This document shows, in pieces, positions 1 to 64,000 of a DNA stretch of 64,000 nucleotides (its first letter is position 1; each line of letters starts with the position of its first letter). Position numbers and translations under genes: made by a program. The stretch is from Chloropicon primus (lineage: Eukaryota; Chlorophyta; Chloropicophyceae; Chloropicales; Chloropicaceae). The stretch spans positions 124,001 through 188,000 of the forward strand of contig CP060772.1 of NCBI GenBank assembly GCA_023205875.1. Reading direction: 5' to 3'. Under the pieces are notes generated by a model that ran no database searches, was not told where the DNA came from, and was given only the letters and a program-made list of their open reading frames with translations.

Positions 1-1322
1 CTTGGAAAGATTCAGTGGATCAACGTCAAAAGTCTTGAGCGATGGTGAAGCCGAGGAGGTCCCCTTCACTGGAAAGTATCCAGTCATCTTCATTCCCGGG
101 TTGATGGGAAGCCAGCTGGAAGTGACGCTCAAGGACAGGCAGGATCCACCCAACTGGCTTTGCAGGAGAACGAATGAGAAGTGGGAGAGAATTTGGATAA
201 TTGACGATGTGCACTTGCTTCCGGAGCTCGTGGACTGCTGGCTCCAGACGATTAATGTGCGTTGGAACGCAACTTCGGGCAAGCTTGAGCCTTGGAGCGA
301 GGGGATCGAGAGCAGGTACAAGCCAGGGTTCGATGGAGCGATGAACCTGGGGCCGAATACGGAGGTCCTATCGCCCATTGCCCAATGGATGAGTGAAGAA
401 TTCGGTTACAAGGTAGGCGTGGACCTCGTGGCCCAGCCTTACGATTGGAGGGCAGGGCCTGAGACTTGGATGAAGGCTGGAGGAGTTTTCGATGAGATGA
501 AGGCTTTGATCGAGAAGACGGTGGACTCGAGGCCAGGCAAAGAACCAATCGTCGCTTGGAGCATTTCCATGGGAGGTCCATTCTTCTCCCTGTTCCTTAA
601 CAAGCACGTGAGCGAGGAGTGGAAGGCGAGGTACATCCACACCTTCTTCAGCGTGTCCGGAGTGATGTCAGGCTCAGTGATCGCCCCTTTCGTTTCGTTT
701 TCTGGAACCAAGTTCGGCGGCGGCATCCCGTCGTTCCTCAAGTCGGCTCTGGATCAATTGGCCACAGAGCTCTCGAGCATTGCTTGGATTTATCCTCACG
801 ACGATGCTTTTGGGGACAAGCCGATCATCCAAACCACGGAAAGGAACTTCACCTCGGCCGAATTAGGGGAGGCTCTCCTCAAAGTCAACAACAAGCAGCA
901 AGCCACCCTGCTGAAGAAGAACTTGCACCTGTACGGCCTCCAAGGCCTCGTGCCAAACGTTACCACTTACTGCATGTCTGGCTATGGCGTCCCCACCTTT
1001 GGCGCTCTCGACTACGGTGAAAAGCTTGAGTATGGGAAGATTCCGAAGACAATCATGACGGACGGGGACAACTGTGTTCCTGTCGAGTCACTCAGAGTCT
1101 GCGACGATTTTGGTCTCCATCAGGAGCAACCCGTCTTCCCTTACCACATCTACAATCAAACCCACGGCGGTCTGGCAGGCGACACGGTAAGTCCGTCCAT
1201 CCAATGTCATGTGCCACGAAGAATCGGTTTGCTGACCCCCACTCCCCTCTCTCTCTGTCTCTCTTCTCCTCCTGCAGCAAACGATGACGCTCTTCGCGCA
1301 GGTCTTCACAGGCATCCTGTAG
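1..1322 (+). CDS. LCAT/PDAT-like lipid acyltransferase or phospholipase, 5'-truncated by window edge
   Basis: The frame is open from the first bases, so the true start lies outside the window. The visible part is an alpha/beta-hydrolase of the LCAT / lysosomal phospholipase A2 / PDAT family, which moves acyl chains between phospholipids and acceptors. Seen: an oxyanion-type VIFIPGLMGSQ segment near the start, a nucleophile elbow WSISMGG (codons near 556-576), an acid segment TDGDNCVP (near 1057-1083) and the catalytic-His segment THGGLAGD (near 1160-1183). The elbow has Ser where most family members have Gly (SxSxG). One intron is inferred from a GTAAGT donor at 1187 and a CTCCTGCAG acceptor ending at 1277. 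It adds 14 codons ending in TAG at 1320-1322. A TGTAA follows at 1404. Family is secure; LCAT versus PDAT versus phospholipase is not. Confidence 0.85.
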
Positions 1323-1723
1323 AAAGGCATCTGCCACTCCTTTGTGAATTAACATACAATCATGAAGCCCTATCCTTGCATAGGAAGCCTTGCCCGTGTA
1401 TCTTGTAATCCTACAAACGCTTACTTTCATCGTGCTTATTTTCACCGATGACTTGTGCTTCTCACCGCCATCCTCTTCCCCTCCTCATCACCCCATCAAC
1501 AAGCGTGAGAACTCTTTTGGAAAGAGGAAGAGACCATGATCACGCAAGAAGAGACCATAGGCACCACCTGCCCATCTTCTCCAACCATTCCCTTCCCTCA
1601 TTAGCATGCGCATGAGCTCCCTCCTACCTCTTTCCCTTTAACTTCTCTCCCCCTCTGCCTGTTGGATCCAACAAACTCAAACTTTGGTGCCAGGTGGAGG
1701 CCAAGGTGGTGGCCTTGGTGGCC
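1323..1723. other. Intergenic, promoter of the katanin-like gene
   Basis: No gene is seen here. The stretch holds the 3' end of the LCAT-like transcript and the upstream region of the next gene. One degenerate copy of the recurrent upstream element (TTTTGGAAAGAGG) lies near 1507-1520. Confidence 0.4.
1404..1408 (+). terminator. TGTAA poly(A) signal
   Basis: TGTAA lies 82 nt after the stop codon of the LCAT-like gene. TGTAA is the known chlorophyte polyadenylation signal, and the same word recurs after other genes of the window. Confidence 0.45.
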
Positions 1724-4191
1724 ATGGGCGACGATATACAACTCCAAGCGGCGATCTATGCTAGCCTGAGGTCTCAAGGTGGCAGCAGTGGCACATCAAG
1801 CGGCGGTGGTCGAAGTCTAAGCAGTTATGGAAGCTCCAGTCACAGTCACTTGAGGTCAGGAGTGAGGCACGCCTCTGGACCTACCTGGTCAGCAAACTTT
1901 AGGAGCGCTAGTGGTCACGCACAGAACAAAGCCAAGGCAAAGACACGTTCCAGTGCATTGAAGAAGGAGGGAATCCTTCCAGCGAGGAAGGCGAGGTGAG
2001 TCTCACGAGGGGAAGATCTTCTTCCTCAAACTTGGTCGTGATAAGATATGGTTCCTGTGCCAGCTTTGGCCTCTGCTTGAAGTTGCCACTGGCAGGGTCT
2101 GACAACGCCGAGCAAACTTCCTTTCCTTCCGTGAATGAATGAATGAATGAATGGCGATGCGCAGCTCGAGCAGCTCCAAGCCGGCCACCAGTGGCAGCAG
2201 CCACCGCAGTCAAGTCAACAAGAGCAAGTACTCGGGAGGCGAAGTGGGAAACAGTGTCCTCGATAACTTGAACAAGAGGTTTGGCCAGGAAGGTGGGCTC
2301 AATGCCTTGGGTTCTGAAAGCAGCGAGAGGAGACCCTGTGGCACCTCCACCGGTGGTGGCTCCTCGTGGGTCAAGTGGACCGAGGGGGGAGGGGCATACA
2401 AGTGGTGGAAGGCATCATCATCATCGGCCGACGAGACGGGGAAAGGAAACGGTGGAGGCACGGGGGGAACCTTGGAATATTTCGGGGGTTCCAAGCAGTT
2501 CTGCGTCATAAGGTGAGTTCAAGCACGGTCCGACCTGAACTCCAAATCGCTGGGATGGGTTCATTGACTCCGCTGCTTCTCGTTGCTCTGTCTTCGGATG
2601 CAGGTACCGCCCGAAAGCCGAGGACGATGCCGATGGACACCAAGCGCTCAGGGGAGGAGGGGGCTCGTCTGTGCGGGTCGGCATGCGTTTCAAATGCGCC
2701 CATGCCGCACCAGCAAGTGGTAAGTGACACTTTTTCCCGTTTCATCTCTTGAGTTCGCTAACGATCGCGCCTTGGCTTCTTTTCGGTCGCACGACGACGG
2801 CGCGGACATCGAAAGGCCACGTGCCCGCCTTTCACTTGGTGCTCTGCCGGAGGAAGTCCTCGCCAAACGAGACCTTGGCACTGGCGGTGGACACGAAAGA
2901 AAGGGTGCTGAGCCTCGAGGTGTTTCACATCGGGGAGACCCAAGCAAGCCGGGTGCGGACCTTGCACACCTGGAGCTGTCGAGATCTGAGGCCCGGCGTC
3001 TTCAATGGCCTCGTCGTCGAAAGCAGAGCGGACAACAACGAGAGCGGATCCCAAGATGTTGTCCCAGAAGGAATTACCTTGAGCATCGTGTGCAATGACA
3101 CGTCCGTGGCCGAGAGCGTTGCGATCCGAGACGACGACGGCGTCGGGGAAGTCACGCCCGTCGTGGCGTTGGGCGTGAGCAGGTCCAGATTGGAGTGGGA
3201 CGACCTGGTGGTGAAGCCCGGGACCGGGACGGGCTTGGGCATCCGGTCTATGTCGAGGTTCAGGGGCAATGACATGTCCCTCGTTCAAGCCATCGAGGAG
3301 GAGATGCTGGAGATCGAGAATCCCATCACTTTTGATGACATCGCCAGCTTGAAGGGAGCGAAAGAGCTCCTCAATGAGGCGGTCACCTTGCCCCTGCTGA
3401 TCCCCGAGTTCTTCGTCGGCATCCGGGAACCGTGGAAGGGAGTCCTTCTGTTTGGTCCTCCCGGGACAGGAAAGACGCTTCTCGCGAGGGCGGTCGCCAG
3501 CATGTCGGACATCCGCTTCTTCAACTGCTCGAGCGCCGCGATGACTTCCAAGTGGCGAGGCGAGTCCGAGAAGCTCTGCAAGGTCTTGTTCCAGATGGCG
3601 AGGCATTACGCTCCCTCGATCATCTTCTTCGACGAGGTGGACGCCCAGGTGTCCCAGAGGGGCCAGGACGGGGAGCACGAGGCCTCCAGGAGGTTCAAGA
3701 GCGAGCTCCTTTCCCAGATGGACGGCATCGCCTCGGGGGACGCCTCCTCGGGGAAGAACGTGATCGTCCTCGCGACGACCAACTGCCCCTGGGATGTGGA
3801 CGAGGCCATGAGGCGGAGGCTGGAGAAGCGGATCTATATCCCTTTGCCGGACGAGGACGCCAGGACCGAGATGTTCAAGATCTACCTCAAGTCCTTGGTC
3901 CTGGACGAGGGCGTCGACGTGCGGGAGCTCGCGGGGAGGACGCAAGGGTTCAGCGGCGCCGACATCAAGCTCCTCTGCCGAGACGCTTCCATGATGCCGA
4001 TGAGGCGAGTCATCCTGAACAAGACCCCCGAGCAGATCAGGCAGATGAAGCTCCAGGGTCAGCTGGACAGCGTCAAGATTCCCTTGTTGCGGGACGACTT
4101 TGACAAGGCCTTGTCCAAGATGCAGCCCTCCGTGTCCCCGGACGCCGTCGCCCGGTACGAGAAGTGGAAGAAGGAGTTTGCCTCCGAGTGA
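1724..4191 (+). CDS. Katanin p60-like AAA ATPase with N-terminal UIM-like helix
   Basis: Microtubule-severing or meiotic-clade AAA ATPase. The last exon (about 2816-4191) carries the whole AAA module: Walker A GPPGTGKT (near 3456), Walker B IIFFDEVD (near 3622), sensor-1 ATTNCPWD, SRH, and the katanin-type tail ending RYEKWKKEFASE. Upstream exons are inferred from splice signals and frame: 1724-1995, 2166-2512, 2604-2719, 2816-4191, giving about 700 residues. The first exon starts with DDIQLQAAIYASL, which fits a ubiquitin-interacting motif (LxxAIxxSL), followed by a Ser/Gly-rich linker. A conserved-looking domain of unknown type lies just before the AAA module. Usual katanin N-termini (MIT or LisH) are absent. 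The ATPase call is firm. The joining of the upstream exons is inference; they could be a separate small gene. Confidence 0.75.
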
Positions 4192-4958
4192 GACGAGCAT
4201 CGTGATGAGAAGAGGTGGAAAAAGAGGTGGAAGGTGGGGTGGGGATAGTAGTAGTAGAAGTAGGAGAATTAATTCCATCGGGTTTCTATCGGAAAACGGC
4301 CGACCGACGACCGTTATCGTCCCCATCGTCCTCATCTTTCCCTCTCTTCGTGCGTCATTCTGATCAAGTGGGGGCTCGTTTTGGAAAGGGGAAAAAGAGA
4401 CGGCGGTGGTCCCCGGCACCGTCCCCCGAAACCCTTGGCCCCCATCGCCCTCCCCTCCTCCCTCCGCCACCACAATCGCCATCTCTTCGTCCCTGGACTT
4501 CCAGCTCGTGCGTCATTCTGATCAAGTGAGGGCTCTTCGGAAAGGGGAGGATGAAGGGAAAGAAAGGAGACGGCGGTGGTCCCCGGCACTGTTCCCCGAA
4601 AACCCTTGGCCCCCATCGCCCTCCTCTCCTCCCTCCCTCGAAACCGATGAAAGAGAAAGATGACACCGATGCCTTATCCAAGATCTCTCCGTTAATTTAC
4701 GTATCGCATTCTCATTGGCTCTCGCGGCAGACCTCGGGAGACGGCGACCTTTGTCGAGGAAGCAAGCAACGACGACGTGCGTGCAAGCGAGAGAGTGACG
4801 TACCAATCGAAAGAGCGTCTCGCGATCTTTCCAAAGACACCTTGGTTGCTTCATTTGGCCCTCGGAGTGCTCGACGAGACCTCTGCATCGCCTTCGACGT
4901 GTTGAAGATTCCTTTGAAGCATTGAGCCTAGCCCTAGCCTAGCGTGGTCTCGAGAGGG
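4192..4958. repeat. Promoter region of TauD gene with 158-bp tandem duplication
   Basis: Two copies of one unit begin near 4351 and 4509 (period 158). Each contains GCGTCATTCTGATCAAGTG, a GGAAAGGGGA element and a GACGGCGGTGGTCCCC block. A further recurrent element (GATCTTTCCAAAGACACC followed by CATTTGGCCCTCGGAGTG) lies at about 4821-4880, roughly 100 nt before the start codon. No gene is seen. Confidence 0.75.
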
Positions 4959-6269
4959 ATGAGGAGCATGAGGTCGGCGAGGACGGCGAGGCCTTTAGGT
5001 CAAGCGCACGGTATCCAACTCCATGGCGCGTGCGCGAGGCCTCGGTCGCACAACAACCGTCGTGAGGTGTTGACGAGAGCTACGGCGAGTCCACAGACTG
5101 TGGAAGACAGAGCCCAGGACAAGAAAGGTTTCCTGGAGGCATTCACGGGAGGAGGCGTGGAGGGCATTGATCCATCACCGCAAGTTGTTTGGGGACAGAA
5201 CATCTTGCCCAGTGAGATTGCTGAGTTGAAGGCGGGGTCGAGTGCGGGTGCGGACGGGCTCCCTCGGGTGGAGCCCTCGGAGGGCGTCGTGTTCGGTGAC
5301 CTGGAGGCGGAGAGGGATGACCTGAGCGCCAAGCGTGAAGAGATTGTGGAGCTTCTGAAGGAGAATGGAGCGGTTCACTTCACGGGGTACAAGCTGATGC
5401 AGGATGCTGCGGGGTACCATGACTTTTACGATATTTTGGGGCTCGACCCATGCCTGGACCCGATCCACTCGGTGGCGGCTCGTCCGGTGAGCAGCGCGGA
5501 GCACAAGATCTACGAGGCGGTGAACAAGCCAAGCAGGTCGAACTACATCGTTGGCATGCACAACGAGATGGTCGGGACGCAGGCCCCGAGGTACGCGGGG
5601 TTTGTTTGCTTCAAGCCCGCCGACGAGGGCGGGGAGTTCTGGACCGTCGGCGGCAACGACTTCTTCCACGAGCTCTCCACGCCTCTGCTGGAGAAGATGC
5701 AGAGGAAGAAGGTCATCTTCAGCGTGGTGGAGTTCCCCATGGGATTCCTGAAGAACCTCGACGAGGGGGTCAGGGAGAACGTCGCCAAGCCGCTGATCAA
5801 GAGCCTGATGGGCTTTGCGGTCGGTTTCAAGGTGGATTTCGACGTCTTCTTTCGCTTCGTGGAGGAGGGCTACGACGGGGACATGGCGCTCCAGGGCTAC
5901 GCCTCGCCCCAGCCGGCCGTGATCCGGGACCCCGTGAGCAACTTGCCCGTCGTCTTCTGCAACTTGCACTCGCACTCCAAGTTTTTGCGCGACGACCGTC
6001 AGAAGAAGCTGGGAGCCTTGAAGAAGACCACCGGCGCGAGCCAGGCGAACAAGACGGACTGCTCGTTCGGCGACGACGAGCCGTTCACCGACGAGGAGCT
6101 CCTCGAGGTCGACAGGGCCGTCATGAAAGTGGTGAAATTCATTGACATGAAGAAGGGCGACGTGGTTCTGCTTGACAACTACAGGACGATGCACGGGAGA
6201 GGCACCTTCAAGGGATCGAGGCACAACGCGGTCGCCTGGTTCTCCGGATTCGTGAAGGGCCGAAAGTAA
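4959..6269 (+). CDS. TauD/TfdA-like Fe(II)/2-oxoglutarate dioxygenase
   Basis: Single-exon protein of 436 residues. The ATG at 4959 is the first in frame. The family couples 2-oxoglutarate decarboxylation to hydroxylation of small molecules. Seen: the iron-binding HxE in GMHNEM (codons near 5563), and the distal His and 2OG-binding Arg in the DNYRTMHGRGTFKGSRHN segment (near 6173-6226). The first about 55 residues are rich in Arg, Ser and Ala with few acids, consistent with an organelle transit peptide. The substrate is unknown; plant and algal TauD-like proteins of this shape are mostly uncharacterised. Confidence 0.85.
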   Translation: MRSMRSARTARPLGQAHGIQLHGACARPRSHNNRREVLTRATASPQTVEDRAQDKKGFLEAFTGGGVEGIDPSPQVVWGQNILPSEIAELKAGSSAGADGLPRVEPSEGVVFGDLEAERDDLSAKREEIVELLKENGAVHFTGYKLMQDAAGYHDFYDILGLDPCLDPIHSVAARPVSSAEHKIYEAVNKPSRSNYIVGMHNEMVGTQAPRYAGFVCFKPADEGGEFWTVGGNDFFHELSTPLLEKMQRKKVIFSVVEFPMGFLKNLDEGVRENVAKPLIKSLMGFAVGFKVDFDVFFRFVEEGYDGDMALQGYASPQPAVIRDPVSNLPVVFCNLHSHSKFLRDDRQKKLGALKKTTGASQANKTDCSFGDDEPFTDEELLEVDRAVMKVVKFIDMKKGDVVLLDNYRTMHGRGTFKGSRHNAVAWFSGFVKGRK

Positions 6270-6391
6270 AGCACAAGCCTTGCTTGCTTTGGTCCCCTCT
6301 TGTTTTGTTGTACAATAAAGATAAACCTCCATTTTTGATAGACGGAAACACACACACATTTTTGGTTTGGTTCGCTTCGCTCCAACCGTGT

Positions 6392-6979
6392 TCACCTTGG
6401 CTCGCGTGTGCTGGCCTTACCGCAAAACGTGGAGAAGTACCGCCGCGGGGTGAGAACCCAGTGCCCGCCCTCGTCCGCGCAGGCCGAGAGCATGAGCTGC
6501 GACGTGGTCTCATTCGACGCGAACACCTCGTATTGTGGCCCATTACGCTTCAACACCCGTTCGAACCCACCCAAGTCTCTCACCCCACTCTGCCTTGCCT
6601 GATACAGCAGCTTCAGAGGGGCAAGGGCAATGTCACACACCGTCTGCAGGAAAGTGTCCGCGTCCTTTGCGCCAGCACAACTCCCGTGCTTGTGCCACTC
6701 GTGTTCCTGGAACAATACTTGGTGATCCGTGGTGCAGTTGGGGTCGCCAGTGTAGCACTGGTAGCAACCAACCACCTTGGATGGCTCACTCAGTGGATCT
6801 TGCGGCTGAACGCATTGACTGTTCCCGTAAGGCGCCACCTCTGGCCACAAGCCGTGCACCATCGGGTACGGGTGACCGTACACCGCGCCGCCCGTAACGT
6901 TCTGGACGCCGGACCCCAACCCAGTCATAACGGCCAAGACCCCACAAAGGGTAACGCCTGGGCCACAATCCATCGCCAT
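6392..6979 (-). CDS. Secreted ribonuclease T2
   Basis: RNase T2 family endoribonuclease for the secretory or vacuolar compartment. Both active-site blocks are intact: CAS I in PMVHGLWPEV and CAS II in EHEWHKHGSC, each with its catalytic His. The frame stays open upstream through an Arg run encoded by a GAGGAGG tract but has no ATG there. I chose the ATG at 6979 (GCCATGGCGATGG context), which gives 195 residues beginning with a hydrophobic signal-peptide-like stretch. A GTAAGG near the C-terminus (about 6420) could be a donor for an alternative 3' exon, so the last residues are uncertain. Divergent from KNL2; the shared upstream region is 6980-7666. Confidence 0.85.
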   Translation of the reverse strand: MAMDCGPGVTLCGVLAVMTGLGSGVQNVTGGAVYGHPYPMVHGLWPEVAPYGNSQCVQPQDPLSEPSKVVGCYQCYTGDPNCTTDHQVLFQEHEWHKHGSCAGAKDADTFLQTVCDIALAPLKLLYQARQSGVRDLGGFERVLKRNGPQYEVFASNETTSQLMLSACADEGGHWVLTPRRYFSTFCGKASTREPR

Positions 6980-7666
6980 GGCACTAAGCACGACAAAAAA
7001 TCCAGACAAAGCGAAAGCTTTCCCCCTTCTCCTCCTCCTCCTCCTCCTCCTCCTTCTTCTCTCTCCCGTCAGCACCCCTCTCAGCTTCTATCCCTCTCTG
7101 CCGTCCTTCCTCTCTCCGAAGCGAAAGCTCTCGCCTCCCGACGCCAAACCAAGCAAGCGACCCACCAATCGAAAGCTCGTGAGATCCAATTTCGTATGAC
7201 ACCCTCCTCTTCTCCTCTCGTCGCCGTCTCCGTCGTCACCGTCCTCGACAAGGCAGGCCTCTCAGGTGGTTTCTGCTTCGAATCTTGTCCTCCCAGTCGA
7301 TGCCTCGATCACTCCGAGCGCCAAATGGGTCGATGAAGGTATCGACAGAAAGCTCGCGAGGTCTAGTTTCTCACGACGCCCTTCCCTTCTCCCCTTTCCC
7401 TCGTCCTCGTCGCACACTTCACTTGGCGCTCTTTCCGCCAGTATTCACTAGCAGTTGTCGCCCTTCATCGATCGTTTAGTGGTGCCGCGTTCACCTTCGC
7501 AGGTGAGTGAGCGAGGACGAGTGCGTCGGTGGCGATAAAGGAGCGCATCGTTGGAAAGAGTGTCGCGCGATCTTTCCGAGGAGTGGTCGCACGACGGGAA
7601 TGGCGTCGTAACGAAGTTTTGAGAGACTGAAACGTGTCGATCGGATTCTCTCTCTGTCTCAGCACC
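6980..7666. promoter_or_regulatory. Divergent promoter region (RNase T2 / KNL2) with dispersed repeat
   Basis: Contains a (CTC)n tract near 7023-7055. A block at about 7125-7290 matches, inverted, the stretch at about 29760-29930. The recurrent element (CACTCCGAGCGCCAAATGGG followed by GAAAGCTCGCGAG) lies at about 7308-7365, with a second weaker copy at about 7575-7600. A TTCTCTCTCTGTCTCAG just before the KNL2 ATG resembles a 3' splice site, so a 5'UTR intron is possible. Confidence 0.65.
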
Positions 7667-9583
7667 ATGGTCATGGAGCGTCGTGATCCCATCGCTGATG
7701 GGAGTCTCTTCTCGCCGAAGAGAGCGACGGCGGAGGGGAAGGACTCAAAGGCCGGGTCCACGTCGTCGTCGTCCCCTTTGAACGCTTCATCGATACGTTC
7801 CTCGTTTGAGAACCTGGTTCGTTCGAGCCCTCTGCCGAAAGTATTGCAGAGTATCCAAGGTGCAGGACAAGGAGAACGAGGGAGGGAAGAGACCTCAAGG
7901 TCGGGTTCGGTGGTGGTTGCGGCTCCCAAGGCTGTGAGGGCATCCCTGATTCCTCCACCGAGGTTCACTGAAGCGGAATACTCCACGCAGACCAACTGGT
8001 TGTCACCACCGAAGAGGAAGGACCTCGGGGATGGTCAAGCTCTCGTCCTGTTTGGTGACTGGTGGATCGCACCCACTGGGCAGGCTGCTTCTTCAGGGGA
8101 TGGCTCGAGGCGTTACTCGCTGTGGGGCACGGAGTACTCCTCCTTCATCGATGCTTCGGACAGTTTGAGCTCGCAAGTCATCAGCAGGAGACTGGGGTCG
8201 AGGCTGCTTGCTACCGAGGGGAACGAGGGGGGAGTCATGAAGGTGAAGTTGGTCGGAAGGGTGAATGAGGCAGAGATGCGCCGCTCCTTTGGAGAAAAGG
8301 TCGTGCAGGATTTTGCCGAGGGGGTTCCGGAGAATTGGCTTGACGTCCTTGAAGCGGACGGGGCAGCTGCCGGTGGCGGTGGGAGTCCGGCTCCGAGGGT
8401 GAGTCGGAACGAAGCCCGGGAAGCCCGGGGCGCAATGGCCGAGGTGGATGCATCGAACATTGAGCTGGGAGAAGAGGACAGCGAGACTTTGAGCGATGAC
8501 TTCAGACCACCGCGAAGGAGGGCGAAGGGGAAAAGGCTTTCCATCAAGGCGGAGGAGGACGAGGCGACCACATCAAGGGGCACGCCGCCTGCGAGGAGGG
8601 GTGCGAAGCCTAAGCAGCGAAGCAAGTCTCCCGGGGGGCCCTCCCCACCATCGTCCAGGAGGGGGAGGCCGGGTCGCCCCAAAAAATCGCCATTGGCCAA
8701 GTTCAAAGAAGAGGAAGACGCCGTTGTCAGCACCCAGGCGATCGGTGGCTTCAAGACAAGCAGCAGGGGGAGGAGGATTGTTCCCCGTTTGGATTTTTGG
8801 AAGAACGAGGGGATCAAGTACGACAGGGGTGAGGTCATTGGGGTCAAGATGAAAGAGGAATCGAGTGCCAAGGAGCTGGGCAAGGCTGATGAGCCCAAGA
8901 AGCGGTCCAGGAGGAAGCGAAGGGTGGAGGGGGCGAAAGCACGGGCGCACTCGAAACGCGAGGACCCATCAGCGTCAGAGGGAGAGGCGGACGGATTTGC
9001 CGAGGGTGAGGCTGACGAAGGCCAAGGTGCCGCGGATGAGCTGCTGGATTCCACTCGCATGGACGCAGCGGACGAAGGCGCGGGCGATCCTGATGATGAC
9101 GGAGACTGGACACCGGAGCAGGAAGCTGCCTTGAGTTGGGCCCAGCTTCAGGTTGACCCAACGTCCAGAAACTTCTGGCAGGAAGTTGCCAAGTCTGTTC
9201 CGGGAAACAAGACAGCAGACGAGTGCTTCCAGAAGCATTTCCAGAAGCATCCAACTCCGGTGACCCGAAAGACCAAATCCAGGACAAGCGGTGCTGCTGC
9301 CGGGGACGACACGGTTGTGGCCAATGCGCCCTCCGCTCAAATCAAAAAGCAGATGAAAAAGTTGAAGGGCGGGAGGTGGAAGCGACTGAAGAAGGCGGAA
9401 GACGAACCCAAGGAGAGCGGCGAGCCTGACCCCATGGGCATGACTCAAGCACTTCTCGGCGGATCCAGCAGCCAGCCTAAGACTCTGGCGGCAGCCATCG
9501 TGAGCGCACTTGCTGAGGCTCAGCCTGAAAGGGATGACAACGATGAAGAGGAGGAGGATTTCTACTTCGACGATGACGTTTGA
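7667..9583 (+). CDS. KNL2: KNL2 / M18BP1 centromere licensing factor (SANTA + CENPC-k + SANT)
   Basis: Protein of 638 residues, single exon, start ATG at 7667. KNL2/Mis18BP1 marks centromeres for CENP-A (CENH3) deposition. Domain order seen: a SANTA-like module about residues 112-230, with its typical end GVPENWLDVL; an AT-hook-like RRGRPGRPKK about 335-345; a CENPC-k motif about 361-387 (SRGRRIVPRLDFWKNEG), which in other proteins binds the CENP-A nucleosome; and a SANT/Myb helix set about 480-528 (DWTPEQEAAL ... FWQEVAKSVPGNK). Linkers are acidic or basic and low complexity; the tail is acidic. From family knowledge, land-plant KNL2 keeps SANTA and CENPC-k but lacks SANT, while animal M18BP1 has SANTA and SANT. 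The identification rests on motif reading, not on an alignment. Confidence 0.75.
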   Translation: MVMERRDPIADGSLFSPKRATAEGKDSKAGSTSSSSPLNASSIRSSFENLVRSSPLPKVLQSIQGAGQGERGREETSRSGSVVVAAPKAVRASLIPPPRFTEAEYSTQTNWLSPPKRKDLGDGQALVLFGDWWIAPTGQAASSGDGSRRYSLWGTEYSSFIDASDSLSSQVISRRLGSRLLATEGNEGGVMKVKLVGRVNEAEMRRSFGEKVVQDFAEGVPENWLDVLEADGAAAGGGGSPAPRVSRNEAREARGAMAEVDASNIELGEEDSETLSDDFRPPRRRAKGKRLSIKAEEDEATTSRGTPPARRGAKPKQRSKSPGGPSPPSSRRGRPGRPKKSPLAKFKEEEDAVVSTQAIGGFKTSSRGRRIVPRLDFWKNEGIKYDRGEVIGVKMKEESSAKELGKADEPKKRSRRKRRVEGAKARAHSKREDPSASEGEADGFAEGEADEGQGAADELLDSTRMDAADEGAGDPDDDGDWTPEQEAALSWAQLQVDPTSRNFWQEVAKSVPGNKTADECFQKHFQKHPTPVTRKTKSRTSGAAAGDDTVVANAPSAQIKKQMKKLKGGRWKRLKKAEDEPKESGEPDPMGMTQALLGGSSSQPKTLAAAIVSALAEAQPERDDNDEEEEDFYFDDDV

Positions 9584-9589
9584 TTTGGG

Positions 9590-9591
9590 AG

Positions 9592-9628
<37 letters not shown>

Positions 9629-9635
9629 CTTGTAA
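9590..9635 (+). repeat. (CT)n(AT)n microsatellite and TGTAA in KNL2 3'UTR
   Basis: A CT run followed by an AT run, ending in TGTAA at 9631, 48 nt after the KNL2 stop. The TGTAA is a likely poly(A) signal. Confidence 0.6.
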
Positions 9636-9649
9636 TTCCTATAAATACC

Positions 9650-12600
9650 TTAAACATTGCGAGCTTGAAGCACGTTTGTGATAACTTGCTTTGTTTCCAT
9701 CCAGCCAAACTTTCGTGTGGGTGAAAGTGCTTTCGGTGAAATGGCTTCAGCCCTTATGTCTTTGTTTTCACTATACTTGAGGAGAGCCAGCCTTGCGAGT
9801 GAAGATTTTGATTTGCCCTCCTGCTTTTCCTCCTGCTTTTCCTCCTGTATTTCCTCATCTGCAAGCTCCTTGAGAATCTTAGCTTGCTCTGTCAAGATAT
9901 CATCAACCCACTTGGGATCGACGTAAGAGTGCTTCTTACTCCTCTTTGGCACCTCAATCTCGTCCGCGGGCACATCTGCTGGCTCGGGTTTCACGTGTTC
10001 TTCGTCCTTCACGTGATCTTCGTTTGCGGTGAAATCAAACTGCTTGCTGCTGGTCTCGAGCTCCATGGACTCCAAAGCCTTCTTGGCCTTTATGGAATCT
10101 ATCCTAGATTTGATCGCTTTGCTGAAGACGATCCTCAACATTCCTCGAGCCTCTGCAAGGGAGCGCAGTCCTGACCAGCGCCTCAAGTCACTTGACATGC
10201 CGTTGGCATTCATTCCATTCTTGCCGTTGATCAACAGCTTCGCGAATCTGTGAGCGTCTCTGGAGTTCACACGCGCTTGCTGGAAAGCTGCCTGGTGGTC
10301 ATCGTGGTTCATGTCCTCCTTGTTGTGAGCGGTGAGCATGAAGCAAGCTGCTTTCTCGTACATCAAGTGAGAAAGCTCCATTTCCAAGGAGGCCATGCGC
10401 TCGTCAAGCTGTTTCCTTGAAAGCTCCATGCTGCTGAGCTGGGTCTGCAACTCCTGCAATTCGGCCTCCCACGACTCCAGGTGAGGGTGAAAACTTTGAG
10501 ATCCAGCGCCATTCTCCTCGCTGCCCGTGGAAGACTTTCGCTTGCATTTATCGATCTTCCTCTCCAACGCCCTTGACTTGTTCTTCAGGGACTTTATGCA
10601 CTGAGAGCACTCAAGGGTATCCGCGTGCGTTTCTTTCAGGGAATCCCGGAGCTTCTCCAGCAGTGTGCAAGCCTCCATCTCCTCTTCGATCCAAATCTGG
10701 CGGGAGCGCTCGTCTCTCAGCAGTGGCGCCAAGGCATTTGGCTGAAGCTCTGGCACATCCTCGCCCTCTTTCCCGCCGTGCTTGCTCTTGACACCATCAG
10801 AAGCGCCTCTGGAGTCCTTTCTGGTGAGCTGCTTCAACTTGTTCTTGTGCTTGTTGCACTCCTCGGTCTTCCTCTTCAAGGCCTGCAACTGCTTCTCCTT
10901 ATTGATCTCCAGCTTGCTCCTCGCCTGATCTGCTTTCGCCTTTTCCCTCTGCAGAGATTGCATTTCCTTCTTCGTGACTTTCTGGTAAGACGCGAATCTC
11001 TTGGCTTTGCCGCTGATCTCCTTCATCAATTGACACTTTTGCCTCTTGATCTCCTCCACGTCCTTCTTGAGCCTGTCACACAAAGCGTCGCTCTTCTTCT
11101 TCAGACGCTCCAGGTTCACAAGCTTTGCATGCTTTTGCTTGAGTTCCGAGAGCACTGACTCCAATCGCTTCACCTTGTCCATGAGCATCTGTTTCTGACG
11201 AGCCTCCTTGGGATCAATTGGTTTCTTGGCACCTTTCTTCGAATCCTTTTTGCCCTTCCTCGACTTTGATCTGATGGAAGTCGCGTTCACTTGCTCTTGC
11301 AATGCCGCCTCACTCGTGTTTGCGTATTCCTGCAGCTGCTGAAGAAGCTCGAGCTTCTGTGTCTGAAGCTCGCCTATCTCGCTCTCCATGGACGAGACAA
11401 GCTGTTTCATCTCATCTTCTGGAACATGAGCCTTTTCGGCGGGCCCGCATGAGCCCACTTGCTGCTCTCCAGCGCTCACTGTGGTGTACTGGCTTTTGCT
11501 GGTCACGCACGTTTCAACAATCTGCTGGTGCATCTCGTTCACGCCTTTTCTAACCTTTTCCATGGCCAGTTCCTTCTCCAGCAAGGCTTCGTCCAACTTG
11601 CTCACGTGAGATTCCAAGACCTTGAGGGATTGGGCCTCCTCGGCCTCAAGCCTCTCTCGCGCACCGGCGCCATGCTTCTCGCCGCTGACCACGTCTGGAT
11701 TCAGCAAGGCGGGGGGGTGCGACCCGCCACCACCATCCATGCCGGTCTCGCCCTTGTCTTCTGCTTCTTGAGATGGCAACGTCGGTTCAGACCATGCCAG
11801 CTGTGGCTCGGCAGGCAAGGCTCTGGTCGCAGTCTTGTGAGTGCCAAACTTAATAATGCTTTTCAAGGTGCTGACTTCGCTTCTGCACAGGCAAAGCTGC
11901 TTCTTCAGTAACGCATTCTCGGCCTTGGTCCTGTTCAGTGCTTCCCTGAGGGCCTCAATGTTATCTCCTTGAAGTGCATCAAGGGCATCCTTTGTCACGA
12001 CATTCGTGATGCTTCTTGCTCTTTGGGCATACCTCAGCGTGTTCACGGACTCGTCACAATCCAAGGTGCAGGGCGACACGCACGCTATCATCACCGTCTT
12101 GCTGTTTCCCCCCAGGGCATCCCTAAGAATTCTGGTGAGCTTGCTGTCCCTGTAAGGCACGTGGGAGTTCTGCTCCCCACCGCTTCCTGCGTCGTTCGCC
12201 AAGGCCGAGTCCCCCATCCCCGCAGCAGTTGGAGATTCACTCGCAAGCGCGGAGATAACATTTCCCAACGCAAGCAACCCTTTGTTGATGTTCACGCCTT
12301 CTCTGAAAGTGCTCCCCTCAGCGTGCGTTCTCTTCACTCGCTCGCTGCCGGCCAAGTCAACCAAGTTTATTTTCGCCCTGAGGAGCTCAACGTCGACCTT
12401 CTCCTCGCCAGTGGCCTCGTCAGTGGTCTTCTTCGTGACTCTGCTCTCGACTGATATGGCGAAAATCGCGTGTGACCGGCTCGACTGCTTGTTCATGCCT
12501 GTCTTCGACGTGGACCTTAACTTCAAGCCTTTCTGAAAGAGGACGCACATGTGCTTCTTGCTTCTCACCTCGACCTCGCTGCAACCCACCAAGTGGACAC

Positions 12601-13369
12601 AACCGTCGCTTGACTCTCTGATCTGAATCTCTTGGAGCTGCTGCTTGCCAAGGCTGCTAGCCGAGGTCAAGCTTCCTTTCCTCTGCAAAGGCGGTGCACT
12701 CTCCGTGACCTCGGTGGCTTTGCTTTCGTCCCTGACTCCACCCTCGCCTCTCCCATCCGACGCGACAAGGAGGTCCCTGATCTCCTCGTTATAGATCTCC
12801 ACGTAACTCACTTTGATCTTCACCTCCTTTCCTTTCTCACCATTGGTCTCCTTGTCCAACTTGGCGTAAAGGCTGTCCACCGCCCGAGGGATGATGCCTC
12901 GATGTGCTCGCCTCTCCCCCTCCTTCACACCTGGAGAAGGCGTCTCCACCGACCCATCGCTCGCTGGGGATGAAAAAGACGGCGAAGAGGAAGAAGAGGA
13001 CGACACAAACGATGTGTCCAGCCCTCCCATCGTGTAAGTCTTCCCACTTCCCGTCTGCCCGTATGCCAACACCGTCGCGCTGTAGCCACCGAACAAGCCT
13101 TCCACCAAAGGATCCACACAGTCCGAATACATCTTCCTCGGATTCCGTCCATTGATGGTATCATCTCCGTAAACGTAATCATACTCGAAAGAATACTTCC
13201 CATCCTGAACGATGAGGTGATCCTCCTTCCCTTCTGCTTGGTTTGTCTTCCTGCAGACTTTCATGGTGCAACACGATGAAGAGTCACTCTCTTCCGAAAG
13301 GAGAGGTCTCACGTGGACAGCAACTGTCACTGGACATGAAGTCGCTTCTCCAACATCTTGTGCTAACAT
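9650..13369 (-). CDS. Kinesin-4 family chromokinesin (KIF4/KIF21-like)
   Basis: Intronless plus-end motor of 1239 residues; the first ATG is at 13369. The motor domain covers about residues 15-440: P-loop GQTGSGKTYTMGG, switch I NKQSSRSHAIF, switch II VDLAGSER, and the RDSKLTRILRDALGG segment. Two low-complexity insertions lie in the motor. The stalk (about 480-1050) is a long, heptad-rich coiled coil. Family members act in spindle midzone, chromosome arm or flagellar length control. The Cys-rich iron-sulfur tail typical of KIF4 is not visible; the tail is acidic instead (EEIQEEKQEEKQEG), so the subfamily is tentative. It ends 67 nt from the convergent KNL2 stop. Confidence 0.88.
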   Translation of the reverse strand: MLAQDVGEATSCPVTVAVHVRPLLSEESDSSSCCTMKVCRKTNQAEGKEDHLIVQDGKYSFEYDYVYGDDTINGRNPRKMYSDCVDPLVEGLFGGYSATVLAYGQTGSGKTYTMGGLDTSFVSSSSSSSPSFSSPASDGSVETPSPGVKEGERRAHRGIIPRAVDSLYAKLDKETNGEKGKEVKIKVSYVEIYNEEIRDLLVASDGRGEGGVRDESKATEVTESAPPLQRKGSLTSASSLGKQQLQEIQIRESSDGCVHLVGCSEVEVRSKKHMCVLFQKGLKLRSTSKTGMNKQSSRSHAIFAISVESRVTKKTTDEATGEEKVDVELLRAKINLVDLAGSERVKRTHAEGSTFREGVNINKGLLALGNVISALASESPTAAGMGDSALANDAGSGGEQNSHVPYRDSKLTRILRDALGGNSKTVMIACVSPCTLDCDESVNTLRYAQRARSITNVVTKDALDALQGDNIEALREALNRTKAENALLKKQLCLCRSEVSTLKSIIKFGTHKTATRALPAEPQLAWSEPTLPSQEAEDKGETGMDGGGGSHPPALLNPDVVSGEKHGAGARERLEAEEAQSLKVLESHVSKLDEALLEKELAMEKVRKGVNEMHQQIVETCVTSKSQYTTVSAGEQQVGSCGPAEKAHVPEDEMKQLVSSMESEIGELQTQKLELLQQLQEYANTSEAALQEQVNATSIRSKSRKGKKDSKKGAKKPIDPKEARQKQMLMDKVKRLESVLSELKQKHAKLVNLERLKKKSDALCDRLKKDVEEIKRQKCQLMKEISGKAKRFASYQKVTKKEMQSLQREKAKADQARSKLEINKEKQLQALKRKTEECNKHKNKLKQLTRKDSRGASDGVKSKHGGKEGEDVPELQPNALAPLLRDERSRQIWIEEEMEACTLLEKLRDSLKETHADTLECSQCIKSLKNKSRALERKIDKCKRKSSTGSEENGAGSQSFHPHLESWEAELQELQTQLSSMELSRKQLDERMASLEMELSHLMYEKAACFMLTAHNKEDMNHDDHQAAFQQARVNSRDAHRFAKLLINGKNGMNANGMSSDLRRWSGLRSLAEARGMLRIVFSKAIKSRIDSIKAKKALESMELETSSKQFDFTANEDHVKDEEHVKPEPADVPADEIEVPKRSKKHSYVDPKWVDDILTEQAKILKELADEEIQEEKQEEKQEGKSKSSLARLALLKYSENKDIRAEAISPKALSPTRKFGWMETKQVITNVLQARNV

Positions 13370-14192
13370 CTCGAACACCCTCAACCCTCCTCTTCCACCC
13401 TCTGCTCTCTCTCTCCTCCACCAATCTGACGGACCTCACCTTCCCAATGCCCAAACTCTTCCAATACGAAACGAAATGGGTCGAGTTTGGTATCAAAAGA
13501 AAGAGCGAGAGGAGACGATTCGATTTAATGGACGAACTCCTCGAAATTCACGCCTCCCGCTCGATTATTGCGCGACGCGTCGCTCGCTCTCTTCAACTCC
13601 TCTCGACTTCGCCCCAAAAACGAAAAATCATCTGTCACTTCCCCTCAATTCAACGTCTCTCTCTCTTCGTCGTTCTCTCGGAAGAAAATTGGAACGCAGT
13701 GGAAAGGATCCAGGGCAATGGCGATGGTGGGAGACGGCGAGAAGGACTGCGGGGCCGATCAGGGCAATCATCATGGATCGTGTTGTCTCTTGCTCTTTCG
13801 TATGAGTGGTCGGTTGTGAAGATTGACTCGGTGGTTGCCATGTTGTGACACAAAACATGCGTGTGATCCACTTGATGTTTCATCAAGAGGATTCCAGGGC
13901 AATGGCGATGGTGGGACACGGCGAGGAGGACTGCGGGGGCGATCAGGGCAATCATCATGGATCGTGTTGTCTCTTGCTCTTTCGTATGAGTGGTCGGTTG
14001 TGAAGATTGACTCGGTGGTTGCCATGTTGTGACACAAAACATGCGTGTGATCCACTTGATGTTTCATGTGCGTTGACAACGACAAGCAAGGCGCTTGTCT
14101 CTCTTGACTACAAGCTCATGATGTTACAAAAAAGAGAATAGAACTCCTCGTTAAGGGCACCGCGCCATCTGTCCATTGGCACTTCTCCGCGT
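13370..14192. repeat. Kinesin upstream region with 184-bp tandem duplication
   Basis: Two near-identical copies, 13709-13883 and 13893-14067 (period 184), each starting TCCAGGGCAATGGCGATGG and ending CCACTTGATGTTTCAT. In copy 1 the end forms a perfect 7-bp hairpin (CTTGATG TTT CATCAAG, 13874-13890). A degenerate recurrent element (AATGGGTCGAGTTTGGTATC ... GAAAGAGCGAG) lies at about 13475-13510. TTACA at 14123 (TGTAA on the minus strand) is a likely poly(A) signal of the NUDT21 gene, 66 nt past its stop. Confidence 0.8.
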
Positions 14193-15158
14193 TCACGCTT
14201 TGACAAACTGAAACCTGGAGAGCATCATGGGCAAGCCAGCGATGAGCGGACCGTATCGACTCGCGTTGTCATAAAGCTCGAAGAGTGGCACAGCAAGGAG
14301 CTTCAAATTCGATGGAACCGCAAAGTAGCAAGACTCTGGCAACCGGATCATGTAAACTTTCTTGATCTCCTTGGGTTTCGTGATATGCGCCGGAAGGTAC
14401 GGGTACATCACTTGCTCGAAGTTTGGTCTGTAAAAGCATCCCACGCAATCACCGATCTCCCAGTCCATCTTGAGCGAGTCATTCTCTGGAGACAGCTTAT
14501 TGGTCAGCTTCCGCTTCAATCCTTCCACTTCCTACGAGTCACAAGCACAAACAACACAAGCAGAGGCAACGCCGTCGTCGGTCAGCACTCCCATACACCA
14601 GAGAAAGAGAAAGAGATACGAGGACAATGCCACCACCACCACCACCACCACCACCCCTGCAACATGACTCACCTCTTCCCCTGGTCTCAGTCTCCCCCCT
14701 GGCAACTGAAAATAATTGGCTCCCGTCTGCAGGAGCAGTATGTGTGGATGGTTGTGCTACAACCCAAGCATCACAAAAGAGATCAAGTGCATCCAAGCAA
14801 AAACCAAATCGCCATCGCCGTAGAGAAAAGAGAGAAAGAGAGAGACGAGCATCAGCATCAGCACCTCCTGGGCATCATCTCATGCGTTACGAAACGTTAC
14901 GTTTCAATCAAGGCGTACAGAGTTCGAGAGAGAGAGAGAGAGAGTTCGAGTTCAACCCATGTCTAGTGTTTTTTGGGTTTTGGGACTCACTTGATGGACG
15001 ATGAGGACGGCTTCGACTGTCCTTCTTGGTCCCTCGACTTCGTAACGGTTCTTGATTCGCGTCCACCTCTCCGTAACGGACGCGTCTTTCGGCTCTTTGC
15101 TCCCCTTCTGTCCGAACTTGAAGTTGCTCGCCGCATACACGGTGTGATGGAGCGCCAT
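14193..15158 (-). CDS. NUDT21: Cleavage factor Im 25 kDa subunit (NUDT21/CPSF5)
   Basis: Subunit of pre-mRNA 3' cleavage factor I that binds UGUA upstream of poly(A) sites. Three exons, read from clear GT-AG signals: 14991-15158, 14673-14756 and 14193-14531, giving 196 residues with all junctions in phase 0. Seen: [12 protein letters not shown] at the end of exon 1; [22 protein letters not shown] in exon 2 (split by the Nudix loop); [21 protein letters not shown] and the C-terminal [13 protein letters not shown], all close to the human protein. As in human CFIm25, the Nudix box lacks the usual catalytic glutamates, so it should bind rather than hydrolyse. Introns contain a (CCA)n tract and a (GA)n tract. 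Confidence 0.93.
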
Positions 15159-15457
15159 GGTGATCAGCACAGACTGGACTGGGCAGGAGGAGGAGGAGGA
15201 GGAGGGAGGATGATGGATGACAGGGAAGGAGAGGGAGTGGGAGAGGGAGAGGGAGGTGGCATGGATTCGTTGTCTCGAGCCCTTCACTTGAAGAGAATGG
15301 TGATGAAAGGAATGATTGCGAGGAAAGGGACAGACAGAGAGAGAAGGTGGTGCGATGAAGGATGGGTTTGTGCTTGTGGATCAGCCCCTGCTGTGCAGAT
15401 TTCATGATCAAATGATTTATTCTTTGTGTCGGAACGAACAGAACGCGCGCCGGGTCT
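15159..15457. other. Upstream region of NUDT21, downstream of BUD13
   Basis: GGA-rich (15187-15260). No gene or recurrent promoter element was seen. Confidence 0.3.
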
Positions 15458-16711
15458 TTACATGTCCTCTTGGCCCCACATGAAGGCTTGTCTATCCCTC
15501 TGCCTCTTCCTGTTCATCTCCTTGAAGTAGTCTTTCTCGAAACCGTTGCTCCTGTCGACTCCGTCCCAGTGCGCACCCGGGCGGATGCCGAATCTATTCT
15601 CCGGACACCTCACGCCTCTCTTGAGCCAGCTGTGCTGAGGCACGCCCTCCGGGATCACGTACCCTTGCTTCTGCAGCTCCTCGAACGATACGCCGTAACG
15701 CCCGATGTAGTCCTCCTCCAGCCTCTCCCTCTCCTTCTTCTTCTTGCTCACCAAGTGCGCCATCGGGTCTAAGATCTCCTTCTGCCTCTGATCAGACTCG
15801 TAGTCGAAGGACGGTGGCGGTGAGCCTGCCCCCCCGTAAGTATCGCGAATCTGCTGCATCTTGCGCTGTTTTTGCGCCAAGCCGGAGCTCCACATCGGTT
15901 TCGTGTGCCTCTGCTCCTGCTCCTTCTCCCTCTTGGCAAGCTCCTCGGCGCTCACTCGAGCGCCTGTTGCCCTATCCCTGTACACCGTCTCGGCGGACCT
16001 CCCGCTCGCTTTGTCTCCCATGGCCTCGAACTTCTTCTCCTTCAGCACCCTCTTTTGCTCGAGCTCCTCCTTCAGGACTTTGGCAGTCACAAGACCCGTG
16101 GACGTCCCGTCCGTCATTCTCCTCCCATCACCTCGGGCATCGCCGTCCTCGCTGTCGCTTGATTCTGGTTCCCTCCCCCTCCTCCGCACATCCATGTCTG
16201 AATCCGAATCGTCCCCGGAGGAGCCGGATCCTCTCCCCCTCCGCTCCACCTCCATGTCGCTGCTATCCGGCGAGTCGTACCGCTCTCGCCTCCTCCTGGA
16301 CACGTCCATGTCATCATCACTGCCATCACCGTCGCTGTCATCGCTGTCGTGCCTCCTCGCTGGAGGTGACGGCGACCTGCTCCTGGACCCACCCTGCGCC
16401 TCCTTCTCTCCCGCTGGAGGCCCAACCTCCTTCCCAGTGGACACCGTCTGCCACCTCTGCTTGCTCCTTATCACGCTCAACCTGTTCTTCCTCTCTCTCT
16501 CCCTCTCCACCTCCTCGCCGTTCACCACCACTGGTCCTTCCTCCTCGTCGCCGCCCGCCACCGCCTCAGCTGAGCTCAGTGGAATGCCGTGGGTGCCATC
16601 CTGAACCAAGAACCCAGAAGAAGCAGTCTCCTTCCCCTTCCTCCGCTTCTTCTTCCTCCTCTTCTTCGAAGCGCCCTCGTCCCCATACCGAGCGCTCAGG
16701 TACGCCTCCAT
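15458..16711 (-). CDS. BUD13: BUD13 / CWC26, RES complex splicing factor
   Basis: Single exon, 417 residues. BUD13 joins Snu17/RBMX2 and Pml1 in the RES complex, which helps pre-mRNA retention and splicing. Seen: the Bud13 C-terminal core, with AETVYRDRATGARV, the HTKPMWSSGLAQ segment, and the hallmark RFGIRPGAHWDGVDRSNGFE, ending in basic residues. The N-terminal half is Ser/Asp/Arg-rich with short repeated SDSDMDVRRRGRE-like units, as usual for this family. The start ATG at 16711 (MEAYLSARYG) matches the usual N-terminus. TGTAA overlaps the stop codon. It lies tail to head with NUDT21, another pre-mRNA processing gene. Confidence 0.92.
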   Translation of the reverse strand: MEAYLSARYGDEGASKKRRKKKRRKGKETASSGFLVQDGTHGIPLSSAEAVAGGDEEEGPVVVNGEEVERERERKNRLSVIRSKQRWQTVSTGKEVGPPAGEKEAQGGSRSRSPSPPARRHDSDDSDGDGSDDDMDVSRRRRERYDSPDSSDMEVERRGRGSGSSGDDSDSDMDVRRRGREPESSDSEDGDARGDGRRMTDGTSTGLVTAKVLKEELEQKRVLKEKKFEAMGDKASGRSAETVYRDRATGARVSAEELAKREKEQEQRHTKPMWSSGLAQKQRKMQQIRDTYGGAGSPPPSFDYESDQRQKEILDPMAHLVSKKKKERERLEEDYIGRYGVSFEELQKQGYVIPEGVPQHSWLKRGVRCPENRFGIRPGAHWDGVDRSNGFEKDYFKEMNRKRQRDRQAFMWGQEDM

Positions 16712-17652
16712 ATCATAAGGGTGCTGGCCAAGAGGGTCGAGTCACCTAATAGGTCGTTGGAAAGATCGTGAGACGCTCTTTCGTGTGATCCGTCACTCGC
16801 CCTCTGCTCCCCTCGCTCTCGCCGTCCACGCCCTCGACGAAGTTCCTCTCTTCCTCGTTGGCTTCGAGCTTGCTCCACAACTTGTTCCCGCAATGTTCTC
16901 CGCCACTACGACGGACAAACCAGTCAAGCTACCACTCGTTCGAAAGATCGTGAGACGTAACGTCCTCCCGTGATGCGCCAGCGACCTTTCTCCTTCGACC
17001 TCGCCGCTCACGCTCCCCTCAATGGCGACCCTTTCCTCTCGCTCCAAAAGCAACCAAGGAACAACTTCAAGCAACTGCTGCTGATCACTCCGAGCGCCAA
17101 ATGGGTCGATGAAGGTATTGACGGAAAGCTCGTGAGATGATCTTTCGTGTGATCCCTCACTCGACCCCTTCCCTCCCCTCCTCCGCCCTCCTCGCCCTCG
17201 AACGCGCTGCCCTTCTCCTTTCGTCCCTCGCCAGAGAGACCTCCACAACTGGAGGCATACGGCTCAGCGGAGGGAGGGGGACGGAGGGAGAGCGCGTTGG
17301 CGAGGTCTGGCGGCAGAGGGAGGGAGTGGAGGGTGAAGGAGACTCGAGATTACGAAAATAGAGATCGAGATCTTCCTCTTGATACTCGCATCACGAGAAA
17401 CGGTTTCGTATCGGGGAAGAAAAGCTCGAAAGTCTGACTGGAGAGGCCAGAGGAGAGGGGAGAGGGTGAGGTTTGTGGAGCAAGGGCGAAGGGTTGAGGG
17501 TTGAGATGACGAAGGGGAGGTGACGGGGAGGAGGAGGGACTCGTGATTACTCGATTCCTTGAACCACGCGAGGCTAGGCGCCCGTTAAGACCTGTAACGT
17601 CTGCGTTTTGGCTCATTCTGAGGCAGAGGCGAGAACAGGGGGGCAGAGAGGT
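16712..17652. promoter_or_regulatory. Divergent promoter region (BUD13 / RING protein) with three recurrent elements
   Basis: Copies of the recurrent element lie at about 16750-16800, 16925-16975 and 17083-17165. The last is the start of a block (about 17079-17378) that is nearly identical, inverted, to about 29450-29745. The shared sequence includes a TGGAGGCATACGGCTCAGCG stretch. Small ORFs inside this block occur in both copies but look non-coding (low complexity, no domain). Confidence 0.7.
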
Positions 17653-19052
17653 ATGGAGGTGGGAGAGGGGAGAGGGAGGGGGGAGGACCTTGAGCTCGGT
17701 TCTTTGAGTCCCGGGCTAGAAGGTGGCGGGAATGCTGGTCGGACGGAGGAGGTTTTGTCCACATCCTCTGGGGCTGCTGGGACGAGCTTAGCGGATAGCC
17801 TGACAGCAGCACTGTCCGCGGGGAGAGGGCCGCGGGAGCGAGGGGGAAGGGGGGAGGATGCCTCGACGGGTGGGCCCTCTCCGTCTGGCCGCACACTTTT
17901 GGATGGCCTGTACCACATGCTTGGGAGGGGGGAAGGGGGGAGGCAAAACCAGAGGAGGTCCAGCGGCGGCCAGGAGGACCCCCTTGAGCTGGCGGTGCAC
18001 AGAGCCTCGTCGACGAGCGTGTCGAGTGATAGTCCTCGAGCGACGCCGACGGCGGGCGCGGGGAACTCCACGTTCGACTACAACGTGGTGCTCTTGTGGC
18101 TGGAGCAGGCCCTTCCGTTTCTCCTCATCCTTTTTTGCTTCTTTCTTCGCGAGCATCTGATGGAGATCGGTTTCTTTGGCTTGCACACGTTTTTGTTTCT
18201 CAAGGGGAACCAAATCATCAGGAGCACCATCGCTCACCGGGGCGCGAATTCCAACTCGAGCAAGAAGCTAGTGCTGGTGACCTCCCTGCTCTCGGCGTCG
18301 TCGGTGCTGCTCCTGCTCGTGGTCTTCCCACAGCAGAAGCTGTGGAAGGTAAGACAGAGAGAGACAGAGATGATGGTCTTGTCTTTCCCGCTGACTATGA
18401 GTTCTTCTTTTTTCGCTTCTTCGGCGCTCAAAAGTCCATGGTGCTGATACCGCCGCCGCACAGGTTGAATGTTTGGCATTCCCTGTTTCGGTGCGCTTTG
18501 TGCGACGTCACTTTGAGGCAGGCGGGCGTTGTGGTGAAGGCGTCGCAGCTTTTGGTGTGGCGACCAGCCGCGGGAAGCCAGTTCAGGAGGCAGGGCCACT
18601 TGCTCACCTTCGTAGAGCACGCGACGATCTTGTACGGGCTGCTGCTTCCGGTCCCCATATGGTACAGCTTCTTCCAGACTGAGACTTTTGGGCAGATCTT
18701 CTCCAGCGTCAGCACAGGCTTTTACCTCACCATGAAGATCTCCACCCTGTTCGAGAAAGTTTTGAACTTCGTTGTGGCCCTGAGGATCCTGATCCAGCCG
18801 GTGTGCGACCACTACGGCACCAGGGCGACCAAGGAGGAGGTCTGCGAGCTCGGGGACGCCTGCTGCAGCATCTGCCAGGACGAGATGGCGTCCCCCCTCA
18901 AACTGCGGTGCAACCACATTTTTTGTGCCGAGTGCATCGGGGAATGGCTCGACAGGGACACGACCTGCCCCCTCTGCAGGACTGTCGTCAAGTCGGACGT
19001 CGTCAGGAGCTTCTCGGACGGCTCCAGCGGCTGGATCCTCCAGCTCTTCTGA
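17653..19052 (+). CDS. RING finger multi-pass membrane E3 ligase (RNFT1/2-like)
   Basis: Two exons, 17653-18348 and 18435-19052, phase 0, about 437 residues. The junction uses a GTAAG donor and the AAAAG acceptor that keeps the frame. The N-terminal 140 residues are Gly/Ser/Arg-rich and disordered. Several hydrophobic helices follow (FLLILFCFFLREHL; LLSASSVLLLLVVF; ATILYGLLLPVPIWY), then a C-terminal C3HC4 RING (CSICQDEMASPLKLRCNHIF ... CPLCR), about residues 370-410. This matches RNFT-type ER membrane ubiquitin ligases, which act in protein quality control. The first ATG in frame is 17653; upstream frame is open but has no ATG. Confidence 0.85.
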
Positions 19053-19452
19053 GATTGAGATGATGAGGATGTGAGGATTATATGAATTATGGACACACGC
19101 ACGCGCGCCGGCGACGAAGTTTTGAAGAGAATGGCATGGTGGGAGAGGGAGATGGAGGAAGGGGAGATGGAGGAATGGGGAGATGGAGGAATTCTTAGTC
19201 TCTCTCTCTCTTGGATTCATGGAGGAGTTCATATTGGCAAGCTCTTCTTCCTCTGATGATGATGATGTGATGTCCTATTTCTTCATAATAAGACGTTACT
19301 ATTCCGCCTCCTCGAATTTCACGCTCAGGTTTTGGAAGGAACGAGGACGCACATGACATGACGACGAGAGAGTGAGTAGGGTAGGAGAGTCGTGGGTGGA
19401 CTTCGCCTCTCCCTGGTTTGTCTCTCGTCCTCTCGAGCCCCAATAATTCGTC

Positions 19453-20716
19453 ATGTCTGCCCTCCCTCGAGGAACCCTACTCGCGGATGGGCGATATCGC
19501 ATCAGGAAGGAGCTCAACGTGAGTCACTCACATGTACATGCATGCCGTAACGCTCGCGTTTTCGTAACGCTTGCACAGCATCCATCCATCCATCCCATAA
19601 CTGACTCTCGTTCTCCTTGGCTCTTGTTCTCTCTTGTGTCAGCGAGGTGGGACGGCGATTGTGTACGCGTCGGATGATCTGAAGACGGGAACCAAAGTGG
19701 CCCTGAAGGTGATGAACACGCGGGATGGGGTGATGACGATGCCGATAAGGCAGGTGAAGAGGGAGGTGGAGATCGCTTCGAGCATGAAGCATCCAAACAT
19801 CGTGCAGCTGATCGACGTGTTCGCCGAGGGGACGCAGCTCGTGATCGTGTGGGAGCTCGTGACTGGTCCGGACTTGCTGGACCTGCTGAACGCTTGCAAT
19901 GGCAGGATGACGGAGAAGCAGGCCGCGCACTACTTCAGGCAGATCCACTTGGGGGTGACCTTCCTGCACGACAACGGCTTGTGCCACAGGGACCTCAAGC
20001 CGGAGAACTGCATGGTGGACGCCAAGACGGACACCCTGAAGATCATCGACTTTGGGCTTTCCAAGCACTTGGAGTCCGCCGTGACTCTGGGCGTCGGCAC
20101 GCCGGATTACATGGCCCCGGAGATGCTCGGGTACGGGGGGAGGGGCCAGGGCAAGGTGCAGCCCCACGCCATGGGAAGCTCGAAGCTCTACGATGCCAGG
20201 GCCGTGGACGTGTGGGCGATGGGGGTGATGCTCTACCTCATGGTCGCCGGGGTGTACCCCTTCGAGGACCCGAACAACCCCGACAACGTGGCGTGCACGC
20301 TCCAGAACGTCAGGGACGGGAGGATCAGGCCCCTCCCCGCGGATGTCAGCCACCAGTGCGCAGATTTGATCGTAAGGATGCTGCACAAGAAGATCGCGAA
20401 AAGACTCACGCTTGAGCAGACGCTGTTGCACCCCTGGATCAAGATGAACGTCGCCGCCCTGGAGACCTCCAGGAGCAAGGGCAAGGCCAAGTCCGAAATG
20501 AGGGAGCTCGCCAGGAAGGCTTCCGACCAGAAGAGGAAGAGGACGGCGTCGTCGAACTCCCACCCGGCGAGAAGGACCTCGAGCGCGATCTTGGAGGGCC
20601 TGGACGCCGAGCTCATGAAGACCCAAAGCAGTCGTGGAAGCAAGTCCACTCGAAGCAAATCCAGCAAATCCTCCACGGGGTTCAACAAACTCATGAACTC
20701 GCTCAAGCTGTTTTAG
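19453..20716 (+). CDS. Ser/Thr protein kinase, CAMK/SnRK-like
   Basis: Two exons, 19453-19518 and 19643-20716 (phase 0), 379 residues. Intron 1 is GTGAGT...TTGTGTCAG and contains two CGTAACG words. Kinase motifs seen: a Gly-rich loop split by the intron (LNRGGTAIVYA), VALKVM with the ATP-binding Lys, HRDLKPEN catalytic loop, DFGLSK, and GTPDYMAPEM activation segment. The domain ends about residue 290 with HPWIKMNV. The tail is basic and Ser-rich (KSTRSKSSKSS-like), with no recognised regulatory domain. The intact HRD, DFG and APE motifs predict an active enzyme. The subfamily (SnRK2-like versus other CAMKL) is uncertain. Confidence 0.88.
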
Positions 20717-20870
20717 GAAACTTGCGTTTGGGGTACAACTAACTTAATTTGCATGGCGCGTGGGTGGTCTATTTAATTGGAATTCATTCTTTACCACCAG
20801 ACCAGACCAGCAGCAGCAACGACAACAACGGGGAGGCTCACCTTCAAGCAAACGGCCAAGTTACATTCTA

Positions 20871-20875
20871 TTTTG
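20871..20875 (-). terminator. TGTAA poly(A) signal of Sec14-like gene
   Basis: TTACA on the plus strand is TGTAA on the coding strand, about 45 nt after the stop at 20919. Confidence 0.45.
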
Positions 20876-20918
20876 TCAATAGCATAAATATATTAATCCC
20901 TTGGCTGGCACCCAAACC

Positions 20919-22133
20919 TCAAGCGTCCTCGATGGGCGTCAGGATGTCATCACTAGCAGTGCCTCCGAAGCATTCGGGGACGAAGGAAGGGTCCATGAAC
21001 TTGCTGACGTCCTTTTGCTTGTAAGCAAAGCACATCCTCCTCCTGGTTTCCTTGGGGATAAAGTTGTGGATCAGTTTCCACGCGAGCCAAAAGATGGTCG
21101 GCGGCTTCCACAAGATGGCGGTCCCTAACCTTTCTGGAAAGTAGTTCTGCATGAGCTCCAGCATCGTCCCGAGGGCCGTCTTGTCCAGGCAATGCCCCCC
21201 AGTGTTCCTCAAATCCACGAAGACGCACATCTTCGACACCCCTCTCTCGTCGTCCATCGCGATGTGCATGATCTTGTCCGTGCAGTACTGAACAAACCTT
21301 ATCGTCTCCTCTAACGTCTGGTGCGCGACAATGTGCCTCGTGGCGACCACCTGGAAGCAGGGCGAGGCGTCAGGAGCGTCAGTTGCTTTGCAATCGTGTG
21401 CCGGCTTGCTTCCCGCGTCTCATGACGAAATGAAAGGAAGGTGACTTACCACAAGCACCGGCCTCCCGTTCCAGTCCCTCTCCTTGAGCATGAAAACTTT
21501 CTTGGCCGCCAAAGAAGTTTCTATGGTTTCGTGACGAATCCCTCCCACCGGGTTGATCTCCCTCCACCTGTAGTACTCCATCAGCATCTGAGTGGCCTGG
21601 TCAATGTCCCAGTTCCTGGCGATCAGGAACCTTCTCAGCGTGTGCTTGGACATGAACTCCTCCTTGACGGTCTCGGCACTCTCGGACAGAAAGCTGAAGC
21701 TTCCGTGAGAAATGCGCTCGATGGCCGCCATCTCTTGCATGATGTTGCTCTCCAGCCTCTCCAGGAGGTCTGTCTCCAGCTCCTCGATCTCCAACTCCGC
21801 TTCCTCCCTGAGAGAATCTTGCACGGTGCGATCCGTGTTCGACCTCCCCTTGGAAAGCAGAGCGATCCTCGAAGTGGACAGCTTTCTCAAGATGTTCTGC
21901 TGGTGCAGGAGCCTGTGCGACTTGAGGGCGAGCTCCCTATCCGCTCCACGTGCTGAATCTGCACCGACGCCATTCTCTGACCTGTGGCTGATCCTCGCGC
22001 TTGACTTCCCGATCCCAAAGCACGGGGACACGAGGGCCGAAACCTTTGGCTTCTTCTTCCCACTCATGCAGGTCACGTTCATCGCAGGCGAAGGCGGGGC
22101 CACTTCCTGGGCAAGGCTCGGGCCCTCCGCCAT
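20919..22133 (-). CDS. Sec14-like CRAL-TRIO lipid-transfer protein
   Basis: Two exons, 21450-22133 and 20919-21350 (phase 0, GTAAGT donor), 371 residues. CRAL-TRIO proteins bind or exchange phosphoinositides and other lipids. Seen: the CRAL-TRIO N-terminal helices (TLRRFLIARNWDIDQATQML), the pocket strand DWNGRPVLVV at the exon border, and the gate-helix region PERLGTAILWKPPTIFW, ending FGGTASDDIL. The first about 130 residues are basic then helical (ELEIEELETDLLERL) and likely a coiled coil. I chose the ATG at 22133 (MAEGPSL); the frame is open further upstream without convincing coding features. A separate small ORF lies in the leader at 22259-22426. Confidence 0.85.
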
Positions 22134-22258
22134 GATGGGTCCCCCCCTCTCGAAGTTCTGCAGCACACGCACCCGAAGCCGAAGCGCCGGCGGAGCGTTC
22201 CCTTCCTCCCTTCCTCCCTCTCTCTCTCTCAGCAGAACGATCGACCGCTCCTCGTTGC

Positions 22259-22426
22259 TTAGGCCCAGGTTCTCGATCTCGTGATCCTTCCCAAGACGTC
22301 TTGAGACATTCTCCTCATGAGCTGCGCGTAACGCTTGCTGAACAACCTCTTCTTCTCGGCGAGGTAAATGAAGCCGCTGCAGAACAGAATGAAGAACACC
22401 GCCTGAGCAACCGCCACGAAAAGCAT
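22259..22426 (-). CDS. Small ORF (55 aa), putative single-pass membrane peptide upstream of Sec14-like gene
   Basis: Begins ATG at 22426 and ends TAA at 22259-22261, in a different frame from the Sec14-like CDS and 125 nt before its start. The product starts MLFVAVAQAVFFILFCSGFI, a strong transmembrane or signal-anchor helix, followed by a basic tail (EKKRLFSKRYAQLMRRM). Either it is a uORF in the Sec14 mRNA, an N-terminal exon joined by an undetected splice, or an independent small gene. I do not recognise the family. No good splice donor is seen inside it. Confidence 0.4.
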   Translation of the reverse strand: MLFVAVAQAVFFILFCSGFIYLAEKKRLFSKRYAQLMRRMSQDVLGRITRSRTWA

Positions 22427-23136
22427 TGACGACTACCCTCTCCCAAGCTAGCACGCGCCAAATCACACCAATGCAAAACGGAAAACAGAGCGAGGATGAA
22501 GGGTCAGGGTCCACGAGGTCCGCATACACCGATGACAACGACCGTCGGTTACATCACGAGCACAAAGCCACACATGCCGCTTCCTGACGAATGCTTCCTC
22601 CCCAGGGAGGGAAGTAGAAGATTGTGGGAGCCCATAGAGGTCACAAAGTTCCTACCTTTTCAAGATGAACCGCCTCGTGGTCAAGTGCTTCTGGCGCGCC
22701 CCTCCCCTCCTCCTCCTCCATCTTCTCTCGAGGCGATGAAACCGAGGAGGAGGATTTAAAAATTTTGCTCGCTCGTCGAAAACGAGAATGGGACGAAACC
22801 GTCGTCCATTAGCGGCGAAGGGCGACAGCGGGAGGACGTAACCGGAGAAGGGAGCACCGTCATAACGTTCCTCGTCTCTTTATCTTTCGAACGAGCCTTC
22901 GCTTGAGAAAGATGCCGCTCTAGTGAGAATTGAAGAGACGGAAATGATGATAATCCACGTCTCATGCAGTGTCCATCCTGTCGCGGCGATGGGCGAGCGC
23001 GGAAGGACGTAACCGGAGGAGGGAGCGTGTTTTTAGTCTTCCTCGTTTCTTGATTTTTCCATCGAGCGGTCGCTTGAGAAAGATGACGCTCTAGTGAGGA
23101 TTGGAGAGACGGAAACGTGAGGGCTTGTTTGTGACG
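22427..23136. repeat. Divergent promoter region with 171-bp tandem duplication
   Basis: Two diverged copies, about 22812-22942 and 22983-23118 (period 171). Shared words are AGGACGTAACCGGAG near the start and TCGCTTGAGAAAGATG plus CGCTCTAGTGAG near the end. Copy 1 contains ATCTTTCGAACGAGCC, a recurrent-element core. The second copy ends just before the 2OG-oxygenase ATG. Confidence 0.75.
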
Positions 23137-24436
23137 ATGGCGGCGTCCTTTGCCCGAGGTCGATGTGTCGGGAGTGATCTGCTGCGGCCAATCACGCGGC
23201 GGCTGTTTCCTCCTCCTTTGTCATCGCCATCGACCTCAAGGTTCTCGTTGAGTTTGAGCACGGCGACCGAGGCTGGGCACCCGCTGAGGGTCATCAGCCT
23301 CGAAGGGCTTGGTTTGGACACTTCGGGAGCGTGGAAGCAAGGTTAGTGGCGACGTGCAACTCCTCTCTCTCTCTCTCTCTCTCTCTCTTCCCTTTCTTCC
23401 TCCCTCATTCTCCTCGAGTCTCCTCGGCGTTGTTGCTGACCGGCGTCGTGCAGTGGTTCACCAAGTCCAGGGCGTGTTCGAGGAGTCTCGGGCCACGGGG
23501 CTGGCTTGCTTTTACTTGGACGCGGGTTCCATCGTCCCGAAAGAGAGCATTGCTCGCGGGTACGAAAACTTGAAGGCTTTTCACGGCCTGAGCGACGAGG
23601 TGAAGGTCAAGTACCACAGCACCAGGTCGAGAATCAGTCGAGGGTGGGTTCCGCTCTTCGAAGAGCCGGCGTACGAGCAGAAAGTCTCGCACGTCGAGGC
23701 CTTCGATCTGGGGATGGAGGTCTCAGAGGAGGACGCCGCGGGAGACCCAGGAATTGGACCTAACGTTTGGCCAAGCGAGCTCAAAAGTTTCCGGAAAGAG
23801 GTGTACGGGCTTTACCAGGAGCTGACGGACGTTTCGGACGTTCTCTTCAGAATCTTTGCGCACGCTTTGGAGCTGGAGGACTTGGACTCCCTCGGCAGGC
23901 ATTCCACCACAAAGGCCCGGAGCGTGATGAGGCTGCTTCGGTATCCTCCTGAAACCGTCCAGGTGGTGGTGCAGGACGACGGCAAGGACATCGGGATCAG
24001 CGCGCACACCGATTTCGAATGCTTTACTTTGATTCACCAGTCGGCCAAGGGGCTCCAGGTGCTCGGTGCTGACGGCAGGTGGGTGGAGGTGCCGCCCCTG
24101 CCCGACAGCGATACTTCGTTCGTGGTCTTAATTGGGGACATGCTCGAATGCTGGACGAACGGGGAGCTTTTAGCAACGCCTCACCGAGTCGTGAGGCCAA
24201 AGGACGGGAGAGAGCGAATGTCCTTGATCCGCTTCAACGGTTTGGACAACGACACCCTCGTGCTTCCATTTCCTAAGTTTGGGAAACCGAAGCCAAAGTA
24301 CGAGCGTGGCATTCGGCAGGGCGATCACCTTCAGGAGGCGGCGGACAAGGCGCAGAAAAACACTGAGCGCTTGTTGGAAAAGGGGGATCTTCCTCCTTCC
24401 AAGTACTCGGCTCAGAATTCAGCCAAGACTCTGTGA
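23137..24436 (+). CDS. Isopenicillin-N-synthase-like 2OG-Fe(II) dioxygenase, organelle-targeted
   Basis: Two exons, 23137-23341 and 23454-24436 (phase 1), 395 residues. The intron has GTTAGT, a (CT)n tract and GTCGTGCAG. The C-terminal half carries the iron triad: HTDFE (His and Asp) and TPHRVV (His), plus the 2OG-binding RMSL. The layout matches plant DOX-class enzymes (gibberellin, flavonoid or thymine-7-hydroxylase-like); substrate unknown. The first about 45 residues (MAASFARGRCVGSDLLRPIT and on) are basic and Ser-rich without acids, like a mitochondrial or plastid transit peptide. A TGTAA lies 47 nt past the stop. Confidence 0.88.
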
Positions 24437-24482
24437 TCACCAGCACGCACGGTCGCGTCGGTTCACATGACTCTGAAAAGAA

Positions 24483-24487
24483 TGTAA
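24483..24487 (+). terminator. TGTAA poly(A) signal
   Basis: 47 nt after the 2OG-oxygenase stop codon, in the short convergent gap to the SCAMP gene. Confidence 0.45.
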
Positions 24488-24644
24488 CGTTTCTTACATT
24501 TTGGTTTTGTCTGTTCCTTCGAGGAAAGTAAATGCTGTCCATTCCGCTCCCCCCCCTGCCTCTCTTTCACTTGCAGGTTCTGTGTGTCCCAGAGTGTTCT
24601 CGAGTCCTCGCCGCCGTCTCCGTGTGCTCACCGCCGCCGTTCGG

Positions 24645-25709
24645 TTACACCCTGCTCACCACGGCCTTGGCGAGCGTGCCCTTGACCTCAGCTGGATCAG
24701 CCCGGCCCCTGAAGGTGCTGTAAGCCACCTTCATACAGTACAGGGACAAGAGTCCCTCCAAGGCCCACAAGATAACACCGATGAGATAAAAGATCCCAAG
24801 GACAGAGTTCTCGTTGAAGGCCTCCGCCATGGACATGAGGCCAGTGTAAGACCACTGGACGCCCACCGGAGGGCCGAAGAAGCACCAGACGCACCAAAGG
24901 ATGTGCACCGAGTAAAAGACGAAGAACATGAAGTAGGTGAGGGCCCTGTCCTTCTGGGCTGCAGTGTACAAGCGCATGTACCAAAGCAAGAAGGCAAAAG
25001 GGACGCCGGTGACCATGTAAATGATGGAGAGCAACCACGCTTGCAGGATCTTGTGATCGTCGTGGGCGTCCTGGCCGGCTCCAAAGAGGGCAGCCGTGGT
25101 GGCCAAACACTGCCAAGCAAAGCAGAAGGCCTCGCCAACGTACGAGACGTAGACCATCTTGACAGAATTTTGCAGTGGCCCTGGGATGTCAGCAGCGATG
25201 TCGTGCCTAAGGATTGGGCAGCATGGCGGCCAGTTCTTTGGCGCAAAAAGCTGTCCCGAAGCCTTGAGCCTCGATTCCAAGTCCTTCAACTCCTTCTCCT
25301 TCATGCTGAGCTCCTGCTCGCGAGCCTCCAGGTTCTGCTCCCTCTTCTTCAAAATATCGCCGTCCACGGCAGACGATCCTGCACCTCCAGAGGAAGCCAC
25401 TCCGCCGCCAAAGGCTCCGCCTGGCTTGAAGGCTCCGATGCCTCCTCCGCCCCACGCACCAGAAGACGCCTTGAGTTGAGTTGAGTTGAGTTCCAGTCGA
25501 CGACGAAGACGACGCAGAGGCAGTGGTGAGGGTCAGTCCGTTGAGGATCAAACTCGGATGCAACGTGAAACATTCAGGAGACAGAGAGAGACAGGGACAA
25601 AGGTTTCTTAGCCCGTCTTCCTCTCTTCTGGGTCCTTTGTTTCTTCCTGAAAACTGTGGCTTACCTCCTTGCTGGTGCTTGGCTCAGGTTTGAAAGGGTT
25701 GTCCGACAT
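24645..25709 (-). CDS. Secretory carrier-associated membrane protein (SCAMP)
   Basis: Two exons, 25665-25709 (15 codons) and 24645-25469, phase 0, 289 residues. SCAMPs are four-span proteins of the trans-Golgi and endosomes. Exon 1 encodes MSDNPFKPEPSTSKE, with the N-terminal NPF that binds EH-domain proteins; it is easily missed because of its size. Exon 2 gives a Gly-rich linker, a heptad coiled coil (LEAREQELSMKEKELKDLE), the SCAMP hallmark NWPPCCPILRHDI, and four transmembrane helices. The intron contains a TTGAG pentamer repeat next to the acceptor. Confidence 0.93.
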
Positions 25710-26840
25710 GTTTTCTGTTTCCAAAAAAGGAGGTTATCGGGCAAGCGTTGCGTGATCCAATCGACTTGAAAGGATCAAAACGTCCTTGTAGTCCTTTGAG
25801 ACGAGCCGCAGAAAGAAAAATAAGACAACACCCACAAACGACGTCAGCTCCTCCTCAAACACCTTTCTTGATGGGGAGTCCAAAGAGAGAGAGGAAGAGA
25901 GAGAGAGCAAGGGACGATCTTTCCATCCGTTTCCCGAAACCTCACACCCTCCACCGCCCTCCTGCCCCTCCACCCCTCCCTCCTCCCCTCCACCAAGGCC
26001 AAGACCTTGGTCTCCTCGAGCCAAAAGAGGGAAACCACGCAAGTTCTCAGCCCCTGGGCCACCAAATCACTCGAGTAAAGTGTCTTTGGAAAGAGCAAGA
26101 GCCAAATGCGATGATCAGGCCATCCCCCTGTCACATCACGTCCCGTCCCTTGCGCTACCTTCACGAGCAAGACTCACCTCAGAGTCGGCCGTCAGTCGGG
26201 CCAAAATCTTTTGGTTTTCTGTTCCTTGAAAAATGAGCAAACCCTAAGATGGTTGAAATGGGTGTAAATTAAACGCTCCCTCGGCAGCGACGACGAAGGC
26301 GCAGAGACCCTTCCCTTTGCGGAGCTCTTGGGAACGAAGGGCGAAGGATAAAGCGGAGAGTGGCGGGTCAAACGAAAGAGCATCTCGAGATCTTTCCAAC
26401 GACACCTCCATCGACCCATTTGGTGCTCGGAGTGGTCGAGGAGAACCTATTGGAGGACTTGGTCTCCAGGAAAACTGAAAGTGTTGTCACTTTGACCTTA
26501 TCTTGAGATTTGGTGGTGAGTGAGGGAAGAGAAGGGATTGAGTGACAGCTCAAACAAAAGATCTTCTCCAGATCTTTCCGTAGAGCCCTCGCTCGACCCA
26601 TTTGGTGCTCGGAGTGGTCGAGGAGAACCTATTGGAGGACTTGGTCTCCAGGAAAACTGAAAGTGTTGTCACTTTGACCTTATCTTGAGATTTGGTGGTG
26701 AGTGAGGGAAGAGAAGGGATTGAGTGACAGCTCAAACAAAAGATCTTCTCCAGATCTTTCCGTAGAGCCCTCGCTCGACCCATTTGGTGCTCGGAGTGGT
26801 CGAGGAGACTCCCGTCACGAATCATTGGCCTCACCTCATC
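25710..26840. repeat. Divergent promoter region (SCAMP / DDA1) with 182-bp tandem duplication
   Basis: A unit containing TTGGTGCTCGGAGTGGTCGA and AGATCTTTCC is repeated with period 182: TGGTGCTCGG starts at 26421, 26603 and 26785, so there are two full copies and one partial. The recurrent element appears at about 26085, 26390-26440, 26570-26620 and 26752-26805. The two full copies are nearly identical. No gene is seen. Confidence 0.85.
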
Positions 26841-27465
26841 ATGAAGGGATGTGGCTCCACGCTGGTGGGTGCTGGTGGTGGGAAGGGCGAGAGCGCGTGT
26901 TATGTGATGGGAGGCTTCCCCAGCCGGAACACGGAAAACTTCAGCAACTTGGCCTCAAGCAGCTCCAGGACAACTCCAGGTAAGTGCGGTTCGTCCGGTC
27001 CGGCCGGTCACGCACAACGTCGTGTGACTCCCTTCCCCTCCTCCTCCTTCTGCTGCCTCGTGTCTGTCTGTTCTAACCCTCTCCATCTCTCCATCTCTCC
27101 TTCTCTCCTTCTCTCCTTCTGAAACACCTCAAGCCGGTGGCGGTGGCGGTTCCTCGACGATGACGACGACGGTATCGGAGGATGCCTCCAGCTTGACTTG
27201 GGGCACGGCGAGTCAGCAAACCAACTTCGACACTTACATCGCGACGCATGACAGGGCAAGCTTGCCCAAGGATCAGGTCATTGGTACCGAGAAGGTGAAC
27301 GTGTTGCTGAAGCACTTTTACGATATTGGGGAGAGGCAAAAACACGGCGGAGGAGGGGAGAGCCCAGAGAAGAACGCGTCGTCGAGGGCCAAGGGAAAGG
27401 GGAAGGCGAAGAAGAGGATCGGCTCGGAGATGGCCTCAACCAGGGAGATGAAGAAGAGGAAGTAG
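26841..27465 (+). CDS. DDA1: DDA1-like subunit of CUL4-DDB1 ubiquitin ligase
   Basis: Two exons, 26841-26979 and 27134-27465 (phase 1), 156 residues. DDA1 binds DDB1 and helps CRL4 ligases such as the COP10-DET1-DDB1 complex. The conserved DDA1 pattern is visible: MGGFPSRNTENFSNL near the N-terminus (compare LP..N..NFS in DDA1) and the hallmark QVIGTEKVNVLLKHFYD in exon 2 (compare TEKTNILLRYL). The tail is Lys-rich and disordered. The GGTGGCGGT repeat at the start of exon 2 codes a Gly linker. Family call is from motif similarity over a short protein. Confidence 0.75.
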
Positions 27466-27522
27466 GGGAGTGAGAAAACAATTGTTGCTCCTTTTTTGTT
27501 TGTTTGTATCTTCCAGGTTCAG

Positions 27523-27527
27523 TTACA
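27523..27527 (-). terminator. TGTAA poly(A) signal of RRP8
   Basis: TTACA on the plus strand, about 82 nt downstream of the RRP8 stop in the convergent gap with DDA1. Confidence 0.4.
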
Positions 27528-27608
27528 ATAGAAATAAGAATATATATACTGTATGAGAATGATGACTTATCCCATCACACTCTCTGTAAGTAGATACAGA
27601 GTGCCGCA

Positions 27609-29068
27609 TCACCTCTTCTTGTACACGCAGGAGCTCAGCTTGGGCCAGCTGGCGACGAGATCCTGCGGCGAAGAACTCTTTCCCGCCTCGTTCGCCTTGC
27701 CCTTGCCCTGCCCATGCTTCTCAAAGACGTACGTTACGAACATCTTGTTGGAGTTGTCGTGCTTGAGGAGCTTGAAGTTCAAATCCGAACAGATTCTTTT
27801 CACAAAGTCGGAGTTCCTCGTGTCTCCTCCCTTCACCTTTGAGTACCGGGACCTGACCTCCGCAATCCACAGCGTCCCGTTCGCCTTGAGGCATCGCTCC
27901 GCTTCCCTCAGGAACAGCGGATAGTCGTTGCCCATCAGAGCCAAACAGAAGATCGCGATATCGCAGCACCCGCTCTCCAGGGGGACCTTGGCCATGTTGC
28001 AGGCCACAACCCTCGGGTTCTTCGAGACCAAGTCGAACGAGTGGCACTCGACCACTGCGGCAGAGGACGACGACTTGGAAAAGTGGAGCGAAACCTCCGC
28101 GTCGCCGCAACCGAAATCCGCGACGCGGAGCGGCTCGCCGCCCTGTTTCTTGTGCTGCTGCCGCGCCCTGTTCTGGATAAACTTGATGGCAACGTCGACT
28201 GGTCGAACAGGCCAGTGCTCCGTTTGGGTCTGGAACCCCAAGTGGTAGTTGTCAAACATTTTGTCGTCCTTCTGCATCATTTCAAACGCTTCTCTGCCGC
28301 TGCAGGTGTACAACTTCTCGTTCAGCCACCTGAATTGAGAGCCTTGCAGCCGGTTGCGCATCTTTTCCAGAAGATTGGGCTTCTTTCCATTCGGCCTCGT
28401 CTCCTCTTTCGATTTCGGCCTCGTCGAGTCCTTCGCCTCACTTCCAAGCCGCGGAGAAGGCTTGCTTCTCCCGGCATCGGGAGCGTTCCTCTTCGCCCCC
28501 GCAGACTCTTTCCCCTTTCGTGCCTCCTTCCCTCTCTTCGACTTTCCAAGCTTGGACCCGCTGGCATCCCGATAGCCACCTCCCTTGGCACCGGGACCAT
28601 TATTACCGTCCTCCCTCTTCCCTCTTCCCTCCCTGCCGGAACAATCGCCGCCGCTCTCGCCAGACCTCCCCGCGTTTGGCGTCTCCTCCCCTGGTGAGCG
28701 AGGAGAAGAGAAGCATGGCCGAGACACATCCATCCAAGTGAGCGAATGGCAACCCTGGTCAGTCCAAAACCAAAACCAAAACAACAACAACAACAACACA
28801 GTCCGCTCCAACCAAAGTCTGCGAGCTTACCTTCCGGGCTCTCAAAGTCCGGTACGGTGAGGAGCAAGTTCGATGCAATGTCCTTTCGAAGCTTCTTCTT
28901 CTTCCTCTTGATCTGCTGGTGCCGGGTGTTCCTCTCCCTCTTCTTCATCTCCTTCTCCTTCAACCGCAACTCCTCCTCCTCCGCCGCCGCGTCGTCCTCC
29001 TCCTCCACTGGCACAGGACGCCTCTGCTGCTGCTGCTGTTGATGACGTTGACGATGATGTTGCATCAT
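27609..29068 (-). CDS. RRP8: Ribosomal RNA-processing protein 8 (rRNA adenine-N1 methyltransferase)
   Basis: Two exons, 28831-29068 and 27609-28690 (phase 1), 439 residues. Rrp8/nucleomethylin makes m1A in large-subunit rRNA in the nucleolus. Exon 1 is basic and coiled, starting with a His/Gln run. Exon 2 has a Lys/Gly-rich linker and the methyltransferase: LNEKLYTCSGREAFEMMQ, FDNYHLGFQTQTEHWP, SAM-binding VADFGCGDAEV, VACNMAKVPLESGCCDIAIF, and CLALMGNDYPLFLREAERC, all family hallmarks. A TGTAA (TTACA at 27523) lies about 82 nt past the stop. Divergent from the Myb gene. Confidence 0.93.
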
Positions 29069-30056
29069 GACTCAATCACTCTCAAGACTCCGTCCACTGG
29101 GTCCTCGGCATCAAATGAGACCGAACAAAAACTCCTTCCAGTCCCAAACCCCCTCCGCTCTGCCTCTCCCTCCCCTCAGTCCTCGTTGCTCAAGGCCTCT
29201 CTGCAGACCCAATCTTGAACCAGGTCCCTCGATCAATCCGGAAGCCAAATGGGTCGAGCGAGGGCTCGTTCGAAAGAGAAAGAGACGATATTGCAATCAC
29301 TCAAGCGCTTCACACCTTCTCCTCCCTCTCTCGTCACTGAATTCGTCCCAGAAGCGGAGTGATTCAGCCGCCAGTTTCCGCAGAGCAAATCTTGAAACAC
29401 TCGAGTCTAATCGATCACTCCGAGCGCCAAATGGGTCAACCAAGGTATCGTTGGAAAGATATCGATCTCTTGTTTCGTAATCTCGAGTCTCCTTCACCCT
29501 CCACTCCCTCCCTCTGCCGCCAGACCTCGCCAACGCGCTCTCCCTCCGTCCCCCTCCCTCCGCTGAGCCGTATGCCTCCAGTTGTGGAGGTCTCTCTGGC
29601 GAGGGACGAAAGGAGAAGGGCAGCGCGTTCGAGGGCGAGGAGGGCGGAGGAGGGGAGGGAAGGGGTCGAGTGACGGATCACACGAAAGATCATCTCGCGA
29701 GCTTTCCAAAGACACCTTGTTCGCTTCGTTTGGCGCTCGGAGTGATCGATTAGACTCGAGTGTTTCAGGATTTGAAGCAGAAACCACCTGAGAGGCCTGC
29801 CTTGTCGAGGACGGTGACGACGAGGACGGCGACGAGAGGAGAAGAGGAAGGTGTCATACGAATCTTTGACTTGCGGGCTTTCGATTGGTGTATCGCTTGC
29901 CTGATTTGGTTTCCGCTAGCGGCGGAGTGGACTTTTGTTCCAGAAAGGGAAGGAGAAACCATCTGAGAGGTGAGCCCTGTGCCATGGTGGAGGGAGTGAA
30001 TGGAGTTTAGGTTTGTTTTTCTTCCGGTTCCATTGAAGCGTTTGTGTTAGAAGGGG
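29069..30056. promoter_or_regulatory. Divergent promoter region (RRP8 / Myb) rich in recurrent elements
   Basis: Holds recurrent elements at about 29225-29285, 29408-29465 and 29665-29750, the fold-back structure described separately, and a block (about 29760-29930) that is the inverted match of 7125-7290. No gene is seen. Confidence 0.7.
29393..29767. mobile_element. Fold-back / MITE-like element with about 39-bp perfect terminal inverted repeats
   Basis: Left end 29393 onward and the reverse complement of the right end (to 29767) are identical for about 39 nt, starting TGAAACACTCGAGTCTAATC and including ACTCCGAGCGCCAAA. They stay similar through the GGAAAG core. Similarity continues weakly outside these limits, so exact ends and a target-site duplication are not clear. 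The interior matches, inverted, the block at 17079-17378. It codes for nothing recognisable. It could be a non-autonomous DNA element or an inverted duplication of a promoter module. Confidence 0.6.
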
Positions 30057-31547
30057 ATGATGTCGGATGGTTATTCAGATGGAGAAGGATTGGGTGATGC
30101 CTCACTGGCAGGGTTGGCTGAAAAGAGGCCGGCGTCGTCGGCGGAGACCACACCACTGGAGCAAGGGGAGTGGCCCAAGGCTAAGCGCGGCAGGGTAGCC
30201 GAAGCAGGAGGGGGTTCTGGGTCTAGCACAAGTTCAGCCTCACTCTCAGGGGGTGGAAGAGATTGCGACGAGGAGACAGAAACGGAAGACTTAACAACGA
30301 GTAAAGAAAGTGACGAGGAAGTGACGAGGAACTTGGAACTTGAGCAGGAGGAAGTGGTTCGGGGCGAGCTGGGGGGAACGCCAAGCACGGTGCAGAGCCG
30401 CGAGGCCGAGGCCAGTCCTGTCGATGGGAACGAGGGCACTGCCTCTGGGGATTGCGATTCGGGAGGGGAGGGTCCTGGCGACACGGCGGTGATTCCTCCC
30501 GGGTTGCCCGCCGCGTATGACGAGCTCGAAGCTCGCGCCACAATAGAAAAGATAAGCGCAGACGTGGCTGACATCGAGAAGCGGCTTGAGGAGAAACGCT
30601 TTCCCAGGCTTCGCCTGACTTGGTCAGAAGAGGAGGAGAAGATCTTCATCGAGGCCCACAAGAGGCTGGGCAATCGATGGGTCGAGATTGCCAAGGTGCT
30701 GCGTGGTCGTGATGCGAGGTCTGTCACGAACCATTGGTATAACTCCACGAAGAACGCAAGCAAGAAGGGCTCTCTCCTCAGGCAGTACAGGATATCGTTA
30801 ATGAACGGGAAGGACGACAGCAAGGTCGATGATAAGTCTGGCACCTGCACCTTGACCTTTCAGAGCGAAGGGAAAGGCAGCGGCAGCTGCGGCGGCAGCG
30901 GCGGCAGCGAGGACAAAGACAAGTGGGAGGACAAGAAACCGGATGACGCGACGCAGTCCACAGCTCGGCGGAATGCGTGGACTTTAGAAGAGGACGAGAT
31001 TTTCGTCAAAGCTCACAAGGATTTGGGAAACAACTGGGCCGGGATAGCCAAGCGATTGCCGGGGCGGAACTATCACGCTGTCTACTATCATTGGGAATTT
31101 GCTCTGACCCGCAAGTCGGTGTCACCCTTGCAGGAATACCGAAAGTCTCTGCTGTGCGGACCCAAAGGAAAGGACTCTCTCCTCGCTCAGTGCATGGGTT
31201 TAAGCAGCGGTAGCGGGAAGGATGACAGCAAGGTCGATGATGAGTCTGGCACCTGCAGCTTGGCCTTTCTGAGTGAGGGGAAAGGCAGCGAGGACAAGAA
31301 ACCGGATGACGCGACGCAGTCCACAGCTCGGCGGAATGCGTGGACTTTAGAAGAGGACGAGATTTTCGTCAAAGCTCACAAGGATTTGGGAAACAACTGG
31401 GCCGGGATAGCCAAACGATTGCCGGGGCGGAACTATCACGCTGTCTACTATCATTGGGAATTTGCTCTGACCCGCAAGTCGGTGTCACCCTTGCAGGAAT
31501 ACCGAAAGTCTTTGCTGTGCGGACCCAAAGGAAAGGAGGGCGTTTGA
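30057..31547 (+). CDS. Three-SANT/Myb-repeat nuclear protein with recent internal duplication
   Basis: Single exon, 496 residues, ATG at 30057. An acidic Ser/Glu-rich N-terminal half is followed by three Myb/SANT repeats: the first begins LTWSEEEEKIFIEAHKRLGN (about 195-240), the second and third begin AWTLEEDEIFVKAHKDLGNN (about 308-355 and 429-475). Each has three spaced aromatic or aliphatic core residues typical of DNA-binding Myb. Repeats 2 and 3 are almost identical at DNA level with a period of 363 nt, so the duplication is recent. Likely a DNA-binding regulator; targets unknown. A TGTAA at 31651 may serve as poly(A) signal. Confidence 0.85.
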   Translation: MMSDGYSDGEGLGDASLAGLAEKRPASSAETTPLEQGEWPKAKRGRVAEAGGGSGSSTSSASLSGGGRDCDEETETEDLTTSKESDEEVTRNLELEQEEVVRGELGGTPSTVQSREAEASPVDGNEGTASGDCDSGGEGPGDTAVIPPGLPAAYDELEARATIEKISADVADIEKRLEEKRFPRLRLTWSEEEEKIFIEAHKRLGNRWVEIAKVLRGRDARSVTNHWYNSTKNASKKGSLLRQYRISLMNGKDDSKVDDKSGTCTLTFQSEGKGSGSCGGSGGSEDKDKWEDKKPDDATQSTARRNAWTLEEDEIFVKAHKDLGNNWAGIAKRLPGRNYHAVYYHWEFALTRKSVSPLQEYRKSLLCGPKGKDSLLAQCMGLSSGSGKDDSKVDDESGTCSLAFLSEGKGSEDKKPDDATQSTARRNAWTLEEDEIFVKAHKDLGNNWAGIAKRLPGRNYHAVYYHWEFALTRKSVSPLQEYRKSLLCGPKGKEGV

Positions 31548-31664
31548 AGCGACGACGATGGCGCGGTGTGGTCAATCGAATGCACAAGCTCACGATGACC
31601 GCGTTGCCTTCACTGCCTACTGATTTGCAATATTCAAAGGATATAATACATGTAAATGCATCCG

Positions 31665-32660
31665 TCACCGAGAGTTCAAGTGTCCAGAAATCTTCTCGTA
31701 AATGATCCATGTCATGACAGTTGCAGGCGAGAGCTGAAGCACCCTGAGTTGCAAGCCAGCAAACAGTCCTTTCATGCCTTCTTTCCTCCACAACTGCAAT
31801 GCGCTGCCTCGTATGCCCACATTCGTACCCCCCTCCGCACGCTCGAGTATTCCAGGAGGAAGGGCTTGCATTCTTGTTTTCAAGACATCAATGGGGTGAG
31901 TGCACACACATGCCACCGCGCTCGCTGCCGCCGCGCAAGCACCCAAACGCATCCAGTTGCTGCCCGCCTTCTCCGCTTGTTTGCCAGGGACTTCAGAGTC
32001 TCCGGACAATGCCAAGTCTTTCAGAGACTCGTAGGTCGATATATAAACGGTGCTCCAAGGAACCCAAAGCATGTTGCCACGCCAGTACCCTCTCATGAAC
32101 ACGCTCAAACCTTCCTTGTTGGCAATCCGTTTCACAAGTTCGGTGGTCGTGTACAACCGGTCTTGTTGCCCACTCGCCACAAGAGAGGCTTGCACCTGCA
32201 TCCTTTCCTTCGTGATGTCTACGGGGGTGTAGATAACATTGGCGAAGAGCTGAGCGCTTATGCCGCAAACTGCGCCCTGCAGCCCGGCGCTCTTCCCAAG
32301 GCCCAACTCTCTCACCACCGAACTGTCTTGAAACGCATCCGACTGGAACACAGCTTTGCCGAGTTCATAACCGAAGAAGTACGTCGCACTCCCAGGTATC
32401 GTGCCAAGCAAAGCAACGTGGACCCCGGGAAAGAAACCCTTCAGGATCCCGTGGGATCTCCACGTGCGCGTCACCGCATTCGCCCAGGTGGTCCTCCCCT
32501 CGACACTCGTCGTCAAGGTCGCTCTCACTTGCGACCTTGACTTCAGTGTCTCCAGAGGGTACGTCACTAACCTGGGAAGCAGGCCGGAGAACGCTCCACC
32601 CAATGCTCCAAAAGCAAGTTTCTTCAAGTCCTCCGCACCACCACCTCCCTCCCTTGCCAT
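31665..32660 (-). CDS. Mitochondrial carrier family (SLC25) transporter
   Basis: Single exon, 331 residues. Three carrier repeats are visible through their signature Px[DE]xx[KR] motifs: YPLETLKSRSQ, TPVDITKERMQ and HPIDVLKTRMQ, with six membrane helices. Carriers of this family exchange metabolites across the mitochondrial (sometimes plastid) inner membrane. The first repeat (GGAFSGLLPRLVTYPLETLK) resembles the SAM-carrier and related groups, but contact residues cannot be assigned by eye. Convergent with the Myb gene (117-nt gap). Confidence 0.88.
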   Translation of the reverse strand: MAREGGGGAEDLKKLAFGALGGAFSGLLPRLVTYPLETLKSRSQVRATLTTSVEGRTTWANAVTRTWRSHGILKGFFPGVHVALLGTIPGSATYFFGYELGKAVFQSDAFQDSSVVRELGLGKSAGLQGAVCGISAQLFANVIYTPVDITKERMQVQASLVASGQQDRLYTTTELVKRIANKEGLSVFMRGYWRGNMLWVPWSTVYISTYESLKDLALSGDSEVPGKQAEKAGSNWMRLGACAAAASAVACVCTHPIDVLKTRMQALPPGILERAEGGTNVGIRGSALQLWRKEGMKGLFAGLQLRVLQLSPATVMTWIIYEKISGHLNSR

Positions 32661-33195
32661 CTTCCTCGCTCCTTACTGCTCCATGCAAAAGCCACCAAAA
32701 ACGCAAACACACCGAAATCCCTCCCCTTTTCGTCGCCTCCCTTGGCCTCCTCGTCACACAGGAAGCCTAATTCCCTGCTTCAGTACCTCCAACGCCTGTG
32801 CTTGTCCACCTCACACCTCCACCACCACCAGTTCCTCCCCTCCTCCTCCCTTCCCCTTCCCCGTTGTCAACAACAAACACCTTCCCTTCATCCAGTTCCC
32901 TCCACCGGAGCGTAACCGACGAAAACGTGCGTTACGTTGGACGAAACGTTACCCCCCTGGCCACCTCAATCACCACAAGAACCCCGAACAAACCCAAGGA
33001 ACCAGTCGAGTCCTTGTCCCATCCATCTGCTTCAACCCAACCTCACCAGCATCCCGCTGTCAGTTCAATACTCATGACAGAGTTAAATGCTTCGTGCGAC
33101 ACATCATTCGAAAGCTGAGAATGAGACGCTTCCATCGGTGTGTCGCACTCCCTCCTCTTTTGACCTCGCCGCCCGTGAGGCCTCCTCGAACACTC

Positions 33196-33234
<39 letters not shown>

Positions 33235-33808
33235 TGTTTCACTTTCCAAAGCGAGAGAGAGAGAGAGAGGGAGAGGAGAAGTTTGCGCGTTGTGGAGGAG
33301 GAGAGAGAGATAGAGGGGAAGGAGGGAAAGAGGTTTGAATCAGAAGAAGCCACGTCTCGAGAGCTTTCCAAAGAGCCCTCCCTTGACCGAATCAGCGCAG
33401 GGATGGGTCGAGGAGAGAACATCAGAACGAGGAAGGACACGAGAGAGAGGCGGAGAGGGTGATGAAGGGGTGAAGCAGAGGGGGCAGAAGACGAGGACGA
33501 GGGTCATCGGGGGCGTTGGGCGAAAAGTGAAACTCGAAATCTTTCGATTGGCGGGCGCTGGACTCGTTTTTCGCTCGGAGTGGAGAGAACGTTCGTTTGG
33601 GAAGGGAATCAGTATCACTGGGACGTTCCAGTGGAAAGCGTTGTGACGGAGGCTGGAGCTCGTGGAGGGAAAGGGAGCATCTTCTTTTGCGAGGAAAGCG
33701 TGTGATGATCTCTCGATTGAGGTCTCACTCGATTGTCTTGGCGCCCTGAGTCCGTTGTCATTGTCAATACTGGCGTAAAGGTTGGCTTGGGTGTGACTTC
33801 CATTCAAG
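32661..33808. promoter_or_regulatory. Divergent promoter region (SLC25 / FIG4)
   Basis: Contains a (CT)n tract at about 33197-33228 and a (GA)n tract at about 33252-33272, able to pair with each other, with CACTTTCCAAAGCG between them. The recurrent element (GAGCTTTCCAAAGAGCCCTC) lies at about 33361-33380. CGTTACG-type words occur at 32930-32955. A weak copy of the element is at about 33700-33750. No gene is seen. Confidence 0.55.
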
Positions 33809-36800
33809 ATGGAGGAAAGCGTTCGTATGTTCACCAAGACGATGTCCCTCGAGCGATTCCTTCTTTACGAGAGCAGGACAAAGGTAAGACTCGGGTGTGT
33901 GCTTTTTCTGCGTGCGTGGTCCTCTTTGATTCGTCGACACTGACACCACCCACTGGGTCGGTCGTTCTTCGCAGTACTATCTCGTCGGCCACACGGCGTG
34001 CAGCACGGAGTGGTACATGATGCAGTTGAGCAGGCAAGAGCACAAGCAGGTGTATTGCGACCGGACGGCGTACACCGAGAACCAAATGAAGGTCGTGTTA
34101 TCTTCCCTCGACGCTGCCATGGAACCTCACGGCGGTATCAAATTGGTCATGAAGGCTTACGGTGTCATCGGAGTCATCATGCTCCTCAAGAACGCGTACT
34201 TGGTTCTTGTCACGCACAGGAAGAAGGTCGGGAATGTCGCTGGACACAGGATATACGGCTGCAGGGACGTGGCCTACGTTCCAATCTTGTCCAAGGAATA
34301 CGTCAGTGCCCAAGCTTCGAGCAGCACTTGGGAAGCTGGGGGTGGCGCATCGGAGGGTGAAGGCTCGGGAGAGACCAGGTTCGGGAACTTCGGCCTGGGT
34401 GGATACAAAGGCATGAGCGCGGATGAGAAGAGGTACCTTCGCCTGCTAATGGGCGTCGACCTCTGCAAGGAGTTCTACTGGTCTTACACCTATCCGTTTT
34501 GGAACACGCTGCAACAGAACCTGCTGATGAATTCCAAGCAGCAGGAGCAAGGGGAAGCCGATGGCGCTTCTCCTTCCGATGCTGGTCAAAGTGATTCCCC
34601 TCGCGCGGTAGAGGATGGCAAGCGGGGGGGAGGAATGGACTACCTTGGGTGTGTCTCTGGTTTCAACAGCATGTTTGTCTGGAATTCTCACCTTGCCAAC
34701 CACTATTTTGGTGAGAACCTTCAACAGAAGGACAAAGAGCGATGGATCGTTCCCTTGATTCACGGGTTCTTCGACCAAGTGAAGCTTAGCAGCTTTGGGA
34801 AGGAGCTCAAGGTCTCCCTTTTGGCTCGAAGAAGCAAGTACTTTGCAGGAACAAGGTTCTTGAAGAGGGGAATCAACGAGCTAGGCCAGGTGGCGAATGA
34901 AGTGGAGACGGAGCAGATCGTGGAAGCGCAGCTGGACAGGGACCTTCATGCGCACAAGGGATCGCCCTCCACATCCTCTTCGTCTGACACTCTGAGGTTC
35001 AGCAGCATAGTCCAATTAAGGGGGAGCATCCCGCTTTACTGGTCTCAAGAAACCAGCACGAGCTTGAACCCGAGGCCGGAGATCAGAATTAGGCGGTACG
35101 ACCCCAGCTACAGCGCCACGAAGCAGCACTTTGACAGGCTGCACGAACGCTACGGAAAGCCAGTGATTGTGTTGAACCTGATCAAAAGCTTCGAGAAAAG
35201 GCCTCGAGAGATGATCCTGAGGGTTGAGTTCGCTCAAGCGGTCGATTACTTGAACCGATTCTATTACAGGAAGGACACGAAGAAGAGCGATGGGCGTGAT
35301 GCAAGCGGTGGGGATAAACAGGAAGCCCCCCAAACGGGTGAGCTGCTATTTGTCCACTGGGACTTCAGCAAATGCACCAAGCAGAGGGGCGTTAATGTGC
35401 TTGGAGCAATCTCACCGGTGGTGACGAGTGCGCTCAAGTCCACTGGTTTGTTCTACTGCCTCCCCAAATCATCCCCGGGCTCGAAGGGCAGCCCTGTCGA
35501 TTGGGGCGGAGCTTCACTGGGGGGAGCGTACAACTGGGGGAAACAGCAAGGTGTGCTGAGGACGAACTGTATAGACTGTCTTGACAGGACCAATGTAGCG
35601 CAATTTGCTTATGGCTTGTACGCGCTTTCTCAGCAGATGCACGTGCTGGGGATAACAAGTGCGGAACAAAAAGAATCTACATCTACGCTCAATCCGAGAT
35701 CAGCCGTTGCCACGGAACTGATGAACTTGTACGAGGCCATGGGGGACTGCCTGGCGTATCAGTATGGAGGGAGTGAGGCCCACAGCAAGTTTTTCAAGAG
35801 GCAGAAAGGTTCTTGGGAAGTGACCACACAAAGCAAAGACATGATGACGAGCTTTCGGAGGTTCTACTCCAACACCTACACGGATGCCGCGAGGCAAGCG
35901 GCTATCAATCTCTTTCTCGGCCACTTTGTCCCCAATGAGAGTCCCGTCCATATTTGGGATCTGGATTCAGACTCGTACTTGCCGGGACTGTATTACGACG
36001 ATGATCCAGACAAGGTCGCAGAGTGGAAGAAGAAGAAGAAGAAGGATGTGACACCTTGTCAAACGAATGGAAGCGGCGGTCAGGAAGACTTTGGCACGGA
36101 GGACGAATGCCTGACCCTGGAGAAGAATTTGAAAACAATGGCGTGGCATGAGGAGGCACGGAGGTCCGCTGGGAGGCACGCTACCTTTACCTCGATAGAC
36201 AAAGTTTTGGAGCAGTGTCCACTTCGAGTCAGCAAGGGCTTCTGCGATTTCACGAACATCGGCATGGACGAAGACAGAGGGGACTACAACCAAAGGCTTC
36301 AGCGCATGCTCAACGCCATCCACTCGGAGATGGATGAGATCCACGACAGCGATCCAAGGATGCACTTGGAATTGGATGGCTTGCACTTCAGCGAGACTTT
36401 CTCTGACCCCACTTTTGTTCTGAAAGACATCGAAGGTGCCAGCATAGTTTTCCCGGGCGCCCAAAAGTCAGATATGCTGAAGGACATGGCGTTCTTCGAT
36501 ACTTATGTCAGCGCCAAGTCCTCGCTGCTGAACAACTTGAAGTTCGAGGAATCGAATTATGGAGAGAGCGGCGATTTGGTGTCCTCCGGCGAGACCCTGT
36601 TCCAGCAAGTGGTCGCCTCAAAAGAGATTCAGGACGAGAGCAAGCCAAGGGACTCGCAAAGGGGCGCTGCCGACGACCCCGTCACCAAAACTACCTCGGA
36701 TGGTTCCCAACAAACCTATTGGGACCACCTTCTCAAGGGGTCTCCGAGCGACGAGGTCTACGAAACCTGGATGAAACCGTTTGACAAGAGCCTTCAGTCC

Positions 36801-36818
36801 TTTCAATCCATGTGGTGA
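33809..36818 (+). CDS. FIG4: FIG4/SAC3-type phosphoinositide phosphatase
   Basis: Two exons, 33809-33883 and 33975-36818 (phase 0), 972 residues. FIG4 acts with the PIKfyve/Fab1-Vac14 complex on PI(3,5)P2 at endosomes and vacuoles. Exon 1 (MEESVRMFTKTMSLERFLLY) matches the usual FIG4 N-terminus. The Sac domain has AYGVIGVIMLLKNAYLVLVT, and the catalytic CX5R(T) in NCIDCLDRTN at about residue 556. FIG4-type features after it are QYGGSEAHSKFF and SNTYTDAARQAAINLFLG. The C-terminal third is less conserved and acidic. TGTAA lies about 103 nt past the stop. Confidence 0.93.
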
Positions 36819-37530
36819 GGAAGTTCCTCTGGTCCGCCTGAGTTGAGCCCATTCGAGTCGAGAGCTCATTGTATTCGTCCGTTCAATGCGATGACGCTTG
36901 GCTGGTCGATCCACGTTCATTGTAATCCATGCAGCACCCTGTACACAACAGTCTCTTCAGCTGATCCGCGCCACCATGGTTTTCAAGCTTGAGGGCTCTT
37001 TGGAAAGATCAAGAGAGCAAGAGAGCAAGACGCCATCATGCAAGAGATCCCTCCCTCCCTCCTCTTGCTCATTCCTCTACCCTCTATCCCACACATCCAT
37101 CCTCCACCTCTGATGAATCACCTCGATTGATCGACACTCTTAGCAAGTGAGGGCTCTTTGGAAAGATCAAGAGAGCAAGAGTGAGAGTAAGATCAAGAGA
37201 GCAAGAGAGCAAGACACCATCATGCAAGAGATCCCTCCCTCCCTCCTCTTGCTCATTCCTCTACCCTCTATCCCACACATCCATCCTCCACCTCTGATGA
37301 ATCACCTCAATCGCAATCGTGAGGGGGAGACAGAGAAGCGGCGAGGCGCGCGAGAAGCGGAGAGGAGAGAAGCGGAGAGGAGAGGAGAGGAGAGGAGAGG
37401 AGAGGAGAGGTCTCGTCCTTGCTTTGCTTTGTGTGGAAGCTTTTTTTGGTAACTCCGTCGCGTCCCGTCGTTGGCGACGAAGGCGAAGACGGAGGTCTCG
37501 TGAAAAGGATCCGGATCCTCAGAGACAGCA

Positions 37531-37597
<67 letters not shown>

Positions 37598-37644
37598 AAA
37601 CGGAGAGGAAAGGAGGAAGCGGAGAGCACAGCAGAAGGGAAGAG
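36819..37644. repeat. Promoter region of Doa10/MARCH6 gene: tandem duplication and purine tracts
   Basis: GAGGGCTCTTTGGAAAGATC appears at 36991 and 37149 (period 158). The following CCATCATGCAAGAGATCC block recurs with period 184, because copy 2 carries a 26-bp expansion. A GGAGA pentamer array (37370-37405) and a (GA)n run of about 28 units (37539-37597) precede the start codon. TGTAA at 36921 likely ends the FIG4 transcript. Confidence 0.8.
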
Positions 37645-40600
37645 ATGTCTTCCTCACTTGATGCTGGCGGTGCTGGTGGTGGTGATGCTGCGTGTTGCTC
37701 TGGGATGAGGGATGAGGGAAGCGAAGCGGAGAAAGTATGCAGAATATGTCGTACGAGTGAGGAAGAGGAAGAAGAGGATGGAGGGAAGAGGAGGCCGCTC
37801 TTCTATCCTTGCAGATGCAGCGGGAGCATCAAGTACGTTCACGAGGAATGTCTCGTGCAGTGGTTGAAGCACTCGAAGAGGAAGAAGTGTGAGGTGTGTG
37901 GCACCGAGTACAGTTTTAAGAATATCTATTCGGACAACGCACCTCGGGTGCTTTCCCTATCGGAGTTCATCACGGGGCTCCTGCAAAGGTTGTGGCAAGC
38001 TAGCAGGTCGTGCTTGAGGTTTGTGATGGTGGGATTCGTTTGGCTTGCGGTGGTCCCTTTGATAACGTCTTGGGTGTGGCGGTTATGTTTCGCCAGGTCC
38101 ACGCAACAAACCATACTGTCCATAGCGAGAAGGAGCTGCGCGTTCAACTTGCTGCTCACGGATTGTGTCTACGGGTCTTTCCTTTCCGCGGCAATCGTTT
38201 TCGTGTTTCTTGGGACGGCGTCGTTGCGTGAATACTTGAGGCAAATCAGGTTCGCGCCCAACGGGGACGGCGAGGAGTTTCCTGGACAAGTCGGGAACGG
38301 TATCAGGGGGGGAGCACCAAGAGCGGGAAATAATGAGGACATCAGGGCCTTGAATATGCGCTTGCGCGACCGCCTTATGGGCGAGGAGCAGTTTGATGCC
38401 GGCGGTCGCCGTGGCCGCAATGACGGTGGCGAGTTCGACGGTGGCGAGTTCATGGAGAACTGGCGGCTTCAACTGGAGTTGGAGAGAATGAGAGGCCTGG
38501 ACGAAGTGGGAAGGAACGAGGAGAGGGAAGGGGGGGTTGATCTGAACGATGGGGGAGCTCAGGGAAGGGAAGAGCGAAATCGTGTCCCCGACGACCCTCA
38601 ACTCAACAACCAAAACATGGGGGGGTTGGACCTGGACAGGATCGAGGACGTGCCTTTCGAGGAGCTCATTGGGATGCAAGGGCCCGTCTTGGCGCTGTTC
38701 GAAAACGCAACGACCATCTTGTTGAGTAACTTGTTCTTCCTTGTCGCCTCCGTGATGCTTCCTTTCAACATCGGAAGGGTCTGCATGTCCATTTTGGCGC
38801 ACTTGAACATAGACATAAAGAGCATGGACGACAACAGCGTGCACTCGCAAGTGATACACATGTCCATAGAGGCGATGGAGAACCTCAAGGACGGGATTAG
38901 CAGTGAATTTGACATGAGCCTGGGCATGGCCGAGTCAAGAAGGAGCGTGAACAAGCTGGTGAGAGCGGCCACAGATTTTGAGGCGCAGCTAGAGCCACCA
39001 ACTTGGAAGGACCTTCTCACGCTGGGAACGGGGTATCTGGCAACCCTAGCTCTGGGTGCCGCCATGTGTTTTGTGATCATTTTCTTCAGGTGCTTGAGGA
39101 CCTACACCCACAGGGAGGAATCTGCGCACCACAGGAGCCTGTCGATCAGAGAGCTTTTCATGCTGGTGCCCATCATGGCCAAGAGGGCGTACTCCTACCT
39201 GGCCTACAGCTGCGTTGTGCTCAAAGTCGCTTTTCTTTTGATCGTTGAGCTTGGTCTCTTCCCGATCTTCTTTGGGTTGTGGCTGGACCTTTGCTCCCTG
39301 CCTTTGTTCGATGCGATGCTACAGACAAGAATGCAGTTTGGCCTATATGCGCCCATCACGTTTACGCTCATCCACTGGACCTTGGGAATTCTTTACATGT
39401 TCCTAGTCTCCGTGTCTGTAAGCGTGCTGCGAGAGATCTTGAAGCCTGACGTTCTTGCGTTTTTGCGGGATCCCGCGGATCCAAACATCAATCCATTCAG
39501 GGAGCTCTTTGAGGATCCTTTCACCAAGCACGTGAAGAAGATTGCGTTTGGCTCGATCATCTATGGCAGTATTGCCATGGTCTTGGTTTACATGCCGGTG
39601 CAGTTCATTAAGTCTATTTTCCCAGAAAGCTTCCCCATCGTGATCAAGCTGTTGGATCCATTGAGCGAGCTGCCGATTCACCTGTTGATGATACACTTTG
39701 GGTTGCCACTTACTTTTGAGTACCTGAGGCCCAAGAGGGTGATGAGGCTCGTGATTCACAGCTGGCTCAGGTACGCAAGCAAGTTGTTCAACGTGGACGG
39801 CCACATCCTTCAGAACGCGGGCGGGCAAAACGCCGCGGATGCAGACAACACCGGCGGCGCGGGGGGGGAGAGAAGCTTTTCGGATAGCGGGGCCGGTAGC
39901 TCCACCCCGGTGGTGAGAACGGCTAGCGCGAATGGAACGAGAAAGATCAGCGATGTGAGATCGTTTCTTGCGAGGGGCTTTGGCATTTACAGGGAGTGCT
40001 GGAGTTTGTTCTTGCAGTCCCAGTTCACCCTGAACATCAGGTTGGCTCTGCTTGTGCTCACGTCCTGCCTTGCGGTCCAGCTCTCCAATTCCATCCTGCT
40101 GTCTCTCCCGTTGTTCCTTGGGAGGCAGCTCTGCAGGCTGATCGGCTTCCCGGTGCACCATGACGTTTACAACATTCTCGTGGGGCTTTACATCGTTTGG
40201 GGGTCGTTCTTCTCGCTTTCCAAGTGGGCTACGATCGTGCAGCAGGTGCCCTACTTCGTGGGCGGGTTGGTCAAGTACGTCGTTCTGGGAACCTTGTGGC
40301 TCCTCGTTATCCCCACCATCCTTGGGACGCTGGTGCACCTGACCTTTGTGGTGCCCTTCTCGGTGCCCATGAACCACACGCCGATCTTCTTCATCTACCA
40401 GGACTGGGCGATTGGTTTGGTCTCCCTCAAGGTGCTCCACTGGAGGAACTTGAAGAGGTATAGGCACATGTGGAGAAGCGTGGAGGAGTTGTGGAGCAAC
40501 GTGGGGTCGCCAAGCAACATCGACTTCAGGTGGGCTCTGGTTGAGGTCACTCTTCCGCCACTGATGAATTTGTGCGCCCAGCTTTGCATCCCTTACACTT

Positions 40601-40788
40601 TTGTCCACTCCGTTCTGCCCATGGCCGGGGTATCCATCTACTACAGGCACTTTTTGTACAGGTATGGCTACCCCTTGCTGGCACTGGGCCACTGGAAACA
40701 CTACGTGACGAAGAGCTTGTGGAGGCTTCACAATGCTATCAGGGATGACAAGTACCTCGTCGGCAAGGCTCTGAAGAACTTTGCTTAA
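37645..40788 (+). CDS. Doa10/MARCH6-type ER membrane E3 ubiquitin ligase
   Basis: Single exon, 1047 residues. Doa10 (TEB4/MARCH6; SUD1/CER9 in plants) degrades misfolded and sterol- or lipid-pathway proteins at the ER. The N-terminal RING-CH (C4HC3) is complete: CRICRTSEEEEEED, then FYPCRCSGSIKYVHEECLVQ and KCEVCGTEYSF, about residues 31-90. About 14 hydrophobic helices follow in two groups, separated by an acidic linker (about 200-340). The middle TEB4/Doa10 block with long paired helices (about 560-720) and the C-terminal helices are present. TGTAA lies 60 nt past the stop. Confidence 0.92.
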   Translation: MSSSLDAGGAGGGDAACCSGMRDEGSEAEKVCRICRTSEEEEEEDGGKRRPLFYPCRCSGSIKYVHEECLVQWLKHSKRKKCEVCGTEYSFKNIYSDNAPRVLSLSEFITGLLQRLWQASRSCLRFVMVGFVWLAVVPLITSWVWRLCFARSTQQTILSIARRSCAFNLLLTDCVYGSFLSAAIVFVFLGTASLREYLRQIRFAPNGDGEEFPGQVGNGIRGGAPRAGNNEDIRALNMRLRDRLMGEEQFDAGGRRGRNDGGEFDGGEFMENWRLQLELERMRGLDEVGRNEEREGGVDLNDGGAQGREERNRVPDDPQLNNQNMGGLDLDRIEDVPFEELIGMQGPVLALFENATTILLSNLFFLVASVMLPFNIGRVCMSILAHLNIDIKSMDDNSVHSQVIHMSIEAMENLKDGISSEFDMSLGMAESRRSVNKLVRAATDFEAQLEPPTWKDLLTLGTGYLATLALGAAMCFVIIFFRCLRTYTHREESAHHRSLSIRELFMLVPIMAKRAYSYLAYSCVVLKVAFLLIVELGLFPIFFGLWLDLCSLPLFDAMLQTRMQFGLYAPITFTLIHWTLGILYMFLVSVSVSVLREILKPDVLAFLRDPADPNINPFRELFEDPFTKHVKKIAFGSIIYGSIAMVLVYMPVQFIKSIFPESFPIVIKLLDPLSELPIHLLMIHFGLPLTFEYLRPKRVMRLVIHSWLRYASKLFNVDGHILQNAGGQNAADADNTGGAGGERSFSDSGAGSSTPVVRTASANGTRKISDVRSFLARGFGIYRECWSLFLQSQFTLNIRLALLVLTSCLAVQLSNSILLSLPLFLGRQLCRLIGFPVHHDVYNILVGLYIVWGSFFSLSKWATIVQQVPYFVGGLVKYVVLGTLWLLVIPTILGTLVHLTFVVPFSVPMNHTPIFFIYQDWAIGLVSLKVLHWRNLKRYRHMWRSVEELWSNVGSPSNIDFRWALVEVTLPPLMNLCAQLCIPYTFVHSVLPMAGVSIYYRHFLYRYGYPLLALGHWKHYVTKSLWRLHNAIRDDKYLVGKALKNFA

Positions 40789-42080
40789 CTTCATGGAAAT
40801 GCATGGAATCATGCATGGAATGGAATGCATGTGGCAGGGTATATATTTGTAATCTATAGATACACAACGCCTTTGAAAGCAATTAGGCCTGGGGGGGGGC
40901 AGAGGCAAGGCCCAGCGGTGGCCAAGCGGAAATACCAGACTAGAATTACGGGAAAAATGTTTTACTCCCAATTTGCGACTTAACGTCCCTTCCACGCCAC
41001 GGCTGACATAAAGTGGTGGACAAAATGACGAAAACTTGCTTTCCATCCACCAAGACACGAGGAGGATGACGGCAAGCCACCCACCCCAGGAAAACGAAAA
41101 CCTCTGCTGTCCCAACTCAAACCATTGCACAGTACTGCAAAGGTTTTCTCGTGCTGAAAAGTGCTAAACTCTGCTTGTGCGAACGACGAAGGAGGACGGA
41201 CAGGAACAGAGGGAACAGAGGGAACGATTTTGTGACTCTTTAGTGCTTCTTTGGAGGACGGAAACAAGGGTCCGTCCCTCTCTTGTTGGCGGTATATAAC
41301 TCAATAAAGGCAAGCCTCGGCACTCTCCCAAATACGACTTTCGGAAAACTCGAAACACGAGATCGGCTCCAGCACGGTTTTACCACTAAATACGAATTTC
41401 GGAAATGTTGAAACACTTCAAATGTGAACAAGTCCGTACGTTCGATTGGAAACGTTCGAACTTGTTCCATGGGACGGAACGAAAAGATGGTGGCCCCATG
41501 TGGTAAATCTATTCCCCCGTCCATGGTTTGGGGAATCGAGTCGAGTGCGCGTTTAACTTCTTTCGAAGAATTAAGCACGGAATCCAGATTTCGGGCGCGA
41601 GAGCCGGGGTGGGAACGTGAGAACGAGGGCGGAGGATGGAGGGGGGGGGAGGAAGTCTTGGGTTGTGCGTTTGAGGTGCGTCTGAGGTGGACAAAGGCGG
41701 GACCTTGGAGAGCCTAAAAGAGTCTTCGGATAGAACGCAACCAAAAAAAAAAAAGTATCGGACCTCCTTCGTCGACAAACAAAACTTTGTTTACCTTCTT
41801 CTTCCTGGAGGCCACCAAGGAGAGGCCAAAAGTGCTACGCTTTCCCTGAGGTGGACAAAGGCCCCTTGACTCGGATGGATGCATTGATCCGATACGTGAG
41901 GCCAATAAAATTGTCGTAACGCTTGCGGGAGGAAGCTAGCGCTCGTAACGCTTGCGGGGGAGGGGAAGGTTGTCGAGGTTGGGTTTCGTTGTCCGTTTCA
42001 CCAAAAAGTTTTTTCGAGGGAGGAGGGTGTGTTGTGAATCGACAAGAAAAGGAAGGAGGGGATTGAGTTTGAGTTGAAAG
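40789..42080. other. Long intergenic region, no gene recognised
   Basis: 1.3 kb between two plus-strand genes. It holds TGTAA at 40848, a TATATAA word at about 41293, and a short direct repeat (AATACGA then TTTCGGAAA) at 41331 and 41389. The phrase GAGGTGGACAAAGGC occurs at about 41687 and 41849, and CGTAACGCTTGCGGG twice at about 41915 and 41945. ORFs here are short and without domains. Confidence 0.4.
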
Positions 42081-44261
42081 ATGGCTTGGAACATGATACC
42101 GCCTCCAGATGGAGAGCTGAAGCTCCAGGACGGGGACTTTGTGGACGACGTGGAAGACAAGGACGTTGGTGAGGTGCTTGACTACCTGTTGAGGGATGGG
42201 AGTCCTGGACCGAATGGGACACGGTCGAGGGAAGGGATCCCGGCTGGGAAGAAGGGCAATGCCGAAAAGGAGAAGAAGGCGGGAGGAGGGATGCCGAACT
42301 TGTCCCTGAAAATCAAGAGGAAGGACAGCGGGGAGGTGGTGAAGCTGGAGAACGGGACCGAGAACGGGAACGGTGCCGGTGGGAAGCCTCTGACGGGGAA
42401 GCCGTTGTCGATACAGGTGGTCAAGAGGCGAGGATCTTCTGACAGCAGTGGCCTGATGAAGAAGAGGAATTCAGATGCCGCGGGAGGATTCAATACTTCT
42501 TACGTGCTCGACGGCGAGGACGAGGTCGCCACACCGACGAAGAAGACGAGGGTGAACAGCTTCCGGTCACCGAGTGAGAGCCAAGCTAACTCGGAGAATG
42601 ATTCTGGCATTCTGTCTCGCAGTGGATCGCTTAACTTTGGAAGGCCGCAGGACGGGAACAATGCCTGGGCTACGATGAATGAGAGGATCCGAAGGTTCAG
42701 CCCTCAGAAGAGCGACGGGGGGACCAACAAGGGGTCCTTCTCCTCGGAAGCGGAAGCGGAGACGTCCCCCTCGAGGACAGGCCTTTCCTTCAAGAAAGCC
42801 CTGGAGAAGGGCGAAGATTTGAGTGCCGAGGAGGTGAGGAAGTACTCGAACGGAAGCGAGGAAGCCAAGTACTTGATCAAGTCGATGGCAGCGGAGACCA
42901 GGAAGGCTTACTTCAAGCTCATCGACAAGCGAATCATCTCCGAGTATGACGTGGACAATATGTGCTTGCAGACGTTGACCAGGCTGGGAGACAAGGAGGC
43001 CTGCGAGGTGCTGAAGGTTCTCGAGAAGGAAGCGAGGTTCTCGTCCTTCAGGAACGTGAGCGCGTACTTGGCCCAAATCATCAACAACTTCCGGCACGAG
43101 AGGAACAAGCAGGCAGCGGCTGGCATTGTCGTGACCGAGATGAAGGTTTCCCCGGGGCAAAACGGGAACCCTTCCTCGGAGGTCTCCAAGATCCCGGAGC
43201 TCCCGGAGTCGATACAGAAGCGGCTTGACTTTCTGTTCACCAGCGGTCAGATCTCCAAGTCCATGATGAACCCCTTGCTGTACGAGCACCTGGCCTCCCT
43301 GCCGGAGTCCGGCGCCATGGCCGTGCTCGTGACCCTGGAAGGGATCGATATGAAGAAGATCAGGAACTTCACTGCGTTCTTCATCTCGTTATGTAACAAA
43401 TGCAGGAAGGAAAGCCAGTACGGGTCTCGGTCGAGGTTCTCTCCTTCGCATGGTGACTCACCAAAGTGGAGGAGAGGCGGCGGTCAACTGGCCAGGCATT
43501 TCAGAACCTCCCCAGGGGACCACAACAGGTGGGCCAGGGGGAGCCCCCAGGGGGGCGGCCAATCTGACCTCAAGGACCACACAAAGTACCAGAAGGCTCT
43601 GGGCGTGAGGGTCCACGAGCTGCACAAGCTTAGCCCTTTTGCGATGTACACGCCGGCCAGCGTAGCGTTGAAGCTCCAGAACTTGCACGACAAAGGGATC
43701 ACCTTTGTGACGCTGTTGGACGACAGGAGTTGGAAGACGCTGTCCACGATGGAGGAAAGCATTGTGAGCAACGTCGTGTCGGATGTGGGAGATCGGCTGA
43801 AGCAAGACATGATGATGCCGGACGACGGCAAGTTCACCAAGATCAGGAACTTGAACGCTTTCTTCCTTGATCTGGTGAAGAAGCAGAGCGACCTGATCAA
43901 CACCGGACTGGGCGGTTCGTCGAGTCATGGCACCCCGCCTGGCAGAGCCATGGCAGGCGGCTTCGGTACCCCATCACCTCCACCGTTCTTCACCAAGGCG
44001 TTAGACCCCAAGAGGTTTGACGAGCTGTCGGAGGAGACGAGGAAGGAGCTCGACATGCTGGTCGCGTCCAGCGGGGGCCTCCTGGACCACGGCATGTTTG
44101 ACATGAGGGCGGTCAAGCTCCTGGCGAGGCTCGGGGACACCAACATGAAGCTGGCTTGCACCCAGCTCAGGAAGGTCGACACGAGAAGGATCAGAAACTT
44201 GTTTGCTTTCTTCCTCGGCATGTGCAGGAACTACATCAACGGAGAGTTACTCAAGAAATGA
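42081..44261 (+). CDS. Protein with four hnRNP-Q/R acidic-domain-like (NURR) helical repeats
   Basis: Single exon, 726 residues. After a disordered, Ser/Lys/Gly-rich N-terminal 260 residues come four similar helical repeats of about 70-85 residues: near 275-350, 375-450, 515-600 and 635-720. Each ends with a pattern like IRNFTAFFISLCNKC, IRNLNAFFLDLVKK or IRNLFAFFLGMCRN. This pattern resembles the acidic / NURR domain of SYNCRIP (hnRNP Q), which binds RNA. An RG/RGG-like GDSPKWRRGGG linker separates repeats 2 and 3. No RRM is present, so it is not a canonical hnRNP Q. Role in RNA binding is inferred. Confidence 0.65.
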   Translation: MAWNMIPPPDGELKLQDGDFVDDVEDKDVGEVLDYLLRDGSPGPNGTRSREGIPAGKKGNAEKEKKAGGGMPNLSLKIKRKDSGEVVKLENGTENGNGAGGKPLTGKPLSIQVVKRRGSSDSSGLMKKRNSDAAGGFNTSYVLDGEDEVATPTKKTRVNSFRSPSESQANSENDSGILSRSGSLNFGRPQDGNNAWATMNERIRRFSPQKSDGGTNKGSFSSEAEAETSPSRTGLSFKKALEKGEDLSAEEVRKYSNGSEEAKYLIKSMAAETRKAYFKLIDKRIISEYDVDNMCLQTLTRLGDKEACEVLKVLEKEARFSSFRNVSAYLAQIINNFRHERNKQAAAGIVVTEMKVSPGQNGNPSSEVSKIPELPESIQKRLDFLFTSGQISKSMMNPLLYEHLASLPESGAMAVLVTLEGIDMKKIRNFTAFFISLCNKCRKESQYGSRSRFSPSHGDSPKWRRGGGQLARHFRTSPGDHNRWARGSPQGGGQSDLKDHTKYQKALGVRVHELHKLSPFAMYTPASVALKLQNLHDKGITFVTLLDDRSWKTLSTMEESIVSNVVSDVGDRLKQDMMMPDDGKFTKIRNLNAFFLDLVKKQSDLINTGLGGSSSHGTPPGRAMAGGFGTPSPPPFFTKALDPKRFDELSEETRKELDMLVASSGGLLDHGMFDMRAVKLLARLGDTNMKLACTQLRKVDTRRIRNLFAFFLGMCRNYINGELLKK

Positions 44262-44527
44262 TCAAATTGTTTTTTATTTTGGCAAAGGCAAACAAGAACA
44301 GACAAGCAGGCAGGCATCATGCTTGTGTGCAAGCATGACGATGAACACACACACACACACACACACACTCATCCTATATAATATTGACAATTTGTACATT
44401 TTCAATTTTCTTTTGGTATGCTCCGTTAGTTTTGTGCAAAGGTCGTTTCAGTTTCCGTTCCTCGAAATGACCATGCCGCCCATGTAGGGCAGCTCGTACT
44501 AACAAACGCGTGTGCAACCCTGAGGAG
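44262..44527. repeat. Short gap with (CA)n microsatellite
   Basis: A CACACA run lies at about 44346-44368. AT-rich 3'UTR sequence of the preceding gene; nothing else was seen. Confidence 0.5.
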
Positions 44528-44782
44528 TTACACATGTTTTGGTTCACGCAAGTGCTTGAGAAGGATGTTGCGTGCCCCGTTCGCATCCCGATCGCACTTG
44601 AAGCCACACTCCTGGCACTTGTAAACCTTTGCTCCACCCAGGTTCTCCTTGATGTGTCCGCACCTGCCACAGGTCTTGGAGGTGTACTCCTCCGTCACCA
44701 CCTTTCGCCACCATCCGTGTTGCTTTTCGTGCCGCTGGCCACGACAAGAGGCAGGGAAGGGCGAGAAGGGATCATCGAGCAA
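44528..44782 (-). pseudogene. TnpB/Fanzor C-terminal zinc-ribbon remnant
   Basis: An 84-codon open stretch without an ATG. Its last about 60 residues match the end of OrfB/TnpB and eukaryotic Fanzor nucleases: EEYTSKTCGRCGHIKENLGG, then KVYKCQECGFKC, then DRDANGARNIL. These are the CxxC...CxxC zinc ribbon and the final RuvC Asp segment (DxDANGARN). The rest of the nuclease (wedge, REC, first RuvC motifs) is not found in the next 2 kb upstream, which holds tandem repeats and the leader of another gene. A pyrimidine-rich CTTGTCGTGGCCAG at about 44741-44755 on this strand looks like a 3' splice site, so it may once have been a last exon. As a nuclease it cannot be functional alone. Confidence 0.8.
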
Positions 44783-45369
44783 ACCTTTCCTCCTCCTCCT
44801 CCTTCCTCCATGGAATGGACTCTCTCTCCTCCTCCGTCAATCAAGTGATGGCTCTTTGGAAAGAGAGCGAGAGAGACCAAGACCAAGACCAAGAGACACA
44901 TACACATGCAATGGATGGATCAATCCCGATCCCCTCCTCTCCTCCCCCTGCTTCATCCCCCTGCTTCATCTCCTCTGTACTTCCTCCTCATTCTCATCAA
45001 GTGATGGCTCTTTGGAAAGAGAGCGAGAGACCAAGACGAAGACCAAGACCAAGACCAAGATCAAGAGACACATACACATGCAATGGATGGATCAATCCCG
45101 ATCCCCTCTCCTCCCCCTGCTTCATCCCCCTGCTTCATCTCCTCTGTACTTCCTCATTCTCATCAAGTGATGGCTCTTTGGAAAGAGAGCGAGAGACCAA
45201 GACCAAGACCAAGACCAAGACCAAGAGACACATACACATGCAATGGATGGATCAATCCCGATCCCTTCCCTTCCCCCTTCCCCTTCCCTTCATTCATTCA
45301 TTCTCATCTCCTGATCTGCTCCATCTTCCTCTCCTTTGGATCGTCTTTCCTCGAAAGCCGCCGGCCGCC
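44783..45369. repeat. Three-copy tandem repeat (156/176 bp) upstream of AdoMetDC-ODC leader
   Basis: TCAAGTGATGGCTCTTTGGA starts at 44841, 44997 and 45173. Each unit then has a GAGAGACCAAGACCAAG tract of variable length, ACATACACATGCAATGG and a TCAATCCCGATCCC block. Period change (156 to 176) comes from expansion of the CAAGAC hexamer. The first part of each unit is the recurrent promoter element. Confidence 0.85.
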
Positions 45370-45978
45370 ATGGACCTGACGTGGACGTGTACATTTCCCA
45401 CTGTAGAGCCGGCCTGCGCCACGTGCTCGAGGAAGGTAAGAGAAAGCGATCACGAAGGCGGCTTGGATGGACACGATAGGAGATAAGAGAGGGATCATCG
45501 GATTCCTCGTCTCATCCTCTTTCGAAAGAGTCCGAGCTTGACCCATGGGACGTCATGATGAGGTCTGGGAGTTGCAAACACCATGGTTTGGAGCAAGTGT
45601 CTTGGGTCATCCTAGCCCATGAGTGGCGGAAATGGAAGGGGAGGAAGAAGGATGAGTCGCTTAATACCGGTATTACCGCAATCCTTGCCTCACGCTCTTT
45701 CGTTTGGTTACCCACATGACCCTTTTGACGTCAAGATCGAAGATGTTCTGACGGATTACTCGACATTCTTTCTTGGTGTCATCATGCAGGCCACAAGTGA
45801 TCACTGGTGGGGATCCCCTTTGCGTTTCGGTTTTGAAGGATTCCGGTGCTCGGAGCATTGGAGAAAGTTCTGGAGAAGATCTTGATCCAAGGAGAGGAGG
45901 AAGAGTTTGGTTGCTTTTGACTTTTTGGTATTAGTATTATTTTCTCTTTTGCAAGTGCAGCGCTGGAATAGGCTGTGA
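45370..45978 (+). promoter_or_regulatory. Putative first uORF of AdoMetDC-ODC mRNA (27 codons, spliced)
   Basis: GCCGCCATGG at 45370 is a strong start context. The 22 codons to 45435 (MDLTWTCTFPTVEPACATCS and on) are followed by a GTAAGAG donor. The best acceptor before the main ORF is CTCTTTTGCAAGTGCAG ending at 45960. Joining them adds five codons and TGA at 45976-45978, 17 nt before the second uORF. The intron (525 nt) contains another open stretch (45619-45885) with no recognised domain. The splice is inferred. Confidence 0.4.
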
Positions 45979-45995
45979 ACTTGCTCTCACTTGTT

Positions 45996-46154
45996 ATGGA
46001 AGGGGAGTCAAGTGAGTCGGAGTCATCACTACCGTTTCAGTTGACAAGTAACTTTGCAGTGTATGCAGCAGACGTGAGCGATTTGAGGCAGTGGGGGATT
46101 GTAGCAAAGTACTGCGACAAGGGCTACGAGGACTGCGTGAAGATTCCCAGCTGA
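45996..46154 (+). promoter_or_regulatory. AdoMetDC-type conserved uORF (52 codons, ends Pro-Ser-stop)
   Basis: ATG at 45996, TGA at 46152-46154, 71 nt before the AdoMetDC-ODC start. The C-terminal part WGIVAKYCDKGYEDCVKIPS aligns without gaps to the end of the plant AdoMetDC small uORF (pattern GI..K....Y..C.K.PS then stop, from family knowledge). That plant uORF stalls ribosomes when polyamines are high and represses AdoMetDC translation. Shared positions are the final Pro-Ser, Lys at -4, Cys at -6, Tyr at -9, an aromatic at -14 and Lys at -15. Its place directly ahead of an AdoMetDC frame makes chance similarity unlikely. Confidence 0.75.
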
Positions 46155-46225
46155 TAGTGGGTGGGTGAACCAAAGAGTTAGAGAGAGGGTTAGAAGTTAG
46201 AGAGTTAGAGAGAGAGAACACCACG

Positions 46226-48730
46226 ATGACTGGAACATTTTTCCCTCAACCGATTTTTGAGGGGGCGGAGAAGCGCCTGGAGCTGGACTTCGAGCTGGCC
46301 TGCCGGTCCGTGGAGGAAGTGATGGTGGTGGAGAGCGCGGACTCTGACTCCGAGGCCAGCTGCGGCCTCCGTACTTTGAAAGAGGCCGAGTGGAACAAGC
46401 TCTTGCAGCCCGCTGAGTGCTGCATCGTTTCCAGCAAGAGCAACGGGTACTGCGACGCGTACTTGCTGAGCGAGTCTAGCTTGTTCGTGTACGAGTCGAG
46501 GGTGGTGCTGAAAACGTGTGGGAGGACGAAAATTTTGGACGCGGTGCCAGGGATCGTCTCGGCCGCCTTGGAGAACCAGCAAATCGGCTTGAAGCTGAGG
46601 AGGGCCAAGTACTCGAGGTCAGCTTTCAAGTGCCCCGAGCAGCAGCCAGAGCCCCACACGAACTTTTCGCTCGAGGTGGAGGCCCTGAACGGACTCTTCG
46701 GTCACCTGAAAGGCGGCGGGCATGCCTACGTTCTGGGTGACCAGGTGAGCAACGCCCTGTGGCACGTTTACACCGCAGGGCAAGTCCAAGAAATGATCAT
46801 GGAGTCGAGGATCGCCAAGGAGGACCTGATGACCCTTGAGATATGCATGACTGGTCTGGACAGCAAGTACTGCGAGCAGTTCACGTGCGACGCGAATTCG
46901 AACTTGAAGGGAACGAAGAAGAAGCTGAGAACGGAGAGCGGCATTGAGAAAATGCTTGGCTCCCAGGAAGCCATCGACGACTACGTGTTTGATCCTTGCG
47001 GGTACTCCCTCAACTCGGTGAAGGGGGAGACTCTGGTCACCATCCACATCACCCCCGAGGACAGCTTTAGCTATGCCAGCATCGAGGTCTGCGGGATCAA
47101 GAGGTCCGAGGACTTCGACTCGAACGCGTTTGTGCAGCTCGTGGCCGATCTGTTCAAGCCCCAAAGCTTGTACGTCGTGGCAACGTGCGACGGTTTCGCC
47201 TCAGCTTTGGAGTGGTGCGACTGCAAGCTTGGCCACTCTGAGCCTGGCGCGGGCTCCGGGCAGATGTTTGAGAAGCTGTTCTCAGCCAACCAGGTCATGA
47301 CTAGGTACGGCAACTGCGCCTTCCACGCCTTCGCTTCCGATGGCGTGAGGGAGGAGTTCGGCTCTGGCAACATGGCGGCCAAGCTCGACAAGCCGCCTTT
47401 CTCGCCAATCACTGTTCTCAGGGAGGACGGCATGTCCTTCTCCGACTCGTCCAGCAGCGGCAGTAGCGAAGAGGCCCAGAGAGACGAGACTCTCCTTCCT
47501 TTGAGCGAGTCTGACATGGACACCAATTTTGTGAAGCGTGTTAGGGCGGACACGATCGAGACGTCCAACTGCGTCGAAAGATACGCGGGCTGCAAGATCA
47601 GGGAGTTGGGCCTTGAGGACACTTTCTACGTCTTTGATCTGGGCAACGTTTACCGGAGGATGAAGACGTGGCAGAGGCTCTTGCCTAGGGTAAAGCCCTT
47701 CTATGCGGTCAAGTGCAACCCTGATCCGGGCGTGCTTTCCACCCTGGCGTCCCTGGGCACTGGTTTTGATTGCGCATCCCAAATGGAGCTCGAGTCCGTC
47801 CTGTCCCTCGGAGTTTCTCCAGATTCGGTGGTCTACGCGAACGCCTGCAAGCGACCCAGCGACCTCAGGCACATGAGGCAGACCGGAACCCTCTTGACCA
47901 CCTTTGACTCGGAGAGCGAGCTCCTGAAGATCAAGCAGTACCACCCCTCTGCCCAAGTCGTGCTGAGAATCAGGGCAGACGACCCGAACGCGCGGTGCTA
48001 CCTTGGCAACAAGTACGGGGCCGAGACTTACGAGGTGGAGCACCTGCTGAGGAAGACCATCGAGCTCGGGCTGAACCTCGTTGGAGTCAGCTTCCACGTG
48101 GGAAGCGGCGCGAGCGATCCAGAGGCCTTCAGAATGGCCATTGGCCTGGCCAGGCAGGTTTTCAACGCCGCCCTGGCGCTCGGGATCACCACGATGGACT
48201 TGCTCGACATCGGAGGAGGCTTCAGCGGGGGCACGGGCGACGGCACCGAGGCCTTGGGAAAAGTGGCGAGAGTCATCAGAGCGAGTCTTGACAAGCACTT
48301 TGGGGAGGAGGGAAGGTACAGGATCATTGCGGAGCCTGGGAGGTACTTCTCCGAGGGAGCCTGCTCCCTCTTCACTTGCGTCTATGGCAAGAGGAGGAGG
48401 GAAGAAAAGATGGAGTACTGGCTCACGGACGGTCTCTACGGTTCGATGAACTGCGTGATCTACGACCACGCCAAGCTCGCTCCCAAGCCGTTTTTCCTCA
48501 AGTCCTCGGCGCCCGTGGAGGACCTGGACTTGTATTCTTCCACCCTCTTCGGGCCAACTTGTGATGGCTTGGACACCGTGCTCAAGGACGTGATGATGCC
48601 AAGGCTCGACAACGGGGACTGGATCATTTTCCCTGCGATGGGCGCCTACACCATCTCGGCCGCTTCCAACTTCAACGGCATCTCTGCCTGCGACCCACAA
48701 ATCTTTTACGTGGTGTCCAAGACAGAATAA
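46226..48730 (+). CDS. Bifunctional S-adenosylmethionine decarboxylase / ornithine decarboxylase
   Basis: Single-exon fusion of 834 residues: AdoMetDC (about 1-400), a short Ser/acidic hinge (about 405-450), ODC (about 451-834). AdoMetDC part: FEGAEKRLEL with both N-terminal Glu, self-cleavage site LLSESSLF (cut predicted between Glu83 and Ser84, making the pyruvoyl group), catalytic KTCG Cys98, GYSLN Ser about 260 and IHITPE His about 274. Spacings equal the human enzyme (68, 82, 229, 243). ODC part: PLP Lys about 496 in PFYAVKCN, SFHVGSG, DIGGGF, EPGRYF and catalytic Cys about 779 in GPTCDGLD. All key residues are intact, so both activities are expected, giving putrescine and decarboxylated AdoMet. 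The same domain order is known from apicomplexan parasites. Confidence 0.95.
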   Translation: MTGTFFPQPIFEGAEKRLELDFELACRSVEEVMVVESADSDSEASCGLRTLKEAEWNKLLQPAECCIVSSKSNGYCDAYLLSESSLFVYESRVVLKTCGRTKILDAVPGIVSAALENQQIGLKLRRAKYSRSAFKCPEQQPEPHTNFSLEVEALNGLFGHLKGGGHAYVLGDQVSNALWHVYTAGQVQEMIMESRIAKEDLMTLEICMTGLDSKYCEQFTCDANSNLKGTKKKLRTESGIEKMLGSQEAIDDYVFDPCGYSLNSVKGETLVTIHITPEDSFSYASIEVCGIKRSEDFDSNAFVQLVADLFKPQSLYVVATCDGFASALEWCDCKLGHSEPGAGSGQMFEKLFSANQVMTRYGNCAFHAFASDGVREEFGSGNMAAKLDKPPFSPITVLREDGMSFSDSSSSGSSEEAQRDETLLPLSESDMDTNFVKRVRADTIETSNCVERYAGCKIRELGLEDTFYVFDLGNVYRRMKTWQRLLPRVKPFYAVKCNPDPGVLSTLASLGTGFDCASQMELESVLSLGVSPDSVVYANACKRPSDLRHMRQTGTLLTTFDSESELLKIKQYHPSAQVVLRIRADDPNARCYLGNKYGAETYEVEHLLRKTIELGLNLVGVSFHVGSGASDPEAFRMAIGLARQVFNAALALGITTMDLLDIGGGFSGGTGDGTEALGKVARVIRASLDKHFGEEGRYRIIAEPGRYFSEGACSLFTCVYGKRRREEKMEYWLTDGLYGSMNCVIYDHAKLAPKPFFLKSSAPVEDLDLYSSTLFGPTCDGLDTVLKDVMMPRLDNGDWIIFPAMGAYTISAASNFNGISACDPQIFYVVSKTE

Positions 48731-48988
48731 TAATGATTGAGAAAGGATGCAGGTGGACACCTACCTTTTTCAAGTAGTTTGCAATCCATGATCATGATGA
48801 GAGAACGACGATGATGAGAGAACGACGATGATGAGAGAACGACGGCGTCGGACGGTCGTGCATTAGGAAACTGGTGGTGTGCAAAAGCTCTTCTTCTCTT
48901 TCGAATCAATCACGCGCGTGATCGTTTTTAATTGGGGTTTATTAGAGTCTGAGAGCACACACACACACACACACACAGAGAACCGGAC
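48731..48988. repeat. Convergent gap with (CA)n microsatellite
   Basis: Contains three copies of GAGAGAACGACGATGAT-like sequence (about 48800-48842) and a (CA)n run at about 48955-48977. No gene is seen. Confidence 0.5.
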
Positions 48989-49585
48989 TCAGGCCACTGG
49001 TGTGATGGTCTCTCCCTTCCACACGCCGTCCACGAACTGACCCCTTTGAGAGAGTCCGTTGGACATGAAGGTGTACACGCCAACGCCAGCGGGAACTCCC
49101 TCCTGGAAGCCACCCTCGAAGGTGGATCCGTCCTTGTAGACCCACTTTCCGGAGGTGAAGCTTCCTTCCTCCCACTTTCCTTCGAACGTGGAGCCACTGT
49201 CCTTGAAGAAATACTTCCCTTGTCCTTGCTTCTCACCGTTGGTCCACTCGCCCTCGTAAATATCGCCGTTCGCGTAGTTGAAAGTCCCCTTGCCGCTGTA
49301 CTTGTCCTCCAGCCATCCTCCGTCGTATTTGCTTCCATCAGGGAAAGTCATTACCCCTGTTCCGCTCTTTTTGTTCTCCAGGTATCCGCCCTCGTACGAG
49401 CCACCGTTCGCAAAGGTGTACTTGCCGCTCCCTTGCCTCTTCCCTTCCACCATATCTCCCTCATACACGTCCTTGGGACTCTCAGGGTCAAGCCCAGGGT
49501 AAGTCATCACACCCTTGCCGCTAGGCAATCCATCCACGAACTCTCCGTCCCAAGTTGGCTTCAAGTTCTCCTCTTCGTCAGCCAT
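48989..49585 (-). CDS. MORN-repeat protein, possibly radial spoke head RSPH1-like
   Basis: 198 residues, ATG at 49585. At least seven MORN units (YEGxxxxGxxxGxG) are seen, for example YEGDMVEGKRQGSGKYTF, YEGGYLENKKSGTGVMTF and YEGEWTNGEKQGQGKYFF. The number and order of units, and the last unit (GVGVYTFMSNGLSQRGQF), resemble RSPH1 of flagellar radial spokes, but MORN repeats are easily confused. If RSPH1, the alga is or was flagellated. A CTGACAG just before the ATG looks like a 3' splice site; with a GAG|GTGAGT at about 49877 it would define a 5'UTR intron. Confidence 0.75.
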   Translation of the reverse strand: MADEEENLKPTWDGEFVDGLPSGKGVMTYPGLDPESPKDVYEGDMVEGKRQGSGKYTFANGGSYEGGYLENKKSGTGVMTFPDGSKYDGGWLEDKYSGKGTFNYANGDIYEGEWTNGEKQGQGKYFFKDSGSTFEGKWEEGSFTSGKWVYKDGSTFEGGFQEGVPAGVGVYTFMSNGLSQRGQFVDGVWKGETITPVA

Positions 49586-51004
49586 ACTGTCAGTGTCCTG
49601 TCGTCGTTGTCGTCGTCGTCGTCGACGGTGTTCCAGGGCAAGGACAACGAAAACACAATCAAAGCACGCACACAGGCAGAGAGAGGGTCAGTGACTCGGC
49701 GTATGTGTATATCTGAGAGAGAGAGAGAGAGAGAGGATGGTGTTTGGGTTCGGAGGAGGAGGAGAACCCAGTCTCACCCCTTTGCTTTGCTTTGGCCAAA
49801 GGCAAGATAAGGCAAGGGGAGTGGAGTGGATAATTCTTGGGGGAAGGTTGTGAGATGATTCCAGTGAGTGACTCACCTCGCTGTTGCCTTTGACTCTCTT
49901 CCCTGTGGAGCAAGAAGAAGAAGAAGAAGAAGAAGAAATAGGGCAAAGGAGGCAAAACACAAAGGTGTTCCTCTTGTCAGGATTTTTGGACTCCTCCATC
50001 CTCCACAGGACGCCATTCCTTTCAAGTGAGGGCTTGAAAGAAAGACGAGACCGAGATGCTTCCAACAATTGCGCTGCATCTTTGCACTCACGTCACCCTC
50101 GGGGTCACTCTTGGCCTCAAACTCACCTCTCTCTCTCTCTCTCTCTCTCTGCCTTGGTCTCAACGGACTTTTGGTCAAAGCTCTGAAAAATTTCCGTGGG
50201 ATCAGAGCACCTTCGCCAGCCTTGGAAAAATAACGTCACATGTAGAACAAAGAGGAGAAGAGGAAGCGTTCTTCCTATTCTTCCTCCTCCTTTTCGGTCC
50301 TGCTTTCTTCTCTCCACACTCCCTTCTCTCTCTCTCTCCTTTCTTTGATCCTCTCTCTTTCTCTCTCTCTCTCTTTCTCTTTCTCTTGGTTTCTCTCTTG
50401 GACGCCTTGCAGGTCAACCCCAAAGCGAGCCGATCGTAGTCGGGCAGCGATCCAAAAGGAGAAGCAAGAGGAGGTCCCCGCCGACGAGAGCCAGAGCCTG
50501 CACGTTTCCGGCCTCATCGGCACTTGCAGGAAGCAGCAGGAGTTTCTGCCTCGCCCATATGTCGACCCCGTCTCGCTCAAATCGGGCTCTAGAGCTCCTG
50601 GGAATACACGGAGTTGACGACGACGAGGACGAGTCGTGGGCGGTTACCTTTCCTTCTTGTCCGAGATCGCGGAGGTGAAACTACACGGCAACGTATCCAC
50701 CGGTTTCTTCAGAGAGAGGGAACATCGGAACATCGGAACATCTCTCTCTCTCTCTCTCTCTCTGTGCTTTGCTCTGCTTTGCTCTGCCTTTGCCTTTGTG
50801 TGAGAGGGGATTAAAATCAAAGTTTGTTATTGTATAATATTCTCATATATATATATATATATTGATATATTGATAAGAAGATAGATATGATCTAATTACC
50901 CGCCCCACGAGGGGAGCCGGTGGTGCACCGGATCCAAAGCATGCGCTCTCGCCTCGCGCGTGTGTGTCTTGGTCTCTCCTCCACTTCACAATTTCTCCCA
51001 GGTT
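49586..51004. other. Region between MORN gene and hypothetical membrane protein
   Basis: Holds the likely MORN 5' leader, (GA)n and (CT)n tracts (about 49715, 50131, 50738), an (AAG)n tract near 49910, (AT)n at about 50847-50865 and a weak recurrent element at about 50030 (AAGTGAGGGCTTGAAAG). One possible exon is listed separately. Confidence 0.4.
50414..50617 (+). CDS. Possible terminal exon of an unidentified small gene
   Basis: A pyrimidine tract ending CGCCTTGCAG at about 50413 looks like a strong 3' splice site. The open frame after it runs about 66 codons (TPKRADRSRAAIQKEKQEEV ... RKQQEFLPRPYVDPVSLKSG) to TGA. Composition is that of a real protein but no first exon or domain was recognised. 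Could also be non-coding. Confidence 0.25.
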   Translation, partial: STPKRADRSRAAIQKEKQEEVPADESQSLHVSGLIGTCRKQQEFLPRPYVDPVSLKSGSRAPGNTRS

Positions 51005-51886
51005 TTAGCAGGACGCCCCGCTCCGGATGCCGGTGAGTCCGCACATGGCTCCGGAGACTTGGGCCATCTGCACCAGCCTCTCGGTATCCGAGGAGACGAG
51101 AGAGAGTCCGGATCCCTCGCAGAGGCACCCGCTGGAGCTCAGGTCGCTGAGCGCGCCGCAGTAAGCCTGGGGCAGTGGGATCACCGGCCTCCCGTCATTC
51201 TGGGCGGTCAGCAGGTCCAGATCCAGCTTGGTGCACTTGGACCTCAATTCCACCTCGCCTCCGAGTCCCCCCTTGATGCACTCGGCCCTCCTGCACCACT
51301 CGTAAAACTCGCTGCCTCGCGGCTCCACGTCTGGACTCGATGATGTTGGTGCTGGGGTGGTGTCCTCCGGCACCGAGGCCACGGAGGCGGTCCTGCCGGC
51401 GGGCGCCAGGAGCTGGGCCCCCGCGGCCATCAGGCTCGTCGGATCACCCAGCAGGCCGGTCAAGTTCCCCCCCGTGTCGATGTTCAGCATCAGCCTGACC
51501 TTGGGCTCGGCCTCGGGGGCGAAGCTGTCGAGGACCTTCTGCAGGGACTTGAGGGAGCCCACCAGGGGTCCAGCGGTGAAGGCGATCACCACCATGAGCT
51601 CGATCACGAGCAGGGCCCCGAGGACGCCGCCGGCGCTGAAGGCCGCGCACACGGACCGCCGGGAAAGCGAAGCCGGCGACCGGCGACGAGGGGACTGGTG
51701 GTTCTGGTGCTTGGTCTGCTGAAACAGCAATCCCCTCGTTGACGGGAAGCTCCTAGACGTGAAGCTTCCTCCGTTGTTCTGTCCGTCGGAGAGGTCCACC
51801 ACGACGTCGTCGTCCGGGTGGCAGGCAGCAGGGTACCCAACCTCCGAGGACTTGTGCTTGAGCTTCTTCTTCTGCTGAGCGCTCAT
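51005..51886 (-). CDS. Hypothetical type II single-pass membrane protein, Cys-rich C-terminus
   Basis: 293 residues, ATG at 51886 (MSAQQKKKLKHK). A basic, Ser-rich cytosolic N-terminus of about 100 residues precedes one hydrophobic helix (GALLVIELMVVIAFTAGPLV, about 110-135). The remainder is presumably lumenal or extracellular, with two Thr/Pro/Ser-rich linkers and about eight Cys near the end (CRRAEC ... YCGALSDLSSSGCLC ... MCGL), suggesting disulfides. I do not recognise the family. The coding frame is clean and the composition differs from the low-complexity flanks. Confidence 0.6.
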   Translation of the reverse strand: MSAQQKKKLKHKSSEVGYPAACHPDDDVVVDLSDGQNNGGSFTSRSFPSTRGLLFQQTKHQNHQSPRRRSPASLSRRSVCAAFSAGGVLGALLVIELMVVIAFTAGPLVGSLKSLQKVLDSFAPEAEPKVRLMLNIDTGGNLTGLLGDPTSLMAAGAQLLAPAGRTASVASVPEDTTPAPTSSSPDVEPRGSEFYEWCRRAECIKGGLGGEVELRSKCTKLDLDLLTAQNDGRPVIPLPQAYCGALSDLSSSGCLCEGSGLSLVSSDTERLVQMAQVSGAMCGLTGIRSGASC

Positions 51887-52337
51887 CGTCAAAGCAGAGG
51901 AAGAGCAGATTGTTACGGAATAAGCAGGAGGAGGACGCAGCAACAAGGAGGAGGTCTGGCGTGCCACAACAGCAAGGATAGAGGGGGTTCCGTCTTCTTC
52001 GTCGATTGCCCCAACAACAAGAATGAGATGCTGCAGCCGTTACGTGATCATCCTCGTCTGAACGAATTCCACGAATTCCACGGGAGACGTTATGGGTTAT
52101 TTCGATCTCGGAGAAAGAGAGAGAGGAGAGGAGACGACGACGCTGGCTTGCCAAGCTCATCCTCAATCCCCACCTTGGCCCTTCTCCTCGTCCTGCCATG
52201 CAAGTCCTGCCATGCATTGCGATGGCTCCATCCTCCCCTGTTCTGGGTTTGCTTGAGAGGGAGGGAGCGAAAGTAAAGGCAACGGGGGTCCAACCCATCC
52301 GCCTGTGTCCCTTTTGAGATCACCAAATTCCACTACA
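51887..52337. other. Intergenic, nothing recognised
   Basis: Upstream of the hypothetical membrane protein and downstream of the propeller gene. CGAATTCCA occurs twice in tandem (about 52063-52080). No gene or promoter element was identified. Confidence 0.3.
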
Positions 52338-54326
52338 TTAAATATATTCAGAGGTGGAAAACATTGGGTTGACTACGGCCCCAGAAGTCATCTCGGTCTC
52401 GGCGGGTTTCGCTTCCCCCATACGAATAGTACGGTGTTGCGCCATCTCTCCCTGGTTCCCATCGCTCCCCAGGCCATTCCGGGCTGCTGATCCTACGACC
52501 CGCTCCCACTGTTGCGGCAAAAAGTGGCGGAAGGCCAAGCCCCCGAGTACACAGCACGCAGCAAAGCCGCCGAAGGCCACAGCAACTGTCCCGCCGGCAC
52601 TCAACGATCCACCAGATGATCCACCAGACGATCCACCAGACGATCCACCAGACGATGATGCACCAAACGATGCTGCTGGATTAGGCGGTGGTGGTGGACT
52701 CGGTGGTGGCGGCGGTGGACTCGGTGGTGGTGGCGGACTCGGTGGTGGTGGTGGACTCGGTGGTGGTGGTGGACTCGGTGGTGGCGGTGGTGGTGGTGGT
52801 GGCGGACTCGGTGGTGGTGGTGGACTCGGTGGTGGTGGTGGCGGTGGTGGCGGTGGTGGCGGTGGTGGCGGTACGTACCCGACCTTGATCACGAGCGCAT
52901 CAACCTCTTGGGTGGTGAGGGTGACGACGTTCTGGCCCAATGTGACGTCTTCGCCCTTGAAATTCCCGGCGATGTACGCGTTCCCGTACGAGTCCAGCGC
53001 GAGGGCCTCGCCTGAGTCGACGTCATTGTCGGTGCTGCCGCCGTACTGCCACACGGATTGGATCTCGCCGGAGGACGCCTCCAGCGCTGCCAGGTACATG
53101 GCCCTCGAGGAGGTCGAGGCGGTTGAGAGCGTGGCGCTGCCGAACTGCACGCCACTGCCGGCGAAGTGGCCCGTGACGTACACCTCGCCGGCAACCGCGA
53201 TGGAGTTGCCCTCGTCGTTGTTGCCATCGCCACCGATGGTTCGCGTCCACTGAACCTCGCCGGAGGAGGGTTTCAACTTCGCCACGAAGCCGTCGGCGGA
53301 TGAGCTGCTCATCGAGAGGTCCGAGCCAAGTTGCGCGGTGCCGCCCCCGAAGCGCCCCGTCACGTACACCGCCTCGTTGCTCAGCCCCAACCCATTCACA
53401 ACGTCATCGTTGCTGCTTCCAATGGTCTTCACCCAGGCCAATGCGCCATCGGAGGTGCCCAGCTTCACTATGTAGGCATCCGTCCCGCCATTAGCGCTCA
53501 GCGTGTTGCTTCCGAACTTTGCGTCATCGCCGGAGAAGTATCCAGCGGCGTACACAGCGCCATTCCGAACCGCTACCGTGTTCGCACCATCGTTGGAGGT
53601 CCCACCAAAGACCTTGCCCCACAACGGGGCGCCATGTGATGTGGACAGCTTGGCCACGAGGACGTCCTTAGCTCCACGGGAGGAAAAGGTGGTCCGAAAG
53701 AGCGCAGCACTCCCTTCGAAGGTCCCAGCCACAACCAGGTCGCCTCCCTCGAGGGCGATGGCAGTCAGCAGTGCGTCATACCAGCCAGCGAAGGTTTTGA
53801 TCCACAACAGTTCACCATCCGTGGCGGAAAGCTTGGCAACGAACGAGTCCTTGGAGTTGGAGCTGGAGCGCAAATTTATGGTTGACCCCGTCAAGGTGAA
53901 GCCCTCCCCGGTCCACCACCCGGTGACGTACACCGACTCCCCGTCCGCGGCTATCCCCGTGAAGCATTGTTCGCCGCCCTGGTCCGAGTCCGAGGACAAG
54001 CTCACGGCCCACAGCACGTTGCCGGTGGTGGCCTCGAGCGCCGCCACCACCCCCGAGCCTTCCGGGAGCTGGAACGACCCCAGTTGTGCCCCAGTTCCCC
54101 CCGAGCCCACCTTCCCCGTGAAGTATACCGTCGTGCCGCCGCCGTTTTGCGCCACAGTGACGGCGGTGCCTTCATCCGTGCCCAAGCCGGATACCGTCTG
54201 GACCCATCGCATCCGGTACGACTCCCCACCGCCTTCATATGTGCTGGCCACCACCCCAGGGGTCACCCACACCAGCAGCACCAGGACCCAAGCCAAAGCG
54301 GTCTTCACGACGAGACGTCGTCCCAT
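52338..54326 (-). CDS. Secreted SBBP beta-propeller on Ser-(Pro)n rod with transmembrane anchor
   Basis: 662 residues, ATG at 54326. Order: signal peptide (LVVKTALAWVLVLLVWVTPG), an ectodomain of about 440 residues made of repeated blades, a Ser-(Pro)4-10 rod (about 490-560), Ala/Gly/Ser linker with four GGSS units, one transmembrane helix (VAVAFGGFAACCVLGGLAF) and a short cytosolic tail. Blades carry the SBBP pattern, e.g. DSFVAKLSATDGELLWIKTF, ... YVTGWWTGEGF. Such repeats are common in bacteria. The SPn rod is of the hydroxyproline-rich extensin/pherophorin type used in green-algal walls. It reads as a cell-surface receptor or adhesin whose propeller is held out through the wall. The role is inferred. 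Confidence 0.8.
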   Translation of the reverse strand: MGRRLVVKTALAWVLVLLVWVTPGVVASTYEGGGESYRMRWVQTVSGLGTDEGTAVTVAQNGGGTTVYFTGKVGSGGTGAQLGSFQLPEGSGVVAALEATTGNVLWAVSLSSDSDQGGEQCFTGIAADGESVYVTGWWTGEGFTLTGSTINLRSSSNSKDSFVAKLSATDGELLWIKTFAGWYDALLTAIALEGGDLVVAGTFEGSAALFRTTFSSRGAKDVLVAKLSTSHGAPLWGKVFGGTSNDGANTVAVRNGAVYAAGYFSGDDAKFGSNTLSANGGTDAYIVKLGTSDGALAWVKTIGSSNDDVVNGLGLSNEAVYVTGRFGGGTAQLGSDLSMSSSSADGFVAKLKPSSGEVQWTRTIGGDGNNDEGNSIAVAGEVYVTGHFAGSGVQFGSATLSTASTSSRAMYLAALEASSGEIQSVWQYGGSTDNDVDSGEALALDSYGNAYIAGNFKGEDVTLGQNVVTLTTQEVDALVIKVGYVPPPPPPPPPPPPPPPSPPPPPSPPPPPPPPPPSPPPPPSPPPPPSPPPPPSPPPPPPSPPPPPNPAASFGASSSGGSSGGSSGGSSGGSLSAGGTVAVAFGGFAACCVLGGLAFRHFLPQQWERVVGSAARNGLGSDGNQGEMAQHRTIRMGEAKPAETEMTSGAVVNPMFSTSEYI
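52685..52872 (+). repeat. (GGT)n/GGTGGC trinucleotide array coding the polyproline rod
   Basis: Degenerate GGT/GGC repeats interrupted by GGACTC units; read on the minus strand they encode runs of Pro separated by single Ser. Such arrays are prone to length change. Confidence 0.85.
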
Positions 54327-54730
54327 AGCGTGCTACGGAGGCGCGCGGAGCGCAGATGGGAGAGGACTTTACAGGCTACAGGCTATGGGGATCAGTGTCA
54401 GTACCAAGGTCACGTCTTGCAACGCGGGGGTTGGTCCCCTCCGCCTGGGATATAGCACCCGCCTTGGCCACTTTCCTGGAACCTATGCCTAAAACCTAAA
54501 ATGCCTAAAACCTAAAACCTAAACCTTGAGACAGAGGGGGACAGAGGACGGTGTGGCAGTGCAGTGGGAGAGGAGAGGACAGGACGGTGATCTTCGGGGG
54601 GGTTGTTCGTGTTCATCTTGAAAGTAGGCACAATCCTGGCGAACAGGAACAAGGATGCTCTAGGATGGACGATCCTTTTCCGGAGCGAGGAAGCCAAGCA
54701 AGCAAGCAGGCGCAAACCTTTTTTCCTTTT

Positions 54731-54769
<39 letters not shown>

Positions 54770-55770
54770 TTGAGGAAGGGCAAGTCGGGGAAGGGATCGA
54801 TTCAATCCATCGACCAACGACAACAACGAACGACAGGGCCAGGGCCAGGCGAGAGGCGCGCGTTCCAGGAAAAGTAACGTCACGGTCAGAACAATTTTGA
54901 CCGCGTATTTTCAGAGTAAGACACGTTATCATCCTCGTCAGCGGAAAGGTCGTCTCGAATCCTAAGAAGGAATCTCTACGTAGGGATTCGCTTTCTGGGG
55001 TGACGGCTTACCGATTTTTGAGAGACGTTATCTACAATAGAGGTTTTCGAGAAGTAATGACATGATTCAAATATTTAAAATAGTATGTGATGTTTAGTAC
55101 ATAAATACTGAATACATTCCATAGAAGACGTTCATCGGGACGTTCAAATGTGACGTCTCTGGTACCGTCGTGACGAACGAGATGAAGACGAACGAAAGAT
55201 GCGGATCAGACAGTTCTGCCACGACGACGAGGACGAGGACGACAACGACGACGACGACGAGGACGACGACGCGTGCATCACGAGCGTTACTCCTCCTCCT
55301 CATCCTTCTACGGTATTGTCTCGTCCATCCCGCATTCACGAGGACGCTGGCTGTCGACTCGAGACGACTCCGGGTTTTGGGAAAAGCCATTTATTTCCAT
55401 TCGGTTCGATTCCCGTGGGAACTTGTTGGTTTTTGTTCGACGATTCGAGCGGATTGAGGATCACCACCACTATCCTCTCTCTCTCTCTCTGTCTCTCTCG
55501 TATTGATATTGATATCGATATCGATATTGAGTATCATCGCGAGCTGGCTTTGGTTTGGTTTGACAACCAAGGCACCCACCACCACTGAGGCTCTGGACGA
55601 CCAGCACCAGCGGCGGCATCGAATCGAATTCAAATCGGTTTCGGTTTCGTTCATACAGTTGGTTTTCTTTTTGGATTGGGTTGGATTGGGTTGGATTCGC
55701 GGTCAGCATCATTCGACAGCTCATCAAAATCACCACCACCACCTCTTATCACCACCACCGCCACCTCGTG
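54327..55770. other. Divergent promoter region (propeller protein / GDPD)
   Basis: Holds a telomere-like tract (54487-54527), (GA)n at about 54737-54766, a 20-bp near-palindrome at 54970-54989 (GAATCTCTACGTAGGGATTC), an AT-rich stretch 55060-55110, a GACGAC-rich tract 55215-55272 and a TTGATATCGATATC-type repeat near 55501-55530. Open frames here are low-complexity and probably not coding. Confidence 0.45.
54487..54527. repeat. Interstitial telomere-like repeats (TTTTAGG on the minus strand)
   Basis: About five units of CCTAAAA / CCTAAA, one interrupted by a TG. On the other strand this is TTTAGG/TTTTAGG, one G short of the TTTAGGG and TTTTAGGG telomere types of green plants and algae. Confidence 0.5.
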
Positions 55771-56961
55771 ATGGCATCATCATCATCAGCATCATCATCA
55801 GCAGCATCAGCATCAGCATCAGCATCCCTGGGAGGAACGGGAGTCGGAACGGGAGTCCGCAGGATCTCGCAAGAGATGCTACATCAACGACGTAGCTCCC
55901 CACCCCCGAGCCCGGCCAAGGCGGTCAGCAGGATCGCTTCCGCGCCCTGCAGGCTCCACGAGCAGGATCCCTCTCTCTCTCCCTCCCCGCCTTCGTCGAA
56001 GGCGCCGGAGTGCTACCTGCCCAAGGCCGATGCGGTGATCGGCCACAGGGGACTCGGCAGCAACCTCGGGCCCAAGTCCCTGGACACGCTGGAGGGATAC
56101 TTCGCGGGAAGGATAAGGGAGAACACCATGCTGTCGTTCAAGACCGCGGCGACGTGCGGGGCGGACTTCGTGGAGCTCGACGTCCAGGTGACCAAGGACG
56201 GAGTCCCGGTCGTCTGGCACGACGACTGGATCCACTACAAGCACTTTGGGGAGGAGGAGAAGGTGATGACGAGGACGATCCGCGAGATGACCATCGCGGA
56301 GTTCAAGCAGCTGTCGTACATGGCCACCGTGTGCCCGGAGAGGCCCGTCGTCCTGATGAGGAAGTTCGACAAGAAGAGCGACGAGTTCCGGCCGTGGGTG
56401 TGCAGGCAGGAAGACGAGCTCCCCACCCTGGAGACGGTGCTGAAGGGTCTGCCCATCTACGTGGGAATCAACCTCGAGCTCAAGTTCGAGGACGAGCACA
56501 CCCACGTGGAGAGGAAGGAGCTGGAGGACAGGATCGCAGCGATCATGGCCTGCCTGGACCAGCACTGCAGCGCGGGGAGGAAGATCGTCCTCTCCAGCTT
56601 CTCGCCAGACGCTTGCACGATCGTGTCCGAGCTCAACCCGGTGTACCCCCTGATGATGCTCACGGACGCCGGGGTGATCAAGTACGAGGACGAGAGGAGG
56701 AACAGCCTGGAGGCTGCCAAAAAGCTCGCCGTGGACCTCAAGCTGGCCGGCGTCGTCCTGCTGAGCCACGTGATCCCCGACGCCTCGATGCTTCGGGACT
56801 TTGCGGCGCAGGGGCTCCTGTTCATGTCATACGGGGAGAGGAACAACGACGGGGCGTACTCCCTGAACCAGCTGACCATGGGAATGCGCGGGGTCATCGT
56901 GGACGACGTCCTCGGGGTTCACAACGCCGTCTCCGCGAGGGCGGCCCTTTCCTTGGCCTGA
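55771..56961 (+). CDS. Glycerophosphodiester phosphodiesterase (GDPD)
   Basis: 396 residues, ATG at 55771. GDPDs split glycerophosphodiesters to glycerol-3-phosphate and an alcohol. Seen: GHRGLGSN with the first catalytic His, ENTMLSFKTAATCGADFVEL, VELDVQ metal ligands, and VVWHDDW with the second His, then INLELKFEDE and the C-terminal VDDVLGV. The N-terminal 100 residues are Ser/Ala-rich, partly coded by a TCA microsatellite, and may include a targeting peptide. The domain is closest to the eukaryotic GDE1/GPCPD1 type, but no SPX or CBM20 domain is attached. Confidence 0.92.
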   Translation: MASSSSASSSAASASASASLGGTGVGTGVRRISQEMLHQRRSSPPPSPAKAVSRIASAPCRLHEQDPSLSPSPPSSKAPECYLPKADAVIGHRGLGSNLGPKSLDTLEGYFAGRIRENTMLSFKTAATCGADFVELDVQVTKDGVPVVWHDDWIHYKHFGEEEKVMTRTIREMTIAEFKQLSYMATVCPERPVVLMRKFDKKSDEFRPWVCRQEDELPTLETVLKGLPIYVGINLELKFEDEHTHVERKELEDRIAAIMACLDQHCSAGRKIVLSSFSPDACTIVSELNPVYPLMMLTDAGVIKYEDERRNSLEAAKKLAVDLKLAGVVLLSHVIPDASMLRDFAAQGLLFMSYGERNNDGAYSLNQLTMGMRGVIVDDVLGVHNAVSARAALSLA

Positions 56962-57132
56962 GGCTCACCACACATTCTCTTATCATTCCCTGATTCATTC
57001 ATTCAATGCACAACGCCATTCGGTTACGTTTAAGTCTCCGCCACCTTTGCGAGAGACAGAGGAGGTAAAAATAAATAACATTTGCATTATCAATACACAA
57101 TTCGATATTTCGATTTCGATTTCGATTCGTCG

Positions 57133-58755
57133 TCACGTGCAGAGGCCCGACTGCTTGGACAGGTGAAGGATGCGGAGCACCAAGGTGTCGAACCCCCAAT
57201 CGTGCTTCTTGCTCATCCTGTGGTCCCTGTTCCCAAAGTGACCCCCGCCGACGGCATGCTTCTCGTCGTAGGACAGGCCAAAGACGCCGATCTTGTTGCA
57301 CATGAGCTGAGCCATGAGGACGGCGTGGAGGCCCGAGTTGATGTTGTGAGGACACTGGAAGGGCCCCAAACCGAGCCTGACCATCTCCCTCCTCAGAGCA
57401 AAGTAGACCTTGACCTGCCAATTGATGAGGAAGGGAGAGGTCATCCGGATCGGGGCATCCTTGTGGTTCCTCTCCGCTCCCGGGATGTAGTGCCGAGACA
57501 CGTCGTGCCAGAACAGCCAGAGCTCATCCTTGCTCGTCGGCTTCACCTTGAGCCTGCCCGTGGCGAGCCCGAAGCTCGGCAGCTTGCTGAACAGGCGAAT
57601 GGTCGTCTTGTGGCCGCTCCTCTTGGGAAACTTCTTCTCAGGATTCGTCCCCTGGACGTGATTGAACCTGAACACCGCGTCGTACTTGTCGATCTGCTCG
57701 CCAAACTTGTCCGCCCCGAGCGACGGGGCGTTGCCCACGATGGCGCAAGTCTTGAAGCGCTTCCCAGGAAAGATGTCTTTGCGGTCCCGCAGCTCGAACC
57801 TCTCCAGGCCCGAGGCCCTGGTGATCATGTCCCTGTCCCTCCTCGTGAGCCGCTCCACTCCCGTCTCCAAGTTCCCAAAGCCTGTGGGACAAGTCTTCAA
57901 GTTCATCGCCATGCACCTCGGCTTCTCGTGCCTCAGGAAGTAAATGCCGTCGAACTTGGACAATGTCTTCTCGATCAGATCGAACTCGGCGCCGGTGAAG
58001 CCGCCGCACTTCTTCCCGGCCTTCAGGCACTGGACCAGGAGCTCCTCCCCCCTGTCCAGCGGCCCGGTGACGTTGATGCTCTTCTCCGTCTCGCAGAACT
58101 GGTCCAGGGGGTGGAAGACGAGGTTTTGCAGCCTGCTGCTCCTTCCCTGCTGCTGGAGCCTCCGACTGGCGTTGAAGGATCCTTCCCGCTCCTCCTCCTC
58201 CTCCTCAACCCGGACCCTGGCCTCCTCCAGGACAGGAGCAGGAGCCACCCGCTCGGGCTTCCACATGTGCTTGCTCCCCTTGCACTCCCTCTGGTCCTTC
58301 ATGGACGCCCTCTGCTTCCGATTTCTTTTGCTCCTCTCCACTATGATCGTGGACATGGCGTTCTTCCTCAGCCTCGCTTCCCTCTCCCTCCTCGCCCTCT
58401 CCTTCCTCCGCAGCTCTTCCTCCAGATGCTTGTCATAAGCGCGAGGGATGAACCGCCTCTTTCCCTCGATCGCTGGACTGAACGTCGATTGAACGAACTG
58501 GTACTTGGGCAGCACACCCTTGGCTTTGGCAATCTGGCTCTTCTTGATCGGCTTGGTGGCCCCCGAGTTGCTCCGGAACAACTTTGGGATGTGAAGCTCT
58601 GGCATGTACACCGTCCTTCTCGACGTCTTCATGTTGAAGTAGGTCGTCTTCGGTCGGTTCTTCCGAGCCCCCTCCACGACGTTGGTGGAGCTGCAGGCTA
58701 CCAACAGGAGTACCACCAGCCACAATGTGCCAAACTTCCATAAGCAGCTCGGCAT
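57133..58755 (-). CDS. GT29 (sialyltransferase-like) Golgi glycosyltransferase
   Basis: 540 residues, ATG at 58755. Type II topology: an N-terminal hydrophobic anchor (LWLVVLLLVACSS), a long charged stem (about 60-220, with an EELRRKERARREREARL helix), then the catalytic domain. Sialylmotif L is seen around CAIVGNAPSLGADKFGEQID ... YDAVFRFN, and motif S around NINSGLHAVLMAQLMC ... GVFGLSYD. The GHFGNRDHRMSK segment may hold the motif VS His. GT29 in plants and algae is not necessarily sialic-acid specific: plant members act on AGP galactans or Kdo. Convergent with the GDPD gene. Confidence 0.85.
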   Translation of the reverse strand: MPSCLWKFGTLWLVVLLLVACSSTNVVEGARKNRPKTTYFNMKTSRRTVYMPELHIPKLFRSNSGATKPIKKSQIAKAKGVLPKYQFVQSTFSPAIEGKRRFIPRAYDKHLEEELRRKERARREREARLRKNAMSTIIVERSKRNRKQRASMKDQRECKGSKHMWKPERVAPAPVLEEARVRVEEEEEEREGSFNASRRLQQQGRSSRLQNLVFHPLDQFCETEKSINVTGPLDRGEELLVQCLKAGKKCGGFTGAEFDLIEKTLSKFDGIYFLRHEKPRCMAMNLKTCPTGFGNLETGVERLTRRDRDMITRASGLERFELRDRKDIFPGKRFKTCAIVGNAPSLGADKFGEQIDKYDAVFRFNHVQGTNPEKKFPKRSGHKTTIRLFSKLPSFGLATGRLKVKPTSKDELWLFWHDVSRHYIPGAERNHKDAPIRMTSPFLINWQVKVYFALRREMVRLGLGPFQCPHNINSGLHAVLMAQLMCNKIGVFGLSYDEKHAVGGGHFGNRDHRMSKKHDWGFDTLVLRILHLSKQSGLCT

Positions 58756-59607
58756 CCTCCAGGTCTCCCACGACGGTCATGTACTCAGGACTGCTTGCAC
58801 TCCTCCGCCCGAAGGGAAGGCAAACCAAGGACGCACTGATGAGAGGTGTGAGGATCACCACAAGCCTCTGCAAGTGATGGTGGCCAGACTTCCCCTCCTC
58901 TGCTCCTCGTGGACCTGCGTGTGCAGACCAGACCTGTGTGTGTGTGTGTGTGGGTGCAGACCTGTGTGCAGAGACACCAAACTCCCAAGGTTGCACGGGC
59001 AACCACCTGCAAGAAAGCTGAGAAAAGGATGAAGCGGGAAGGATGCAGGACCCAGAAAATGTATCCAGGTTCGCCTCAGAAAGAGAGCAACTCAAACGCC
59101 TTTCTCCTCCCTGTACCACAAGGCCAAGCCACCACCTCACACCACTTGTGGGTAGAAGACAAAGAGTTTCGTGTTTCAGTCTCTCAGAACTTCACCCGAG
59201 CGCCATCTTCGTCAAGTGAGGTGTCTCTGGAAAGAGGAAGACTTCAAGATTCTATCTTTGACGACCTCTTTGTCATCAACGTCCTCCCTCTGCTCCAAAA
59301 CATCGCCTCAGGCTTCCCCTTTGCCTCCAGACTCACCTTGAGCAAAAATTGGAGAGAAAACACACTCGTGTCGCCTTCTTAATCCCCGAGTTCTGGAATT
59401 CTGGAGAGAATTGGGAGAGTTTTGACTTTTGACGACGAATCGAGCATCTGGAGCGGTGAACGAGGGAGAGGTCGCATGATTACTGGATAGAGCATCTTGC
59501 GAGCTTTCGCTGGGTACCTTACTTGACCCATTTGAGTCACGGAGCGATCGGCTACAAGTGTTTTTGTCTCGTTTTCTTCGTGTTCATTGAGGCGAGGGTC
59601 GGGGAAT
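58756..59607. promoter_or_regulatory. Divergent promoter region (GT29 / SelW)
   Basis: Contains a (TG)n run at about 58935-58952 and recurrent elements at about 59215-59240 (GTCAAGTGAGGTGTCTCTGG) and about 59497-59550 (GCGAGCTTTCGCTGGGTACC then TTGACCCATTTGAGTCACGG). No gene is seen. Confidence 0.6.
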
Positions 59608-60215
59608 ATGCTTCGACTGCATCCTTTGTCGAGGTCGTTGCGATGCTTGGAGTCGAGGATCGCATCGATAACGCCGTCATCTCGCGTCCTGCGGATGGTC
59701 TCCTCTTTTGCTGCTCCATCCCCGCCTCACGGCTTCCAGAAGAGGAGCTCCTCCGGAGCGTCCAGCAGCAGCAGCAGCACAGTCACCAGAGCTCTGTCCG
59801 GCGAGATAGAGGTCGAGTATTGCGTGAAGTGAAACTACCAGCCTCGCTACGATTACGTGTGCGAGGCAATACAGCGGGAGTTCCCCAACCGATTCACTTT
59901 CTCTGCGAACCCTGAGGTGAGAGGACAAAGGACAAAGGATATATTATGGCCCCCCTCCCTCTCTCTCTCTCCCTCCCCACCTCCTGATCGTCTGACCCAA
60001 GTGCTCGTCTCTGTCTCTCTTCCTCCGTGAACCAGGAGCCCAGGACGGGAGCGTTCGAGGTGACCTTGAAGCCGTCCTCGGGGGACGACGACGGGGGCGT
60101 GCTCCTGTGGTCCAAGCTGCAAGTCGGAGAGCCGAGCAGCTCGGAGCCGAACGCGCTCAAAGCCGTGTCGAGGGCTATATTGATGGAGTTGAAGACGGAG
60201 CTGAACAGGAGATAA
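59608..60215 (+). CDS. SELENOW: Selenoprotein W (Rdx family) with in-frame UGA selenocysteine
   Basis: Two exons, 59608-59916 and 60036-60215 (phase 0), 162 residues counting Sec. The frame is interrupted only by TGA at 59830-59832, which lies in a CxxU redox motif (EVEYC-V-K-U-NYQPRY), the exact place of Sec in SelW. After it the frame continues with family pattern: VCEAIQREFPNRFTF, then TGAFEVTLKP and a C-terminal helix (NALKAVSRAILMEL). A SECIS element lies just past the stop. SelW is a small thioredoxin-fold redox protein. The 68-residue N-terminal extension (MLRLHPLSRSLRCLESRIAS and on) is basic and Ser-rich like a mitochondrial or plastid presequence, unusual for SelW. ATG at 59608 is the first in frame. 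Confidence 0.9.
59830..59832 (+). other. UGA selenocysteine codon
   Basis: TGA in frame between TGC GTG AAG and AAC TAC CAG. The coding pattern of selenoprotein W continues unbroken through it and across the next splice junction. Confidence 0.88.
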
Positions 60216-60221
60216 CACCAC

Positions 60222-60268
60222 ATGATGGTCACGACCCTAAACGAAGTAACCGATGGGTCGAACCTGAA
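60222..60268 (+). promoter_or_regulatory. SECIS element
   Basis: Located 7 nt after the SelW stop. Core: ATGA at 60222-60225 facing TGA at 60265-60267 (non-Watson-Crick quartet). Helix II: GGT 60227-60229 pairs ACC 60262-60264, and CGACCC 60232-60237 pairs GGGTCG 60255-60260 with a small internal loop. The apical loop (about 17 nt) starts with conserved AAA at 60239-60241. Spacing from the core to the apical A's is about 13 nt, as in known eukaryotic SECIS. Confidence 0.88.
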
Positions 60269-60432
60269 ACAACTTTGTTGCTTCTTGTTATAACAAAAAC
60301 GCTTCGACTTTGACGATTCCTCGATTGATGTGCGCGCACGAATAGGGGGCAGGACGCTAAGAGAGTGGCTACAGCGAAAAGGAAACCTAAGTCTCTTGAT
60401 GATATCTGTCTCGACAAGAGTTTTAGTAGCTC

Positions 60433-60880
60433 TCACTCGGCAGGGGCCGCAGAAGCAGCGGCGGCAGCGGCGGTGGCGGCAGCTTCCTTCGCCTTGGCCT
60501 GCTCCGCCATCGCCTTGGTCTCCTCGGCTCTAAGTGCCTCCATTCTAGCCCTCATTTCAGCCTTCCTTGCATCACGCGCCGCTGCAAGCTCCTTTGGACT
60601 CGCCGCCTCGGCAACGCCCGCGCGCAGCACTCCGGCGCCCACGATGCCCGCGGTGAGCGACAAGAATACGTCCCTGTGCAACGCGTTAGCGACCATCGCA
60701 AAAGAGATATCGGAGCTTCTAAACCGGTGGCCCAGCTTCTTTTCCGGATCACTTGGCTTACCTTCGAGAAGTTCTATTGCTGCTGGTGCTTCCCTGCGTT
60801 GCTGCCATCGAGGACACGGTCCTTGGCCTCGCCACTGGCCTTGATCGGGCGACCGCCATTGCTCGGTTCATAACTGCCAT
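60433..60880 (-). CDS. Small protein with plastid/thylakoid-lumen type presequence
   Basis: Two exons, 60762-60880 and 60433-60718, with a 43-nt intron (GTAAGC ... GGTTTAG), 134 residues. The first about 50 residues (MAVMNRAMAVARSRPVARPR and on) are basic and lack acids. Then comes a hydrophobic stretch LSLTAGIVGAGVLRAGVAEA ending in an AxA-like site: a bipartite transit peptide for the thylakoid lumen. The predicted mature part is about 60 residues, highly charged and helical (ARDARKAEMRARMEALRAEE), ending in an Ala run. I do not recognise the family; small photosystem-associated proteins are possible. Convergent with SelW. Confidence 0.6.
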
Positions 60881-61053
60881 GTCTCAACACAGTCCGTCTG
60901 CCGCAAAAGAAGAAGAGGGGGAGGAGGAGAGCATTCGATTGGTCAGCCCCACACAACTACCACCAGCACCGGCAGCACTCGTTCTCGTTCTCGCCACTGG
61001 AGGAGTCCACAAAACTTTTCCTTGCTCAAGCCATCAAACTCGAAGCGCAGAGA

Positions 61054-61092
<39 letters not shown>

Positions 61093-62226
61093 GAGAGGAG
61101 GCAACTCAAGGACACCTCATCAAGAGATTAAGAGAGACTAGGGAGACTAGGGAGACAGGGAGGGAGACTCCTCTGCCTCTGTCGTCGTCGTCGGCCGACG
61201 CCAACCTCTCCAGGGGTTTGTGCGTGACGCTTCGCTCGTTGCTTCAGAAGCGGTGGGTGGTGCTGGACTTGGCTTTGCGTCACTCGCATGACGATCAGAG
61301 CTTCTCCTTCACCGTGACTCCCCATCCCATCTTCCTCCACCCTTTGCCAAGCCTGGAAGCACCCATCCCTCGACATCTCTCAGCCTCTCGCATCCTCTCC
61401 AGACCTCCATCCGCTTCGAGCGACGGCTCTTTCGAAAGATCACGACACAACACTTCTATTCATCACTCGCTTGTCCGCTCCCCACGCTTACGCTCTCGCG
61501 CACTCACCTTCGAAGTTGGCAGCAACGGAACCCAAACAAAAGGAAAACGATTTGTTTTTAGTCTCTCCTGTTGTCAAACTTTCGCCATTCTTCACAAGTG
61601 AGAGCTCTTTCGAAAGGTTGTGAAAGAAGGAAGCCATGTGCGCCCCTCACTCCCTCCGGCCTCACCTCCCTCACCTCCCTCGCTCCCTGTTCTTTCCCGA
61701 TGACTCTGAGCTCCCGATTGGATCGACAATCTTATCTTCTTCAGCCGGAAGGAGATCTCCATTTTTCCTTCAAGGTTTGGAGCTCAAGCTCAAGCTCGTG
61801 CCATTGCGATGCAATGGGCCAAGGCAATGCCGTTACCAATCATGGGATGACGCTTGGTGAAAGGTGGAAAGGACTTTGCTCTTACTCTTTGCTCTTACTC
61901 TCTCCGTCTTTCTCTATGTCTCTCTCTCTTTGGTTTGTCTTTCTGGTTTCTTCTCGCACGGGACCGGGACCTCAGCACTTTTGACATCCGATGAATTTGA
62001 TCACACCCTTGCGATGATGATGATGATGATGAAGAGTTGGTGTCCTATAATACAACAAGAGTCCTTCTCTCTCCCTCTCCCTCCCCCTCTCCCTCTCTGT
62101 GTGTGTGGCCTGTGCTTATTATTTTAGTAGTGGTACAAAAAAACTTGGACAAAAACCTAAACCTTGCCCTGCCCAGCCTCCTCCTTCCCTAAAACACACT
62201 CTTCCCTTTCCCCTCGCTCCGCTCCT
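60881..62226. other. Long intergenic region, no gene recognised
   Basis: Holds the upstream part of the plastid-targeted gene and the 3' region of UTP15. Recurrent elements are at about 61422-61445 (GACGGCTCTTTCGAAAGATC) and 61597-61622 (GTGAGAGCTCTTTCGAAAGG), 175 bp apart. A (GA)n tract (61045-61100), three AGGGAGACT units (61139-61160) and a (GAT)n run near 62012-62031 are seen. Confidence 0.55.
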
Positions 62227-63993
62227 CTAGTTGCGGGAGTATTGGGCGAACAGCAGGGGCTCCAGCATGCCTTGCAACTGGATCAGCTCCTCCTGGGCTT
62301 TCATCTCGCTGTGGACTCTCTCGTACAACTGCATGACTTTGGTGTCGAACTCGTTCGAGATGCCAACGACCTGAGTGTACAGGTCGAAGAGAGCGTGGGC
62401 GATGGGAACGCTCACTTTCATGGTGCGGGGATCGGCGACGTACTTGCAGAGGCACTTCATGATGGGCTGCAGGCTCGAGGCGTTCCTCTGGGAGAGGGCC
62501 GACTGGAGGGCGTGGCCATCGCCGCCCTGGGCGCAGAGCTGCTCCAGCACGGCGAGGACTATGCTGGGGTCCCGCGTCTGGAGCGACTGGTCCAAAGCTT
62601 CCCTGTACCTGAACTTCTTCAGGCTCTTGTCAAAGGGCTTGAGGTTGACCTTCTTCGGCTTGCTTGCCACGGCAATCGAAGTGTCGTTCACCTGGTCCTC
62701 GCTCAGCTTGTAGTTCTGGCCTCTCAGAAAGTACCTGTAAGAATTCGCCGTCAGCATGTTTCTCCACCTCGGCCTCCTGCCTTGCCCGTCCGAGGAGCTC
62801 CTCAGGAGGTGATGCTCGGCCAGCTCCCCCGGGGTCTCGCCCCCCGCGCCGTAGTGCGAAGGCCGCTTCTTCTTCGGCCTCGATCTCACGGCAAGCACGC
62901 CGTTGGCCATCCCAACCGCAAGCTGGTTCGCGCCCGGAGTGCAGTCGAAAGACAGAACTGGGTTTGGATACTTGGTGGAGTGCACGAGGCCAAAGGTATC
63001 CAGCTCGTACACCTTGACGTGGCCGTCGACCGATCCAGTCAGCAACCTCGGCCCGGACTTCCAGCTCCTCCTTTCCGCTCCCCCCTCCTCCCCCTCCTCC
63101 TCCTCCCGCGTCTCCCGGTGGATCATCACGTGTCTCACTGTCGTCACCGTCTTCTGGTGGCTGTCCAAGGACGCCATGAGCTTGCCGCTGAGGATGTCCC
63201 ACATCCTCACCTTGGTGGACCCGCAAGAGACGGCCATGGTCCCGGACGGAAGGATGAGAACGTCCTCCACCGGCGATTCCGAGGCGTGGACCCAAGAGCG
63301 GACAGGATCCTTCGTCCTCGCATCCCAAAGGAAGCACCTGTGATCGTACCCCCCCGTCAGGAATATGTTCGGATCCCCCCTTGAGGTGCTCACGCTCCTG
63401 CAGTAATCCGAGTGCCCCCCAAAGGTGGCCACCTGGTCACCCAGAGTGATGTCCCAATACTTCACGAGAGCGTCGTCGCCACCCGTCACGAGGTGCGTGT
63501 TATTCCCGCCCCCCATGAACCTCACGCTCTGCACAGGCTTCCCGTTCTGAGAGTGGTGGAGCTGCCTGAGGACATCCCTCGACTTGTCGACCGAAAACAG
63601 CTGGACCACGCCAGTGTCGCTCCCTGCCGCCACCATACGCCCGTCTCTCCGAAAGGTCCCGCCATACGCCGTCGAGGAGAACCGTGTGAACTGCTTCTTC
63701 AACCTCTGCGTGTAATAGTCGTAGAGCAGCAGCCGGGTCGCACATGTCACCAGGAGGTCCCTCTTTGAAGTGAATACCCCGTGCCCACCGCCGTGACTCG
63801 CGCCAGAGCCGTCGTCGTCGTCCTCAAAAGGTATCGGTTGATACTCGCAGTGAGACACAACGCCGTGCTGCTGGATCAGCTGAGGTTGTTGCAGTTTCCT
63901 CCACCATTTCGTTTCAGGGCTCAATGTAGACGACCGGGAGGGCAAGGCATTGACCTTGACCTTCTCGTAGTCGCCCAAACTCGTTGCAGCCAT
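62227..63993 (-). CDS. UTP15: UTP15, t-UTP subunit of the SSU processome
   Basis: Single exon, 588 residues, complete; the ATG at 63993 is 7 nt from the window end. UTP15 is a WD40 protein of the small-subunit processome needed for pre-18S rRNA transcription and processing. Seen: an N-terminal segment with ETKWWRKLQ, about seven WD blades (e.g. VTGGDDALVKYWDI, FLTGGYDHRCFLWD, LLTGSVDGHVKVYEL), and the UTP15 C-terminal helical domain with LKPFDKSLKKFRYREALDQ and VLAVLEQLCAQGG. An acidic insertion (EEEEGEEGG) lies in one blade loop. With RRP8 it is one of two ribosome-biogenesis genes in the window. Confidence 0.93.
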   Translation of the reverse strand: MAATSLGDYEKVKVNALPSRSSTLSPETKWWRKLQQPQLIQQHGVVSHCEYQPIPFEDDDDGSGASHGGGHGVFTSKRDLLVTCATRLLLYDYYTQRLKKQFTRFSSTAYGGTFRRDGRMVAAGSDTGVVQLFSVDKSRDVLRQLHHSQNGKPVQSVRFMGGGNNTHLVTGGDDALVKYWDITLGDQVATFGGHSDYCRSVSTSRGDPNIFLTGGYDHRCFLWDARTKDPVRSWVHASESPVEDVLILPSGTMAVSCGSTKVRMWDILSGKLMASLDSHQKTVTTVRHVMIHRETREEEEGEEGGAERRSWKSGPRLLTGSVDGHVKVYELDTFGLVHSTKYPNPVLSFDCTPGANQLAVGMANGVLAVRSRPKKKRPSHYGAGGETPGELAEHHLLRSSSDGQGRRPRWRNMLTANSYRYFLRGQNYKLSEDQVNDTSIAVASKPKKVNLKPFDKSLKKFRYREALDQSLQTRDPSIVLAVLEQLCAQGGDGHALQSALSQRNASSLQPIMKCLCKYVADPRTMKVSVPIAHALFDLYTQVVGISNEFDTKVMQLYERVHSEMKAQEELIQLQGMLEPLLFAQYSRN

Positions 63994-64000
63994 TTGGGTC

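Follow-up and report, generated by a model that had tools for sequence, protein, structure and literature searches.

The locus

The DNA under study, called the window below, is a stretch of 64,000 nt from the genome of Chloropicon primus (contig CP060772.1). Its plus strand carries an upstream ORF (uORF) closely followed by an ORF in which AdoMetDC and ODC are joined. The features discussed here and the analyses on which they rest are the following:

45996..46154, plus strand: 52-codon uORF with TGA stop, candidate for an HG3-like CPuORF (translation, start context, C-terminal ranking)
46092..46154, plus strand: C-terminal 20 codons of the uORF, WGIVAKYCDKGYEDCVKIPS, and stop; stretch resembling the plant AdoMetDC uORF (C-terminal scoring, shuffles, codon usage)
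46155..46225, plus strand: ATG-free spacer of 71 nt between uORF stop and main start codon (sequence reading)
46226..48730, plus strand: AdoMetDC-ODC fusion ORF, 834 aa, predicted bifunctional polyamine enzyme (ORF, Pfam, PDB, NCBIfam)
46253..47206, plus strand: AdoMetDC (SAM_decarbox) domain, residues 10-327, with the LSESS site and Ser84 at 46475-46477 (Pfam, motifs)
47207..47614, plus strand: linker composed of the remainder of AdoMetDC and a Ser/acid-rich hinge (by exclusion)
47615..48718, plus strand: ODC domain, residues 464-831, with the motifs PFYAVKCN, HVGSG, DIGGGF, EPGRY and CDGLD (Pfam, PDB comparison)

Translation of 45996-46154 yields a peptide of 52 residues that ends with WGIVAKYCDKGYEDCVKIPS in front of the stop codon. 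This stop is a TGA immediately followed at its 3' side by an in-frame TAG. According to the coordinates, the uORF is read in another frame than the main ORF. Its ATG has a G at -3 and a G at +4. The sole other ATG between the uORF start and the main start is located within the uORF at 46063 and opens a 4-codon ORF in a different frame. The uORF ATG is preceded by TT, and no ATG is present between 45784 and 45996. An overlapping tiny uORF whose stop would share a base with the uORF start is absent from the leader sequence. The N-terminus of the peptide is acidic and not Lys-rich, with the first Lys at residue 38. K/R account for 3 of the last 16 residues and S/Y for 2 of the last 12. A search of the peptide against its own genome (E up to 10) returned only the self-match. 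The fusion ORF starts 71 nt past the uORF stop and is uninterrupted over 834 codons, which confirms the original prediction of a 52-codon uORF ahead of a fused polyamine enzyme.

Three further elements were observed around the leader. Within the uORF, a 48-nt sequence GTGAGT...TTTGCAG (window 46012-46059) could be removed as an intron with preservation of both frame and C-terminus. On the minus strand, a 102-aa stop-to-stop frame at window 44531-44836 comprises a TnpB/Cas12f-type zinc-ribbon fragment (PF07282, E 2.8e-15) with a DRDAN motif. It appears to be what is left of the 3' end of a putative Fanzor/TnpB-like element, located upstream of the polyamine gene. Between this remnant and the uORF leader lies a tandem array (window 44874-45278) of ~2.5 copies of a 160-bp unit with 93% matches.

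The AdoMetDC-ODC fusion

Pfam places SAM_decarbox (PF01536, E 3.9e-88) at residues 10-327 and the ODC-type models PF02784 (E 2.7e-73) and PF00278 (E 3.2e-18) at residues ~471-806. The presence of all three on one 834-aa ORF bears out the claim that AdoMetDC is fused to ODC. The N-terminal part exceeds the cut-off of the NCBIfam AdoMetDC model TIGR00535. In the PDB, residues 464-831 are related to human ODC (chain 1d7k, E 1.1e-99), and the AdoMetDC part to 1mhm (E 1.2e-42) and 1msv (E 3.3e-40), which we take to be the potato and the human AdoMetDC chains, respectively. The AdoMetDC part carries LSESS, presumably the proenzyme cleavage site with Ser84 as its serine, along with the motifs KTCG, PCGYS and TIHITPE. 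In the C-terminal half, PFYAVKCN, HVGSG, DIGGGF, EPGRY and CDGLD are presumably the catalytic motifs of ODC. Since both enzyme domains and the motifs to which we assign these catalytic roles are found within one ORF, the fusion is apparently an intact two-enzyme polypeptide predicted to be active.

With the chain species as assumed above, the AdoMetDC part shares 41% identity with the potato segment and 38% with the human segment. Its Lys128 corresponds to Arg in the potato and to Phe in the human chain, its Leu201 to Val in the potato and to Asp in the human chain. Provided that positions 128 and 201 are, as we assume, residues that separate the putrescine-independent plant AdoMetDC from the human enzyme, the AdoMetDC part looks plant-like.

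The polyamine pathway in the genome

The genome (17,584,162 bases in 20 contigs) was searched in six frames, exon by exon. One AdoMetDC was found, the fusion, and no second ODC was detected. The ODC/DAPDC/ADC fold occurs in three proteins. Besides the fusion, these are L003, a diaminopimelate decarboxylase of LysA type that exceeds the TIGR01048 cut-off, and a homologue of biosynthetic arginine decarboxylase (L004, C3). The latter reaches 572 bits vs a cut-off of 369 with NF003763 and 545.7 bits with TIGR01273, below the cut-off of 624.1. An ORF of the agmatine-deiminase family (L007, C8; PF04371) was found as well. Because L004 and L007 are homologues of arginine decarboxylase and agmatine deiminase and are located on chromosomes other than that of the fusion, a second putrescine route, from arginine, is probable and would bypass the uORF sensor. 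For comparison, a 2018 review names Chlorella as the only microalgal genus with a complete ADC/AIH/NCPAH route (PMC6356823). The idea of a single sensor above both AdoMetDC and ODC holds insofar as the uORF precedes the only AdoMetDC and the only ODC detected; the suggested putrescine bypass narrows its reach.

Two adjacent stretches on C6 match the aminopropyltransferase family and are probably one gene, and a spermidine-synthase-like ORF is present on C20 (L008). The antizyme model PF02100 had no match in the genome. Control genomes were equally silent, so that the absence of an antizyme is not established.

The C-terminus of the uORF peptide

The yardstick consisted of three C-termini that we assume to be those of plant AdoMetDC uORFs. 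Each stop-to-stop stretch on either strand of the window contributed its longest ATG-ORF, and the resulting 465 ORFs of 15-150 aa were scored backwards from the stop codon; the 19-residue scoring took in 419 of them. With each of the three assumed C-termini, the uORF ranked first, whether the last 9 or 12 residues (465 ORFs) or the last 19 (419 ORFs) were compared. Its lead over the next ORF is wide for the last 19 residues (34-36 vs 10-17) and narrow for the last 12 (25-27 vs 21-22). Random peptides with ORF composition attained the uORF score at rates between 0/200,000 and 9e-5, and the rate for the last 19 residues is <=5e-6. When the full-length uORF was shuffled, the observed score was reached in 2/5,000 cases locally and in 0/5,000 globally. 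In block-wise shuffles, significance was confined to the C-terminus (p 0.0002 vs 0.10 for the N-terminal part and 0.08 for the middle). Significant similarity to the assumed plant peptides does not extend beyond the last ~20 residues. Full-length alignment was not accepted as stand-alone evidence, as unrelated ORFs scored 51 and 46 vs 51 for the uORF. Since the ORF at 31799, although unrelated, has the same full-length local score as the uORF, the C-terminal result alone was used.

Aligned without gaps from the stop codon, the uORF shares 7 of 19 residues with the assumed Arabidopsis C-terminus by hand count, namely G, K, Y, C, K, P and S, and the changes Y/F, D/N and V/I are conservative. The predicted in-register match to the plant C-terminus is therefore correct for K, Y, C, K and PS, but 'GI' requires a shift by one residue.

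Codon usage was evaluated with a model built on 15 long ORFs from the window. The fusion is one of them, and they are ORFs rather than verified genes. Synonymous usage in the last 20 uORF codons scores 3.85, compared with a coding mean of 3.98 and a composition null of -4.54 (p 0.011). Under the composition null, codons 2-32 are not coding-like (p 0.31), and the whole uORF has a p of 0.036. For the last 16 codons, a stretch picked after viewing the sequence, p is 0.00055. Coding-like usage in the last 20 codons next to non-coding-like usage in codons 2-32 is what a uORF conserved at its C-terminus would show, a modest indication. In a local-composition control, the last-20 value ranks 17th among 102 small ORFs outside long ORFs, some of which are possibly real exons. 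Owing to this rank, codon usage was counted as weak evidence for translation. When the codon score is not restricted, a stretch of the leader at 45846 that belongs to no ATG-ORF of that frame reaches 16.7 vs 12.3 for the uORF. Overall, the last 20 codons show a coding-like but unexceptional codon bias. It is weakly compatible with selection on the C-terminus and by itself no proof of it.

Relationship to homology group 3

Homology group 3 (HG3) comprises the AdoMetDC uORFs, which are 50-54 aa long in Arabidopsis and rice and have conserved termini (Hayden and Jorgensen, 2007; PMC2075485, lengths in Table 6). The same publication describes HG3 as far as Ulva and lists a Chlamydomonas entry, AJ841703. 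A green-algal member is therefore to be expected, and the occurrence of an HG3 uORF in green algae, known since 2007, is nothing new. Judged by DNA position, the C. primus uORF is located directly upstream of the AdoMetDC coding part. Its 52 aa fall within the length range, and its C-terminus displays the conserved residues up to ...PS-stop when compared with the assumed plant peptides.

The HG3 composition described in PMC2075485 includes a Lys-rich N-terminus (4/9) and a C-terminus with 4-5/16 K/R and 4-5/12 S/Y. The C. primus peptide has neither the Lys-rich N-terminus nor these C-terminal densities of K/R and S/Y. An overlapping tiny uORF has been described for Arabidopsis SAMDC1 and SAMDC2, with SAMDC3 having the small uORF only (PMC5745906). 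The C. primus leader lacks the tiny uORF, as does Arabidopsis SAMDC3. Because the missing composition features derive from Arabidopsis and rice, they leave room for an algal homologue and at the same time lower the claim of plain membership. The uORF is best described as a probable, divergent relative of HG3, short of proven membership. What had been predicted as a plant-type polyamine-responsive uORF thus has the plant AdoMetDC-type C-terminus, the right length and the right position, whereas the angiosperm N-terminus, the K/R and S/Y densities and the tiny uORF are missing.

Host lineage and search for relatives

The host, C. primus RCC138, is a chlorophyte green alga. The uORF had been called the best argument for a Viridiplantae lineage; the lineage is right, but the identity of the host is the stronger argument.

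Among the viral contigs searched, the fusion protein had 14, the uORF peptide 10 and the AdoMetDC alignment 220 pattern matches, none of which was confirmed. Among the genome contigs, the AdoMetDC alignment had 29 matches, of which one was confirmed, in a Bdellovibrionota MAG; no algal copy was among them. In phages, tblastn returned four records that aligned over the ODC half of the fusion only. A relative with a comparable AdoMetDC leader was not found among the viral contigs, genome contigs and phages searched. The Bdellovibrionota sequence (JAURDE010000061.1, L006:3992-5781) is a eukaryotic-type pyruvoyl AdoMetDC with an LSESS site and 30% identity. It adjoins an ORF that by eye resembles an aminopropyltransferase.

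In the literature searched, most subscription journals being outside its scope, neither a report of an AdoMetDC-ODC fusion in a green alga nor the combination of uORF and fusion was met among the matches listed, and a prior mention is possible. The passages of PMC12803844 that were consulted contain no AdoMetDC-ODC fusion. The word 'polyamine' has 0 occurrences in the main texts of two Chloropicon genome papers, none of the papers listed in a further search mentions Chloropicon, and fragments of the plant peptide yielded nothing relevant among the matches listed. The less expected part of the locus is an HG3-like uORF ahead of a fusion that holds the only AdoMetDC and the only ODC detected in the genome.

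Proposed mechanism and alternatives

We consider it rather probable that the uORF is the green-algal homologue of the plant AdoMetDC CPuORF (HG3) and acts as a polyamine sensor in the leader of the fusion mRNA. This reading starts from the ORFs, the domain content, the lack of a second detected AdoMetDC or ODC and the C-terminal resemblance. That the uORF is present in the mRNA, translated, able to stall ribosomes and responsive to polyamines would be expected by analogy to plant work. A single mRNA would contain the uORF in its leader and the fused AdoMetDC-ODC as main ORF, and scanning ribosomes would translate the uORF. At high spermidine/spermine, a ribosome arriving at the stop codon would be held there by the nascent C-terminus, KYCDKGYEDCVKIPS. 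The held ribosome would in turn block downstream initiation or scanning to the main ATG and might trigger mRNA decay. At low polyamine levels, termination would be quick. As there is no tiny uORF, escape under these conditions would have to come from leaky scanning or from reinitiation over the 71-nt spacer. With ODC and AdoMetDC joined in one polypeptide, the synthesis of the two would be set by a single sensor.

Three other explanations have to be weighed. The best of them, in our opinion improbable, is that an HG3-descended uORF only represses, having lost the polyamine response or responding to another ligand such as thermospermine. The missing HG3 features, i.e. the N-terminal Lys-rich tract, the C-terminal K/R and S/Y density and the tiny uORF, would agree with such a loss, and so would the C6 aminopropyltransferase-family stretches besides the spermidine-synthase-like C20 ORF. 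The residues that have been kept, however, adjoin the stop codon, the site of the polyamine-responsive arrest reported for the Arabidopsis AdoMetDC uORF (Uchiyama-Kadokura, 2014).

It is still less likely that a downstream transcription start or the removal of an intron puts the uORF outside the mature 5' leader. Sequences resembling 5' splice sites do occur at 45436 and, within the uORF, at 46012 and 46074, and introns are present in 36-37% of the genes of C. primus according to Table 1 of PMC12301720. Yet the plant-like end (46092-46154) is only 71 nt away from the main ATG, and by sequence reading the 48-nt intron at 46012-46059 would keep frame and C-terminus. Likewise, an intron from 45436 to an acceptor within 45786-45996 would spare the uORF while it drops the upstream ATGs, which are listed in the leader region from 45467 to 45784.

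Equally doubtful is that an ordinary short ORF has a plant-like end by chance: an unexceptional codon signal (rank 17/102), an unrelated ORF with the same full-length local score and the small last-12 margin would fit, but no other ORF compared exceeds 17 over the last 19 residues vs 34-36 for the uORF, random peptides virtually never do as well (<=5e-6), and the resemblance falls in the one leader where the HG3 family is expected.

If the uORF is indeed an HG3-type polyamine sensor, gene fusion has extended a nascent-peptide sensor to a second enzyme, and this in a compact marine picoalga. The HG3 peptide would then be placed in the Chloropicophyceae, a deep chlorophyte branch. In addition, a divergent natural variant with 7/19 identities to the assumed plant end would narrow down the residues needed for polyamine-dependent arrest. 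An evolutionary scenario, to which we give slightly less than an even chance, is that an ancient, polyamine-sensing uORF of plant type gained control of two key steps in spermidine synthesis in the Chloropicon lineage, via the fusion of ODC to AdoMetDC. A single switch would have replaced separate controls of the two enzymes, and the fusion would be independent of the apicomplexan one.

Comparison with known systems

In Plasmodium, AdoMetDC comes first in the fusion, as in Chloropicon, and the hinge is longer than the Chloropicon hinge. We know of no conserved uORF in Plasmodium. The Chloropicon fusion differs from the P. falciparum enzyme by its green-algal host and by AdoMetDC residues that we take to be plant-type. 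Common to both is the presence of the two enzymes on one chain, described for P. falciparum as bifunctional ODC/AdoMetDC (PMC10216422).

The mammalian AMD1 MAGDIS uORF is, like the Chloropicon uORF, located upstream of AdoMetDC, and a spermidine-dependent pause occurs at its stop codon (PMC13025110). It encodes, however, an unrelated peptide of six residues.

The plant counterpart is the HG3 CPuORF (Arabidopsis AdoMetDC1-3, rice). It is likewise located directly upstream of AdoMetDC, and the position of its stop codon relative to the Y..C.K.PS end, with the plant peptide as assumed here, is the same as in the Chloropicon uORF. The plant N-terminus is Lys-rich, whereas that of the Chloropicon peptide is acidic and not accompanied by a tiny uORF. 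Moreover, the plant CPuORF precedes AdoMetDC alone, whereas the Chloropicon uORF precedes an AdoMetDC-ODC fusion.
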